A stretch of DNA of 64,000 nucleotides from Acidobacteriaceae bacterium (GTDB lineage: Bacteria; Acidobacteriota; Terriglobia; Terriglobales; Acidobacteriaceae), in assembly GCA_003134815.1 (NCBI GenBank), contig PLCO01000009.1, forward strand, positions 189,010 to 253,009, in the 5' to 3' direction. The notes beneath the pieces are model-generated. The model worked only from the letters and a program-made list of their open reading frames with translations. It ran no database searches and was not told the origin of the DNA. This document shows positions 1 to 64,000 of the stretch, piece by piece. A program made the translations under genes and the position numbers. The first letter of the stretch is position 1, and each line of letters opens with the position of its first letter.

Positions 1-3000
1 GGCCACTATCTGCGTCGAGGCAAGCTGGTTTGAGTTCGGCCCATACGTCAGATTAAAGGGCGTGCCTGCCTGCGCCGTGTTAACTGCGCTCACCTGCCAT
101 CCGCCCAGAACCCCATCCATGATCGGATTGAGGTGTTGACCGAATTTGCGGCCGTGCCCGAACGGCAGATCGTAGACGAGACTGGTTATATTGGCAATCG
201 GCAAGTTATAGTCCGATTGCGCATATTCGGCCTTGAGGTTATTTGCATCCTGCGGCGAAGGCGTATTGCCTTCGAGCGACGAGCTGGCATTATCGAGCGA
301 GTGCTCCCAGGTAAAGCTGTTGAGCAAGGTCAGTCCAGCGACCATACGCTGCTCATACCGCGCCTCCAACGCGCTGTAATTGGAATAGGACTCGTTGAGC
401 GCTTCAGTAATATCCGAAGGCCAGTTGGCAAAGGGGCGCGAGTAAGTGGTAGTGCTCGAGCCGGGCGTGTCAATGATGTTTCGTTGATTGCCGTTGAGAA
501 ATCCTTCCAACTTCAGGCCGTGGTTGCCAACATAAGCGATGTCGATCAGGCTATTTTTCGTTATTTGGCGTTGCACCGCAAGGTAATAATTCTCCACATA
601 GCTATCGCGCCTATTCTTGGGCACCCAGGTGATGTTATCGGTGGCTGGGTTGAAGCTTGTAACCAGGCCCGACGGGAAGCCCTGGGCCGCGGTAGCGTAG
701 CAAGTAGGAGTTGTGGTTCCCGTGGCGATGATCTGGGCGGGGAGCGGCGTGGAACAGTGATCGGACATGGTTGGCGCGATCTGCACTACGCTGGCAAACT
801 GCGCCTGCGGGGCGTTGATGGCGGCGATGTCGCCGGAGCCGGCGCGCGAGTAGTGCACATAGCCGGTTCCGAATCCGCCGCGGATGGACCACTTGGAAAA
901 AGGTGCGTACGCGAAGCCAATCCGCGGAGCAAAGTCGGCTAGATCTGGATTGACAAGCGTTTTGCCGTAGACGCCGCTGCCGGTTGTGGGTGTAATGCCG
1001 TTGCCTGCCGTTGCTTTGGGATTAATCGTGAGAACTGTTTGCGAGGCCGGATCCCAGTTGGAAACATAGTTGTTCAGCTCCGAATAGGGGGAACCGTATT
1101 CCCAGCGAAGCCCGATGTTGAGGGTCAGGTTGGGGCGCAACTTCCAATCGTCCTGCACGTAGGCGCTGTCGAGTGACTGGCGAAGGTGGGCCTCGAAGGC
1201 GCCTGCGAGAGCGTATGCGCTGGTCGTGCCAAAAAGGAAATCCGCCCAATAGGTATCGGCCACCTTGTTCGAAGAAACGGCTGAGGGGGCTCCGGTTGCT
1301 GAAGAGCAGGTGCCGCCGCCCGGAATCGGTGTACCGTTGGCGCATGCGCTGTAGCCGCCTCCGAAGCTAAATGAGCCGTAGGGCGGGTTGTTGTCGAACA
1401 CGCCCATCCAGATATGTTCGTACTCGTAGCCAAACTTCAGCGATTGTTTGCCCTTGATCCAGGTGTAGCCTACCGACGGATCGATCATGGCAGGATTCTG
1501 AAACTGAGGGTTCGTGGTCTGACGGCCAAACGACGAAAAGCCGCCGTTGATGGAGACCGCGGGGAGGCCGCCCTGGAAGCTAGGCGCTAAGCTTCCGAGG
1601 CCAGGAATCGGCGCACCATTCACAAGGACAGGGGCCGTTCCCTCGCTTATAGGCGTCTTGCCCGCCTTGGTCCGGGAGATACCAAGACGCAGATCGAGTA
1701 ACCGGTTGGCGCCGAAACTGCCGGTGTAGCCGAGGGCGATCTGCTGGTCGAGAATGCGCTGATACCCGCCGACCTGGCCCTCCAGCGGCAGGGGAATGGT
1801 GGGGAAGTTGATGCCCGTTTCCTTATGGTCGCTCACGCGCAGAAAGTAGCGCGCGGAGGGGCTGGCCGTGTAATCCAGGCGCAGATCGCCCTTGTCTGAG
1901 TAGTCGCGGAATGGTATCAGCACCGAGTAGTCAGCGGAATTCTGGCCCGTGCAGTTTGTGCTCGTACTTGGGCAAGGGGCGCCCTGCAGGGGTAAGCTGC
2001 CAATATTTTTGAACGCGGCGACAATTTGAACAGCGAGCGGATCGAAGGCGCTGGAGGGGATGGGTGATCCGGCCGGGTAGGTGACGCCGGTAAGCGGATT
2101 GGTGACCGGCACGACAAGGTTGCCGTTGAGCTCGTTCTGAGTGGGCAGAGTCAAGACAAACAGAGGCTTGGTGATGGCCCGCAGACCCTCATAGTCGAGA
2201 AAGAAGAACATCTTATCGTGCACAATGGGGCCGCCAAAGTTGCCGCCGAACTGATTGCGGTTGGACGTTGGCTTTCGGAACGGAACAGGGCCATTGGTGC
2301 CGCTCGTGGTGGGCTTGAAGAAGCCGGCGGCGTTCAGATCGGTGTTGCGGAGAAACTCATAAACCAAGGCATGGAATTGATTGCCGCCGGATTGCGACGC
2401 CACGTTGACGGTTGCAGCCGAGCCGCGACCATACTCCGCGCTCTCGTTATTGGTGACCACGCTGAATTGCGCAACGGAGTCCGGTGGAATGGAGATGATT
2501 TGATTGTCGAAGCCCTGGTTGGACTCTCCATAAGCGTTGTTGTCCATGCCATCGAGCAGGAAATTGTTAAACATCGAACGCTGGCCGTTGACGTTGTACG
2601 CGCCTGCGCGGACGGGGCTGTTGATGTTGGTGGTGGTAGTGGCCTGTGTAGGAGCCTGGCGCACGCCGCTCACGAGGGCAAGCAGGTCAGTGTAGTTCCG
2701 GCTCACCAGCGGAAGAGCCGCGCTCTGATAGCCGGTGATGGTCTGGTCGCGCTGGCTCGACTCAGTTTCGAGTTGCAAAGCCACATCGCTCACTTCAACC
2801 GTCGTGGCCTCCGCCGCGCCGACTTTCAACGTGAGGTCGATGCGCTCGCGCGCGCCGACGGATAGGGTAATCGATTTTGCCTCGGCGATGGAGTAACCCG
2901 TGGCACTTGCCGAGATGGTGTAAACGCCAACGCGCAGCGATGGAACTTCATAGTCGCCCGAATCGTTCGTCTTGACGACCGAGGCAACTCCAGTAGCGTC

Positions 3001-3219
3001 GTTTGTGACTGTCACGGTAATGTTGGGCACTGCAGCCCCGCTGGAGTCACGAATGGTACCGACCAGGCTCCCAGTGTCGTATTGCGCAAAGGCGGCAGGG
3101 GAAGAAATCACCAGCAAGAGCGCGATTGCGAGAAGAATCCATGCGGAACTTCGAGTCCAACATTGTGTGCTGAAGCTATTTCCGATTTGTTGAGCCACAG
3201 ATCGGTTTGACGGATTCAT
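1..3219 (-). CDS. TonB-dependent receptor with N-terminal carboxypeptidase-regulatory-like domain (Oar-like), 3' end outside window
   Basis: Minus-strand reading from ATG at 3219 after GGGAGG: MNPSNRSVAQQ...AFAQYDTGSLVGTIRDSSGAAVPNITVTVTNDATG...; plug-like LLDGMDNNAYGE and later FFLDYEGLR, WEYGSPYSELNN; open to window edge. Confidence 0.9.
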   Translation of the reverse strand, partial: MNPSNRSVAQQIGNSFSTQCWTRSSAWILLAIALLLVISSPAAFAQYDTGSLVGTIRDSSGAAVPNITVTVTNDATGVASVVKTNDSGDYEVPSLRVGVYTISASATGYSIAEAKSITLSVGARERIDLTLKVGAAEATTVEVSDVALQLETESSQRDQTITGYQSAALPLVSRNYTDLLALVSGVRQAPTQATTTTNINSPVRAGAYNVNGQRSMFNNFLLDGMDNNAYGESNQGFDNQIISIPPDSVAQFSVVTNNESAEYGRGSAATVNVASQSGGNQFHALVYEFLRNTDLNAAGFFKPTTSGTNGPVPFRKPTSNRNQFGGNFGGPIVHDKMFFFLDYEGLRAITKPLFVLTLPTQNELNGNLVVPVTNPLTGVTYPAGSPIPSSAFDPLAVQIVAAFKNIGSLPLQGAPCPSTSTNCTGQNSADYSVLIPFRDYSDKGDLRLDYTASPSARYFLRVSDHKETGINFPTIPLPLEGQVGGYQRILDQQIALGYTGSFGANRLLDLRLGISRTKAGKTPISEGTAPVLVNGAPIPGLGSLAPSFQGGLPAVSINGGFSSFGRQTTNPQFQNPAMIDPSVGYTWIKGKQSLKFGYEYEHIWMGVFDNNPPYGSFSFGGGYSACANGTPIPGGGTCSSATGAPSAVSSNKVADTYWADFLFGTTSAYALAGAFEAHLRQSLDSAYVQDDWKLRPNLTLNIGLRWEYGSPYSELNNYVSNWDPASQTVLTINPKATAGNGITPTTGSGVYGKTLVNPDLADFAPRIGFAYAPFSKWSIRGGFGTGYVHYSRAGSGDIAAINAPQAQFASVVQIAPTMSDHCSTPLPAQIIATGTTTPTCYATAAQGFPSGLVTSFNPATDNITWVPKNRRDSYVENYYLAVQRQITKNSLIDIAYVGNHGLKLEGFLNGNQRNIIDTPGSSTTTYSRPFANWPSDITEALNESYSNYSALEARYEQRMVAGLTLLNSFTWEHSLDNASSSLEGNTPSPQDANNLKAEYAQSDYNLPIANITSLVYDLPFGHGRKFGQHLNPIMDGVLGGWQVSAVNTAQAGTPFNLTYGPNSNQLASTQIVA

Positions 3220-3738
3220 ATTGCCTCCCAGTGTTCCTGTTTCAAAAGCGGTTGAGTGTCTTCCCTGGTCGCCAGGACAATAGCCTTTCAAGAAAGCACC
3301 GTCATCGGAGAACCCGATTGTTTAATTGGTTTGGATAAGAAAGCCAGACCCCAGGGACACGCGCTCGTCGAAGGGGATGAAACGCCGTGCAGCCCGCCGG
3401 AGCGGACATGGATTCAGGTGGACGCAGCACTCAATAAAGCGCTGCGAGTGACAGAGTACGGGACGGTTCAATGCCATCCTTGGCCTCTTCCGTTAACATT
3501 CGAGGAATACGGCGTTAAAAGTCTGCTAAAGACAAAAATCCACCACAAAAACAGCTAGACGAAACCGGCGCATTCTTCCGCTTAGCCGGTTCCAGGGGAG
3601 CTGTATTTGCGGTGGATTCTCTCGGTCTTATTCCGCGAGAGGAAGCTAACAAAGACGCAACAAACGTGTCAAGGACAATCTGGCGAGGGCGGGCGGAGAC
3701 GCGAGTGGCGAGGCTGAACAGCGACTGCGAGCGTTTGA

Positions 3739-4854
3739 TCAGGCAATCACGCTTGACGCGGCTGTCCATGTGCGATGCTGGCTTTCGGCCACGCCGCGAT
3801 GCGTGAGCGTTCCCAGCCAGGTGTTCAGGCCATCGGCCAATCCGGCGTCCTGACGCAGCGCTTCCAGCGCGCCCAGGTTGGCCAGGCGAAGCAGGTAGGG
3901 GAAGGTTGAATTGGTGAGCGCCAGCGTGGAGGTGTGCGGCACAGCGCCGGGCATATTGGTGACGCAGTAGTGGACGACACCGTCCACGACGAAGCTGGGG
4001 TTGGAGTGCGAGGTGGGACGCGCGGTCTCAACGCAACCGCCCTGGTCGATGGCCACGTCGACAATCACAGCGCCCTTCTTCATTTGCGCAACCATGGCGC
4101 GCGTGACAACTTTCGGAGCCGTGGTTCCGGGAATGAGCACGCCGCCGATGACGAGGTCTGCTTCTCGCGTGGCTTGCGCAACGTTGTAGCTGTTTGAGGC
4201 GAGCGTGTAGAGTCGCCCGCCGAAGATGTCGTCCAGCTCGCGCAGCCGGTTCAGGTTAACGTCGATAAGCGTGACCTTGGCACCAAAGCCAAGGGCAACG
4301 CGCGCCGCGTTCGTGCCAACGATGCCTCCGCCAAGAATGGTGACGTGGGCGGGTGGAACTCCGGGAACGCCGCCGAGGAGAATGCCGCGGCCTCCGCGTT
4401 CTTTTTCAAGATAGCTCGCGCCGACTTGCACGCTCATGCGGCCGGCAACCTCGCTCATGGGCGTGAGCAGAGGCAAGGTTCCCTGTCGATCCCGGACGGT
4501 TTCGTAGGCGACGCCGATGATCTTCGATTGGAGAAGCTTGTCGGTAAGCGCCGGCAAAGGCGCCAGATGAAGATAGGTGAAAAGAACAAGGCCTTCGCGG
4601 AAGTAGGCGTATTCCGACTCGATAGGCTCTTTAACTTTGACGACCATCTCGGACTTACCCCAGACGAAGCCTGCGTCGCCGACGATCTCCGCGCCGGCAT
4701 TCTGGTACTCGGAATCGTGAAAACCGGATTGCGCGCCGGCCTGTGTCTCGACGAGAACGGCGTGGCCAGCCTCAGTAAGCGCTTTGACGCCCGCCGGAGT
4801 GACGCCGACGCGGGCTTCGTTGTCCTTAATTTCTTTAGGAACGCCGACAATCAT
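3739..4854 (-). CDS. ald: alanine dehydrogenase
   Basis: [31 protein letters not shown]..., [31 protein letters not shown] extends to 4884. Confidence 0.95.
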
Positions 4855-4986
4855 TTCTCGCTCCATGGGGGCTGGCTCCATCACCGGCTCAACAAGCGGT
4901 TCGATGCAGCCCGGAACGCCCTCGACTCAGAGAGACCACCATTCACTACACGGCGCTGATTCCAATATGTCGTGTTCTCTGACCGG

Positions 4987-6045
4987 TTAGGTCATCTGCT
5001 CGCGGGCGTTTCGCCAGAGGTCGATGCCGGCATCCACGGCGTATTTGTCGATCTGCTTCAATTCGGTGGCAGAGAACTTGAGGTTTTTGAGCGCGTCGAG
5101 CGAGTCGTCAAGCTGTTCAACGTTGCGCGCGCCGATGAGAGCGGAAGTGACACGTTTATCGCGCAGGACCCAGGCGATGGCCATTTGAGCCAGTGTTTGC
5201 CCGCGGCCGCGAGCAATGTCATTGAGCGCGCGGACACGCTTCAGATTTTTCTCATTCATGAATTCCTTGAGCAGCGAGGAGCCTTCGCTTTTTGCGCGTG
5301 AGTCGGCAGGTACGCCTTTAAGGTATTTGCCGGTCAGCAGGCCCTGGGCGAGCGGAGAAAAAGCGATGCAGCCTGCGCCGATTTCATCGAGCGTGGCGAG
5401 AAGTCCGTTCTCGATCCAGCGGTTGAGCATGGAGTAAGACGGCTGATGAATGAGCAAGGGCACGCCCATCTGCTTGAGGATTTTCGCGGCCTGGCGCGTG
5501 CGGTCGGGCTGATAAGACGAAATGCCGACATAAAGAGCCTTGCCCTGTTGTACCGCAGAGACAAGCGCGCCCATGGTTTCTTCGAGTGGGCAATTCTTCC
5601 AGGGGCGATGCGCGTAAAAGATGTCAACGTAGTCGAGGCCCATGCGCTTGAGGCTGTCGTCGAGAGAGGCGAGCAGGTATTTTCGCGATGCGCCGATGCC
5701 ATAGGGGCCCGGCCACATGTCCCAGCCGGCTTTGGTAGAGATGACGAGCTCGTTGCGCAGGCCGCTTGAGTGCTTTCGCAGACCGAAGTCTTTTCTGAGG
5801 ATCGCTCCGAAGTTTTCTTCGGCTGAGCCGTAGGGAGGGCCGTAGTTGTTGGCGAGATCGAAGTGCGTGACGCCGCGATCGAAGGCTCGACGGATCATGG
5901 CGCGACCGGTCTCGAAAACGTCGGCGCCGCCGAAGTTCTGCCACAGGCCAAGAGTGATGGCAGGCAGAACGAGGCCGGAGTTGCCGCAGCGGCGGAAGTT
6001 GGCGTGGTCGTAGCGGGTGGGAGTGGGGGTGTAGGGGGTTTCCAT
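4987..6045 (-). CDS. aldo/keto reductase (YghZ/GAP-reductase-like)
   Basis: METPYTPTPTRYDHANFRRCGNSGLVLPAITLGLWQNFG...; AKR signatures DYVDIFYAHRP, GARNVEQLDDSL. Confidence 0.9.
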   Translation of the reverse strand: METPYTPTPTRYDHANFRRCGNSGLVLPAITLGLWQNFGGADVFETGRAMIRRAFDRGVTHFDLANNYGPPYGSAEENFGAILRKDFGLRKHSSGLRNELVISTKAGWDMWPGPYGIGASRKYLLASLDDSLKRMGLDYVDIFYAHRPWKNCPLEETMGALVSAVQQGKALYVGISSYQPDRTRQAAKILKQMGVPLLIHQPSYSMLNRWIENGLLATLDEIGAGCIAFSPLAQGLLTGKYLKGVPADSRAKSEGSSLLKEFMNEKNLKRVRALNDIARGRGQTLAQMAIAWVLRDKRVTSALIGARNVEQLDDSLDALKNLKFSATELKQIDKYAVDAGIDLWRNAREQMT

Positions 6046-6133
6046 GGGGCTTACTCCAGATTGCAAGAGATCGACATTGCAAGAGATCGAGCGCTCAGTA
6101 TTTCACGGCGATCCATTGAAGAGGGTCGAAGTT

Positions 6134-6421
6134 TCAGTCGAAGCGCGCAGGCCAGCGCCGGACCGCTCGCAGAATGCGAAGAACCCGGATTGTGCCGGCT
6201 TGAATCCGATAGACCAGAATGAAGGGCGTGCGCGGGACGATCAGTTCTCGTGTTCCATCGATTCGGCCTGGGCGGCCCATGGCGGGCATCGTGCGTAGGA
6301 GGCGCGCTGCCTCATGAATTCTCATTTCAACCAGCCAAGCTGTCTGTTCGCTTTCCTGCGATATATAGTCAGCAATTTCCGCCAGATCGCGCATGGCGGT
6401 TTTTCTCCAGAACAACTTCAC
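6134..6421 (-). CDS. RelE/ParE-family toxin
   Basis: MKLFWRKTAMRDLAEIADYISQES...RELIVPRTPFILVYRIQAGTIRVLRILRAVRRWP; GTG start overlaps antitoxin stop (GTGA). Confidence 0.88.
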   Translation of the reverse strand: MKLFWRKTAMRDLAEIADYISQESEQTAWLVEMRIHEAARLLRTMPAMGRPGRIDGTRELIVPRTPFILVYRIQAGTIRVLRILRAVRRWPARFD

Positions 6422-6699
6422 GCCGTCTTCTTCATCTTTCTCGCTTTTTGAATGGCTTTATGAAATTGCTTCATCGCCTCTTCATAGGGAACGTCCCCTG
6501 ATCCGTCGTCCGCCAGCGCTTCTTCAACGCCGGCGCGGAACCACTCTTCATAACCAGCCTCAGGCTCGCCGTATTCCTTCTTGAGAGCAGAGAAGGCATC
6601 CTCGTTGAAGCCGATAAGCAACTGCTCAGCCAGCCAGTCTCTCTCGTCGGGAGCGAGCTGCCGGGCGTCATCGAGGATCTGCTGGGCTGTGCGTGCCAT
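6418..6699 (-). CDS. addiction-module antitoxin partner of RelE/ParE toxin
   Basis: MARTAQQILDDARQLAPDERDWLAEQLL... resembles PF09720-type addiction module N-terminus; 4-bp overlap with toxin. Confidence 0.8.
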   Translation of the reverse strand: MARTAQQILDDARQLAPDERDWLAEQLLIGFNEDAFSALKKEYGEPEAGYEEWFRAGVEEALADDGSGDVPYEEAMKQFHKAIQKARKMKKTA

Positions 6700-6799
6700 G
6701 GGGAGATTGTAGCGCGAACCGCAAGTACGAAACTATACTGGCTGCCAGCTCTCAATCGCGAAACCTTAGGAGCGCTCACACAGCGTTATTATCTTAGAA

Positions 6800-7348
6800 T
6801 TGGGTACGGTGGTGGCATACTTCAGCCAACAAATAAAAGGTTCGCGAACACCGAACAGGGCAGCTCGCATTGACTGGCGGGCTCCTTACAATCGTTCCCT
6901 GCGGCTGCGGGATAACAACGACGCGGAGGCATTCCGGTTGAACCGCGTTGCCGCTGAATACGGAATGCACGACGCCGTCTTGGCAATGGGATGGTTTTAT
7001 CTGAATGGTGTGGGCGTAGAAGCTAACGAAGATGAAGCGATCCGCTGGTATCGAAGGTCTGCTCGCCAGGGCGAACCGCGCGCGATGTTCAGTCTGGGGT
7101 ACATCGCATACTTTCGCAAAGACTATTCGGAAGCGCTCAAATGGTTTGAACGGGCCCTAGGAAAGGATCATCATCGGTCGGGCTTCTGGATAGGCAAGAT
7201 ATATTGGCGGGGCCAGGGTGTGGATCGCGATCGTAAACGTGCCAGGAGCTACTTCGCACAAGCAGCAGAGAGGAAGGTTGTGGAAGCTCAACGGGCCATA
7301 CGCTTCCTGGCGTTTCTTTCCAGTTGCAAGAGAGCGATTTCGGGTTGA
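6800..7348 (+). CDS. Sel1-repeat (TPR-like) protein
   Basis: AMGWFYLNGVGVEANEDEAIRWYRRSARQGEPRAMFSLGYIAYF... WIGKIYWRGQGVDRDRKRARSYFAQAA. Confidence 0.85.
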   Translation: MGTVVAYFSQQIKGSRTPNRAARIDWRAPYNRSLRLRDNNDAEAFRLNRVAAEYGMHDAVLAMGWFYLNGVGVEANEDEAIRWYRRSARQGEPRAMFSLGYIAYFRKDYSEALKWFERALGKDHHRSGFWIGKIYWRGQGVDRDRKRARSYFAQAAERKVVEAQRAIRFLAFLSSCKRAISG

Positions 7349-7375
7349 TCTATTGGCACCGCGAAGCAACCACAG

Positions 7376-7402
7376 GTCCTTCGACTCCGCTCAGGACGAC
7401 AG
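7376..7402. repeat. REP-like intergenic inverted repeat (GTCCTTCGACTCCGCTCAGGACGACA)
   Basis: GTCCT-N12-AGGAC; same sequence type is familiar as a dispersed intergenic repeat in many bacterial genomes. Confidence 0.55.
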
Positions 7403-7423
7403 CCTTGTGGAGGGAGTGAGGGT

Positions 7424-8914
7424 TCACTCTGCATTGTCGATTTGGGCGCGCTGGAGCTTGTCGGAGTAATCCACATAAACGGCTTTCCAGGTGGTGAAGA
7501 AGTCGAGTGCGCCGAGGCCTTCGCGGTGACCGTTGCCTGTGTGCTTGACGCCGCCGAAGGGCAGATGGACCTCCGCGCCGATGGTGGGCGCGTTGATGTA
7601 GGTGATGCCGGCTTCGAGGTCGCGCATGGCGGTGAAGGCGCGGTTCACGTCTCGAGTGTAGAGCGACGTGGAGAGGCCGTAGTCAACGGAGTTGGCGATT
7701 TCGACGGCTTCGTCGAAGGTTGAAAATTCGATGAGCGCGACCACGGGGCCGAATACTTCTTCGCGGGCGATGCGCATGGACGGCGTTACGCCGGCGAAGA
7801 CAGTCGGCTCAAAGAAAGTGCCGTGGGCGTAGGGACCCTCGGTGAGCGCGTGGCCGCCGCAGAGGAGCTGGGCACCTTCCTTGATTGCCAAGTCCACATA
7901 GCGGGCCGATGTTTCGATCTGGGCAGCGTTGACCTGCGGGCCGATTTCGACAGACTCGTCGAGGCCGTTGCCGATTTTGAGTTTCTTGGCGCGGGCGACG
8001 AACTTTTCAGTGAATTCGGCGGCGATTCCCTTGTGGAGAAGGATGCGGCTGGTGGCCGTGCAGCGCTGGCCGGTAGTGCCGAATGCTCCCCATAGCGCGC
8101 CGTCGAGAGCGAGGTCGAGGTTGGCGTCGTTGAGAACGATCTGAGCGTTCTTGCCGCCCATTTCGAGCGAGACCTGCTTGAAGGTGGCGGCTGCGCGCTG
8201 GGCGATGAGCGAGCCGACGGCGCTGGAACCGGTAAAGCTGATGGCGCGGACATCGGGATGCTCGACCAGCGCCGCGCCCGCGGTAGAACCGGTGCCGCAG
8301 ACGATATTGACGACGCCCGGCGGCAGACCGGCATCGACGAGCGCCTGGACGAGGTTATAGGTGGAGAGCGGCGTATCAGTAGCAGGCTTGATGATGCAGG
8401 CGTTGCCGGCGACGAGCGCGGGAAAGAGCTTCCAACTGGGGATGGCCATGGGGAAGTTCCACGGCGTGATGAGGCCGACCACCCCGACCGGCATGCGGAC
8501 GGACATGGCGAACTTGTTCTGAAGCTCCGAGGGAGTGGTGACGCCGAACAGCCGCCGACCCTCACCCGCAACGTAAAACGCCTCATCGATGGCTTCCTGC
8601 ACGTCGCCGCGGGTTTCGGCCAGCACCTTGCCCATTTCGCGGGTCATGTCGCGCGCATATTTTTCCTTGTTTTGGACGAGGTTGTTGCCGGCACGGAGGA
8701 GGATCTCAGCTCGCCTGGGAGCGGGCACGAGCCGCCATGTGGCGAAGGCCTTCTTTGCGGCGGCTACGGCCATGGCCACGTCTTCGGCATGCGAGGAGGG
8801 AAACGCGCCGATGACATCGGAGTGGTCAGCAGGGTTGAGATTGAGGATGGTTTTGCCGCTGACGGCCGGAATCCACTGGCCGCCGATGAGGTTGTGGTAG
8901 GTGGGATAGGTCAT
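7424..8914 (-). CDS. aldehyde dehydrogenase family protein
   Basis: [64 protein letters not shown]. Confidence 0.95.
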
Positions 8915-8919
8915 ATTGG

Positions 8920-8947
8920 CAGTTCTCAGGTCTCAGGTCTCAGTCGA
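8920..8947. repeat. 7-bp tandem array abutting ALDH start codon
   Basis: cagttct|caggtct|caggtct|cagtcga. Confidence 0.8.
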
Positions 8948-9174
8948 CAGCAGGGCGGGGTCGGACGGCGGAACGGGCGGCGCCAGCCTCTTCCTCGACG
9001 GTAACTGAAGCCGACCATCAGCGTACGCCCGCTGAGCCGCTTGAGGCCAGCCGAGGAAGCTTTAGCGGTCTGCCGTTTACCAAAGCGGCACGCCAAACGG
9101 TCGGTACCTCGTTTGTGCCATGGGCCAATTGCCGCGATCAAGGGCAAGTAGCCGTACAATAGCCTTGAGGTTAA

Positions 9175-10251
<1,077 letters not shown>

Positions 10252-10253
10252 GA

Positions 10254-10288
10254 CAGTTGTCAGTAATCAGTTGCCAGTTTTCAGTTGC
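10254..10288. repeat. 7-bp tandem array (CAGNNNN x5) directly after mreB stop
   Basis: cagttgt|cagtaat|cagttgc|cagtttt|cagttgc. Confidence 0.85.
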
Positions 10289-10388
10289 TGGAGCGCTGAC
10301 GGGGCCTCCCGAAAGCCCGTCGCGACTCACGAATCCCAAGAACAGAGCTTGCTCAGGCGAATCAGAAAGCCTGATCTTTCCGCACCCG

Positions 10389-10423
10389 TTACTGACAACT
10401 GAAAACTGACGACTGGGAACTGG
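10389..10423. repeat. 7-bp tandem array (NNACTGR x5), inverted relative to 10254-10288, directly before mreC ATG
   Basis: ttactga|caactga|aaactga|cgactgg|gaactgg. Confidence 0.85.
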
Positions 10424-10426
10424 TTT

Positions 10427-11599
10427 ATGGAATCGCTTTTCGTTCGCTATCGGAACCTGGTGGTGCTGCTGGCACTGCTGACGGTGCAGCTCTTCGGGCT
10501 TGCCCTACAGGTGCGCCGGACTCCCGGCGGCACGAGCATGCTCGACAGCTCGGACCCAAGTGGCGTGCGACTGATCCGGCTTTGGGCTAATGCGCTGATT
10601 TCTCCGCCGGAGCGGCTGGTTCACTCGAGCAAGATCGGAATTTCGGCAACCTGGTCCAACTATATCGACCTCGTTCACGTCCGGCAGCAAAACAAGGATT
10701 TGGAAAGCGCCGTCGACCGGTTGCGGCTGGAGCAAGCCGCACTGCTGGAGGACGCGCGCCAGGGCGAGCGGCTGCAGGCGATTCTCGGCTTCCAACAAAA
10801 ATACATCTATTCCACGATTGCCGCGCAGGTTTACGGTTCGAGCGGCAGCGACCGTTCGCGCGATTTCTTTATCGACAAGGGCAGGCGCGACGGTTTGAAG
10901 CCGGATATGGCCGTAATTACCGCGGCGGGCATTGTAGGCAAAGTGCGGGATGTGTTTCCGCATACCGCGCAGGTGCTGGCCGTGAACGATACCACCAGCG
11001 GCGCAGGCGTGATTCTGGAGACGACGCGCATTCGCGGAGTACTTCGCGGCGATGCATCGGGGCAACTCGAGGTGGTGGGCGTGACTGCCGATCAGCGCAT
11101 TCAGCCGGGAGAGCACGTGCTCACCGCCGGGGGCGACCTGATTTTTCCGCGTGGCCTCCCCGTAGGCGTGGTGAAAAGGGTGGTCCGCGATCCCGATCGC
11201 GACGGCCTGGTTGACATTATTCTTACGCCGGCAGCGCCGCTGGATGGCCTTGACGAGGTGCTTGTGATTACTTCGACCGAGCCGCGCTTCCCGCCACAGG
11301 ACGAACAAGATCTTGCAGCGAGCAAAGCAGATGAAGGCGCAGTTCCACCCGCGATCAAGGATCAGATGAAGGCTTCAGAGATTATGGCGGAGAAGCTGCC
11401 GGGGCTGACGGACCCCAATCTGCCTCCGGATAAACAGCCGCTGAACGACAACAGCAACCCGAATCCCGCGCCGCCACCGCCGCAGCCATTGCATCCCGAC
11501 GAGTTTTCGCCGACCGCAAATGACGATTCAGGGACGACGCCGGAACCTGAGTCTTCGCCGAAGCAAAAACCGCAAATGACGCCGCAGAGGAATCCTTAG
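10427..11599 (+). CDS. mreC: rod shape-determining protein MreC
   Basis: Single TM then coiled coil, DFFIDKGRRDGLKPDMAVITAAGIVGKVRDVFPHTAQVL; follows mreB. Confidence 0.93.
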   Translation: MESLFVRYRNLVVLLALLTVQLFGLALQVRRTPGGTSMLDSSDPSGVRLIRLWANALISPPERLVHSSKIGISATWSNYIDLVHVRQQNKDLESAVDRLRLEQAALLEDARQGERLQAILGFQQKYIYSTIAAQVYGSSGSDRSRDFFIDKGRRDGLKPDMAVITAAGIVGKVRDVFPHTAQVLAVNDTTSGAGVILETTRIRGVLRGDASGQLEVVGVTADQRIQPGEHVLTAGGDLIFPRGLPVGVVKRVVRDPDRDGLVDIILTPAAPLDGLDEVLVITSTEPRFPPQDEQDLAASKADEGAVPPAIKDQMKASEIMAEKLPGLTDPNLPPDKQPLNDNSNPNPAPPPPQPLHPDEFSPTANDDSGTTPEPESSPKQKPQMTPQRNP

Positions 11600-11601
11600 C
11601 C

Positions 11602-12123
11602 ATGAGGGTGCTCGGCGCCGAATCCCGGCGCGACTACGAAATCCACCGCTATCCGCTGCTGGTTTACGCCCTGGTTCTGCTGGGCGCGCTCGTATTGCAG
11701 GCATGGCTGCCGCGCGTTGTGGGCCGCTACGATTGGTTCGATCTGCCGCTGGTTGTGATCGTCTACTTCGCGCTGGGACGGCGCAATCCCTTGCAGGGCA
11801 GTTTGATGGGCGCGGCGATGGGCTTGTTTGAGGACGCGCTTTCGCATAACGCGATCGGCATTAACGGCATTGCCAAGACCACTGTCGGCTTTCTGGCAGG
11901 ATCGGTAGGCATTCGCATCGATGTTGACAATCACACGATCCGCGTTCTGCTGAACTTCGCGCTGTCATTAGTGTCGAGCGCGATCTACATTTTTGTGGCC
12001 CGCTTTCTTCTCGGACTGCCGGCGGAGTGGAACGGGCTGACGGAGTTACTGCGGGCCGTGGGTAATGCGGTGATCGCGCTGGTACTGTTTCCGCTGCTCG
12101 ACCGTCTGCAAGTCAGGGACTAG
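11602..12123 (+). CDS. mreD: rod shape-determining protein MreD
   Basis: Polytopic membrane protein, GSLMGAAMGLFEDALSHNAIGINGIAKTTVGFLAG; operon position. Confidence 0.9.
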   Translation: MRVLGAESRRDYEIHRYPLLVYALVLLGALVLQAWLPRVVGRYDWFDLPLVVIVYFALGRRNPLQGSLMGAAMGLFEDALSHNAIGINGIAKTTVGFLAGSVGIRIDVDNHTIRVLLNFALSLVSSAIYIFVARFLLGLPAEWNGLTELLRAVGNAVIALVLFPLLDRLQVRD

Positions 12124-12206
12124 GGATTAAGAGGAAACGTGACGCGATCCGGATTGGCGCGAAGAAGCGAAAAAACGGATTCGCTGTATTCTGAAGAGTA
12201 GGAATC

Positions 12207-14357
12207 ATGGTTCTAGGCAGCAGCCGCGGCGAAAAGCTTTCTCCAATCAAGCTGGCGTTTGTTCAGTACGGCATCCTGTTGCTGATGCTCGGCCTGGCCG
12301 CGGGCCTGTGGCGGCTGCAAGTGCTGGACGTGGATAGCTATCGGGTGTTGGCTGAGCAGAACCGCATTCGCAAGGAGCCGATTCTGGCTCCGCGCGGCAA
12401 ACTCTTTGACCGCGAGAATCGGCTGGTGGTGGACAACTACCCGTCGGTCACCTGCTTCCTGGTGCGCGAGCAGAATACGAATGTCGACGCGGACTTGCCG
12501 CTGATCGCGCAGGGGCTGGACCTCGATCTGGATCAATTAAGAGCGACTCTGCACCGCTTCCGTTCGCAGCCGGGCTACCAGCCCATCCCCATCAAACTTG
12601 ACGTAACGCCAGACGAGCAGGCGTTTATCGCGGCCCATCGCAACGAGCTGCCGGAACTGGAAACAATCGACGAGGAGCGCAGACTGTACCCGCGCGACGG
12701 TTTCGCGGCCCACCTGATCGGGTACGTGGGCGAGGTGAGCGAGGACGATTTGAACAATCCGCGCTTTGCCTACTATGAGCCGGGCGACGTGGTGGGCAAG
12801 GCAGGCGTGGAAGAAACCTACGACGAGCTGCTTCGTGGTAAAGACGGCTCGCGCGAGGTGATTGTCGACAGCCGCGGGCGCGAAGTGGGCTACTTCGGCA
12901 TCGAGCACGCCGAGCCCGGCCAGGACCTGAAGCTGACGATCGACAACGATCTACAACGAGCGGCGGAACTCGCGATGGGTGACCGCAACGGCGCAATTGT
13001 TGCCATGGACCCGCGCAATGGCGAAATTCTGGCGTTGGTGTCGCGCCCCAGCTTCGACCCCAACGAATTTGCTGTCAAGATCGACCGCGCCGAATGGAAC
13101 AAACTCATCACCGATCCCGATCATCCGTTGCTGAACAAGGCCATCCAAGCGCAGCTTGCGCCCGGCTCGACCTTCAAGATTCTGATGTCGGTCGCAGGGC
13201 TTCAGGAAGGCATTGCGCAGAACATGCACATCGTCTGCACCGGCGGCTGGGGCCCTTATGGCTATTATCACCACTGCGACCGCAAGCACGGGCCAGTCGA
13301 TATCAACACCGCGATTCCCTACTCGTGCGACACGTTTTACTACATGCTCGGCGACAAGCTGGGCATCGACCGGATCGCGAAGTACGCGAACGAATTCGGC
13401 TACGGGCAGAAGACCGGGATCGATCTTCCCGGAGAGCAATCCGGACTGATGCCGTCGGCGGAGTGGAAGCTGAAGAACTACCACGCCCGCTGGTATCCGG
13501 ACGAAACGCTGGACGTGGCCATCGGCCAGGGCGCGGTGGAAGCGACGCCGTTACAACTGGCGCGGATCATCGGCGGCATTGCATCGGGAGGTCACATGGT
13601 TCGGCCGCATGTGGTGTTTCCAAACCAGCTTTCCAGCGACTTTAATAAGTCGATCGAGGACAGCTTTCCGGGAACGGGCGATGCGTACATTCCCTTGGAT
13701 CCGGCGAACTGGGACATCATTACCGACGGCATGGCTGAGGTGACGGAGCCGGGCGAATTTCATACCGCAGGCTCGGCGCATCTTGAGGGCATCGACATTG
13801 CGGGCAAGACCGGCACCGCGCAGGAGATGAGTCATGCGGCGCTGGAAAAAACCAACAAGGGCAGGGCCACCAATCCCAACGTATGGTTTGTGGGGTTGGT
13901 GCCGCGGCGGAATCCCCAGTTGGTGGTAGCGGTTCTTTGGCAGAACGGCGAGTTCAGCTACTACCCTGCGCGCATCGGCGCCCAAGTGATTGCGGCTTTT
14001 GTGAACAAGAAGCGCCGTGAAGCGCACAACCTGCCTCCGGAGAAAGCCGCGGCTCCTGTGGATGTGGGTGCGGTGTGGACAACACCGGGCGCTGGGCCGG
14101 ATTCTCGCGCCGATTCAAGCGCCAGAGAAAAGAACTCAACGATTGCCGAAAGGAATTTGGGGGCGGGACAGATCCATAGCGGGCATTTCTTTGTGGATGG
14201 CAACGGGATTGTGACGCAAAAGGCCGATGCCGCAAAAGCGACGCCGAAGCCAAGGACTGGACGCACGACTCCGCCGGCGGCTAATTCTGCGAAACATTCG
14301 CCACAAGTGGCCGAACTGGCGGTGGCGCGGCAGCCAGCACGGCAGAAGGACCAGTAG
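12207..14357 (+). CDS. mrdA: penicillin-binding protein 2
   Basis: APRGKLFDRENRLVVDNYPS, LAPGSTFKILMSVAGLQEG, GKTGTAQ. Confidence 0.96.
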   Translation: MVLGSSRGEKLSPIKLAFVQYGILLLMLGLAAGLWRLQVLDVDSYRVLAEQNRIRKEPILAPRGKLFDRENRLVVDNYPSVTCFLVREQNTNVDADLPLIAQGLDLDLDQLRATLHRFRSQPGYQPIPIKLDVTPDEQAFIAAHRNELPELETIDEERRLYPRDGFAAHLIGYVGEVSEDDLNNPRFAYYEPGDVVGKAGVEETYDELLRGKDGSREVIVDSRGREVGYFGIEHAEPGQDLKLTIDNDLQRAAELAMGDRNGAIVAMDPRNGEILALVSRPSFDPNEFAVKIDRAEWNKLITDPDHPLLNKAIQAQLAPGSTFKILMSVAGLQEGIAQNMHIVCTGGWGPYGYYHHCDRKHGPVDINTAIPYSCDTFYYMLGDKLGIDRIAKYANEFGYGQKTGIDLPGEQSGLMPSAEWKLKNYHARWYPDETLDVAIGQGAVEATPLQLARIIGGIASGGHMVRPHVVFPNQLSSDFNKSIEDSFPGTGDAYIPLDPANWDIITDGMAEVTEPGEFHTAGSAHLEGIDIAGKTGTAQEMSHAALEKTNKGRATNPNVWFVGLVPRRNPQLVVAVLWQNGEFSYYPARIGAQVIAAFVNKKRREAHNLPPEKAAAPVDVGAVWTTPGAGPDSRADSSAREKNSTIAERNLGAGQIHSGHFFVDGNGIVTQKADAAKATPKPRTGRTTPPAANSAKHSPQVAELAVARQPARQKDQ

Positions 14358-14362
14358 CCGCC

Positions 14363-15469
14363 ATGCCACTGCGCCGCTTTCTGAGCTTCCGCGATTTCGA
14401 TTGGGCCCTGCTGGGGCTGGTGCTGCTGCTCTGCTCGATGTCGGTTCTGGAAGTTCACTCGGCTACGGTGCACACGAAGTTCGCAAGCTTTGGAACGAGG
14501 CAGATCTTCTGGGTGGCGGCCGGCGTGGCGGTGATGTTCATCTTCGCCAAGATTGACTACCATCGCGTGATCGACTGGGCTCCCTGGGCTTACGGCGCAG
14601 GACTTCTGGCGCTGGTCGCGGTGCTGTCGCCGTTGGGGCACAAGGCCCTGGGCGGACGCCGCTGGATCAAACTCGGCCCGATGCTGGTGCAACCTTCCGA
14701 GTACGTCAAGCTGATTCTGATTCTTGCCGTTGCCCGTTACTTTGCCAATCTGGGCGGGCGTAGCGTGACGTGGAGAGATATTCTGAAAGCGTTCGCGCTG
14801 GTTGGAGTTCCAATGTTGCTGGTGCTGAAGCAGCCCGACCTGGGAACAACGCTCACCTACACGCCGATCCTGATCGCCGGCTTGTTCCTGGGCGGAATCA
14901 ATCTGCGCCAGAGCCTGATCCTTTTGACAGTAGGCGCGGTTCTGGTGGGTGGGGTCTGGACCAGCGGCAAATTCCTTAAGCCCTACCAGAAGGCTCGGCT
15001 GACCAGCTTCGTCAATCCGCAAAACGACCCGAGGGGTGCGGGCTACCAGGTGCTGCAATCGGAGATCGCCGTAGGTTCGGGCGGAATTTGGGGCAAGGGT
15101 CTCGAAAAGGGCACCCAGACCCAGGGCTATTTCCTTCCTATTCCATATACGGACTTTATCTTTGCCGCGTTCAGCGAGGAGCACGGCTTTGTGGGCGCGT
15201 TTTTCATCCTGCTGCTATACTTCCTCATATTGATGCGTTTGATTCAGAACGCGCAAACAGCCGCCGACTTGCCCGGTTCGCTCATTATCATGGGAATTGT
15301 GGCTGTGTTGACCTTTCAGATCGCGGTCAACGTTGGCATGGTCATCGGGCTGATGCCCGTCACCGGAATCCCTTTACCTTTAATGAGTTACGGTGGATCT
15401 TCGGTGTTGTTTACGTTCCTGGCGCTGGGCGTGGCGATGAATGTCCGCATGCGCCGGTTCGTTAACTGA
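14363..15469 (+). CDS. rodA: rod shape-determining SEDS protein RodA
   Basis: LKQPDLGTTLTYTPILIAGLF, VGLMPVTGIPLPLMSYGGSSVLFTF. Confidence 0.96.
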   Translation: MPLRRFLSFRDFDWALLGLVLLLCSMSVLEVHSATVHTKFASFGTRQIFWVAAGVAVMFIFAKIDYHRVIDWAPWAYGAGLLALVAVLSPLGHKALGGRRWIKLGPMLVQPSEYVKLILILAVARYFANLGGRSVTWRDILKAFALVGVPMLLVLKQPDLGTTLTYTPILIAGLFLGGINLRQSLILLTVGAVLVGGVWTSGKFLKPYQKARLTSFVNPQNDPRGAGYQVLQSEIAVGSGGIWGKGLEKGTQTQGYFLPIPYTDFIFAAFSEEHGFVGAFFILLLYFLILMRLIQNAQTAADLPGSLIIMGIVAVLTFQIAVNVGMVIGLMPVTGIPLPLMSYGGSSVLFTFLALGVAMNVRMRRFVN

Positions 15470-16041
15470 CGCGTCTCGATTGATTTGGTCGAGGTGTCGT
15501 CCCAAAGGTTTGACTCTTGGTAAGGCCCGGAACGGACGATTCGCGGATTTTCCGGGGATTGTTTCTGGCCGCAAGAGAGGTATTTTCAAGCATTTCGCCG
15601 GCATGGTCATGATGGATCGCGCCCGGCAGGATTGGGTTTATGAGTACGCAGAGACGGGAAGCACCCTTGCGGCTCGCTGATTGCAAGGATCGCGCGGATT
15701 CGGTAGACAGGTTGCTCTGTTTGCCGGCGCGAGAAGTTCCTGCATTAGCCGCTGGTCGAACGGCCCCGCCGGAAGTTCCGGCCCCGAAAGCTCCAGATTG
15801 GACGGCCACAAACTCTCTGTCAACGGATCAACCATCGAAATACGGCCACCAGCAGCCCGTTCGGCTTGTTTTTATCGACATCCGCATTGGTTCGCCGCCC
15901 CTCAAGAAGACCTCCACACAGAGGCCCACCCTTGAGCATCGCCGGGTTATCCGTTCATCCAATCCTTCGCCGATCGTGCGCGCTTCCACTCGACCTTGCC
16001 GCGTGTACCGACAGCCATAGGCTGCCGGACGGAAAGGTACG

Positions 16042-18957
16042 ATGGCAAAAGAAATTTGCATTTCCAGCACGCCGCATGAGACGCGGCTTGCGATTCTGGA
16101 AGACGATCAACTCGCGGAAATCTACTACGAACGCGAAAACGAGTACACCCTCGCGGGATCCATTTACAACGGGCGCGTAACACGCGTTTTACCGGGCATG
16201 CAGTCGGCATTTGTCGACCTCGGCCTGGAGCGCGATGCGTTTCTTTACGTAACTGACTTCATCGAGCTCGAAGACCAGGAAGACGCCGACGAGCTGGAGA
16301 AGGCCGCGGCGACCGGCGCCGGGCAGGCCCCACGCGAAGTGCAGCACCCGAACGGCATTATTGAGCGCGGCGGAGCAGGTCAAGGCGAACGTGGTCCGCG
16401 TCAAGACCGGCAGGGACAAGACCGGCAGGGACAGGGCCGACCGAGACAGGAACAAGAGCCGCGGCAGGAGCTTCGGCCAGCTGAAGAATCTCATACGAGA
16501 TTCGCCGGGACATCGGGTTCAGGGTTATCAGCTCCGGCCGTGCCGGATCCCGCAGGACAATTTGATTCAGCGCAGGAAACGGATGAAGCAGGCGCGGGAC
16601 GCTTTCGCGGCCGACGCCGCCGCCGTGGAGGCCGTGGCCCGGGGGGTCAGCGCGAAACGCCGAGCGAGTTCGAACCGGCTCCAAGGAGAGCCCCTGAAGA
16701 ACCTAGATCCTTCGAGCATGCATCAGCGATTCAGGCATCCGAAGCGCCGCCTGCGCGCGGACAGCGTACACCTGAGACCTTTGTGATGCCGGGTGAGTCG
16801 CTTTCAAAATACGGGGCTGGGCTCGGCGCTGGACCTGCTGCTGAAGCTCCCAGATCGGCGCGTGAACCGGCTGCGCCGCCGCGCCCGGCAAGCACATTCA
16901 AGCCTGCATCGCTTGTGGAAGCTCCCCTGAAGTGGGATGGCAGCGGCCTGCTTCCGGGCGAGTCGCTTTCCGTGCGGCGTCGTGGGGCGGAGCCACAATT
17001 GGAGACGAGCCATGCGGCGACCGAAGACTTGACTCCGGCACCTGATGCAGAACCGGTAAACGAAGAATTCAATGAGGAATTCGAAGAACCCTTGGCGTCA
17101 GCGTTTCATGACTCCGAATTGAAATCTCCGGATGAAGCGATCGTCGAATTTGAGGAGGATGAACTCGCTCGAGACGCTTTCGAATCACAGACCGAAGAAG
17201 AACTTCCCACGCTGGGTGAGATTTCATCGGCGCCCGAGGAAGATGCGGACGCTTCTCATCGAATCGATCCATCGGCTCCATCCGGGTTCAAGTTTTTTGG
17301 TTTCGGCAAGAAGAAGAAGGACAGCGAGCCAGCTTCCAGCGCCACGAAAACTTCGGCCGCGATCCCCGCTTCGACGTATGCGCCAGGTAAGGGAGTAGTT
17401 GAGGAAGAAGTGATCGAAGGCGAGGAGTTCGATTCCGCGCCCCACGCGCGCCGGCACAAGCCGGATGTACACGATACGGACGACTACGAAGAGCAGACGC
17501 TGCCCAGCCACCTACGCACCGGTGAACTGGGCGAAATGTTTCAAGAGGCGCACCTCGATCACCGCATCCAGAAGAGCTTTGACGAAAAGGGCGTGGAAGA
17601 AGACGGAGGGGAAGAAGAAGAGGCCACGACGGGAACCCAGTCCGCGCCCGGGCGCGGAGGCCGCGACCGGGGAGGCCGCGGACAGCGTGGCCGCAGTGCG
17701 CCGAGCAATCGTCGTGGCGGACCATCGCGCCGTTCGGCCCAGATGTCCGATTTGCCGGTCATCTCGGACCTGCTGAAGTCGGGCCAGGAAATCCTGGTGC
17801 AGATTGCGAAGGAGCCGATCGCTAAGAAAGGCGCGCGCATCACGAGTCACATCGCGCTGCCCGGCCGCTTTTTGGTCTTTATGCCGACCGTGACTCACGT
17901 TGGCGTGAGCCGCAAGATCGACTCGGACGAAGAGCGCCATCGCCTGAAGCGGATTCTGGTTAACGAGCGCGGCGATGCTCCCGGCGGCTTTATTGTGCGC
18001 ACTGCCGCGGAAGGCGCCTCGGAAGATGAGCTGCGCGCCGATCTTCGCTTCCTGATGAATCTGTGGAACGACATCAAGCAGCGCTCCGAATCTTCCAAGT
18101 CGCCGGCGCTGATTTATCACGACCTGTCCCTGATCGAGCGCATTTTGCGCGACCAGGTGAGCGCGAACTTTGCCAACATCTGGGTCGACACGGAGGTTGA
18201 CTACGAGCGCATTGTGCGCTTCCTCAATCGTTTCTCGCCGTCGCTGGTACGGCGTGTGAAGCTTTACACCAAGGAAACGCCGCTCTTTGAGCACTTCGGC
18301 ATTCAGGATGAGATTTCGAAGGCGCTGCGCTCGAAGGTATGGCTGAAGTCGGGCGGATCAATCGTGATCAACCAGACTGAGGCGCTGGTGGCCATCGACA
18401 TCAACACGGGGAAATACGTGGGCAAGTCTGCGCGCCTCGAGGACACCATCGTCAAGACCAATCTCGACGCTGTGCCGGAGATTGTGCGCCAGATTCGGCT
18501 GCGCGACCTGGGTGGGATCATCGTGATCGACTTTATCGACATGGACGACCGCAAGAATCGCTTCAGGGTACTGGCGGCGCTTGAAGAAGCGCTGAAGAAC
18601 GACCGCGCTCCGACAAAGGTGCTGCAGTTTAACGATTTCGGGCTGGTGGCCATCACGCGCAAGCGCGTGAAGCAGTCACTCGAACGGACGCTGAGCGTTC
18701 CCTGCCCCGTCTGCCAGGCCACGGGAATGGTGAAGAGCTCGGCTACTGTGTGTAACGAGATCTACATCGAGATGCGCAAGATGCGGAAGCACTTTGAAAA
18801 CGCCGACGTGATGTTGCGCGTGAACCCGGAGACGGTGAAGGTTCTGAAAGCGAATGGCAATAGTTGGCTGACCGACTTCGAGGAGTTGGTGGGCAAGAAC
18901 GTGCTGGTGAAGAGCGATCCAACCCTGCATCCGGAGCAGTTCGACATCCAGGGATGA
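16042..18957 (+). CDS. rng: ribonuclease E/G with large low-complexity insertion in the S1 domain
   Basis: YNGRVTRVLPGMQSAFVDLGLERDAFLYVTD...GQEILVQIAKEPIAKKGARITSHIALPGRFLVFMPT..., VDINTGKYVGK, CPVCQATGMVKS. Confidence 0.95.
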   Translation: MAKEICISSTPHETRLAILEDDQLAEIYYERENEYTLAGSIYNGRVTRVLPGMQSAFVDLGLERDAFLYVTDFIELEDQEDADELEKAAATGAGQAPREVQHPNGIIERGGAGQGERGPRQDRQGQDRQGQGRPRQEQEPRQELRPAEESHTRFAGTSGSGLSAPAVPDPAGQFDSAQETDEAGAGRFRGRRRRRGGRGPGGQRETPSEFEPAPRRAPEEPRSFEHASAIQASEAPPARGQRTPETFVMPGESLSKYGAGLGAGPAAEAPRSAREPAAPPRPASTFKPASLVEAPLKWDGSGLLPGESLSVRRRGAEPQLETSHAATEDLTPAPDAEPVNEEFNEEFEEPLASAFHDSELKSPDEAIVEFEEDELARDAFESQTEEELPTLGEISSAPEEDADASHRIDPSAPSGFKFFGFGKKKKDSEPASSATKTSAAIPASTYAPGKGVVEEEVIEGEEFDSAPHARRHKPDVHDTDDYEEQTLPSHLRTGELGEMFQEAHLDHRIQKSFDEKGVEEDGGEEEEATTGTQSAPGRGGRDRGGRGQRGRSAPSNRRGGPSRRSAQMSDLPVISDLLKSGQEILVQIAKEPIAKKGARITSHIALPGRFLVFMPTVTHVGVSRKIDSDEERHRLKRILVNERGDAPGGFIVRTAAEGASEDELRADLRFLMNLWNDIKQRSESSKSPALIYHDLSLIERILRDQVSANFANIWVDTEVDYERIVRFLNRFSPSLVRRVKLYTKETPLFEHFGIQDEISKALRSKVWLKSGGSIVINQTEALVAIDINTGKYVGKSARLEDTIVKTNLDAVPEIVRQIRLRDLGGIIVIDFIDMDDRKNRFRVLAALEEALKNDRAPTKVLQFNDFGLVAITRKRVKQSLERTLSVPCPVCQATGMVKSSATVCNEIYIEMRKMRKHFENADVMLRVNPETVKVLKANGNSWLTDFEELVGKNVLVKSDPTLHPEQFDIQG

Positions 18958-18980
18958 GGAGAGTTAGCGGCGTTGGCAGG

Positions 18981-19006
18981 GGCCGGGGCGGTCGCTCCGG
19001 TCTTTT
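18981..19006 (+). terminator. putative rho-independent terminator after rng
   Basis: CCGGGGC-ggtc-GCTCCGG followed by TCTTTT. Confidence 0.55.
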
Positions 19007-19223
19007 GCTTTCTGCCAACAGCCTCCAAGGCGACCGGACAGATGTACTTTTGTGCTTTCTTTTGAACATAGGCTACTTATCCTGAAGTCAGCGCATCTCA
19101 CCTAATGGTTAATTTTCAACTGAGTTGAGCAACCTACGGTCGTATTCGGGGTCTATTTGGGTCTAAGCGATGAATCTTCTATTTCCTGAATTTGAAGCAA
19201 ATCCAGTATTTGAGGTTGTTCCG

Positions 19224-20090
19224 ATGAAGTTCAGCTTATTGATGCGGTGCGCCACCATGACGGTGGCTGCAGTCCTGCTCGCGACCGGTGTTGCAATCGC
19301 CCAGAGCACGCAATCACAGGACCAAACAGGCACAACCGGATTCTCGTCGAGTCAGGCGGGGCTTTCGCAATTTGCCCTCTCTGAGCTGCCTGACGCTCCG
19401 GCTCCTGAGGGCTCTGCGTCAGGTGGTGGCCAATATGGCCAGGGTGGTGGAGGCGGAGGGTACCAGGGCGGGAAGCATGGACTGCTTCATCGCCTGACAT
19501 TTGAGGCAGGCGGCGGCGCTAACGCGCCGATCTCCAGTTCCGTGACGTATGGAGCAAACTTTACCGTCGGCGGCGGTCTGAAGTTCAATCCACATTTCTC
19601 GACCCTCATCGAATACCAGTTCATCGTCGACAAGCTGCCTGGGGCACTGATCTCCGAAACACAAGGCGCCGCAAACGGCGGACATGCGCATATCTGGTCC
19701 TTTACGCTCGATCCGGTCTTCGATCTCTTTCCGAAGGCCTCCAACGATTTCTATGTCACAGGGGGCGGGGGATTTTATCGCAAGGTGACAACCTTCACGT
19801 TTCCGATGGCGACGCAATTCTGCTACTACTTTTACTGTGGCACTGGATACGTTCCCGGCACGGTGGGCCATTTTTCAAGCAACCAAGGCGGCTTTAACGT
19901 GGGCGGCGGATACCAGCACAGATTTGGCAGCATATACGGCGACACAAGCAGCGCAGCCATCTTTATTGAAGCTCGCTATCTCGACGTGCTTTCGCCCGCG
20001 ATTGTCGGTAAATCCGCGAACGGGCTACCTCCGGTCACCATCGCCGCTGACACCAAGGTGATTCCTGTTTCGGTCGGCATCCGCTGGTAG
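19224..20090 (+). CDS. secreted/outer-membrane beta-barrel-like hypothetical protein
   Basis: Signal peptide MKFSLLMRCATMTVAAVLLATGVAIAQS; Gly-rich segment; alternating amphipathic strands. Confidence 0.7.
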   Translation: MKFSLLMRCATMTVAAVLLATGVAIAQSTQSQDQTGTTGFSSSQAGLSQFALSELPDAPAPEGSASGGGQYGQGGGGGGYQGGKHGLLHRLTFEAGGGANAPISSSVTYGANFTVGGGLKFNPHFSTLIEYQFIVDKLPGALISETQGAANGGHAHIWSFTLDPVFDLFPKASNDFYVTGGGGFYRKVTTFTFPMATQFCYYFYCGTGYVPGTVGHFSSNQGGFNVGGGYQHRFGSIYGDTSSAAIFIEARYLDVLSPAIVGKSANGLPPVTIAADTKVIPVSVGIRW

Positions 20091-20172
20091 CGCGTGACGG
20101 CAGCGCAACGCGATGCTTTTATTCTCCCGCGCAGTGAGAGCGGGTGATGGGAGTTCTTCCCCGGCAAAGAGC

Positions 20173-22083
20173 ATGAAAGAGCGCGCACATCTTCCCCTCG
20201 CGGCATTTCTTTGCCTTGCGTCCGTGACGCTGCTGGCCGGGTGCAATGCCACATTCAAAACGGCCGAAGTGCAACCCGCAGGGCCTGCCCCCAATCCCCC
20301 TGCCGGTCCGCCGCCGACCGCAGGCCAGGGGGGATCGGTGACGATCTCGCCTCAATATGTGGCGCTGGCGCCTGGGCAGACTCTCCAATTCACAGCAACG
20401 GTGACCGGCGGCGGCCAAACTCAGTGGTCGGTGGACGGAGTGCAGGGTGGAAACGCCGCCGCAGGCACGGTGAACGGAAGTGGGAGCTACACGGCGCCCA
20501 GTTCCATTACCCAAAGCGAGAACGTTACCGTGACCGTGGCGCTGGCAGGTTCGGCGCAGCAGAACTACGCGACGGCAGCGGTGGCGATCATTGCGCCCGC
20601 CGAAGTGGTGTGCCCTTTTGACCTGGGGAATCCACAGGTAGCGCGATACTCGCTTTATTTGCCCGCACCGGGAAAGATGAGCGTGCAGTTTGGGACGACG
20701 ACGAATTACGGACTGAACACATGGCAGGTGCCTACTCCCTCGGCCAATGGCGGCCAAGTTCAGACTTACGTCGCCGGGATGCTGGGCCAAACGCTCTACC
20801 ATATGCGGGCGCAGGTGACGCTGGACAATGGCACCACTTACAACGATGCCGACCACACATGCCAGACGGGCACTCCACCGGCGACTTCACCCGTGACTGT
20901 CACCAACAGTGGCGGAAGCACGCCACAGCCCGGGATCGAGATGTGGAACACGATTCAGCCAGCGAGCGACAGCCAGGCTTTTGCCACCGATCTGAACGGC
21001 AAAGTGATCTGGACTTACAGCTATAGCCATAGTTCAAACGACTATATACAGGGCATACAGTTGCTGCCCAGCGGAAATCTACTGATGGTGATCTCTTACC
21101 TCTCTTCCATCACTACGGGTCTGAGCCCCAGCCTGATCAGCGAGGTGCGGGAAATCGATCTTGCCGGCAATACTGTGAACAGCCTGAATGTGGCCACGCT
21201 GAACCAGAAACTGAGTGCTGGAAACTTTCGCGATGCGGAAGGCAACGTCTATCAACTCGGCAGCTTTCACCATGCGGTACTGCCGCTGCCGAACGGACAT
21301 CTGGTCGTGCTGGCTACGTATATCCGGCAATTCAGCAACCTCTCCAGAACCACGGGCCCGACGACGGTGATTGGCGATGCTCTGGTGGATGTGGACCAGA
21401 ACTTCAATCCCGACTGGGTATGGAACACGTTCGACCACCTCGACATTACCCGGCGGCCGATGAATTTCCCTGACTGGACGCACTCAAACGGAATGCTCTA
21501 CTCGAGCGACGATCACAACCTGTTGCTTTCAATACGGCACCAGAATTGGATAATCAAAATCAATTTCCTCGATGGCGCCGGCTCAGGAGCAGTGATGTGG
21601 CGGCTTGGCGAGGGCGGCGACTTCAAGCTGGTGAATGCAACCGATCCGACAGACTGGTTCTACGCGCAGCACGGGCTGGGCTATTTTACGCCCAATACAA
21701 CCGGCGTCTTTCGCCTGGGAATGATGGACAACGGGAACGACCGGATGTTTCCAACAGGGTCAGTATTTTGCAAGCCGTATCAGCCGCCGTCAGCGCAGTG
21801 CTACTCCACCATGCCGCTGCTGGAGATGAACGAAACGAACATGACGGCCACGATGATCGTGCATTACGTTCCGCCGCCGACTTACTTCAGCTTTTTCGGC
21901 GGCAATGCTGAGAAGCTTGGCAACGACGACACCGAGGTGAACTTCTGCGCCGCGGGAAAAGGGGCCATCGTGCAGGAATTGAACCCCCAAGCATCGCAAG
22001 TGGTGTGGCAGGCTACGACGCCGAGCGCCGACCAGTTCCATGTCTATCGCCTGCCAAGTTTGTATCCGGGTGTGCAGTGGTAG
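20173..22083 (+). CDS. arylsulfotransferase (ASST)-like lipoprotein
   Basis: MKERAHLPLAAFLCLASVTLLAGC lipobox; VVWNT/DLNGKVIWTYSYSH, HHAVLPLPNGHLVVLATYIR, HSNGMLYSSDDHNLLLSIRHQNWIIKI, WRLGEGGDF. Confidence 0.8.
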   Translation: MKERAHLPLAAFLCLASVTLLAGCNATFKTAEVQPAGPAPNPPAGPPPTAGQGGSVTISPQYVALAPGQTLQFTATVTGGGQTQWSVDGVQGGNAAAGTVNGSGSYTAPSSITQSENVTVTVALAGSAQQNYATAAVAIIAPAEVVCPFDLGNPQVARYSLYLPAPGKMSVQFGTTTNYGLNTWQVPTPSANGGQVQTYVAGMLGQTLYHMRAQVTLDNGTTYNDADHTCQTGTPPATSPVTVTNSGGSTPQPGIEMWNTIQPASDSQAFATDLNGKVIWTYSYSHSSNDYIQGIQLLPSGNLLMVISYLSSITTGLSPSLISEVREIDLAGNTVNSLNVATLNQKLSAGNFRDAEGNVYQLGSFHHAVLPLPNGHLVVLATYIRQFSNLSRTTGPTTVIGDALVDVDQNFNPDWVWNTFDHLDITRRPMNFPDWTHSNGMLYSSDDHNLLLSIRHQNWIIKINFLDGAGSGAVMWRLGEGGDFKLVNATDPTDWFYAQHGLGYFTPNTTGVFRLGMMDNGNDRMFPTGSVFCKPYQPPSAQCYSTMPLLEMNETNMTATMIVHYVPPPTYFSFFGGNAEKLGNDDTEVNFCAAGKGAIVQELNPQASQVVWQATTPSADQFHVYRLPSLYPGVQW

Positions 22084-22108
22084 GAGTGTTGTGGCGAACG
22101 ACGACAAC

Positions 22109-22480
22109 TCACCAGGGCTTTCGTTCTTCTTCGGACGGCGCGCCCACTTCGCCACGCTCGATTCGCTCAAGAAACGCGCGCGCCAGCTTGCGCTCTCCGG
22201 GATGGCTCTCGCCATGAATCGTGCACAGGTCAAGGAACTCGTCGCAGAGCGCGTTCCGCTCCTCGTGCTGAGTGAGGATGCTTTGCAACGCGACTGCCAA
22301 TTCACGGAGCCGCGCAGCTTCAGGCCAAGACTTGCCGTCTTCTTCGTCAATTAACTCAGAGAAGAGCCCCCGGCGCCCACGCGCGCATGCATCGAGACAG
22401 GCCAGTAGTTGTTCGCTAAAGGCGCGGCCGAGCGTCTCAAGCTGCTCGGGAGGCATGGCGTCGCGCGGGTCGATACTCAT
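22109..22480 (-). CDS. hypothetical protein
   Basis: ORF MSIDPRDAMPPEQLETLGRAFSEQLLACLDACARGRRGLFSELIDEEDGKSW... Confidence 0.6.
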   Translation of the reverse strand: MSIDPRDAMPPEQLETLGRAFSEQLLACLDACARGRRGLFSELIDEEDGKSWPEAARLRELAVALQSILTQHEERNALCDEFLDLCTIHGESHPGERKLARAFLERIERGEVGAPSEEERKPW

Positions 22481-22488
22481 TTTTCCTT

Positions 22489-22530
22489 CTCGCGATTCAT
22501 CTTTCGCGGCTCGCGGTTCATCTTTGCCGG
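22489..22530. repeat. 21-bp x2 imperfect tandem repeat upstream of start at 22480
   Basis: ctcgcgattcatctttcgcgg|ctcgcggttcatctttgccgg (18/21). Confidence 0.75.
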
Positions 22531-22560
22531 AATCGAAGCTCATTCCACTCACGTCGCGCT

Positions 22561-23910
22561 TTATTTTGCGTGCATGGCGGCTTCGATCTCGTCGGCGGTG
22601 TGCGGCAACGAGGCATCGAGGTCGATCAACTTGCCATCTGCGCCCACCAGGAAATCGCATTCGATGCGGATACCGAGTTTTTCCTCAGGAATATAAACGC
22701 CAGGCTCGATGGTGAAGACCATCCCCGGCTTGAGCACCACCGGGTAGTTGCCGGGATCATGCACATCAATGCCCATCATGTGGCCGAGGCCGTGCAGCCA
22801 ATACTCGCCGAGCGGCTGGCCGTGCATATCCTTTCCGTGGGTGTTGATGTAGTTGTAGGCCACAGTGTCAAGCGAGCTTGGGTCCTGCCGATCGCGGTCG
22901 TTGATGGTGGATTTGCCGGCCACAAAGGCATCTATGGCCGCCTGCTGCGCGCCGAGGACGATGTTATAAATCTCGCGCTGCCGCGCCGTGAAGTGCCCGT
23001 TGACGGGAACGGTGCGGGTAATGTCGGCAGCGTACATGGAATACTCGCAGGCTGCGTCGACGAGAAGAATGTCTCCATCCTGCATGGTGCGATCGTTGGC
23101 TGAATAGTGCAGGACGGTCGAGTTGATTCCCGAGCCGACAATCGGCGAATAACTTGGCCGCTCGCAACCGTTCTCCATCCACACGGCGGTCATGGCTCCG
23201 GCGATGGCGCGCTCCGTCATGCCCGGCTTGACCCACCACTGCATCATCACGCGCTGCGCAAGCACCGAGGCGCCCGACGCTTTCTTAATCAACTCAATCT
23301 CGCCCTCGTCCTTGATCTGGCGCAACGGCATGACCTGGCTGGTGACGTCGTGGGCGGGCGGAACGGCCGATGTTCCCAGCGCGACGCCGGCAAAACTCAG
23401 CAGCGCTTTGGCTGCATCTGAATCCGGTTGCGTAAAAAGATTGGCGAAGAGCGAGTGGTCCGCGGAGACAAGCTGGTTCAGCTCCGCGGGGAGTTCTGCC
23501 ATTGCCTCTACGTGGTCCACGCCGGCGGACTGCTCCACGCCGGGAGTCACCGAGTCCATTTTGATGCCGGTATATTTTTCCATGCGCAGGTTGCGCGCGG
23601 GCAGAAACAGAATCTCCCTGTAGGCTCGCGGCGAAGCTGCCTTCGGGGCGTCGCTCTCGATCAGCAGGGCGGCTCCGGGCTCGGTCCAGCCAGTGAGGTA
23701 GTAGAAGTCCGAGTCCTGGCGGTAGGGCATGAAGTCGAGCTGGGCTTCTTGTGCCGCGAAGAGTATCGCTACTCCGCCATTGAGCCTGGCCGCGAGCGCT
23801 ACGCGCCGATTGTGGAACACCTCGGACGGCTGCTTATCAAGTGCGTGGAGCGGGGGCAGCACAATGCAAGAAGCAAGCAGAGCAAGGGCGGAAAGACGAA
23901 GCCACTTCAT
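22561..23910 (-). CDS. Xaa-Pro aminopeptidase (M24B), secreted
   Basis: MKWLRLSALALLASCIVLPPLHA signal; VDAACEYSMYAADITRTVPVNGHFTARQREIY, HGLGHMMGIDVHDPG, FTIEPGVYIP. Confidence 0.92.
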   Translation of the reverse strand: MKWLRLSALALLASCIVLPPLHALDKQPSEVFHNRRVALAARLNGGVAILFAAQEAQLDFMPYRQDSDFYYLTGWTEPGAALLIESDAPKAASPRAYREILFLPARNLRMEKYTGIKMDSVTPGVEQSAGVDHVEAMAELPAELNQLVSADHSLFANLFTQPDSDAAKALLSFAGVALGTSAVPPAHDVTSQVMPLRQIKDEGEIELIKKASGASVLAQRVMMQWWVKPGMTERAIAGAMTAVWMENGCERPSYSPIVGSGINSTVLHYSANDRTMQDGDILLVDAACEYSMYAADITRTVPVNGHFTARQREIYNIVLGAQQAAIDAFVAGKSTINDRDRQDPSSLDTVAYNYINTHGKDMHGQPLGEYWLHGLGHMMGIDVHDPGNYPVVLKPGMVFTIEPGVYIPEEKLGIRIECDFLVGADGKLIDLDASLPHTADEIEAAMHAK

Positions 23911-24385
23911 TCCGTTATTGTCTCGCTTCGGCTCGCCGACACGCAAAGCAAATCCAGAGAGTTTGGTACAACTTTGGCCGCGAACGGGCGAGCGCTCGTA
24001 ACCTGTTTCAGGCAAACGGGAGTAATAAGTGGCCGAAGCAAAAACGAATGCCACGCATGGCCCGAAAGATTGAACGTTGTTTCGCCAAGCACGCCGAAAA
24101 AATCGAGGATTCCCGCTTGAAGCTGCGAACGGAATCAGATGCGCAAGGATGAGGATGCGGCTTGAGTATCCGGAATGCCCGTGGAGAGTTGACAGAGCGC
24201 GCTTTGCGATCGCCCCGGATGACCGGGCTGCAGGCGAGTTGGCCGAAGGGAGATACCGGCCACAATCAACCTTTGGCCCAAATCGCAATGCCCATTGAAT
24301 TTCGAGGCAAATCGCGGTATTCTGGCGGTGCAGACGAATTTGTCCGTCAGGGTTTTATCCGTGTGCGCACCGGCTGGCGGAGAGA

Positions 24386-24410
24386 GGAGTGGGCTTATCG
24401 CCCACTTTTT
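24386..24410 (+). promoter_or_regulatory. rimP-leader-like hairpin/attenuator with T-tract
   Basis: GGAGTGGGC-ttatc-GCCCACTTTTTATT about 85 nt upstream of rimP, the classical rimP leader look. Confidence 0.7.
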
Positions 24411-24493
24411 ATTTGCGGCAAATTTGGTACGGAAATCACCTGAAATCAGGGTGATACGAGAGAAAAAGGGCTGCCGATGGGCAGCGGGGATCG

Positions 24494-25099
24494 ATGGCGG
24501 TCAGTTTGGATGAAATCCGGAAAGCGGCGGAGCGAGTGGCCGCTTCACACGGGCTCGACCTGGTTGATATCGAGTTCGCCGGTTCAAAAAAAGACCGCAT
24601 CCTGCGCGTGATGCTCGAAAAGAACGCCGAGGGCAGAGCGCGATTGAAGGCAGAAGCCGGGGCCGGCGCGGAAGGATTGCCGGAGAAGCTTTTGCAAGGT
24701 TCGCTCGCAGTGGAGCAGCTTTCAGGTTTGACGCATGAGGATTGCGCGCGGTTTAGCCGCGATTTTGGGGTTTTGCTGGACGTAGAGGACCTGGTTCCCG
24801 GCGCAGAGTACACGCTGGAAGCCAGTTCACCGGGCCTGGATCGAAAGCTGACCAGGCCGGAAGACTTCGAACGGTTTGCGGGTTGCCTGGTGAAGGTACA
24901 GACCTTCGAGCCGATCCGAAACAACCGGCACTGGCAGGGACGATTGATGGCGGGGCCGCAGGCTGCGACTGGCAAAGGAACGATCACGATTGACTTGGCA
25001 GCGGTGCAGCAGAATAGCAGGAGCCGCAAGGCGGGAGTAAACACGGTGGAGATCGCCCTGAGCAATGTCGAGAAGGCGAATCTGGTGCCGGAGATCTGA
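24494..25099 (+). CDS. rimP: ribosome maturation factor RimP
   Basis: DEIRKAAERVAASHGLDLVDIEFAGSKKDRILRVML...DCARFSRDFGVLLDVED, YTLEASSPGLDRKL. Confidence 0.94.
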   Translation: MAVSLDEIRKAAERVAASHGLDLVDIEFAGSKKDRILRVMLEKNAEGRARLKAEAGAGAEGLPEKLLQGSLAVEQLSGLTHEDCARFSRDFGVLLDVEDLVPGAEYTLEASSPGLDRKLTRPEDFERFAGCLVKVQTFEPIRNNRHWQGRLMAGPQAATGKGTITIDLAAVQQNSRSRKAGVNTVEIALSNVEKANLVPEI

Positions 25100-25227
25100 A
25101 AAGCTAGCTTCTAGCTACCAGCTTGTGAATGCGCGGGCTGAAAGCTGCTGCGCGCACAAGAACTGCAAAACAACAGCGCGGCCACGACGCAAAAAAGCAA
25201 GGCCGAGCGGCGCGAAACGAATCAAAG

Positions 25228-25301
25228 AGTGTAAGACGAGCAAGTTTAAGACGACCTAATTTAAGACGTCAGAGTTTAAGACGAGAGAGTTTAAAACGAG
25301 T
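25228..25301. repeat. 15-bp x5 tandem array directly abutting nusA ATG
   Basis: agtgtaagacgagca|agtttaagacgacct|aatttaagacgtcag|agtttaagacgagag|agtttaaaacgagt then ATG. Confidence 0.92.
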
Positions 25302-26951
25302 ATGGCCACCAGCGCGTTGTACCAAAGTATCGAACTCCTGAGCCAGGAGAAGGGCATTAATCCCGCTATCGTTGTTGGCGCGGTTGAGGAAGCTATCGCC
25401 CTGGCCACACGCAAGTTCTACAAGACCCAGGAAAACATGCGCGGGGAACTGAACAAGGATACCGGCGAGATTACGGCCTACATCTTTAAAACGGTGGTGG
25501 CCGACGAAGATCAGATCGAAGATCCGGTGAACCAGATCACGCTCACGGAGGCCAATGAAATGGCCCCCGGCGTTGAGGTGGGCAGCGAGATTCGCATCTA
25601 TCGCGACACCAGCCCGCTGGGCCGCATTGCCGCGCAACTGGCCAAGCAGATCATCTTCCAGAAGGTGCGCGAGGCAGAGCGCGACACAGTGTTCCAGGAG
25701 TATGCGCACCGCGAAAAGGAAGTGCTGAATGCGACCGTGAAGCGCCTCGAGGGCCAGGACGTGATCTTCGATCTGGGTAAGGCGGAGGCACGTTGCCCGA
25801 AGCGCGAACAGTCGCGGCTGGAGCAGTTCAGCGTGGGCGAGCGCGTGCGGGTGGTGCTGATCAAGGTGGATCGCGCAGCCAAGGGTCCGCAAGTGATTGT
25901 GAGCCGCGCTGCACCGGAACTGGTGTCGAACCTGTTCCAGTCCGAGGTTCCCGAAATCTACGACAATACGGTGACCATCCGCGCCATTGCGCGCGAAGCC
26001 GGCGAGCGAACGAAGATTGCGGTTCAGTCCCGCGACAAGGACGTGGACCCGGTGGGCGCATGCGTGGGCATGAAGGGCATGCGCGTGCAGTCGATTATCC
26101 GCGAACTGCGCGGGGAGAAGATCGACATTATCGAGTTCAGCGACGAAATTACGACCTTTGCGGAAAAGGCACTGCAGCCGGCGAAGGTGAGCCGCGTCTC
26201 AATTACCGACCTGACGGAAAAGCAACTGGAAGTGATCGTCGACGACACGCAGCTATCGCTGGCCATTGGCAAGAAGGGCCAGAACGTGCGTTTGGCGGCA
26301 AAGCTGCTGGGCTGGAAGATCGACATCAAGAGCGAAGAGGAGAAGCGCCAGGAGGTGGAACAGCAGATGCAGGCTCTGGCCGGCGCTCCTACTACGCCGA
26401 TCGAACAGGTGACCGAGCTGGGTGACAGCGTTATTCAAAAGCTGATCACTGCGGGAATCACCACGGTCGAGGGTCTTGCCGACATGACGCCCGAGCAGCT
26501 GGAAGAGATTCCGGGCATCGGCGAAAAGACGCTGGAGAAGATCGGCATTGCCGTGCGTAACTACTTTAGCCGGTTTGAAGAGGCTGAGGCTGCGCAAGCG
26601 GCCGAGGCAGCATTCGCGGCCGAGGCGGGCGACGCGGAAGCCGCAGCCGGGACGGAAGCGGAAGAAACGGCTCTGGCGGGCGCGGTGCTGGCGGAAGGAT
26701 CGTTGGACGATGCTGAACCGCCAGTTGCAGGCAAAGAGACAGAAGAAAACGCTACGGAAGAAGCCGAGGCAGAAAACTCAGCCGAGGTGATTGAAGAGGC
26801 TACAAGCGTCGGGGACGCGATGGCCGACGAAGAATCCGAGCAAGCCGACCAAGATGAAATTGAAGCCATCGGCGCCGAAGAGGTGCCAGAGCTTGACGCC
26901 GATGAAATCGAAATTGAAGAAGAGAAGCCGGCCAAAGAGGGCGGCGAGTGA
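25302..26951 (+). CDS. nusA: transcription termination/antitermination factor NusA
   Basis: S1/KH organisation, VDPVGACVGMKGMRVQSIIRELRGEKIDIIEFSDE, LAIGKKGQNVRLAAKLLGWKIDI; acidic C-terminal tail. Confidence 0.97.
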   Translation: MATSALYQSIELLSQEKGINPAIVVGAVEEAIALATRKFYKTQENMRGELNKDTGEITAYIFKTVVADEDQIEDPVNQITLTEANEMAPGVEVGSEIRIYRDTSPLGRIAAQLAKQIIFQKVREAERDTVFQEYAHREKEVLNATVKRLEGQDVIFDLGKAEARCPKREQSRLEQFSVGERVRVVLIKVDRAAKGPQVIVSRAAPELVSNLFQSEVPEIYDNTVTIRAIAREAGERTKIAVQSRDKDVDPVGACVGMKGMRVQSIIRELRGEKIDIIEFSDEITTFAEKALQPAKVSRVSITDLTEKQLEVIVDDTQLSLAIGKKGQNVRLAAKLLGWKIDIKSEEEKRQEVEQQMQALAGAPTTPIEQVTELGDSVIQKLITAGITTVEGLADMTPEQLEEIPGIGEKTLEKIGIAVRNYFSRFEEAEAAQAAEAAFAAEAGDAEAAAGTEAEETALAGAVLAEGSLDDAEPPVAGKETEENATEEAEAENSAEVIEEATSVGDAMADEESEQADQDEIEAIGAEEVPELDADEIEIEEEKPAKEGGE

Positions 26952-27094
26952 GTTGCGCCGTATTTTCCCGGGTCAGGCCCAGGTCAGGCGCACGACAACA
27001 AGTATTTTGACAGCGGACAAGAAAGCGAAAACGGGCCATGGGGCTGCGATGAATTCCTAAGGGCCATTTGGCGGCACACATTGAAAAGAGGCGG

Positions 27095-30000
27095 ATGAGT
27101 AAGGTTCGAATCAACGATCTCGCGAAAGAGCTGGAAGTAAAGTCTCGCGCGATTCTCGACGTTCTTCCGGAAGTCGGCGTTTCTGGAGGCAAGACGCACT
27201 CCAGTTCGCTGGAGCTGGACGAGGCGGAGAAGGTTCGTGCGCACTTTGCGCGGGCATCGCGGCACACAACGAATGCCGGCGCTGCAACGGGCCGCCATGG
27301 CGCTGAAGCTATTGTCCCCAAGATCGATCTATCGCACATCTCCAAGCCCGGAGATGTGATGAAGGCGCTGCTGGCAAAGAAGAAGGAAGAAGAAGAAGAG
27401 GCGCGCCACCCGCGGGGCACGGCGAAGGCGACAGTCGTTGCGCCAGCCAAGCCTGACACGCCTGCCGCGCAGCCGGCAGCTCCTGTTGCCGCGAAGCCCG
27501 CCGCTGCAATTTTAGCCCGGCCGGAACCGCGCAAGATCGTTCCGCTGCCGCGCTCGGCGCCTCCGATTGTCGCACCTCCGCCGGCCACACCAGCCATCGC
27601 TTCGCGTCCACCTGTAGGGCCCGTTGTCGCCAAGGCTCCGGCCGGCACCGTCGTGGCAACACGCCCGATTATTGTTGTGGCGCCTCCTCCGGCAGGCGTC
27701 GCAAAACCGCCCGCGGCTCCGGCTGCGCGCGATGAAAAGATCGCGGTCAAACCACCCGCAGCAGGTGTTCCTCCGGTTGCTGATGCGGCAAAAGCGTCCG
27801 CAGCGGCGACCGAGCAAGCTTCCGCAGCGCCGCGCGTTCATGCCGCTCCCGCTGCTGGAGCGGCAGGCTCAGTTGGCGCAATCGCCGCCGAATCCACAAG
27901 CGGCGCCAAGGCTGTTGTGCCCGCACCGCGCCGCATGGTGATGCCGCAAACCGGGCCGCGACCTGTTTACAAAGCGTCGATCGCTCCTCAGGCTCCTCCG
28001 GCGGCGGCAACTGGAACGGGGCTGCAGCGCGGCAAACCAATCTTCGATCGCAGGCCGGCATCCGGACCTCCGGGCGCGGGGCAGCGCTTTCCTGGCGGAA
28101 CAGGCGGAACTGGCGCTCCAGGCCAATTCGCTGGAGGCCCTCGGCCAAAGCATCCCACTCGCTCGGGACCGGGCGGATTCGCGGGACCCGGCGGCCCCTC
28201 TGCGCCCGGCGCACGCCCCGGTTTCGGCGCACGGCCAGGTTTTGGAGCGCGCCCAGGGTTCGGTGCGCGTCCAGGCGCAGGCGGCGCACCGACGCCGGAA
28301 ACAGCGCCTCGCCCGCAACGCGCGAGTTCACGCGGCCGTGGACGGGGCAAGCAACAGTACCCGAAGACCAAAGAAGGCCCGATGAAGGGCTTCGTGCCGC
28401 CGCCGCGCTATGGCGGCGCACAATACAGCACCGAGCCGATGCCCATCACTCGCGAGATTACGGTGACGGAGGGCATCAGCGTCAAGGACCTGGCGGAGAA
28501 GCTCGATGTTCGCGCCAAAGACCTGATCGCGACGCTCCTGATGGGTGGCGTTTTCGTAACGGTGAATCAGTCTCTCGACGCCGAGATGGTGAAAGACGTA
28601 GCGGCCAAGTTCGGCGCCGCGGCCACAGTCATCAGCTACGAAGAAGAGCTCGCCAACCAGGCCATCGAAGAAGTGCTTGAGGCCGATAACTCCGACGAGC
28701 TGGAAGTGCCGCGTCCACCCGTAGTGACGGTGATGGGCCACGTCGATCACGGCAAGACTTCGCTGCTCGACGCCATTCGCGAGACGCATGTTGCGGCAGG
28801 CGAAGCAGGCGGAATTACCCAGCACATCGGCGCTTACAAAGTGAAATTTACCAAGGAAGGTTCGCCGGCCTCAGGCCGCGAGATCGTCTTCCTGGATACG
28901 CCGGGCCACGAGGCGTTTACCCGTATGCGCGCGCGCGGCGCAAAGGTAACTGACATCGTGGTCATCGTGGTTGCCGCCGACGACGGAGTGATGCCGCAGA
29001 CACTTGAGGCGATCGATCACGCCAAGGCGGCCGAGGTTCCAATCATTGTCGCGGTGAACAAGATCGACAAGCCGGAGGCTAATCCCGACCGCGTGAAGAA
29101 GCAACTTGCGGATCGTGGACTGATTCCCGAAGAGTGGGCAGGCGCGGGCCAGCAAGGCACGGTTTTTGTCGAGGTCTCAGCGAAGAAGCATATGAACCTC
29201 GATCTGCTGTTGGAGATGATTTGCCTGGTCAGCGACATCAAGGCGCCGAAGGCGACGCCTGGCCGCAAGGCGCTTGGCAGCGTTCTCGAAGCCAAGCTCG
29301 ACCGCGGCCGCGGTGCTGTGGCCACTGTGCTGGTGCAGGATGGAACGCTGCACCTGAATGACAGCTATATTGTCGGGAATACGTTCGGTAAGGTTCGCGC
29401 CATGTTCGACGATCGCGGCCGGCCGATCGAGGAAGCTGGACCTTCGACGCCTGTTGAAGTGCTGGGTCTTGAAAGCATGCCCGACTCCGGCGACACATTC
29501 CTGGTGGTGGCTGATCGCGACAAGGCCAAGGGCATCGCCCAGTACCGGAAGATGAAGGAACGCGATGCGCAACTGGCCAAGAGCTCGCGCGTGTCACTGG
29601 AAGGATTGGCGGAACAGGTTCGGCAATCGGGCATCAAGGATCTGCCGCTGATCATCAAGGGCGATGTGACCGGCTCGGTGGAAGTACTGGCCGACTCGCT
29701 GGTGCTGATGTCAACCGAAAAGGTTCGCGTGAAGGTACTGCACTCGGGTGTGGGATCGATTACCGAAAGCGACGTGCTGCTGGCCACTGCCTCGAACGCC
29801 ATCATCATCGGCTTCAACGTGCGGCCGGAGCGCAAGGCGGCGGAGCTGGCGCAGCAGGAGAACGTGCAGATTCGCCTGCACTCCATTATTTACGAGTTGC
29901 AGGACGAGATTCGCCTGGCCATGCTGGGATTACTGGAGCCTGCCTACAAGGAAAACTACGTGGGCCGCGCGGAAGTCCTCAATGTTTTCCGCATCCCGAA

Positions 30001-30271
30001 AGTGGGCACCATCGCCGGCTGTCGCGTACAGGATGGAGTGATCCGCCGCGACGCGGAGATCAAGGTGATGCGCGACGGGACACAGGTATTCAAGGGCAAG
30101 ATCGCCTCGCTCAAACGCTTCAAGGACGATGCGCGCGAAGTGACCAACGGCATGGAGTGCGGCATTGGCATCGCCAACTTTACAGACGCGAAGGTAGGCG
30201 ACATTCTGGAGGCGTTTAGCACGGAGAAGCTGGCCGCCGACCTGGGCGCGCTGACGTCAGCAAAGGCGTAG
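27095..30271 (+). CDS. infB: translation initiation factor IF-2
   Basis: [84 protein letters not shown]. Confidence 0.98.
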
Positions 30272-30297
30272 CTAGAGTCGAAATTCAAGAGACAACC

Positions 30298-30333
30298 GGC
30301 CTGCTTTTCACAACGAGAAGCGGGCCATTTTTT
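30298..30333 (+). terminator. rho-independent terminator after infB
   Basis: GGCCTGCTT...GAAGCGGGCC stem (GU allowed) followed by TTTTTT. Confidence 0.8.
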
Positions 30334-30435
30334 CCTGGCCCCTCCGGAAAAACTCTCCGCGCTTTCTCCTCACCCGGCCGCGCGCACTACCGTTGACCCA
30401 GAGTAGAAGGGCGGATTACACTCCGGGCAAGGCCC

Positions 30436-30933
30436 GTGCCCAGCATTCACATAACGATTTCTGGCAGCATGGTGGCTTTGTACGCTGCGGTTGTATCCAC
30501 GATAACCGGCAGTGTGCAACTGTGGCATTTCTTTCGCGACAGGGCCCGGATAAAACTCACAGTTCAACGAAACATGGAAATTATTGGGGGCCCTATACAT
30601 CGAAAAGGATTGACGATAATTCGCGTGTCCAATCGTGGCCGCCGACCTGTGACGATCACCTCTGTGGGTGCTCAGCGCATCTTTCCAGACACGCACATCG
30701 TCATTCCAGAATGTACTCCGCAACTGCCGTATGAACTGACGGAGGGAAAGAGCTTGATGGCGATTATCCCTCCATGCGATTTGGATTTTTCAAGAATAGC
30801 TTTGTGGGAAGCCTTTGACGCCGTGGGTCGCCCGTACCAGCTGTATGTGGCTCGGTGGTGCATCCGGACGATGTCGCGAGTGCGATGGCGGCTCAAATGG
30901 ATGCAGGACAAGAAGAAGAAACGAACGGCCTGA
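30436..30933 (+). CDS. hypothetical membrane-anchored protein
   Basis: N-terminal TM MPSIHITISGSMVALYAAVVSTITGSVQLWHFF; good codon structure. Confidence 0.6.
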   Translation: MPSIHITISGSMVALYAAVVSTITGSVQLWHFFRDRARIKLTVQRNMEIIGGPIHRKGLTIIRVSNRGRRPVTITSVGAQRIFPDTHIVIPECTPQLPYELTEGKSLMAIIPPCDLDFSRIALWEAFDAVGRPYQLYVARWCIRTMSRVRWRLKWMQDKKKKRTA

Positions 30934-30955
30934 GTAAATGCGGAACGGAGCACAA

Positions 30956-31426
30956 ATGAGAGTTAGACTTGCATTCAGCTTAATTTGCTTGTTTTTTCTG
31001 TTCGCTTTGCTGCCAACAGCGAATGCCCAGACCGTGAGTGGAAATAGCGACCTGGCCTCCGCTGTTGGTAAGTGGAAAGAGTCGAATGAGGGCGTGAGTC
31101 TGTTCTGTGCTCGCGTGACGACTCAAAAGGCAGTGATAGAAGGTAACAGCAGGGGGGTCTGTTTCCTGACTGAAGCGCAAGCCGACGCAAAAGACTCTGT
31201 CGTTATTTCCACGAATGCCTATCCTGTTGCAAGTTGGGACGACCATACTCTCAGTGCGGTAACGGAACTTTATGTAGACAAGAATGGGGACCAAACCAGC
31301 AAGACCAGCCTTGGTGCAATCAAGCTTGTATTCCGCCTAGTCCTAAACCTCGATACACATCAGTTGACGAAGTTTGTTGAGGCGAGCACTGGTAACACTG
31401 TTGGATATCATCTTGTGGGGCAGTAA
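30956..31426 (+). CDS. hypothetical secreted protein
   Basis: Signal peptide MRVRLAFSLICLFFLFALLPTANAQ. Confidence 0.6.
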   Translation: MRVRLAFSLICLFFLFALLPTANAQTVSGNSDLASAVGKWKESNEGVSLFCARVTTQKAVIEGNSRGVCFLTEAQADAKDSVVISTNAYPVASWDDHTLSAVTELYVDKNGDQTSKTSLGAIKLVFRLVLNLDTHQLTKFVEASTGNTVGYHLVGQ

Positions 31427-31460
31427 GGGCATGCGTCCTCAGCTGATCGGGTTTTCATGG

Positions 31461-31805
31461 TCAGTCCTTGCGGCCGGGAGCTGCAAGGCCCAGAAAAACC
31501 AGGATGGCGCGGTTCAGCCGCACTATATCCTCATCGCTGAGGCGGCCGGCTCTGGCTCCAATCCTCGACTTGGGAACGGTGGAGATCTTATCGACCATCA
31601 AACGGCAGACGGCGCGAAGTCCATTGCTCGTGCTGGGCTCAACTGCCAACCGGAACAACGGTGCATCGATTGCATCCGTCGTGAATGCGCAAATGGCGAT
31701 CGATTCCGTCCTGTCAAAGCGGTCGTCTTGAAGAATCACCGCCGGGCGGGGCTTTCCTGCGTAGTCCTTGCCGCCGGCAACGGTCCAGATTTCGCCGCGC
31801 TTCAT
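31461..31805 (-). CDS. MazF/PemK-family endoribonuclease toxin
   Basis: MKRGEIWTVAGGKDYAGKPRPAVILQDDRFDRTESIAICAFTTD; ATGA overlap with antitoxin. Confidence 0.92.
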   Translation of the reverse strand: MKRGEIWTVAGGKDYAGKPRPAVILQDDRFDRTESIAICAFTTDAIDAPLFRLAVEPSTSNGLRAVCRLMVDKISTVPKSRIGARAGRLSDEDIVRLNRAILVFLGLAAPGRKD

Positions 31806-32038
31806 GCGCTGTCCCAATCGGAAACGGCGTCGATGAACACCTGGTCGCCCTTTGCGCGCGGACTTCTCGCCACGGCAAGGGACTGGCGGCGCGCTTCCTT
31901 TGCGAACGCAGGGAGACGAACGTCAGGCACCCAGATCTGAATGGGCCTGAGTCCCTGCCGGCGAAGCCGTTGACGGTGTGCCCTTACCTTGTCCCGAGAC
32001 GGCGGGGCTTGAGATCGTATCGGCACATTCACCTCCAT
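31802..32038 (-). CDS. MazE-family (DUF3018-like) antitoxin
   Basis: RDKVRAHRQRLRRQGLRPIQIWVPDVRLPAFAKEARRQSLAVARS; likely true start GTG at 32026 downstream of GGAGG. Confidence 0.85.
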   Translation of the reverse strand: MEVNVPIRSQAPPSRDKVRAHRQRLRRQGLRPIQIWVPDVRLPAFAKEARRQSLAVARSPRAKGDQVFIDAVSDWDSA

Positions 32039-32056
32039 AGGTTACATGTAACCTAT
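32037..32056. promoter_or_regulatory. perfect 20-bp palindrome, candidate autoregulatory operator of mazEF
   Basis: ATAGGTTACATGTAACCTAT immediately upstream of antitoxin RBS. Confidence 0.75.
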
Positions 32057-32123
32057 CACGATTCGTCTCCTTGGCTCAAGCCTGCTGCGGTTCTCATTTC
32101 CATTGACCGCTGGCCAAGTAAGG

Positions 32124-33155
32124 TCAGGCTATTGCGTCCCGCAGCCAGACGGCGGCGTCGAAGCTGTGCGCGCAGGTGTAGCCTTCGTCTGTGTATAGCT
32201 CGATGGCCTCGGCATTGGCTTCAGTGACCGTGAGAGAGATTTCCGAGGCTCCCAGACGCGTAAAGCTGTGGGCGGCCTGGGCCAGAAGCATTCGGGCCAG
32301 ACCGCGACGGCGGAACGCGGGATGAACGCAGACCTGGGTCAGGTGCCCGCTCTGCGAGCTGACCCGAGAGCCGAGCACGAGGGCTGCTAGTTCGCGGCTG
32401 GCTCGTTCCACGACGACGAATGACGCCGGCTGAGAAAAAGTGCCGCAGCCGGCATAGTGGACGATGTTGTTGAGGAAGCGCATAGAGCCGTGTACCGAGC
32501 GATATTGGTCGTTGATCAAGCTGTCAGGATGGTCGCGGTAGGCTTCACAGATGAGCCGCGCAGCCGGGGCGAGATCTGCCTCGCGCCACGGGCGAAATTC
32601 CAGATTGGCGGGAAGAATCACCTGCGGTGGCTTCGAATCACCGCGCAACTGTTGCACCAGAAAGAGTCTGCGAAAGATCTCGAACCCGGCTTCGCCGAAG
32701 ATTGTGCCGTAGGCGCCCGAGGAATGAAGAAGCAATTGCGCTTCAATGCGCTCGACGTGCGGAGAGTTGAGCAACAACTCCAGAAGATGGCGGAGCAGTG
32801 TTTGTTCAATGGGGGAAGACTGGGCGGAAGGAGAATCCGCGGCATGAGAAGACGCGGTGGGCGCTGCACCGGCGCCGTTCGACTGGCTGGGCAGCGCGAA
32901 GACATCACCGATGACGGCCTTGGTCTCTTCATACACGCAGAAGACGTAGCCCATTACGCGGCCGGAGGCAAGCGCTGCGTAGCCGGGGAGCATGTGATTG
33001 TCAAGATACTGCATGAGCAAGCGCGACGAAGCCTGGTAGTCCCAATGGAGACGGCGCTGCCACAACTCACCTTCCGCCTCCAGCACCGGCCGCAGGATGG
33101 GAGCCGCGAAGTGCCGCAGGTCAAGGATTTCGAACGCGTTTGCGGATGTCTGCAT
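32124..33155 (-). CDS. GNAT-family N-acetyltransferase
   Basis: LTQVCVHPAFRRRGLARMLLAQAAHSFTRLGASEISLTVTEANAEAIELYTDEGY. Confidence 0.9.
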   Translation of the reverse strand: MQTSANAFEILDLRHFAAPILRPVLEAEGELWQRRLHWDYQASSRLLMQYLDNHMLPGYAALASGRVMGYVFCVYEETKAVIGDVFALPSQSNGAGAAPTASSHAADSPSAQSSPIEQTLLRHLLELLLNSPHVERIEAQLLLHSSGAYGTIFGEAGFEIFRRLFLVQQLRGDSKPPQVILPANLEFRPWREADLAPAARLICEAYRDHPDSLINDQYRSVHGSMRFLNNIVHYAGCGTFSQPASFVVVERASRELAALVLGSRVSSQSGHLTQVCVHPAFRRRGLARMLLAQAAHSFTRLGASEISLTVTEANAEAIELYTDEGYTCAHSFDAAVWLRDAIA

Positions 33156-33345
33156 TCCTTCTCAATCTAACGCCTGGCTGCATTGCTTCATGGCCTATAC
33201 GCATGTGGGACGCGCTGGTTGCTCCTGAGACCACTCGAATCAAAAAAGAGGCTGGAAAAATTCTCGCTGAGCGAGCGGCGCGCTCGGAAAGACCCTTTCG
33301 GCAACTTTGACACGAGATCGCTTGCCGCCGCAAGCTGACGGACAT

Positions 33346-35166
33346 TTATTTGCTGCTTACGAGGTAAACTTCCAACCCCTGTTCCGGCCACGCGAAGAGT
33401 TGCTGATACTGGCGGCCCTCAAGAAGCTCGCTCAGCGCAAGCTGTGTGTCAAGATCCACGCCGTGGCGCCCCTGGATTCGCGCAACAAGGATGTGCTGGC
33501 CATCGGGCACGCCACTGTCGTCGTAGTTCACGACCTCGTGGTTGCGATAGAACGAGAGCCCGAACTCAGCGTCACGACGAACTCGGAAAACAGCAACAGT
33601 CTCGCTTGCAGAGACCTGTTCTCCGATTCGCTGAGCCAGCGGCCGCGCGGAATAAGTGCGATCGAGAAGATGGATGACGCGCTTGGTTGAATCGAGTCCC
33701 GGAATGCCAAAGAACGGGCCAACACCGTAAACGAAAAGGACGAGCACGAAGAGGATGCCACACGTACCAGTCCGGAGCCGGGCTACGCCGAAGCCTTTTG
33801 TGACAACCAGAATCAAAAGGGCCGCACCAATGGCAGCCAAAGAGGCCGCAACGATTGCGTGGGCAGGCGGCATGGCTGCGGAGCGAGCCAGCGACGCGGC
33901 TGCGCCATGTACGACAAACCATGGCAGAAGAAGCGCAACTATCGTCATCGCGCCACACAGCGCGGCATGGCCGAGAAGAATCCAGCGGTTCAATCCGGGC
34001 TGCCTGCGGCGATAAAGGTAGTCTCCGGTGAGAATGGTGATGGGCGGGATAGCGGGAAGAATGTAGCCGGGGAGCTTGGATTGCGAAAAGGAGAAGAAGA
34101 CCACGGGAATGAAGGCCCACAGCACCAGGAACTCAGGAAATGCGTCGCCGGGTCGCGTGGGCAAAGGCTTTCCTGCCCGGGAATGGCGCAGCCGCCACTC
34201 GGCCACCGAAGTAAGAATGCCGTCGACGAGGGCGCGCACCGCTATCACAGTCCACGGCATCAAGCCGAGCACCATCACCGCCAGGTAATACCAGAACGGC
34301 TGGCTATGCTGGTAGCGGTCGGTTGCGAAGCGTTGCAGGTTGTGCTCGAGGAAGAACTCGCGAAAGAAAGTCGGATTCTGATGCTGAACGGCAATGAACC
34401 ATGGCAGCACCATGGCAAAGTAGAGCAGCACTCCCGGCCACCAGAACGAGCGCAGAATTATGTTCCACTCGCGGCGCAGAAAGGCAAATGCAGCGATGAT
34501 GAGAAACGCGAGGAGAGGCGCGACCGGCCCTTTGGCGAGTGTCGCCAATCCCGTAAAGAAATAAATATCGTAGAGCCAGAACTTGGAATTGGTTTCATAC
34601 CATGCGTACCAGCCGAGCAGACCGATGGCCAACGGCGCGGCCATCTGCATATCGGTAGAGGCTCCCCGCGCGAAGGCCATCATACCGGCGCAGGAGACCG
34701 TGATGAGCGCCGCATCAAGATGGCCCCCGGGCCGGAATCGCTTCATGTGTAGATAAATGAGCGCGGCCATGATGAAGGCGAAGGTAAACGACGGCAGGCG
34801 TGCAGCCCAATCGTGAACGCCAAAGTCCTGGAAGACGAACATCGCACGCCAGTAATAGAGCGCAGGCTTCTCCAGCCACGGATGTCCATATAGGTAAGGC
34901 GTTACGCAGGCGCTGAGCCGCTCTTTGAGCGTGCCCGCAGCGTCGAAGCGCACCAGCATTTCGTGTGCGATTTGCGCATAGCGTGGTTCATCCGCGCCCA
35001 CCAGCCCCAGGCCATCGCCACCGAGGAACGGCGTAACCCCATAGACCAGGAAAAATACGCTGGATGCAAGAAAGACAGCCGCCTCAATGATGGTGGACCG
35101 GCGAGGCATGCACCACTGCCGGCGCGCGGCTTTTTCCGGAACCGGCGGTTCCACGGAATTCTCCAT
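33346..35166 (-). CDS. ArnT/GT39-like membrane glycosyltransferase
   Basis: GADEPRYAQIAHEML...PWLEKPALYYWRAM, multi-TM, FSQSKLPGYILPAIPP. Confidence 0.88.
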   Translation of the reverse strand: MENSVEPPVPEKAARRQWCMPRRSTIIEAAVFLASSVFFLVYGVTPFLGGDGLGLVGADEPRYAQIAHEMLVRFDAAGTLKERLSACVTPYLYGHPWLEKPALYYWRAMFVFQDFGVHDWAARLPSFTFAFIMAALIYLHMKRFRPGGHLDAALITVSCAGMMAFARGASTDMQMAAPLAIGLLGWYAWYETNSKFWLYDIYFFTGLATLAKGPVAPLLAFLIIAAFAFLRREWNIILRSFWWPGVLLYFAMVLPWFIAVQHQNPTFFREFFLEHNLQRFATDRYQHSQPFWYYLAVMVLGLMPWTVIAVRALVDGILTSVAEWRLRHSRAGKPLPTRPGDAFPEFLVLWAFIPVVFFSFSQSKLPGYILPAIPPITILTGDYLYRRRQPGLNRWILLGHAALCGAMTIVALLLPWFVVHGAAASLARSAAMPPAHAIVAASLAAIGAALLILVVTKGFGVARLRTGTCGILFVLVLFVYGVGPFFGIPGLDSTKRVIHLLDRTYSARPLAQRIGEQVSASETVAVFRVRRDAEFGLSFYRNHEVVNYDDSGVPDGQHILVARIQGRHGVDLDTQLALSELLEGRQYQQLFAWPEQGLEVYLVSSK

Positions 35167-35170
35167 CTCC

Positions 35171-35219
35171 GGCAATACTCCAGTTCCCGCAATATTCGAG
35201 TTCCGTCAATACTTTGGGG
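35171..35219. repeat. 17-bp x ~2.9 tandem array upstream of GT39 start
   Basis: ggcaatactccagttcc|cgcaatattcgagttcc|gtcaatactttgggg. Confidence 0.8.
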
Positions 35220-35366
35220 GGAGCGTGAACAGCCTGCCCCGAGCAGGACGAAAGCCTTCATTTCTTGCAGGGCGGATGGGGGAACCCGGCCGGGCCTGCG
35301 CGTCCTTCGCGCTTCCGAGCGGCGCGAAGATTCTTATCAGGCTCGGCAGGGTTAAGGCTAACAGAT

Positions 35367-35825
35367 TCAGGCGGGTGAATTTGCATCTGCGGGGCCCGTT
35401 TTCGGTGAGCTTTGAGGCCGCCCGGAAGCCTTGGGCGAACCGCCAACCGAAGGGCTGGATTTGCGTCCCCGGCTCATCAGTTCCTCAATGCGGGCCTGGA
35501 AGCGGCCCGACCTGTCGGCGAGGAAACTGAGTTCAGGCACATGGCGTACGCCCATCCGCTCTTTCAATTCGCTGCGAATATAACCCTTGGCCGCCTCGAG
35601 ACCGGCAATGGTTTGCGCTTCGGACTTGACGATATCCTTTACCGTGCTATCAATGGCGACGTAAACGCGAGCCGATTTTCCGCCAGGATTGAGTGCCACT
35701 TCGCTTACGTGGCAGAAGTCGATGCGCGGATCGGAGAGCTCGCCTTCGATCATTGCGCCGATTTCTTCCTTCAGCGTCTCCGCCACCCGGTTCTGATGAT
35801 GTTTCCTTGCTCTGTGCTCCGGCAT
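35367..35825 (-). CDS. rbfA: ribosome-binding factor A
   Basis: RKHHQNRVAETLKEEIGAMIEGELSDPRIDFCHVSEVALNPGGKSARVYVAI...YIRSELKERMGVRHVPELSFLAD. Confidence 0.93.
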   Translation of the reverse strand: MPEHRARKHHQNRVAETLKEEIGAMIEGELSDPRIDFCHVSEVALNPGGKSARVYVAIDSTVKDIVKSEAQTIAGLEAAKGYIRSELKERMGVRHVPELSFLADRSGRFQARIEELMSRGRKSSPSVGGSPKASGRPQSSPKTGPADANSPA

Positions 35826-36009
35826 GGCGCCCCCCCTCGATTCCCACGGGCGAAGAGCTGACCGTGGGCCGCTTGCTGGCTCAAACCACTCAGGATAACA
35901 GACAGGAAAATTTCGGGCACGAAACTTGCGGGCGAGACTCGCACGCGTGTGCTGGATGGCCGGCTGCTGAGCTGTTGCCTTGAAAGCTCCGCGATGGGCG
36001 GACGAGCGG

Positions 36010-38247
36010 CTAGGCTGAGAAGTCCACGGCAACAACTTCATGCAACCCGATCGACGGCGTCTCGAGAAAAATCGTGTCGCGCTCGGTGCGGTAAGGTACA
36101 TCTCTCGCGGCAACAAGCAGGTGAACGCGCCTGACGCGCTTGCCCTCCGGAATCCGCAACGAGATTTTTTGCGCGGTGATGGGAATGATTTCCCGTACCG
36201 GACCTTTCATCATCATGGGATTCGTGAGGTTGACGAGGTGGAGGGTTATCGAGTTCGTCTGCTCCCACACAGCCAGGTCCAGGACGCCTTTACCCTCGAC
36301 CGTCACGGCAGGTGCTTCGTTGGTTGCCCAGTCGACTGCGTTGCGCAGCAGCTTGCCGTGATCGGTGCTTAGGACCTGCCAAAAAGTGCGATCGATGTCG
36401 CCGGGGAAATAAACCACGCGGCCGCTTCCGATGGTCTGCAAATAGACCCCGGGTTGATGCGTGGCGCCGGGCCGCGTGAAGACCGACTCCATGGGCAAAT
36501 CAGGATACGGCGGGACGATTCTAAGCGGCGTGAATTGACCGAAAGCAGCGGGTGTTACGTTCACCTGATTTGCTGCATTGATGATGCGGCCGGCGTCCGC
36601 GAATCCGCGAAGCAATGGATGAATTGCGTCGGTCAATGGGTCCTGTTCCAGGCTCAAATAGGAATTGAGCATGTTGTTTTCGACTTTGGCGGCGTAGGAC
36701 GCTCCAAAAAGCGAGGCCAGGCCGAAGTCCTTTCGCCGCACGCCCCACTCGTCATAGAGAGAGGTCTCGAAGGTTGCAACCAGGCCGCCGCCTGCCTGAA
36801 CAAACTTGCAGAGGCTTGCGCACTGCTCGTCAGACAGCGCGGCAATGTTGGGAAGGATCAACGTGCGGAACGGCGCAAGATGCTCTGCGTCGAGGCAGCG
36901 GTCGTGGACCATCTCAAACGGAACACGCGCCTCGACCAGCGCTTGATAGAACCCCAACGCCGGCTCGTCGATCTTTTCGCGAGCCTGTTCTCCGCCGTAG
37001 AACAACGCGCTCTGCTGCGAATAAACGAGACCGACTCGCGCAAGCGGGCGAATGTTTCTCAGATATTGCTCGTTGGCATAGTGCCAGTCAAATATTTCCT
37101 TGACCACCGGCAGCCAGCGCTTATCAATTGGTTTGGCGTTGAATTTGATGAACCACGGCCGGAGTCCCTGCGCAACACCGTCGGCAACCCAAAGACGAAT
37201 TTCATCGTCGCTCTGCACCGAATCTTTCCAGCGATGCTCATCTTCGACGCCGACGTTGAACATGCCCGCGATGGCTCTCGGTCCCATGGTCGCGCGATAT
37301 TCCTTGCCGTTTTTTCCGTTGGCCCAAGGAGCCATGAGCCCACGACGGCCCTGGCGATCGGCAACCATCATCGGCGCAAGTTCGGCGATCGTCTTCATAT
37401 CGAGATCGCTGAGCGCGCCACCACCGGCGTTGGCAATGTAGCTTGCGCCGGGATTGATGGCCCTGATTTTCTCGTTCCACAAACGCCAGAGATCGAATAA
37501 CCGGTTCTGGCGCCAGACAATATATTGCTTGCGCGCCCGGTCCTGCGGGTCGTTGGTGCGCGGCAGGTCGAGTCCTGAAGCTTCATGGAAATTCTGTCGG
37601 CAGTGCTCGCAATAGCACATGCCACTGCCCGCCCAGCGGTTGGTGAAGATGCCATCGGGTTTGTACATGCGCATAATCTCTTCATGCACAGTGGTCATGA
37701 ATTCGAAGTTGTAAGGACCGAGAGCGCAGGTCTCCCAATAGCGGGGATCGGAGGGATGGCGCACGGGCTGGCCGCTTGCGTCCACGCGAATCCAGTCAGG
37801 GTGCGCGTCGTAAACCTTCTGCCAGCAGGCGTGCGCGTCGGTGCGAGCGATCACGTTCATGCCTATGGCGCGGCAGCCGGCCAGCAAGTCGCCAAAGGCG
37901 TCGCGATCGCCTAGCCACGCGCTGCGCTGCTGCAATGGAATCTGAGTAGGATAAAACGCAACGACGCCGCCGGCGCTGAGGCACGCGCCATCGGCATGGA
38001 CACTGCGAAAATAATCGAGCCAAAACTGCTGGTCGTAGTTGCCGGGATCGTCCTCGACAAACGCAAGCTGAGCCCAGCGCATGGGCCGGTTGTACCAGCC
38101 GGTTGTTTCGGTCGGGGCCGATTCGCCCGGGGCCGCCGCTTCCGCGGTCCCAGCCGCCACGTAGACTTCCTTCGCCGTAATCGCCGGCAAAAGACATCCT
38201 GTTGCTGCAAGCGCCGATCCCTTTACAAATTCTCTGCGACTGCTCAT
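36010..38247 (-). CDS. Tat-exported glycoside-hydrolase-like protein (beta-galactosidase trimerisation-like region)
   Basis: MSSRREFVKGSALAATGCLLPAITA; TIM-barrel-like PDGIFTNRWAGSGMCYCEHCRQNFHEASGLDLP. Confidence 0.7.
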   Translation of the reverse strand: MSSRREFVKGSALAATGCLLPAITAKEVYVAAGTAEAAAPGESAPTETTGWYNRPMRWAQLAFVEDDPGNYDQQFWLDYFRSVHADGACLSAGGVVAFYPTQIPLQQRSAWLGDRDAFGDLLAGCRAIGMNVIARTDAHACWQKVYDAHPDWIRVDASGQPVRHPSDPRYWETCALGPYNFEFMTTVHEEIMRMYKPDGIFTNRWAGSGMCYCEHCRQNFHEASGLDLPRTNDPQDRARKQYIVWRQNRLFDLWRLWNEKIRAINPGASYIANAGGGALSDLDMKTIAELAPMMVADRQGRRGLMAPWANGKNGKEYRATMGPRAIAGMFNVGVEDEHRWKDSVQSDDEIRLWVADGVAQGLRPWFIKFNAKPIDKRWLPVVKEIFDWHYANEQYLRNIRPLARVGLVYSQQSALFYGGEQAREKIDEPALGFYQALVEARVPFEMVHDRCLDAEHLAPFRTLILPNIAALSDEQCASLCKFVQAGGGLVATFETSLYDEWGVRRKDFGLASLFGASYAAKVENNMLNSYLSLEQDPLTDAIHPLLRGFADAGRIINAANQVNVTPAAFGQFTPLRIVPPYPDLPMESVFTRPGATHQPGVYLQTIGSGRVVYFPGDIDRTFWQVLSTDHGKLLRNAVDWATNEAPAVTVEGKGVLDLAVWEQTNSITLHLVNLTNPMMMKGPVREIIPITAQKISLRIPEGKRVRRVHLLVAARDVPYRTERDTIFLETPSIGLHEVVAVDFSA

Positions 38248-38410
38248 GGTGCAGGCTCCCGTGACTCTGCCATTTCAACACGGGAGACCGGTTGTGGGAA
38301 GCTCTCCAAAAGCGCTCGCGCAACGAAATAGCGAGCCGGAGCATTGAAAAGAAGGTCATGGACTGGTACTCTCATCTGTCCCGGTGAACCGCCGGGACGG
38401 CAGGCACGGC

Positions 38411-39583
38411 ATGGCCTTCAAGTTTCAGGGTTTCGACTTTCTGCATCTCGATGCGAGCCTGACGGAAGAGGAGCTCCTCGTTCGGCGGACAGCGCGCGAT
38501 TTTGTTGACGCGAACGTGACTCCGATTATCGAGGGCTGCTTTCGCGAGGGACGATTTCCGCGCGAGCTGGTTCCGCTGATGGGCAAGCTGGGATTTTATG
38601 GCGCCAACCTTGAAGGCTACGGCTGCGCCGGGATGCAAAATGTGGAATATGGCCTGGTGTTGCAGGAATTGGAGCGCGGCGACTCTGGCCTGCGAAGCTT
38701 TGTCAGCGTGCAATCGGCGCTGGTGATGTATCCAATCTTCACTTTCGGGTCAGAGGAACAAAAGAGCACCTGGCTGCCAGCCTTGGCCACGGGCGAAATG
38801 CTCGGCTGCTTCGGGCTGACAGAGCCGGGCTTCGGATCGAACCCTGCGGGGATGACTACTCGCGCGCGCAAGTCAGGCGACGAATATATTTTGAACGGCG
38901 AGAAGATGTGGATCACGTCGGGATCGATCGCCGATGTGGCAATTATCTGGGCCAAGGCAGAGGACGATCAAGTACGCGGATTTCTTGTCGAGACCGACCG
39001 CCCGGGATTTTCAGCGAACGATATTCACGGCAAATGGTCATTGCGCGCGTCGGTAACGAGCAGCCTGACTCTGCAAGATGTGAAAGTGCCCGCGGCGAAT
39101 CTGTTGCCTGGAGCGGATAACCTGAAAGCCGCCCTCATGTGCCTGAACCAGGCGCGCTACGGAATCAGCTGGGGCGCGATTGGCGCGGCGATGGACTGTT
39201 ATTCGACGGCGCTCAACTACTCCAAAGCCAGAAAGCAATTCCACGATCAGCCGATCGCGAGCCACCAGCTTGTGCAGGAGAAGCTGGTGTGGATGGCCAG
39301 CGAAATCTCAAAGGCACAGTTGCTCTCGCTGCACGTGGGCCGGCTCAAAGACGCTGGCAAAGTTGGCTACGAGCACATTTCAATGGCCAAACGAAACAAC
39401 GTGTGGATGGCGCTTGAGTGTGCCCGGCTGGCGCGCGACATTCTCGGCGCGAACGGCGTTACGGACGACTATCCGATCATGCGGCACAGCATGAATCTGG
39501 AATCAGTGAAGACGTATGAGGGCACGCACGATATTCACACGCTGATTCTGGGACAGAACCTGACGGGGATCGGAGCGTACTAA
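38411..39583 (+). CDS. acyl-CoA dehydrogenase, glutaryl-CoA dehydrogenase type
   Basis: CFGLTEPGFGSNPAGMTTRARKSGDEYILNGEKMWITSGSIADVAI, ILGANGVTDDYPIMRHSMNLESVKTYEGTHDIHTLILGQ. Confidence 0.92.
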   Translation: MAFKFQGFDFLHLDASLTEEELLVRRTARDFVDANVTPIIEGCFREGRFPRELVPLMGKLGFYGANLEGYGCAGMQNVEYGLVLQELERGDSGLRSFVSVQSALVMYPIFTFGSEEQKSTWLPALATGEMLGCFGLTEPGFGSNPAGMTTRARKSGDEYILNGEKMWITSGSIADVAIIWAKAEDDQVRGFLVETDRPGFSANDIHGKWSLRASVTSSLTLQDVKVPAANLLPGADNLKAALMCLNQARYGISWGAIGAAMDCYSTALNYSKARKQFHDQPIASHQLVQEKLVWMASEISKAQLLSLHVGRLKDAGKVGYEHISMAKRNNVWMALECARLARDILGANGVTDDYPIMRHSMNLESVKTYEGTHDIHTLILGQNLTGIGAY

Positions 39584-40386
39584 GGGGAGTTAGTCTCTTT
39601 GTACTGTGAGTGTGTTTCGTCCTCCAAGGCGCCTGCTAATGCCCACGGCCCGCCCCAAAGGCCGACGGCGATGAAGAGACTCGACCACTCATCGGGATCG
39701 GTGATGGCGCCAGGAATGTGGTAGAAGCCGAGCGTGCGCGGGATGTGCAGCGTGAGCACCCAGATCGCGAACATGAGGCCGATCGTAATCCAGCTCCAGC
39801 GCTCGAGAATTCCCAAACCGATTCCGACGCCGGCTGCAATGAAAACGACGCCAAAAAACGCAACCAAGAAAATGTGCAGGGGGATCCAGCCGGGAATGAG
39901 CGAGCCGATGAAGACGAGACCGAGAAAATGGTCGACGCCGAAGACGATCATCGCGATTCCGATGACGGCGCGGCAGGCAATGGAGAGACCCTTCGGCGAG
40001 GCTGACGGGCCGGGCAAGAGAAGCGCGATGCAGGCGAGCGAGAGCGGTTCAAAGACCACGGTACGAAGGCCCATGTCTCCGGGATGAGCGATGTACACAG
40101 GCAGGACGTGAACCAGCGTCCAGAAGATGTAAGTCACGCCCAGCGTATAGGCGGATGCGCGACGCCAGCGCTGAGTCAATAGGCCGACGCCACAGGCGAC
40201 CCAGAGAGCGCCGAAGAGAATGACGAGCCACGGAATCGACGGCAAGAAAGGAAGAACGGGCATGGAGTGGGAGTTCTCGCCGAGCGACGAATACGAACCG
40301 CGGGCGCAGACGATATTCTCCGCGCCGAGGGCGATGATGGAGAAAGAGAATATCCAGCGGCCGGAGCGAAGTAAGGGGTTCATCAT
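39580..40386 (-). CDS. hypothetical integral membrane protein
   Basis: 8-ish hydrophobic segments; convergent with preceding gene, stop codons overlap. Confidence 0.7.
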   Translation of the reverse strand: MMNPLLRSGRWIFSFSIIALGAENIVCARGSYSSLGENSHSMPVLPFLPSIPWLVILFGALWVACGVGLLTQRWRRASAYTLGVTYIFWTLVHVLPVYIAHPGDMGLRTVVFEPLSLACIALLLPGPSASPKGLSIACRAVIGIAMIVFGVDHFLGLVFIGSLIPGWIPLHIFLVAFFGVVFIAAGVGIGLGILERWSWITIGLMFAIWVLTLHIPRTLGFYHIPGAITDPDEWSSLFIAVGLWGGPWALAGALEDETHSQYKETNSP

Positions 40387-40495
40387 ATGCCCAATGAGGC
40401 TCCTGAATTGACGGAGGAGCGTGCGAAAGGCACGCAACGCCGGTCGATTTACTGGCTATCTTTCGGGGGGAGAAGTTCCCTAAATCAAATCCATG

Positions 40496-41686
40496 CTACA
40501 CCGCGACGGTGAAGCTTTCCTCAGTGCGAGTGACGGAGCGGTAGAGCGTGTCGCGCTCGACGGGGACGCGGCCGGCCTCGGTGATGAGGCGGCAAAGCTC
40601 TTTACGCGTCATGCCCTGCGGAGTGGTGGCACCGGCGTCGTGGTAGATTTTCTCCTCGATCACAGTTCCGTCGAGGTCGTCAGCGCCGAAGCGCAGCGCG
40701 ATCTGCGCGATCTTGGGCGTCATCATCTGCCAGTAAGCCTTGATGTGCGGGAAGTTGTCGAGGAGCAGGCGGCTGACGGCGATCTGGCGAATGTCGGTGA
40801 GGCCGGTTGTTACCGGGAGGTGGTCGAGCGGTGTGTTCTCGGGATGAAAGGCGAGCGGGATGAAGGTCTGGAAGCCGCCGGTTTCGTCCTGGAGGGCGCG
40901 CAGCTTGAGGAGATGATCGACGCGGTCGGCGTCATTCTCGATGTGGCCGTAGAGCATGGTTGCGTTCGACTTGAATCCAAGATTGTGCGCTTTGCGCGCT
41001 GTCTGAAGCCACTCTTCGCCGTCGATTTTGTGGTCGCAGATGATGGAGCGCACGCGGGCGGCAAAGATTTCCGCGCCGCCGCCGGGCATGGAGTCGACGC
41101 CGGCATCGCGCAGCTTGAGCAATGTTTCTTCGACGGTTAGCTTGGCGCGGCGAGCGAGGAAAGCGATCTCCACCATGGTGAATGCCTTGATGTGGACTTT
41201 GGGAAAGCGCTCTTTGAGACCGCGGATGAGTTCGAGGAAGAATTCGAGCGGCAGGTCGGGGTGGAGTCCGCCGACGATGTGAAACTCCGTGACTGCTTCT
41301 GAGTAGCCCGACGCGGCTGTTTCCCAGGCTTCGCTGAGGGCCATGGTGTAGCCGGCGGGGTCGCCCTTCTTGCGGCCGAAGGCGCAGAGCTTGCAGGCGG
41401 CCACGCAGACGTTGGTGGGGTTGATGTGGCGATTGACGTTGAAGTAGGTGAGGTCGCCGTGCAGCCGCTCGCGGACATGGTTGGCCAGCCAGCCCACTGC
41501 CAGCACGTCATGTGAGGCGTAGAGGGCGAGGCCGTCGTTGGCGCTAAGGCGATGCTGGGCCATGACCTTGGCGGCAATGGGCTCCAGATGCGGGTCGTAG
41601 GTTCGAAAGGCGTGGGCCGGAATGGCTGCCGGAATTGCGGATTGATCGCGGGTTTTCAGCGACATTTTCGGCGTGAGGGCGGCCAT
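40496..41686 (-). CDS. mqnE: aminofutalosine synthase MqnE (radical SAM)
   Basis: FNVNRHINPTNVCVAACKLCAFGRKKGDPAGYTM, EFHIVGGLHPDLPLEFFLELI, DSMPGGGAEIFAARVR. Confidence 0.92.
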   Translation of the reverse strand: MAALTPKMSLKTRDQSAIPAAIPAHAFRTYDPHLEPIAAKVMAQHRLSANDGLALYASHDVLAVGWLANHVRERLHGDLTYFNVNRHINPTNVCVAACKLCAFGRKKGDPAGYTMALSEAWETAASGYSEAVTEFHIVGGLHPDLPLEFFLELIRGLKERFPKVHIKAFTMVEIAFLARRAKLTVEETLLKLRDAGVDSMPGGGAEIFAARVRSIICDHKIDGEEWLQTARKAHNLGFKSNATMLYGHIENDADRVDHLLKLRALQDETGGFQTFIPLAFHPENTPLDHLPVTTGLTDIRQIAVSRLLLDNFPHIKAYWQMMTPKIAQIALRFGADDLDGTVIEEKIYHDAGATTPQGMTRKELCRLITEAGRVPVERDTLYRSVTRTEESFTVAV

Positions 41687-41817
41687 GTATTGATGATACC
41701 GAAGTCCGAGTGAGTTGGCTCGCGGAGGTTCAGGCGGCTTTGGTTACAGGACGCGGCGAGGTCCGAAAACCCCTCAATTTGGCAATAAAAACCTCGATTT
41801 TGGTCGTATTCGGGCCA

Positions 41818-42050
41818 TTTTTTCGCATTTTTTCGACGCGATTTTCTGAAATACCTGTTGATTGTAAAAGAGTTAACTGCATTTTGCACCAAATTTGGGA
41901 TAGCAAAATTTGTTTTTGCGAGTTTGGCCCCCCACCTGAGGCCTAAGATTGGAGACCCGCAGGCGGGCGAAGTGGGGTAGTTTTTGGGGTGGAATCGGGC
42001 CGTTTTGCGTGTGAAATCTCTCGAAAAATCGCAAAAAATCGCAAAAAACG
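41818..42050. other. AT-rich spacer with 10-bp-phased T- and A-tracts (candidate curved DNA)
   Basis: T6 at 41818 and 41828; A5/A6/A6 at 42024, 42033, 42043. Confidence 0.65.
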
Positions 42051-42484
42051 AGACGAGTTTTGAGCCATTTGTGCTGATTCTAAAGATAGTTATAGACAAA
42101 AACCACATTTGGAAGTGTATAAAATCACTGCTTGGCCATTTTCGGCCTCAAGCGAGCAGCCGGCAGGAGCGGATGCGAGGGAGTTCGCGGGGTTCCATGA
42201 CCAAACGAATTCCGAATCGAGCTTCGGCGAACGGGAGATGCGGGTACGTGCCGGGGTGTGTCTTGAGGTGATGCTCATGGTTCGATGATGCGCCAAATGC
42301 GGGAAATAATCGGCAAACTTGGCAGAAGGAAATTTGTGAGTGTTTTCAGTGAATTGCGATGCGGTGAGGCAAATCGGCACTTGACGGCCGGAGCGAGAAG
42401 GGCGCAGGGCGTTCTATAGGATCCTTTTCAGGGCTCCGATCATGAAGTTACCTGGGGCTCGCCGCCGAGCGAGCCGTGAAGAAA

Positions 42485-43414
42485 TCACACTTTAGAATCC
42501 GGCGCCAGCAGGATGATCTTGCCGATGCCGCCTTTCTCGCCCAACAGATGTGCTTCAGCCGCATCCTGCAACGCCATGCGGCGGCCGATGGGCAGAACGA
42601 ACTTGCCATCGCGCACGTCATCGGCGAACTCGCGCACCTTGGATGGATCAGCCCGAGCACCTACACGCGTAGTCTTGACTGTGGGATTCTTGGCCGCCGC
42701 GCCTTCCGGCAACATGGTTGCGTAGCCAAAGGCGCCGCTCGGCTTTACCTTCGCGATTAACTTGGCTGCAACGTCGCCGCCGACGGTGTCCGCAATTGCA
42801 TCCACCAGGCGGAAGCTCGCGATTGCCTCGTCGTCGTCAATTGCCAGGAGTCCGGAGACGCCGAGGGAGCGGGCGGCCTCCAGCTCTTTGCCGCGGACAC
42901 CTGCGATCACCTGCGCGCCGATTTTTTTCGCTGTATGCACGGCCGCGCGCCCAACGCTGCCCAGCGCTCCGGTTATGAGAACGACCTGTCCCTTTTGCAC
43001 ATTTGCCGCAAGACGCACGAGCTGGTCGCCGGTGAGCGAGATCAACGGGATCGCGGCCGCGTCGACGAGGTCAACGCCGTCCGGCAGATGGGTCACGTCA
43101 GAATCGTCCACTGCAACCAACTCGGCGTAGGTCTTGTTGGATAGCGCAAGAACGCGGTCGCCGGCCTTGAAGTGCTTGACGTTTGCGCCCACCTGCCGCA
43201 CGATGCCACTGATATCCCGGCCCAGAATTGCCGGAAACGACAACGGATAATTCTTCTGCACCGCGCCGGAACGCATTTTCCAGTCGATCGGATTAACGCT
43301 GGCGGCGGCTGCGGCGATGAGCACCGTATTTCCGCTGATTTGCGGCGAAGGAACGTTGTCTTCAAATTTCAGATTTTCGGGACCGCCGTACTCATGCAGC
43401 ACCACTGCCTTCAT
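42485..43414 (-). CDS. NADP-dependent zinc-independent MDR oxidoreductase (quinone reductase-like)
   Basis: MKAVVLHEYGGPENLKFEDNVPSPQISGNTVLIAAAAASVNPIDWKMRSG...VLITGALGSVGRAAVHTAKKIGAQVIAG. Confidence 0.93.
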   Translation of the reverse strand: MKAVVLHEYGGPENLKFEDNVPSPQISGNTVLIAAAAASVNPIDWKMRSGAVQKNYPLSFPAILGRDISGIVRQVGANVKHFKAGDRVLALSNKTYAELVAVDDSDVTHLPDGVDLVDAAAIPLISLTGDQLVRLAANVQKGQVVLITGALGSVGRAAVHTAKKIGAQVIAGVRGKELEAARSLGVSGLLAIDDDEAIASFRLVDAIADTVGGDVAAKLIAKVKPSGAFGYATMLPEGAAAKNPTVKTTRVGARADPSKVREFADDVRDGKFVLPIGRRMALQDAAEAHLLGEKGGIGKIILLAPDSKV

Positions 43415-43493
43415 TGCTTGCCTCCCAGAGTTTCAGGCCTGTTCAACTTCATTATCAGATGCAGGGGAAAGGACTCGCGTCTCCGCGGGATAG

Positions 43494-43604
43494 AGCAGAA
43501 TCCGAGTAACAGTGCCCTCTCTGGAACCGTGCAGGGTGGCTTTTTCTTGTTGAAAAAGCCACTCAGGCGAGATGCATCCGGGGTGCATCTACTCGGATTC
43601 TGCT
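43494..43604. other. three-way-junction-like structured intergenic element
   Basis: Perfect 15-bp outer stem AGCAGAATCCGAGTA/TACTCGGATTCTGCT enclosing two perfect-core hairpins. Confidence 0.75.
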
Positions 43605-43717
43605 GTAACTTCAGTGTTGGTCGTCACTCGGGCAGGGCTCAGTTTTTCGGTGCTTCCGCTGCCCGGCTGCCCCGCAAGGCAGCCGGACCAAATAACCAGA
43701 CCAGCAGCACAGCCGGG

Positions 43718-45007
43718 CTAGGCAGCCCTGAGATCCGCAGCCCTGACTCGAAACCGCTTCATCGAGATCGCCAATGTCCGTTCAATCTTGCGCAGGTCCC
43801 CGCGCTCAGCCGGAATCGCAAACGTCGATGCCACACCTTTGGCGGAAGCTCGACCAGTGCGCCCCACGCGGTGAACGAAATCTTCCGCCTGCTTGGGCAT
43901 GTCAAAGTTGATGACGTGCGCCACATTGGCAACGTCGATGCCACGCGCCGCCACATCGGTGGCGACCAGCACACGGTGACGGCCTTCGGAAAAGCTCTTG
44001 AGCGCCTGATTGCGCTGCGCCTGGGAACGGTCCCCATGAATCTGCGTTGCCGACCAGCCTGAACTGCTGAGGCGGCGCGCAACGCGATCGGCGCCACGCT
44101 TGGTGCGCACAAACACGAGGAAGCTGCCCTGCTCGGCGTCGAGCAGGTGTTCGAGGAGTTCCTGTTTCTTGTCGTGATCGACTTCAAAGGTGCGCAGCTC
44201 GACGTTTTCGGCCGGCTTGAGCACGGAGCCGATTTCGATCCGCACAGGGTTCTTGAGATAATTGCGCGCCACATCCCTGACCGCGCCTTCGAGCGTGGCA
44301 GAGTAGCAGAGCGTCTGCCGTACCTTGGGCAACACGCCCGCAATGCGCGCAATCGCCGGCTGAAAGCCCATATCGAGCATGCGATCAACTTCGTCCAGCA
44401 CCAGGATTTTGACCTGGTCGAGCCGCACCAACTTGCGCTTGAGAAAGTCTTCCAAACGCCCCGGAGTGGCCACGATCAGGCGCGCTCCGCGACGGATCGC
44501 GTCCAGTTGCGTGTGCTCGGACAATCCGCCGACGACGACAGCTGCGGTCGGTCCGTTGCTTGAGCGCAGCACGCGAAACGCGGCTTCCACCTGCATGGCC
44601 AGCTCGCGCGTGGGCAGCAGGATGAGCGCCTGCGCGCCGCGGCCTTCGGTCTTCCGCAGCATTTCCATGATCGGTATGAGGAAGCTGAGGGTCTTGCCGG
44701 TCCCCGTCTGCGCGGTGGCGAGCACGTCGCGACCTTCGAGAGCCGGCGGAATTGCCGCCGCCTGCACCGGCGTGGGAACTTCAAACTTGTTGGCATTGAG
44801 CCGCGCCATAAGCGCAACCGAAAGTGAAAACTGTGAGAATTGAGTCGTCAAAATATATGTCTTTTCCTGCGGTCCCGGAGCCCTTGTTTCCCGAGGGCCT
44901 GCAAGCGGAACCTGACTGGAGGCACGCGCAGATACACCCGCACACGCCTGCACTAAATTATGCGTAAGAGAGAACCAATTTCGTCCCTGAGACTGGCTGA
45001 CATGCAC
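43718..45007 (-). CDS. DEAD-box RNA helicase (RhlE-like)
   Basis: FEVPTPVQAAAIP, ATAQTGTGKTLSFLIP, VLDEVDRMLD, SATLEG, DVAARGIDV, HRVGRTGRA; start uncertain (between 44854 and 45007). Confidence 0.94.
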   Translation of the reverse strand: MHVSQSQGRNWFSLTHNLVQACAGVSARASSQVPLAGPRETRAPGPQEKTYILTTQFSQFSLSVALMARLNANKFEVPTPVQAAAIPPALEGRDVLATAQTGTGKTLSFLIPIMEMLRKTEGRGAQALILLPTRELAMQVEAAFRVLRSSNGPTAAVVVGGLSEHTQLDAIRRGARLIVATPGRLEDFLKRKLVRLDQVKILVLDEVDRMLDMGFQPAIARIAGVLPKVRQTLCYSATLEGAVRDVARNYLKNPVRIEIGSVLKPAENVELRTFEVDHDKKQELLEHLLDAEQGSFLVFVRTKRGADRVARRLSSSGWSATQIHGDRSQAQRNQALKSFSEGRHRVLVATDVAARGIDVANVAHVINFDMPKQAEDFVHRVGRTGRASAKGVASTFAIPAERGDLRKIERTLAISMKRFRVRAADLRAA

Positions 45008-45556
45008 GTTTGGTGCTTGCCGACCCGGAGCTGACCCACGCTGCTATTTTTCGCCTGCCGGCTCACTGCCGAGAGGCTACCCACTCCAAAATCGACTCCA
45101 CAATCGACTGGGGCATCGCGCCTGTACTCTCAGATTCCGAGAGAAAGAATGTTCGAGCTAGTTGAGACTCGAGCGCTGAGCCTGTTCGCCAACCGTCACA
45201 CGGTTCCGAACTGTAGTCGCCGGGAAGGAGACCGATGGGTACACGCTGTAGGGGCTTGGGGGAAATCTGTGCCAGGTTGACCGGCCCTGCTACTGTTCGC
45301 AAACTGGGCCAAATCGTTACTCGCGTCCAAATCACTGAGCGTAAATCCAGTATACCGCAGATTGTGGAAATCGTCGCCAATGCGGCGAGTTACACGTCGG
45401 TGAAGGCTGCAGCCCTCCAAGCTGGAAACGGATTGAGCAAGGGGAGTGGCCCTGGGGACCGGCGGGCTACTTGACCAGATCGGCGCGGTGGATGCGCTCG
45501 ATAGGTTTGTTAGGCGGTTCTCCAGTTTGGGCGTGGCATCTCAGGCCACGTGCAAT

Positions 45557-45584
45557 GTGGCTTTTTCTTAAGGGAAAAAGCCAC
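45557..45584 (-). terminator. hairpin abutting GT2 stop codon, same core as hairpin in 43536-43562
   Basis: GTGGCTTTTTC-ttaagg-GAAAAAGCCAC. Confidence 0.65.
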
Positions 45585-46349
45585 TTAGTTGTCGAGGCTT
45601 CGCTTTACCGCAACTGGAGTACCGCTGTAGCGGCCGAGGAGCGCGTTCCAGCGGACGATGGCGATGTCCTGCAGCATGCGGAGGCCGTCTTTGAGGTAGC
45701 TGATGCGGGTGCGCTCATCGTGGGCCCAGCTTACGGGCACTTCGTCCACGCGGAATCCGCGCTTGCGAGCGATGAAGAGAATCTCGGGATCGAAGCCCCA
45801 GCGATCGATTGTCTGGAGCTGGAAGACGGTTTGGGCGGCGGCGCGAGTGAAGGCCTTGAATCCGCATTGCGTGTCAGCGTAAGGCAGGCCCATGACGGCG
45901 CGCGTGACTCCGTTGAAGCAACGGCCAAAGAACTGGCGGTAGAGCGGCTGGCGGATGGTTTGGCGCGTGCGCTCAAGCCAGCGCGAGCCGATGGCAATGT
46001 CGGCGCCGTCGGCGATGGCGGCAAGGAGGCCGTCGGCTTCTTCAATGGGGGCGGAGAGATCGGCGTCGGTGAACATGACCACTTCGCCGAAGGAGTGGAG
46101 CAGGCCGTTGCGGACGCTATAGCCCTTGCCGCGATTGCCGGGATTCTGGAGCATGCGTACCTCAGGGGCGTTAGCGGCGAAGGCGCGAACCAGATCGGCG
46201 GTCTGGTCGCGCGAGCCGTCGTCGACGACAACGACTTCGGCGTTCCAGCCGCGGTGGCGAATGCAGGCCACGACCGCCTCAAGCGCGCCCACGATGCGCG
46301 CGGCCTCGTTATAGGCGGGTATGACGATGCTGTATTGCGGGTAGGCCAT
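45585..46349 (-). CDS. GT2 dolichyl-phosphate glucosyltransferase-like
   Basis: YSIVIPAYNEAARIVGALEAVVACIRHRGWNAEVVVVDDGSRDQT...VMFTDADLSAPIEEADGL. Confidence 0.92.
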   Translation of the reverse strand: MAYPQYSIVIPAYNEAARIVGALEAVVACIRHRGWNAEVVVVDDGSRDQTADLVRAFAANAPEVRMLQNPGNRGKGYSVRNGLLHSFGEVVMFTDADLSAPIEEADGLLAAIADGADIAIGSRWLERTRQTIRQPLYRQFFGRCFNGVTRAVMGLPYADTQCGFKAFTRAAAQTVFQLQTIDRWGFDPEILFIARKRGFRVDEVPVSWAHDERTRISYLKDGLRMLQDIAIVRWNALLGRYSGTPVAVKRSLDN

Positions 46350-46377
46350 GCAGTGTTGGAAGTCCAACGATCAATTT

Positions 46378-46413
46378 ATCGTATGGGGTATCGCATGGGG
46401 TATCGTATGCAGT
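46378..46413. repeat. 12-bp x3 tandem array upstream of GT2 start
   Basis: atcgtatggggt|atcgcatggggt|atcgtatgcagt. Confidence 0.88.
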
Positions 46414-46614
46414 CGGCGGACCGTGAATCTGGGCCTTGGAGAGGAGGGTTTGACCCTGCCGGAAAGGGCCAAGGGAGACGGTAAGGCCTGGGATGGCGAG
46501 AACCTGCCATGGGGCAAATTGCTGATGCGCAAAGGATAATTTGCAAAAGGGGCTTGCATTTTCGTGCTTTCCTCGGCACAATCCGTTTATGCTGGTTGCG
46601 GAGGTTTGTTGGCG

Positions 46615-46905
46615 ATGACAAAGGCGGACTTGGTGGAGAAGGTGACCAACCTGGGCGATTTGACCCGGCGCGACGGCGAAGTGATTGTTGAAACCATCTT
46701 CGGATCCGTGATTGGCGCCTTGCAGAGCGGAGACAAGATTGAGATTCGCGGCTTCGGCTCGTTTCGCATCCGCCAGCGCAAGCCGCGCATCGGGCGCAAC
46801 CCCAAAACCGGCGCGCGGGTGGACGTTCCCGCCAAGAAGGTTCCCTACTTCAAGCCATCGAAGGAACTGCGCGACCTGGTGAATCCGGGAGAGGCGAAGG
46901 CATAG
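46615..46905 (+). CDS. HU/IHF-family DNA-binding protein
   Basis: MTKADLVEKVTNLGDLTRRDGEVIVETIFGSVIGALQSGDKIEIRGFGSFRIRQRKPRIGRNPKTGARVDVPAKKVPYFKPSKEL. Confidence 0.96.
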   Translation: MTKADLVEKVTNLGDLTRRDGEVIVETIFGSVIGALQSGDKIEIRGFGSFRIRQRKPRIGRNPKTGARVDVPAKKVPYFKPSKELRDLVNPGEAKA

Positions 46906-46947
46906 CGGTCGTAGCGCCAGCTTCAAATTCCAATCCAAATTCCCTTC

Positions 46948-48072
46948 TCATCGAGTGTAGCGCTGTTTGCGCGCCTCGCGAATGCCGATGACTGCCATCA
47001 TGCGTCCGGCGTGGCCGTGCGAGGCGCGATGGGAGAAGAAGAGATCGGTGTGGCATTGCGTACAGCCGCCGACGATTTGAATCGATTGCGGGCTGAGGCC
47101 GGCTGAGAGAAGCTGGCGGCGATTGGCTTCAATGAGATCGACATGAAGGCTGGGTCCGATTGGCGAATGGCCGGGCGCGCGCTGGGTGAGAAAAAGCATG
47201 GGATATTTTTTGCGCACCGGATCAGAGTCGTAGACCTCGCGGAATAGGTCGCGTGCGTATGAGAATTGCGATTCGAATTCCGAGAGAACTTCTTCACCGA
47301 CGGCATAACAGCAGAGGCCGATGCCGGGGCCGATGGCGGCGATGAGGTCCTGCGGGCGGGAGCAGAAGGCGAGCCGCATGCTGCCGACGCCGGATTCGAC
47401 GATACGCCTGACGGTTCCACGCCAGCCGGCGTGAAACGCTGCGACGACGCGCTGTTTTTTGTCGGCGACGAGGACGGGAATGCAATCGGCGGTTTGAATG
47501 GCGAGGAGCAAGCCCGGCTCCGCGGTGATTTGCCCGTCCGCTTTGTGCGGTTGCGCGCGAGAGGCGTCAGATGCTGTGGAGGGGGCGGCGGTGTGGACGA
47601 TGCGGTTGGAATGAAATTGGCGGAGCACGATGAGCGGCGTTGCGGGATTGGACGTGACGGCCTCGACGAGGAGTCGCCGGTTGCGAAGGACGGTTTCGCG
47701 GTCGTCAGCGGAGGTGAGGCCGAGGTTCAGCTCGCCCGGGGCATCTTCAGGACAGTAAGCGCGGCTTAGACCACCCTTGCGAGTTGAGAATCCAGCCCAA
47801 AGCCAGGGAAGGTCCCAGCCGGGTATGGGTAGCCATTCAGCACCATTGGCGGCGCGGAGAGGGACGGGCGCGGGGGTGTGGAGTTCGTCGGGGACATTGC
47901 GCTCGAAACGGGAGTCCCGGTTGGGGCGCGTGTCGCGGACGGGGCGCGCGCCGGTGACAGGCCTGGTTTTCCTACCGTGCTCGCTGCGCGCAAGTCCGGC
48001 TGCGGCCAGGCAGAGGTCGGTTGCCTTGAGAGAGGAAGCGGACGTGGGTTTCTTGCGGGCAGCCGGACTCAT
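46948..48072 (-). CDS. pgeF: YfiH/PgeF-family (polyphenol oxidase) purine-nucleoside/peptidoglycan editing factor
   Basis: QFHSNRIVHT, ADGQITAEPGLLLAIQTADCIPVLVADKKQRVVAAFHAGWRGTVRRIVE, AIGPGIGLCCYAVGEEV. Confidence 0.93.
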   Translation of the reverse strand: MSPAARKKPTSASSLKATDLCLAAAGLARSEHGRKTRPVTGARPVRDTRPNRDSRFERNVPDELHTPAPVPLRAANGAEWLPIPGWDLPWLWAGFSTRKGGLSRAYCPEDAPGELNLGLTSADDRETVLRNRRLLVEAVTSNPATPLIVLRQFHSNRIVHTAAPSTASDASRAQPHKADGQITAEPGLLLAIQTADCIPVLVADKKQRVVAAFHAGWRGTVRRIVESGVGSMRLAFCSRPQDLIAAIGPGIGLCCYAVGEEVLSEFESQFSYARDLFREVYDSDPVRKKYPMLFLTQRAPGHSPIGPSLHVDLIEANRRQLLSAGLSPQSIQIVGGCTQCHTDLFFSHRASHGHAGRMMAVIGIREARKQRYTR

Positions 48073-48080
48073 GCAGGCTT

Positions 48081-48120
48081 GATTTTAGATGGGATTTTTA
48101 GATAGGCGATTTTAGATGGG
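48081..48120. repeat. 13-14-bp x3 tandem array upstream of pgeF start
   Basis: gattttagatggg|atttttagataggc|gattttagatggg. Confidence 0.85.
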
Positions 48121-48187
48121 CCGCGTTCTTCAGGCGGAGCATGGGCTGAGAATGGGCTGAAAATGCTCGGGCGGGGGGAGAGCATGT

Positions 48188-48209
48188 GGGCCTACCTTCC
48201 GGTAGGCCC
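48188..48209. other. perfect 9-bp hairpin with tetraloop
   Basis: GGGCCTACC-ttcc-GGTAGGCCC (GGAA loop on minus strand). Confidence 0.6.
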
Positions 48210-48542
48210 GCTCGAGAGGCAATTTTGGGAGGGAGATCAGGGGGGGGAAATTGGGAAGAGGTTCCGAAGAACCCTCAAGAGAGAAATACAGCCTTGCTTT
48301 GGCGGGACGTTTGGGGAAGCCTCTGCTAATTACATACATAGATGCACTATTTAAGAAAGAGTTGCAAGTCCCAAATTGTGAAGAGAGCCCTGGGGTTGTG
48401 GAAATGAGGGGCGTATTAGCTGCTTGGCACCCTCTTGGGACCAAAATGGGCAATCTTCTTGAAACAACAGGGGTAAATTGGGCACCCCTAAACTGGCACT
48501 CTTAACCTGGGCGCTCTTAGGGGGTGAAGGGGGCGCTGGGTC

Positions 48543-49340
48543 TCATGCTCGGTCTTTTGGCCGCGCGTATTTTTCAACGGCGCGCGTGATGAGGGTGACG
48601 GGCAGGAAGCGGACGAAAAACGCCGTGAGTTTGCCGCTCAGCTTGGGGTGGATGGTGCGCCGGCCGCGCGCGAGCGCGTCGATGGCGATGCGAGCGACCA
48701 CTTCAGCCGGTTGCAGATTGCGGGTGCGGAAGACCCCTGCGCCCGCGACCTCAAAGAATTCACTCTCGGTGGTTCCGGGACAGAGCGCGGAGACTTTGAC
48801 GCCGAATTGCGCGACTTCAGCAGCGACGCCGAGAGAGAAGAAGCGCGCGAATGCTTTTGTGGCCGCATAGGTAGAGAGGTACGGAACCGGCTGAAAGCTG
48901 GCAGTGGAGGAGACGATCAGCATCCAGCCGTGACGGCGCTCGACCATGCGGGGAAGAAAGAGACGCGAGAGGCGGACGACGGCTTCGCAGTTGACGCGCA
49001 CCTGGCTCAATTCCTGCTCGGCGTCATTGGTGACGAAAGCGCCGTACTGGCCGAGGCCGGCGTTGTTGACGAGGATGTCGACGACGAGGCCAGCGCCTTC
49101 GGTCGCGTCGAAGATTTGCTGCGGCGCCGAGGGATCGTTAAGATCGGCGACAACGATGCGCGTCTCGGTTCCTTTGGCAGCGAACTCAGCTGCGAGGGCT
49201 TGAAGGCGATCGAGACGGCGCGCAGTGAGGATGAGCTTTGCGCCGTTCGCAGCGAGCTCACGCGCGAGAGCGGCGCCGATTCCGGCGCTGGCCCCAGTGA
49301 TTAATGCCCACTTGCCGTGAAGGTCCGAGGTTGTCGCCAT
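48543..49340 (-). CDS. short-chain dehydrogenase/reductase
   Basis: MATTSDLHGKWALITGASAGIGAALARELAANGAKLILTARR, NNAGLGQYG, YAATKAF. Confidence 0.94.
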   Translation of the reverse strand: MATTSDLHGKWALITGASAGIGAALARELAANGAKLILTARRLDRLQALAAEFAAKGTETRIVVADLNDPSAPQQIFDATEGAGLVVDILVNNAGLGQYGAFVTNDAEQELSQVRVNCEAVVRLSRLFLPRMVERRHGWMLIVSSTASFQPVPYLSTYAATKAFARFFSLGVAAEVAQFGVKVSALCPGTTESEFFEVAGAGVFRTRNLQPAEVVARIAIDALARGRRTIHPKLSGKLTAFFVRFLPVTLITRAVEKYARPKDRA

Positions 49341-49416
49341 CGTTCGATGATAGAGGATGGGGATTCTGGCAGACGCTGATGGTAGAGGTTGCGACGGGAT
49401 AGACGATGCGCCGGGG

Positions 49417-49950
49417 CTATTGAGCTGGAGCGGACGGCGGTTGGGATTTGGAGAACGAGCGAATGTAGATGATGAGGTTCCAGACTTGATTGTCGCTGGC
49501 GCGGCCGTCGCCCTCGGAAGGCATCTTGCCCTTGCCGACGCGGACGACGTTGAAAAGCTCCCAGTCTTCCCTGCCGGCGAGAGTTTTGGGATCGGTCCAA
49601 TCGTCGAGCGTGAGCTCCATGCTTGTGGCGAGATCGGTCTTTCCGTTGCCATTGTCACCGTGGCACATGGCGCAGTCGACTCGATACAGGGCCTTCGCCC
49701 TGGCCTGTGATTCCGCGGTAGGCTTGACGGGATTCCTGACGGGCGCAGCGGGTGGGGGCGCGGCGTTTTGCGGCTGGATGAGTGCGGGCGCGGGCGCAGG
49801 AGCGGGAGCGGGAGCAGGAGCGGGCGCAGGGGCGGGAGCGGGGGCAGGAGCAGGAGCGGGAGCAGGCTGCTGCTGAGTGCGGCCTGGCAGCGGCAAGCAG
49901 GCTACGACCAACAGGGCCCCTGCAAAAAAGAGCAGAAATGACTTCAACAT
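49417..49950 (-). CDS. class I cytochrome c with (PA)n linker
   Basis: Signal peptide, PAPAPA... run, ALYRVDCAMCHGDNGNGKTDLA (CxxCH), KMPSEGDGRASDNQVWNLIIYIRS. Confidence 0.9.
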   Translation of the reverse strand: MLKSFLLFFAGALLVVACLPLPGRTQQQPAPAPAPAPAPAPAPAPAPAPAPAPAPALIQPQNAAPPPAAPVRNPVKPTAESQARAKALYRVDCAMCHGDNGNGKTDLATSMELTLDDWTDPKTLAGREDWELFNVVRVGKGKMPSEGDGRASDNQVWNLIIYIRSFSKSQPPSAPAQ

Positions 49951-50099
49951 GAAAGCCTCCCACGGAAAATGCCACCAATCCGGCATCTTCTCGGCTGGAT
50001 CGGAATTCTGCGAGGAATTATAGGCCGTATGGATGGAAAGGGCTATGCAATCGGATACTGAACCGGGCACAGCAACAGTAGCGATGCCGCAGGGCGGCA

Positions 50100-51776
50100 T
50101 TAGTGCATGCCACCGCCACCGCCGCCTGCGCCGGGCTTGTTCTTGCTGAGCATGAAGGCCAGGAAGACAAGAACGATCGAGGCATAGGAGAGCTCCATAT
50201 AGACGTCCTGGTAGCCCTGCATGCGCGCCTGAGCGAGCATCTGGTTGTAGATCTGGGCCATGGCGAGGGCGCTGCCGTTGGCTACGCCGAATGCATTGTT
50301 GTAGGCGCCGGTGAGCGCCTTTTGATGGAGGTCGAAGGCGATGGTTCCGGGTTGCATGGCCTGCTGCAGATGCTGCTCGTGCCACATGGCGCGGCTGGTG
50401 ACCTGAGCATTGGTGATGGCGATGAGGATGGAGCCGCCAATGTTGCGGACGAAGTTGATGAGCCCGGCGACCTGGTTGCTTTGCTCCTTGGGCATGCCTA
50501 CATACGCAGCAGTGGTGATGGAGATGAAGCAGAAGGGCAGAGGGAACATTTGCACGACGCGCAACCACGACGCCTCAGCAAAGCTCATTTGCAGATTGGT
50601 CACGTTTGCCGCGTAGCGAAAGGTGATGACGAGCATCATGAAGCCGAAGGCGGCAAGGTAGCGTGCGGAGATTTTTCCGGTGGCGATTCCGGCCAGGGGC
50701 ATCATGAAGACGAGGGTGAGTCCTCCGTAGGTGAGTGCGAGGCCGGCAGTGGTGGCATTGTAGCCAAGCAACTGCTGCGTGAATTGAGGCTGGAGAACGG
50801 TGTTGGCATTCAGCACGCCGCCAACCAGCATCATGAGGAAGCAACAGATGGCGAAGTTCCTGTAGCGGAAGAGGCGCAGGTTGATGAGCGGATCTTTCTT
50901 GTTCCACTCCCAAAGGAAGAGACCGATGATGCCAACGATGAACAAGACCGCGAAGAGGCAGATGAAGGGCGAGGAGAACCAGTCATTCTCTTCGCCTTTA
51001 TCGAGCATGATCTGGAGGCCGCCCATGGCGAGTGTTAGAAAGCCGAGGCCGACGTAGTCCATGTTGCGCAGGCGCGAGCGATCGGCCTTGATCCAGGGGG
51101 GATCCTCGACGAGGCGCGTGACGAGGATGAAGGCAAGAATGCCGACGGGAATGTTGATGAAGAATATCCAGCGCCAGGAGAAGTTGTCGGTAATCCAGCC
51201 GCCGAGGGTGGGGCCGATGGAAGGCGCGAGCACGGCGACAAGTCCGTAGAGGGCGAAGGCCTGCCCGCGTTTTTGAGGCTCGAATGAGTCTGCCATGATG
51301 GCCTGCGCCATGGGCTGCATTCCGCCGCCGAACATGCCCTGGAGCACACGGCAAAGAAGCAGGATGGGCAGAGAGGGAGCGGCACCGCAAAGAAAGCTCG
51401 CGGCAGTGAAGCCGGTAATGCACACGGCGAAGAAGTTGCGGCGGCCCATGACGGAAGAGGCCCAGCCGCCGAGCGGGAGCACGATGGCGTTCGAGACGAG
51501 GTAGCTGGTGAGCACCCATGTGGCCTCGTCAGTGCTTGCGCCCAACGAGCCGCCGATATGCGGCAGGGCGACGTTCGCGATGGAGGTGTCTAGCACTTCC
51601 ATGAACGCGGCGAGGGCCACGGTCATCGCGATGAGCCAGGGATTTACTCTCGGCTTCCAGGCCGCATGCTGCGCGAGATTGGGATTCTGCATCTCCGACG
51701 ATCCGGCTCCGGTCGCATTGCTCCTGGCTGCGGGATCGGAGGGAAGAGCCGGCAAAGTGGAGTCGATCGCGGACAA
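50100..51776 (-). CDS. DHA2 family MFS multidrug exporter (EmrB/QacA type)
   Basis: MTVALAAFMEVLDTSIANVALPHIGGSLGASTDEATWVLTSYLVSNAIVLPLGGW, 14-TM pattern. Confidence 0.94.
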   Translation of the reverse strand: MSAIDSTLPALPSDPAARSNATGAGSSEMQNPNLAQHAAWKPRVNPWLIAMTVALAAFMEVLDTSIANVALPHIGGSLGASTDEATWVLTSYLVSNAIVLPLGGWASSVMGRRNFFAVCITGFTAASFLCGAAPSLPILLLCRVLQGMFGGGMQPMAQAIMADSFEPQKRGQAFALYGLVAVLAPSIGPTLGGWITDNFSWRWIFFINIPVGILAFILVTRLVEDPPWIKADRSRLRNMDYVGLGFLTLAMGGLQIMLDKGEENDWFSSPFICLFAVLFIVGIIGLFLWEWNKKDPLINLRLFRYRNFAICCFLMMLVGGVLNANTVLQPQFTQQLLGYNATTAGLALTYGGLTLVFMMPLAGIATGKISARYLAAFGFMMLVITFRYAANVTNLQMSFAEASWLRVVQMFPLPFCFISITTAAYVGMPKEQSNQVAGLINFVRNIGGSILIAITNAQVTSRAMWHEQHLQQAMQPGTIAFDLHQKALTGAYNNAFGVANGSALAMAQIYNQMLAQARMQGYQDVYMELSYASIVLVFLAFMLSKNKPGAGGGGGGMH

Positions 51777-52029
51777 CAGTTTTCTCCTCTGTTGGCTGGA
51801 GCTTTGTTTTATCTAAGGACCGGGGAGGTGCGACGTTCAGCAGATGGTGCTTCTATCTAGATTCGCATGGGGGCCAAGAGGGTGCACGGAATTGGCGGAG
51901 AGGCGGGGAAGGATTAAGCAGGGTGGAAGAAACCGAACGCGGCGGGCAGACACGCGAGACGAATGGGCATAGACGACTAACGTGCATGTACATTGAGAGG
52001 AAGAATATTACGGAAGGAAGGACATCGCT

Positions 52030-53907
52030 ATGCGCCGCAGAACATTCATACAGACGCTACCTCTGGCAGCCGCGGGATCGGCCGCTGCCCTCAAAAGTAA
52101 TGCAACCGGGCTGAGCCAGAGCCAGCAAGGCCGGAGCGGGCCGGGAGGAACGGGGCTGGGAGAGACGGGGGAGCTGTCAAAATTTCAGCTGGCGGGCGCG
52201 GAGCGATTCATTCGGCCCGACGTTCACGCGGGCGACAGGCCTTCGGGCGCGAGCTTTGCGACGCGGTCACCCGCGCTGGGCATGAATGGGGCGGCGGGGA
52301 CAGCGCATCCGTTGGCGACGCAGACCGCGATTGCAATTTTGAAGCGCGGAGGATCAGCCGTGGATGCGGCGGTGGCCGCGAATGCTGTGCTCGGGTTCGT
52401 TGAGCCCACGAGTAGCGGGTTGGGCGGCGATTGCTTCGCGTTCGTATGGGATCCGGAAGCGGGAAAACTGCTGGGCATGGCCAGTTCCGGGCGCTCGCCA
52501 AGATCGCTTTCGCTCGCCACGGTGCGTTCGCGCGCGGCGAATGGGCACATTCCGGCATTGGGCGCTGTCAGCGTTTCGACCCCGGGCGCGCTCGACGCTT
52601 GGTGGACGCTGCACCAGCGTTACGGAAAGCTGAAGTGGGCGAAGTTGTTTGAGCCCGCGATCGCCGCGTGCGAGGCTGGCGATCCAACGCCGCAGATTAT
52701 CGGCTATTACATCAAGGGCAATATGGAGTTCTTCGAGCACGCCGGTTCGGCGATTGAAGAGACCGCCAACGCGATGAAGACATACATGCTGCCGGGCGGC
52801 GCTGCGCCGGGAGAGTACGATGTGCGGCGCAATCCCGATTTAGCGCGCACTTACCAGATGATTGCCGCAGGGGGCCGCGACGCTTTTTACGAGGGACCGA
52901 TTGCGCAGACCATCGACGCGTATTTCAAGCGGATTGGCGGATGGCTCTCCGCGGAGGACCTGCGCGAGCACCGGGCGGAGTGGGTTGAGCCGCTGGTGAC
53001 GAAGTATCGCGGCGTGGATGTTTACGGAATGCCCGCGAACACGCAGGGGCTGGCCACTTTGCAAATGCTGAACATCATCGAGCAATTCGACATGCGCAGC
53101 TACGGGTTTCAATCGGCGCAATCGCTGCAGGTGCAGATTGAGGCCAAGCGGCTGGCTTACGAAGATCGTGCACGCTACTACGCCGATCCGCACTTCGCGA
53201 AGATTCCCATAGCGTGGCTCAACTCAAAGGAGTACGCGAAGGAGCGGGCGAAGCTGATCCGGCTGAACGCGATCAACGATCATGTTTCGCCGGGGCAAGC
53301 GCCGAGCCAAGGCGATACGACGTACTTTACGACGGCTGACAAAGACGGGATGATGGTGTCGATGATTCAATCGAACTTTCGCGGCATGGGATCGGGGCTC
53401 GTTGCGGATGGACTGGGCTTCATGTTTCAGGATCGCGGGCAACTGTTCTCGCTTCAGGATGGTCATCCGAATATCTACGCGCCGGGCAAGCGGCCGTTCC
53501 AGACGATTATTCCCGGATTTGCGTCGAAGGATGGGGTGCCGTGGCTCTCGTTTGGCGTGATGGGCGGCGACATGCAGCCGCAGGGGCAGACGCAGATCGT
53601 TCTGAATCGCGTGGATTACGGGCTGGATGTGCAGTCGGCTGCCGACAGCCCGCGCTGGCACCACGAAGGATCGTCGCAGTCGATGGGCGAGGACCGGCCG
53701 GGCATGGGACCGCGCGGGCTGCTGCGCCTCGAAGCCGGAGTTCCGGCCGCGACTCGCAAGGCGCTTGCCGACCTGGGCTGGCCGATGGGCGAAAGCGACG
53801 GCGGATTCGGGCGCTACGAGTGCATCGAGCTACGCAAGCAGGGAGCGGATCGCGTGTATGCGGCGGGCAGCGAGATGAGGGCCGACGCAGTGGCGTTGGC
53901 GTACTAG
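52030..53907 (+). CDS. gamma-glutamyltransferase family protein, Tat signal
   Basis: MRRRTFIQTLPLAAAGSAAA; GGSAVDAAVAANAVLGFVEPTSSGLGGDCFAFVWD; GDTTYFTTADKDGMMVSMIQS. Confidence 0.93.
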   Translation: MRRRTFIQTLPLAAAGSAAALKSNATGLSQSQQGRSGPGGTGLGETGELSKFQLAGAERFIRPDVHAGDRPSGASFATRSPALGMNGAAGTAHPLATQTAIAILKRGGSAVDAAVAANAVLGFVEPTSSGLGGDCFAFVWDPEAGKLLGMASSGRSPRSLSLATVRSRAANGHIPALGAVSVSTPGALDAWWTLHQRYGKLKWAKLFEPAIAACEAGDPTPQIIGYYIKGNMEFFEHAGSAIEETANAMKTYMLPGGAAPGEYDVRRNPDLARTYQMIAAGGRDAFYEGPIAQTIDAYFKRIGGWLSAEDLREHRAEWVEPLVTKYRGVDVYGMPANTQGLATLQMLNIIEQFDMRSYGFQSAQSLQVQIEAKRLAYEDRARYYADPHFAKIPIAWLNSKEYAKERAKLIRLNAINDHVSPGQAPSQGDTTYFTTADKDGMMVSMIQSNFRGMGSGLVADGLGFMFQDRGQLFSLQDGHPNIYAPGKRPFQTIIPGFASKDGVPWLSFGVMGGDMQPQGQTQIVLNRVDYGLDVQSAADSPRWHHEGSSQSMGEDRPGMGPRGLLRLEAGVPAATRKALADLGWPMGESDGGFGRYECIELRKQGADRVYAAGSEMRADAVALAY

Positions 53908-53928
53908 ATGCGCATCGAGCGTCAGGAG

Positions 53929-54870
53929 TTACTGCGCGACCGGGTGCACATACACTTGCTGCGGCGCGTCGAATTTTACCCGTAAGGCCAGCTTCAGCTT
54001 CATGCCCGCCATCTGAGGCTTGCCTCCCATCGGTGTCACGAAGTCCAGTTCGTACTGGTTTTCGAGACGCCGGCCAATGTCAGCGAGATAGGGTTCAAAG
54101 CTCACCGGATTTCCGTTTCCGAACCAATAGCTGTTGCCGCCTGTCGCATCGGTGAGTTCCGCCATGAGGCTCTGGCCGGAAAAGGATGCGTAGTTCGTAC
54201 GGTCGGCGAGGCCCGAGTTGCGCCAGTAGATGGAGTAGACGATGAGATGCGCGCGCACCGAATCTTCGATGGCCGCCTGCACGTACGGATCTTCCGGATC
54301 GTATCGCATGTTGTAATAGTCGACGCCGTCTGTCACCGCGACGACCTCGCGCCGCGCATGGGTGGCCGTCGAAGGCCAATGCTTAGCCAGATCGGAGAGG
54401 CAAAAGTACGGGCTCGCGCTTGCACCAGCCATCCCGCCGCCGAGAGGCAAATGCAGCTCGCGAGCGGCTGCGGCGCGATCGGTGCTCAAGGGACCGGCAA
54501 ACACGGCACGGCCGTTCTCCATGTATGCAACCGCGACCTTAACATTCGGCGGCAGGCCCTGGATGAACTTCGCCACGTCATTCATCTGCGATCCGAGGCT
54601 CTGGCGCGCGCCATCGTCAATCAGCACGACCATTTCAACTGTGCTTTGCGGGCCGCGCAGGGGCGTCCACCCGGTGACGGTCGAATCTTTTCCGTTCACC
54701 TTCAAGTGCAACGCGTCCTGGGGAATGCCGCCGGGGATTTCGCTTCCGGACAGAAACGTGACGACTGCCTTTCCCTGCTGATCGCTGCTATCTGCCGCAC
54801 GCGCGGGAATCGCCCCGAGCAATGATCCGGCTACTACGAAAGCTGCGAGTTGAAATCTGCGGATGCGCAT
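53929..54870 (-). CDS. secreted VWFA-related domain protein
   Basis: Signal peptide; VEMVVLIDDGARQSLGSQMNDVAKFIQGLPPNVKVAVAYMENGRAVF; VVAVTDGVDYYN. Confidence 0.8.
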   Translation of the reverse strand: MRIRRFQLAAFVVAGSLLGAIPARAADSSDQQGKAVVTFLSGSEIPGGIPQDALHLKVNGKDSTVTGWTPLRGPQSTVEMVVLIDDGARQSLGSQMNDVAKFIQGLPPNVKVAVAYMENGRAVFAGPLSTDRAAAARELHLPLGGGMAGASASPYFCLSDLAKHWPSTATHARREVVAVTDGVDYYNMRYDPEDPYVQAAIEDSVRAHLIVYSIYWRNSGLADRTNYASFSGQSLMAELTDATGGNSYWFGNGNPVSFEPYLADIGRRLENQYELDFVTPMGGKPQMAGMKLKLALRVKFDAPQQVYVHPVAQ

Positions 54871-55088
54871 AGGTTGCTCCTTGCAACCGGTTTCAGGCGA
54901 GATGGTCCGCCCGATTCGTTCAACCCGGCCTTGAATGATTAGATGTGTCTTGAGCCTGGCGGGTCGCAGCGGCTATGTGCCGGTGGAGGGAAGAACGTCG
55001 AGGTAAGGATAGCGGATTCAGCGGTTTGCGGGAAATCGGCTGCATGTGCAGGCCGATGTGGTGGCGCTAGCGTATTGACACAGGGCAA

Positions 55089-57071
55089 TTAATTGGAAGG
55101 TATCCAGATCTGCCCTTGCTGAGTGTTCGCTCCTTGTGCCGGGTCAGTGTAGAGCGATGAAGTTGGAACAACGTCGACGGGATTAAGCGGCCCGCGGGCC
55201 GCGGGGTCCAGCAGATCCAACACTCCGTGCAGGCTGCCGTAAGTGGCCGATCCGGTTTGCAGAGACGAGTTGGGCGGAAACCAGGAGAACTCCGCCAGAA
55301 TGAACCGGTTCGTGTCGGGCTGTGTCATCTGCTCCGCGGAGCCGGGATCTTTCACCTGGTTATACACGTTGGTGCCAAGCTCGTAAGCCATCGGAATTTG
55401 AATCGGCTCGGTTACCGGATTGGTCTTTGCGGATTTCGATTGATAGGAACCATGCATCAACGACTGCTGCGATATGACGACCTCATATCCACCGCATAGC
55501 GACTTCGGTCTCGGAATGGTCATCGCAAATTCATCCGCACTGGGCACGGTGAGGTTTGGGCCGCTCACTTTCGCCTTGGTGTAGGCCTTTACGCTCATCT
55601 CCTGAAAAACCTGATAACTGGCATCGTCTCCATTGACGACAAAGAAACCTACGGGCTGGCCACTTACGGCGATCTGATTCATGCGATCCGCGAAGCTGCC
55701 CTGGATCAACCCCGCTTGATTGAAGCCCGCATTGTAGAGCCCCTGAAAATCGTTGTATAACTGCTCGTTCGTAACTTCGCTCGTGTAACTTGTAAACGCA
55801 ATATTCGGGTGTGTGCCCGCCGGAAATTTGCCTACGGGGCAGTTCAGGTTTTGACTCGTGCTCGCTGGAGTCGCCGGCGGCGCCTGCGCGGGTGGTACGG
55901 GAGGCTCCTGCGCGATTACGGGCGGCGCAGGAGGCGCCTGCACAGGCGTACTCGGCGCGACCACGGGCACCTGGCCGAGGGCTTGCGCGCCACGGCCCTG
56001 CGAGTAGCCGATCATGCCTTCCATGAGGCTCATGAGGCTCGTGCCGGAGCCTTCGCCGGCCGGAGCGGTTTGCGGCTCGCCGTAGGCGGCGCGAACGAGA
56101 TGCGGGGCGGGATACGGGGCGAGTTGCGGGGCGAGATTCGGAAATGGGCCGGCATTGCGCGCGTTTGCAGTGGGCGACGGCATGATGCGAATCTGCATGA
56201 CGTTGTTGGTGGCCATGTTGCCGCCGGCGATGAGCAGCTTCATGTAGACCTGGCCCTTGACGCGCTCGGTCCAGGGGCCGGTTTCGGCTTTGACCGGCGT
56301 GTAGAGGCCGCTTTGCTGGCCCTGGAAGAGAGTCTGCTCACGGAGCTGATCGTTGGTGTTCTGCGAAGTGAGGATGGCTCGCTGGCGCTCGGCGGTGAGC
56401 GCGAGTTCGCCCGGCTTGCCGAGTTTGACAAGGATCGAGTCGAGCGGCGGAAGCTTGGCGGTTCTAGCGGCGTTGTTGTAAGTGATTTCGAGGTTCGCGA
56501 TAAAGTCGGCGGTGATTTCGCTTTTGTAGTCGGGAATTACCTGGTCGACGATGGCCTGATAGGTCTTTGGCATTTGCGCATACGTGAGGCCTGACTGGAT
56601 GGTCCAGGAAACGGCTTGCAGCGAATTCGGATTGATGTGATATTGCACCGTCCCGCGCCAGATGAGCGCGCCGATTGCGCCGGCGGCTTTGCCCTCGTAA
56701 GGACCGAGCACGTAAGCAACGCCTGCGCCCGGCTCGTGCACGGAATATTCGGAGCAGAAATCGAGCGTGTTGATGGTGTAGTCGCCGGGAGGCAGCGGCT
56801 GATTGAGTTCGTCGGCCGTGAGTTGCAGCGGCTGAGGGTTGAAAGGGCCGCCGGGAAGCGTTGCGACCGTGGGATAGACGTCGCTGGCATTCAGCGTGAG
56901 CGGGAGCTGATTGTTGAGTAGGGTGCTGATGGCTTGCTCGGCGAGTTTTTCTTTGGCTGCCTCTGCGAGCGCGGCGAATGGATTTTGCGCGGCGAGATGG
57001 AGCGCGGACGCGGCGAGAAGGGGAGCATACAAGGACAGCGCCAGAGCTGCCTGTCGAATCTTCATTTGCAT
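55089..57071 (-). CDS. large secreted hypothetical protein with Pro-rich central linker
   Basis: Signal peptide MQMKIRQAALALSLYAPLLAASALHLAAQ; VPVVAPSTPVQAPPAPPVIAQEPPVPPAQAPPATPAST. Confidence 0.7.
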   Translation of the reverse strand: MQMKIRQAALALSLYAPLLAASALHLAAQNPFAALAEAAKEKLAEQAISTLLNNQLPLTLNASDVYPTVATLPGGPFNPQPLQLTADELNQPLPPGDYTINTLDFCSEYSVHEPGAGVAYVLGPYEGKAAGAIGALIWRGTVQYHINPNSLQAVSWTIQSGLTYAQMPKTYQAIVDQVIPDYKSEITADFIANLEITYNNAARTAKLPPLDSILVKLGKPGELALTAERQRAILTSQNTNDQLREQTLFQGQQSGLYTPVKAETGPWTERVKGQVYMKLLIAGGNMATNNVMQIRIMPSPTANARNAGPFPNLAPQLAPYPAPHLVRAAYGEPQTAPAGEGSGTSLMSLMEGMIGYSQGRGAQALGQVPVVAPSTPVQAPPAPPVIAQEPPVPPAQAPPATPASTSQNLNCPVGKFPAGTHPNIAFTSYTSEVTNEQLYNDFQGLYNAGFNQAGLIQGSFADRMNQIAVSGQPVGFFVVNGDDASYQVFQEMSVKAYTKAKVSGPNLTVPSADEFAMTIPRPKSLCGGYEVVISQQSLMHGSYQSKSAKTNPVTEPIQIPMAYELGTNVYNQVKDPGSAEQMTQPDTNRFILAEFSWFPPNSSLQTGSATYGSLHGVLDLLDPAARGPLNPVDVVPTSSLYTDPAQGANTQQGQIWIPSN

Positions 57072-57303
57072 TTCTCCAAGAGGGCCGGGGCGGCGGCGTT
57101 GCAATTCAGTTTAGCCGACGAGCGAGCCGCTTTGGGGGGGCGCGGGCAGGAAGCTCGAGGATTTTGAGCGCGTTGTCTGACCCCGCAATTTCGACGGCCG
57201 TCGAGGCGAGGCTACGCAGGGTGAACATACTGGAATCGACAGGCGGAGTCAACGAAAAGACGATGGGGAAAAGTCGAAGGAGGAAAAGCCGCAGGCGAGA
57301 GGC

Positions 57304-58284
57304 TCAGTCAAGCCTAAAACTCACAACGACGGTGATATCGGTGACAACTGGTTCCGTTCCGCACATCGCCGGTTTGAATTTCCATTTCTTCAGGGATTGC
57401 AAAGCGGCATCGTTCATGGAATGAGTGGCACGGCCAACGAGTCGTAGGTCAGTCACCGATCCATCAGTGAGCACCGTCATCGCGACGGTTGAGTCGCCCA
57501 TCAATTTGTCGTTGCTTGCATCTCTCGGGTAAGCGGGGTCCGGAGTACTTACCGGGACAGCATGCTGTAAGTCGGCGCACTCGCGTCGCGCGATCGCCCC
57601 CTCGGGTGGTGTAAGCAGCGACTCGTCGAACGGGGCGGAAGTCATATTCACCACGTGGGCTGTGATGACCTTACTGCCATTCACAAGCAATTCGAGTGTG
57701 CGCGGGTATTGGTGCTTTCCAAAGTCGAAGTAGTCGGCGAACTGCTCCCTGTGCTGTTCGTCAGGGGGTTCCTTCCACTCATCGATCAGGATTTCATTGG
57801 ATGCCGGGCTGAGGCAGACGTCCCGCGAGCTTTCAACATAGCCCTTATGCTCAACCTCGATGCAGTTCATCTCGATACCGTGCTCGGTCCGATGCTTCTC
57901 TTTCTTCGCAACCAATTGCGAAGACTCAGCGCCATGGTCGAGCAGGCCGATGAGATTCCCGACGCGTAAGGGCGTGAAATCTATGTTGCGCAGAGTATAG
58001 TGCCAGTCGCCATTCTTCACTTCAATTTGCTGAAAATCCCCCATGACCACTTTGCGCCACCAGCGGTCCTTTGCCTCCCATTTAAACGTCAAGTGACCCT
58101 CGAGGGGGACTTCGATCTGTGCGACGAAATCGACATCGAGCTGGAAAGGGGTGGTCTGATCGTAGTAAAGATTCGCATGCTGTTCGGCGGCGGTCAACAA
58201 CTGCTGCAGCGCGGGGTCTTCGCTGCCTAACGCCGGCTCAAAACTGCACACGAAAAATGCGGCAACCAAAATAAGCTTCTTCAT
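57304..58284 (-). CDS. secreted protein with C-terminal TonB-like domain
   Basis: PDPAYPRDASNDKLMGDSTVAMTVLTDGSVTDLRLVGRATHSMNDAALQSLKKWKFKPAMC. Confidence 0.82.
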   Translation of the reverse strand: MKKLILVAAFFVCSFEPALGSEDPALQQLLTAAEQHANLYYDQTTPFQLDVDFVAQIEVPLEGHLTFKWEAKDRWWRKVVMGDFQQIEVKNGDWHYTLRNIDFTPLRVGNLIGLLDHGAESSQLVAKKEKHRTEHGIEMNCIEVEHKGYVESSRDVCLSPASNEILIDEWKEPPDEQHREQFADYFDFGKHQYPRTLELLVNGSKVITAHVVNMTSAPFDESLLTPPEGAIARRECADLQHAVPVSTPDPAYPRDASNDKLMGDSTVAMTVLTDGSVTDLRLVGRATHSMNDAALQSLKKWKFKPAMCGTEPVVTDITVVVSFRLD

Positions 58285-58368
58285 TGTCGATGCTCAAAAT
58301 AGTATCGCTAAATCGATGCCGTCGCGCGATTATTTGAGAATCCGCAGTTTGCCAAGTGCTGATTATGA

Positions 58369-58989
58369 TTAATAAAACAGGTATTTGCGCCAGCGGTCGT
58401 CGCTGCGGCCCAGCATGCGCATGATCTGGCGGCTGGTGTGGAGCGAGAAGGGGCGCGGCTCGCGGAGCAGGATCATGTCGTCGATTTCGCTGAGCAGGCG
58501 ATTGCCTTTTTTGCGGTTGCACTCGTGGCAGCAGGCGACGAGATTCTCCCATGTGGAGCTGCCGCCGCGCGAGCGCGGGACAACGTGGTCAAGGGTGAGC
58601 TCGCTGGGCGGCATGGCCTCAGCGCAATACTGGCAGGTGTTGCGGTCGCGCAGGAGGATGTTCTTGCGAGAGAGGGCGCGGGTCTGGTGGGGGATGCGGC
58701 GGTACTCCAGCAGACGGATGACTGAAGGCATGGCGATGATGGCGCGCTGGGCGTGGAGCGAGAGGCCGTGCTCCTCCTCAGTGCGCGCGATGCCCTTGAG
58801 CACCAGCACGAGAGCGCGGCGTGCGCCGCAGATGTTAATCGGCTCATAAGAAGCATTGAGCACGAGAACCGGCATCTGCAGAATGTGCGTGTGGGCGTGC
58901 GGAGCGGGGTCGTGGTCGGCGGCTAACACGACGGCTTTGGCGATCGCTTTCTGCTTGCGCGCATGAATCATGGCTTTTCCCAACGACAT
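58369..58989 (-). CDS. HNH endonuclease
   Basis: [49 protein letters not shown]. Confidence 0.93.
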
Positions 58990-59004
58990 CTCTTTCCCCC
59001 CGGG

Positions 59005-59964
59005 CTAAAAAGATGGCTGTTTCCACTTAGACGTTGAATCCGACGATGATGCGTACGGGGCTGCGTGCGTGGCTGGGCCGGTGAGGATTTCGCCGTCCTC
59101 GTAAGTTTCCTCATCGATGTTTTCGTGGCCGTTCTCGTAGTCGGCCGAGTTGAAGTCGCGGCCAAATAAAGTTGATCGCTGCGCGCGCGCCAGCGTGGCT
59201 ACCCAGACCGAGGCAGCGCCGGCATTCATTAAAGTTTGCGCCGCGGCTCGCGCGGTTGCGCCGGTGGTGAGAATGTCATCGACGAGCAAAATGTTCTGCG
59301 CCTTTACCCTGGACAAGTCTGAGACGGAGAACGCACCGCGAACGTTGATGCGGCGGCCACGCGGCGTGAGGCCGGCCTGGCTATCGGTGGCGCGCAGACG
59401 CATGAGCGTGCTGGGAGCGAGCGAGAGCCGCCACTGCGGATGGGTGATGCGCAAAAATTGAATGGCTTCGACGGCAAGCGAGCGCGATTGATTGAATCCG
59501 CGCTGCGCGTATTTGGAGCGGTGCAGCGGGATGGGGATCACGAGCATCTCGGCGGGAGCTTCGCCGGCGAGTCGCGTGATTGCGCCGGCAAGCATGCGGC
59601 CCAGTTCGCGGGCTGCAAGGTGCAGGCGGTCGTATTTGAGCGCGTGAATGGCTTGCCGCATGCGGCCCTGATATACGCCATGCGAAACGGCGCGGACAAA
59701 GGCCGGCGGTACGAGGCGGCAAGGGCGGCAAAGTATTGAATCCGCGGGCTTTGCATACGCAGGGATGACGTCGCCGCAGCGGGAGCAGACGGGGCCGGAT
59801 TTGATGGGGAACTGCGACCAGCAGTCGGACCAGCACAGGGGGCAAATGGGGACAGAAGAAAGCTGCGGCAGGGCAGAGCCGCAAAGAGCACAGGAGGACG
59901 GGAGCAGGGCGCAACTTAAACTATCGATTGGACTTCGGAGCACGCGAACTGGACTTCGGAGCAC
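59005..59964 (-). CDS. ComF-family phosphoribosyltransferase
   Basis: CALCGSALPQLSSVPICPLCW zinc ribbon; LRATDSQAGLTPRGRRINVRGAF, ILLVDDILTTGATARAAAQTL. Confidence 0.92.
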   Translation of the reverse strand: MLRSPVRVLRSPIDSLSCALLPSSCALCGSALPQLSSVPICPLCWSDCWSQFPIKSGPVCSRCGDVIPAYAKPADSILCRPCRLVPPAFVRAVSHGVYQGRMRQAIHALKYDRLHLAARELGRMLAGAITRLAGEAPAEMLVIPIPLHRSKYAQRGFNQSRSLAVEAIQFLRITHPQWRLSLAPSTLMRLRATDSQAGLTPRGRRINVRGAFSVSDLSRVKAQNILLVDDILTTGATARAAAQTLMNAGAASVWVATLARAQRSTLFGRDFNSADYENGHENIDEETYEDGEILTGPATHAAPYASSSDSTSKWKQPSF

Positions 59965-59971
59965 CCGAACT
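59930..59971. repeat. 21-bp x2 tandem repeat at the 5' end of comF
   Basis: ggacttcggagcacgcgaact|ggacttcggagcacccgaact (20/21). Confidence 0.88.
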
Positions 59972-60274
59972 ACGGCGCGCCAGCGTGTTGTCTGGGCCAG
60001 TGGAACTTCGGACCTGCGAATGGCGGAGTCTGTGTGGAAGACGCACCTCGCTTCGGGCCATTCCGGACCGATGCAGCCCGATGGGGAGAGTATAGCGCAG
60101 AGTTTAGTTGGAGTTCTATGGACGGAGGAGTGAGCCGTGGGATTGAGGCGCCCATGAGGAGCAGGTCAATGGCAGGCTGAGCGGTGATGGAAATTCGTGC
60201 GCGACACAAAATGAACCGGCGGCTTGCTCAGATGCGAGGAAGTCGCCGGCGGTAAGTAATGGGGGGGGCCGATG

Positions 60275-60523
60275 CTACGCGTGGTGTGCGCGCTCGCGCT
60301 CGCTTTCGCGTTCACGCTCACGCTCCTGCTCTGTGTCGGTGTTTTTTGAGGCAGCATCGCGGGCCACGTCCTTTACTGTGCCCACGACCTTCTGTGTTTT
60401 GCCCTTGATCTGCTGCGCGGCACCTTCCACCTGAGCGTTCGTGTTGCCGGTCCACTCACCAACCTGGCGTTTCGCCCGTCCTGCAGCATCGTTGATTGCA
60501 CCTTTTACGCGGTCCTTATCCAT
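60275..60523 (-). CDS. CsbD family stress protein with Arg/Glu repeat tail
   Basis: MDKDRVKGAINDAAGRAKRQVGEWTGNTNAQVEGAAQQIKGKTQKVVGTVKDVAR. Confidence 0.92.
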   Translation of the reverse strand: MDKDRVKGAINDAAGRAKRQVGEWTGNTNAQVEGAAQQIKGKTQKVVGTVKDVARDAASKNTDTEQERERERESERERAHHA

Positions 60524-60545
60524 GATTCCACCTCCGTGGTTTTTT

Positions 60546-60587
60546 GCTTCGGTTTATTGGCTTCGGTTTATCGGCTTCCGTTTATTT
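60546..60587. repeat. 14-bp x3 tandem array upstream of csbD-like start
   Basis: gcttcggtttattg|gcttcggtttatcg|gcttccgtttattt. Confidence 0.9.
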
Positions 60588-60667
60588 AGCGGGCCCCGTT
60601 GATGCCTCTTCTGACCCTTGGGGCGCGACAGGCGCAATCGAGTTCTGCGCCTGGTGGGGGATCGCGC

Positions 60668-60817
60668 CTAAACGGCCTTGCGTCCCGTGATGAGTTGGAT
60701 GACAAGCACTACGAGCGCGATCACGAGAAGGATGTGAATGAATCCGCCGAGGGTGTATGACGAAACAACGCCAAGCAACCAGAGCACGAGAAGAATGACA
60801 AAGATTGTCCAAAGCAT
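60668..60817 (-). CDS. small membrane protein, Lmo0937 family
   Basis: MLWTIFVILLVLWLLGVVSSYTLGGFIHILLVIALVVLVIQLITGRKAV; below ORF-track length cutoff. Confidence 0.85.
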   Translation of the reverse strand: MLWTIFVILLVLWLLGVVSSYTLGGFIHILLVIALVVLVIQLITGRKAV

Positions 60818-61136
60818 TGTTAACCTCCTGAGGATTCTTCCTCAACCACTCCCGCTTTGACGCGTGTGTGTGCGCGGGGGTTGTTCGCGGCGCAATATAT
60901 TCGAGTTAGGTGCGCCAACCGCAAATGCAATGCGGCAGAAACGATGCAACCGGGACGCGATTGCACGCATCGGGATCCGTAACGGGGGGGCTGCATTTGA
61001 AACGTTTGATGGGAAAGTGAATCTCTTTTGCGGCTAAGGGATTTGGCGAGGCAGCCGCGAGTGTTGATCCGGCATCACAGAAGAGGGTTTATGCCAGCTC
61101 GCATTATGCGCTGCGGCTGCTCAAAAGGAGAACGAC

Positions 61137-61286
61137 ATGATCTTGCTGATCATTCTGATTGTGCTGATTCTTGGATTCGGTTATGGCGGCTATCGAGTGG
61201 GGCCTGGATGGGGCTACTATGGCGGGGGCGGCATCGGCCTGATCCTTACGATTGTGCTGATTTTGCTGTTGCTGAAGGTGATTTGA
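61137..61286 (+). CDS. small membrane protein, DUF3309-like
   Basis: MILLIILIVLILGFGYGGYRVGPGWGYYGGGGIGLILTIVLILLLLKVI after AAAAGGAG; below ORF-track cutoff. Confidence 0.85.
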   Translation: MILLIILIVLILGFGYGGYRVGPGWGYYGGGGIGLILTIVLILLLLKVI

Positions 61287-61327
61287 AAGGTGGTCTAGGG
61301 CGGGGGCGGCACGGCGCGGGATGACTA

Positions 61328-61363
61328 GAGCGTTCCCATTCGCGGAAGGGGGTGGGAACGCTC
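61328..61363. terminator. candidate bidirectional terminator hairpin
   Basis: GAGCGTTCCCA-N14-TGGGAACGCTC between convergent genes. Confidence 0.55.
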
Positions 61364-61421
61364 GAGCGAATTCACGATTTGGGCTCGACTTGGGACTCGA
61401 CTTGAGCAAGCAGAAAGAAAA

Positions 61422-62441
61422 TTAGAAGACTCCGGCCATGTAGGCTTCCGCCGGTTGCAGATGTTCTGCTTTGGAGCCGCATTGTTCGAGCACCACTGGC
61501 GAGAGTGTGATGACCGGGCACTGCGCGTGGGCGAGAGTCTTGTAGACCACGCCGTGCCGGGTGATGGCGGCAAACGCTGAAGCGCCCTGCGCGCCCATGA
61601 CGATTAGATCGGCCTGCTGCGTACGGCTTTGGTAGAGCAGCTCTTCAGTCGGGTCGCCGGGCACGACGATGGTTTGCACGTCGATTTGACCCTGAAGTTG
61701 GCGGGGAACCAGCGCGAGCATACCCCCTTCCAACTCGTCGAGCGGACGGCCCGCGAGAAGATCGGCGTGATCGAATCCGGCGCGGTCGAATCCCGCACGA
61801 TCGAATCCCGCGCGGTCCTGAGGCGTGATGACATGCTCGAGGATCAGGCGCGCGCTGTGCTGCGCGGCGAGCTCGGCAGCGAAGGCCGCGACTACCGTGC
61901 TGGCCTCGTGCAGGCTGACGGCACAGAGAATGGTGCGCGTGACAAAATTGCGATAGGCGCCGTCGACCACTTCCGGACCGATGATAAAGACCGGCACGGT
62001 TGCGGTGCGCAGGACCGCCTCAGCGACAGAGCCCACCAGCAACTTGCCGATGGGTCCCGGCGAGTGCGTGCCCATGACGATACGGTCGATGTGGCGTTCG
62101 CGCGTAAAAGCGAGAATTTCGTCGGCGGGCAGGCCCGACCGGACGACAACTTCACAGTTGAGGCCCATTTCGCGAACGCGCGTGGCGAGCGGCTCGAGAT
62201 GCTCCTTTTCCAGGCGCGCGGCGGCAGCGGAATCGTAATAACGAATTCCCGAGGGATCCGATGCGGTGACGACGAGTGTGTCATAAGCGTGAAAGAGAAT
62301 GAGCTGGGAACCGAATTCATGTGCCTGCGCGAGCGCGAACGAAAACGCCTTCTCGTTGGGCGGTACTTCGGTGGCGAAGAGGATGGTGGAGGGTTTTGTC
62401 CAACCAGAATTCGAGAGGCCTGGGTTCAAAAGAGCAGCCAT
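61422..62441 (-). CDS. tandem-domain universal stress protein (UspA family)
   Basis: TILFATEVPPNEKAFSFALAQAHEFGSQLILFHAYD, VMGTHSPGPIGKLLVGSVAEAVLR, VMGAQGASAFAAITRHGVVYKTLAHAQCPV. Confidence 0.9.
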   Translation of the reverse strand: MAALLNPGLSNSGWTKPSTILFATEVPPNEKAFSFALAQAHEFGSQLILFHAYDTLVVTASDPSGIRYYDSAAAARLEKEHLEPLATRVREMGLNCEVVVRSGLPADEILAFTRERHIDRIVMGTHSPGPIGKLLVGSVAEAVLRTATVPVFIIGPEVVDGAYRNFVTRTILCAVSLHEASTVVAAFAAELAAQHSARLILEHVITPQDRAGFDRAGFDRAGFDHADLLAGRPLDELEGGMLALVPRQLQGQIDVQTIVVPGDPTEELLYQSRTQQADLIVMGAQGASAFAAITRHGVVYKTLAHAQCPVITLSPVVLEQCGSKAEHLQPAEAYMAGVF

Positions 62442-62528
62442 GGGAACCTCCTTATGGCGCGTCCAAATGGTGCCGCTCAAATAGTCTCAGGGGCATTGCG
62501 GCTTTGGCGGTGATACGCCGCACATGAG

Positions 62529-62548
62529 AAGGTGATTCCACTCACCTT
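62529..62548. promoter_or_regulatory. Crp/Fnr-like inverted repeat, usp side
   Basis: AAGGTGA-ttccac-TCACCTT. Confidence 0.6.
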
Positions 62549-62738
62549 TCGGCGATCTGGCGGCTCCGCTTGCCGGCCGGCTCTTGCAAAGTCACGGTAT
62601 GGACGCAGGACGTAAACAAGCGGGACTGACAATCGCCCTTGCCTTTGACAGAATTGTGGTCCCGTTGCGCGGATTTGTCCAGCGTGAGTCGACGAGTTTG
62701 TCCAGCAAGGGTAGAGGGACCCAAATGAGGCTGAGGAC

Positions 62739-62752
62739 GTGATCCCGATCAC
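62739..62752. promoter_or_regulatory. Crp/Fnr-like inverted repeat, radical SAM side
   Basis: GTGA-tcccga-TCAC. Confidence 0.6.
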
Positions 62753-62847
62753 AGATTGGCCCACTCAATAACTGATCTGATGGACACGATGGACGGGAAT
62801 CGCGACCCTTCGCGATTCGATCTGCGCATTCGCGCAGAGGAGGCCGG

Positions 62848-64000
62848 ATGACGACGGAGCTGATGCACAATATTCCCGCGCGAGGCGGGATCGACTATGA
62901 CGAATCGCCATTTCTGGCGATTTGGGAGATTACGCAGTCCTGCGATCTGGCCTGCAAGCATTGCCGCGCATCTGCGCAGTCGATTCCTCATCCGGACGAG
63001 CTGACACATGAGGAGGGCAAGGCGCTGATCGACCAGATTGCCGAGATGCACGTTCCGATTTTTGTGTTCACAGGCGGCGATCCGCTGAAGCGCAAGGATC
63101 TTTTTGAGCTAATTCGCTACGCGTCGAGCAAGGACCTGCGGGTTGCGGTAACTCCGAGCGCGACGCCGCTGCTGACTCGCGAGGCGATCTTCAAAATGAA
63201 AGAGGCCGGCCTGGTGCGGCTGGGGATTTCGCTGGACGGCTCGACGCCGGAGATTCACGATGCGTTTCGCGGGCTACCGGGAGCGTGGGCGCGGACGATC
63301 CAGGCGATTGAATGGGCCAACGAGGCGGGTGTTCCGATCCAGGTACACACTACCGTGAGCCGGCACAACGTAAACGACCTCGACAATCTGTGCGATTTGT
63401 TTGAGAAGCTGGCGATCGTGATGTGGAATGTGTTCTTCCTGGTTCCTGTTGGCCGCGGCCAGCTGGCCGATTTGCTGAGCGGCGAAGAATTTGAGCAAGT
63501 GTTCGGCAAGATTTATGAACTTTCGCGGCGGGCGAACTTCCAGATCAAGACGACGGAAGCGATGCATTATCGGCGCTACCTGCTGCAGCACAATCTGGAA
63601 GAGAAGCGCATGGGGCATGGAGCGGGGCACGGCGCCGGACACGGTTCGGGGCATGATTCGGGGCTGGCGCGCGGGGCCGCATACGAGCCGGGCACGCCGA
63701 CGGCGGACGCCAAAACGCGCAATATGGGCTGGGCGACGCGCCGCGTGAACGACGGCAAAGGGTTCGTGTTCATTTCGCACATGGGCAACGTGTATCCCAG
63801 CGGATTTTTGCCCATTCATGCGGGCAATGTGCGCGAGATGCCTCTCGGAGAGATCTACCGGAACGCGCCGATCTTTAAAGCGCTGCGCGACACGGGGCGG
63901 CTCGAGGGCAAGTGCGGCGCGTGCGAGTTCAAGGAGATTTGCGGAGGGTCGCGAGCGCGGGCTTACGCGGTGACGGGCGATCCGCTGGCTCAGGAGCCGT
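62848..64000 (+). CDS. radical SAM/SPASM protein with His/Gly-rich insertion, truncated by window end
   Basis: WEITQSCDLACKHCRASAQ (CxxxCxxC), FTGGDPLKRKDLFELI, CGACEFKEICGGSRARAYAVTGD. Confidence 0.92.
   Translation, partial: MTTELMHNIPARGGIDYDESPFLAIWEITQSCDLACKHCRASAQSIPHPDELTHEEGKALIDQIAEMHVPIFVFTGGDPLKRKDLFELIRYASSKDLRVAVTPSATPLLTREAIFKMKEAGLVRLGISLDGSTPEIHDAFRGLPGAWARTIQAIEWANEAGVPIQVHTTVSRHNVNDLDNLCDLFEKLAIVMWNVFFLVPVGRGQLADLLSGEEFEQVFGKIYELSRRANFQIKTTEAMHYRRYLLQHNLEEKRMGHGAGHGAGHGSGHDSGLARGAAYEPGTPTADAKTRNMGWATRRVNDGKGFVFISHMGNVYPSGFLPIHAGNVREMPLGEIYRNAPIFKALRDTGRLEGKCGACEFKEICGGSRARAYAVTGDPLAQEP

Follow-up and report, generated by a model that had tools for sequence, protein, structure and literature searches.

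We analyzed the spacer between the cell-shape genes mreB and mreC in a window of 64,000 nucleotides from an Acidobacteriaceae bacterium (GCA_003134815.1, contig PLCO01000009.1, positions 189,010 to 253,009). The mreB gene (9187-10251, plus strand, 354 aa, with congeneric orthologues mostly 95-98% identical) ends with a TAA codon at 10249-10251, and mreC (10427-11599, plus strand) is followed by mreD, mrdA/PBP2, and rodA. In the 175-nt spacer, two bases (GA, 10252-10253) after the mreB stop are followed by a left arm of five CAGTNNN heptads (CAGTTGT, CAGTAAT, CAGTTGC, CAGTTTT, CAGTTGC; 10254-10288). The right arm (10388-10422) contains five inverted units that read CAGTTCC, CAGTCGT, CAGTTTT, CAGTTGT, CAGTAAC on the minus strand. 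Between the arms there is a 99-nt non-coding core (10289-10387). The first-pass annotation described two inverted heptad arrays that bound the spacer, and this observation is confirmed, with the small difference that in our register the right array ends 4 nt (GTTT) before the mreC ATG rather than 3 nt.

Both 13-bp pairings proposed in that annotation exist. The segment 10254-10266 is perfectly complementary to 10389-10401, whereas the alternative register, 10275-10287 with 10396-10408, is also perfect and lies within a 27-nt pairing of 81%. The predicted RNA fold of the spacer has an energy of -70.2 kcal/mol (z = -3.4), and only 1 of 200 shuffled sequences was as good. A search of positions 9000-11000 against the Rfam covariance models returned no match up to E = 1.

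The arrays are not a product of chance, and the motif is dispersed in the genome. The triple-unit pattern CAGTNNNCAGTNNNCAGT occurs 93 times in the 4.18-Mb genome as compared to 11 times for the reversed control, and an array pattern of the AGCT type gave 174 hits as compared to 2 for its control. A scan of three contigs (776 kb) identified 13 inverted lag-7 array pairs, and none in a third-order Markov control; a stricter inverted-repeat scan (score 18 or more) did not recover the mreBC copy itself. No other copy of the whole spacer or of its core was found in the genome, where only arm fragments match elsewhere. In contrast, some AGCT-type cassettes have whole copies that are 70-77% similar, and at positions 243950-258418 of contig C48 of the genome labelled G000, seven ORF-less cassettes of 67-136 nt lie within 15 kb, some of them 71-77% alike over their whole length. 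Two copies of an imperfect palindrome of about 118 nt (TACAGCAGAATCCGAG...) without heptads, at positions 167233 and 180874 of the same contig, represent another repeat family. Within the window, five CAG heptads (CAGTTCT, CAGGTCT, CAGGTCT, CAGTCGA, CAGCAGG; 8920-8954) lie just upstream of the start of a minus-strand aldehyde dehydrogenase-like ORF (7424-8914), and no inverted partner was found for them.

To compare the same gap in relatives, we searched 60 relatives for MreC and read 30 congeneric loci, including that of the window. Among the 26 loci with both genes, one gap (locus L050) is empty, with only 10 nt (AGGCAGGGAC), and most hold inverted heptad arrays. However, the arrays are written in different unit sequences, here called dialects, including CAGTGAT, CAGGGTT, GGGACTA, CAGTGGA, CAGTCGC, and others, and neither the unit sequence, the array length, nor the core is conserved at mreBC even among congeners. 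The two arms of one species match each other (mean score 15.25) far better than arms taken from different species (9.36; 0 of 10000 permutations), and 18 of 24 spacers score 12 or more. Outside the genus most gaps lack arrays, although two genomes of other families (loci L349 and L356) have inverted arrays in yet other dialects. The mreB-mreC gap at locus L060 holds a 421-nt insert between GGGACTA arrays with a different small ORF (84 aa) that has only a weak DUF5345 match.

In one congeneric species (genome G024, locus L042), the mreB-mreC gap carries a 124-aa ORF between GGGACT arrays. Its product matches the S23 four-helix-bundle family (23S_rRNA_IVP, PF05635; 1.6e-35) and weakly bAvd, and its closest solved structure is 2gsc (XCC0516). 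The S23 family is so far known mainly from inserts in ribosomal RNA genes. No nuclease, recombinase, or polymerase match was found for S23. Thus the same gap is found in three states within one genus: empty, ORF-less, and S23-coding. PF05635 occurs in 30 of the 36 congeneric genomes searched, with up to ten matches each, and the flanks of these genes are inverted heptad arrays inside operons, including sucC-sucD, atpA-atpG, accB-accC, pheS-pheT, and others (gene names assigned from the translated flanks).

We used a score for inverted arms to quantify this association, with flanks wide enough to include 3' arms that overlap the S23 C-terminus. Of 86 congeneric S23 genes with enough flank, 76 have inverted arms of score 13 or more. 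The same holds for 72 of 77 loci from a scan of named genomes (Acidobacteria, Planctomycetes, Bacteroidetes, Firmicutes, Fibrobacter, Desulfobacterota, CPR, and more), although this broad set was drawn from the best 80 hits to an Acidobacteria alignment and is not an unbiased sample of the family. The corresponding values for the two sets are 0.8% and 4.3% in shuffles and 18% and 10% for arms taken from different loci, while 150 other ORFs of 300-600 nt in the genome of the window gave 1.3%. The arrays are mostly of heptads, and self-similarity in the flanks is raised at lags 7 and 14, with a small rise at lag 8. The arrays share a common grammar of AG followed by variable bases, with T and then Y favored at the end, and in the upstream arm AG lies on the S23 strand in 70 loci as compared to 4. 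In addition, long arms are present at 8 of 8 plasmid S23 loci examined, of which seven are cyanobacterial (Calothrix, two Nostoc, Trichormus, Geminocystis, Anabaena, and Pseudanabaena) and one is from Gemmatirosa.

Of 76 evaluable cassettes, 67 start within 80 nt of an upstream stop codon on the same strand (median 3 nt), and 55 lie between two co-directional genes. Empty and filled versions of the same gaps were found. At sucC-sucD, 18 congeners have gaps of -1 to 2 nt, eight have S23 cassettes of 426-938 nt, and four have other inserts. At atpA-atpG, four have 8-9 nt, five have S23 cassettes, one has 30 nt without arrays, and 18 have ORF-less inserts of 68-269 nt, most of them visibly heptad-bounded. 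In filled sucC genes the array often runs into the C-terminal end of the gene and supplies its TAG stop codon (loci L232, L224, L212, and L221). In the comparison of filled and empty gaps, where the arrays appear to run into the host gene end, we saw no clear target-site duplication. ORFs with weak GIY-YIG-like matches occupy the sucC-sucD gap at L229, L237, and L212, in the latter together with S23, but their Pfam scores are below the cut-off and they are not used here as evidence.

The S23 genes are under purifying selection, with a median dN/dS of 0.077 in pairs with unsaturated dS, while 10 of 90 ORFs have an internal stop. On the S23 tree, most recurrent sites form near-clades (17 changes for 13 sites), suggesting old insertions with vertical descent and loss, so that much of the inheritance at these sites may be vertical. 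However, one clade with AGGGAA(C/T) arrays occupies about a dozen different places, and the mreBC S23 of G024 nests among S23s of another site, being 86% identical to one of them (L312). The arm dialect follows the S23 clade across insertion sites, as indicated by a Mantel test that excluded same-site pairs (0 of 1000) and by parsimony with one locus per site, which was below every one of 2000 shuffles in five draws (p < 0.0005). Dialects also change within a site, with both arms changing together.

If pairing in RNA were selected, mismatches between the arms should favor G-U over A-C. No such excess was observed (83:75, 79:88, and 13:14), arguing against selection on RNA pairing. The arms thus look like two DNA copies of one array, which fits unit slippage plus arm-to-arm copying, or recognition at the DNA level, but does not rule out RNA folding as a by-product that makes the insert tolerable.

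Based on these results, our preferred interpretation, held with moderate confidence, is that the mreB-mreC spacer is an ORF-less member of a widespread, little-recognized, IVS-like kind of inserted element found in operon gaps across many phyla, here called the S23/heptad cassette. In such a cassette, two inverted arrays of 7-nt units of the form AGNNN(T)Y surround a core, which is one intact S23 gene in the complete form and roughly 30-150 nt of non-coding DNA in the short form, and the whole is placed flush with the upstream stop and close to the downstream start. The window copy has two such arrays with AG phase, and an S23 gene is present in the same gap of G024. The analysis demonstrates the anatomy of the cassettes, the covariation of their arms, the empty and filled gaps, the association with S23 across phyla, the link between dialect and S23 clade, and the purifying selection on S23. 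By contrast, we only infer that the elements are mobile, that S23 (distantly Avd-like) recognizes the array or its hairpin and promotes movement or maintenance, that ORF-less copies are derivatives, and that the arms stay alike through a DNA-level process in which unit slippage is combined with copying of one arm onto the other, as in quasipalindrome correction. In the mRNA, the arms can fold the insert out of the operon, which may make it tolerable, as in rRNA intervening sequences. Several facts weigh against this view. No transposition event, clear target duplication, or excision product was observed, the window copy has a core that is unique in the genome, without S23 or any detectable S23 remnant (and no convincing remnant was found in ORF-less cores), and some congeners without a detected S23 (e.g. 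genomes G025 and G034) still have ORF-less cassettes. The near-monophyly of most S23s at recurrent sites and the lack of a nuclease, recombinase, or polymerase match for S23 also weigh against it.

Among the alternatives, we consider neutral local expansion unlikely, though it is the strongest competitor. In this scenario, heptad arrays arise in place by replication slippage and become inverted and matched by template switching, no element moves, and S23 genes merely sit in such places. It is consistent with heptads being the commonest long simple repeats in many prokaryotes (as cited in PMC4679880), with the mostly unique cores of ORF-less copies, with the rapid change of dialects at one site (e.g. 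the recurrent site S01), and with arms that behave as DNA identity rather than RNA pairing. However, it does not readily account for the association with one protein family in about 90% of its loci, the dialects that follow the S23 clade across different sites, the fixed AG polarity relative to the S23 strand, or the otherwise empty gaps that hold an intact S23 cassette.

The interpretation given in the first-pass annotation was partly supported, since it offered a mobile heptad-bounded insertion as one of two possibilities. The other possibility, an RNA hairpin that sequesters or exposes the mreC ribosome binding site in alternative registers and sets the MreB:MreC stoichiometry, is not supported, and a conserved RNA hairpin that regulates mreC translation or mRNA processing in the mreBC operon appears unlikely. 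The strong predicted fold, the covariation of the arms, and the fact that most mreBC spacers of congeners fold better than shuffles (z about -2 to -9) speak for it. In contrast, the arms show no excess of G-U-compatible changes, the same architecture occurs in unrelated operons and phyla, and it is missing in L050 and in many outgroups. As the spacer can fold, a side effect on mreC translation is not excluded. Least likely are binding sites for a global regulator or G-quadruplex elements, as heptamer repeats were read in Geobacter, Xanthomonas, and Beggiatoaceae. The unit sequence differs from locus to locus within one genome and one gap, which does not fit a single cognate regulator, and most units here lack the G runs needed for G-quadruplexes, as inferred from the sequences.

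The closest known systems are the intervening sequences (IVS) of bacterial rRNA genes (Leptospira, Coxiella, and CPR rRNA insertions), which share with the cassettes the S23 ORF, inverted ends that form a stem, a scattered distribution, and ORF-less versions at the same sites as ORF-containing ones (PMC11270868). The Coxiella IVS has tandem GACAGAT heptamers beside the S23 start and is cut out by RNase III (PMC4990558). The window copy likewise has inverted ends able to form a stem, but it lies in a protein-operon gap and not inside a 23S or 16S rRNA gene, both of its ends are heptad arrays, and it lacks the S23 ORF present in many, though not all, IVSs; the S23 genes studied here are under purifying selection rather than decaying. 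Tandem heptamers of variable copy number in intergenic DNA were reported as cyanobacterial STRR, as TAACTGA of Beggiatoaceae, and in Bacteroidetes (PMC4679880), as GGGAATC of Xanthomonas, where 70 and 75 cases in two genomes are inverted pairs (PMC4692102), and as Geobacter heptanucleotide elements (PMC2700814). These reports treat the arrays as regulators, G-quadruplexes, or orphan repeats, and we found no link to S23 in them. In the open-access literature searched, which does not include subscription papers and so does not prove novelty, no paper joins heptad arrays and S23 outside rRNA. MITEs and other non-autonomous transposons are also short ORF-less elements with inverted ends and a coding relative, but here the ends are variable heptad arrays instead of fixed terminal inverted repeats, no clear target duplication was identified, and several copies with the same core were not found for the window copy, and only in part for the AGCT-dialect family. 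S23 has distant sequence similarity to Avd proteins of diversity-generating retroelements, although no reverse transcriptase or template repeat was seen in the cassettes that were read.

A broader and more tentative possibility is that S23/heptad cassettes are a bacteria-wide, previously unrecognized class of mobile element, in which S23 recognizes arrays of a matching dialect and moves or maintains the cassette, probably through a hairpin intermediate. In this view, rRNA intervening sequences and many intergenic heptamer repeats (STRR, TAACTGA, GGGAATC) would be members or relics of one class. Two long-standing puzzles, namely why 7-nt repeats abound between bacterial genes and what the widespread, conserved S23 protein does, would become one testable question, with S23 binding to heptad DNA or RNA, dialect specificity, and polymorphic cassettes in closely related strains as its predictions. 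The results also warn against reading intergenic heptamer hairpins as conserved regulators. The cassettes may further explain the S23 genes noted in cas loci (PMC3936711), since two such genes between cas6 and cas4 on cyanobacterial plasmids (loci L363 and L365) lie in heptad cassettes. On a Nostoc plasmid (L361), another S23 cassette lies between the ribonucleotide reductase beta and alpha genes, on the opposite strand to both.
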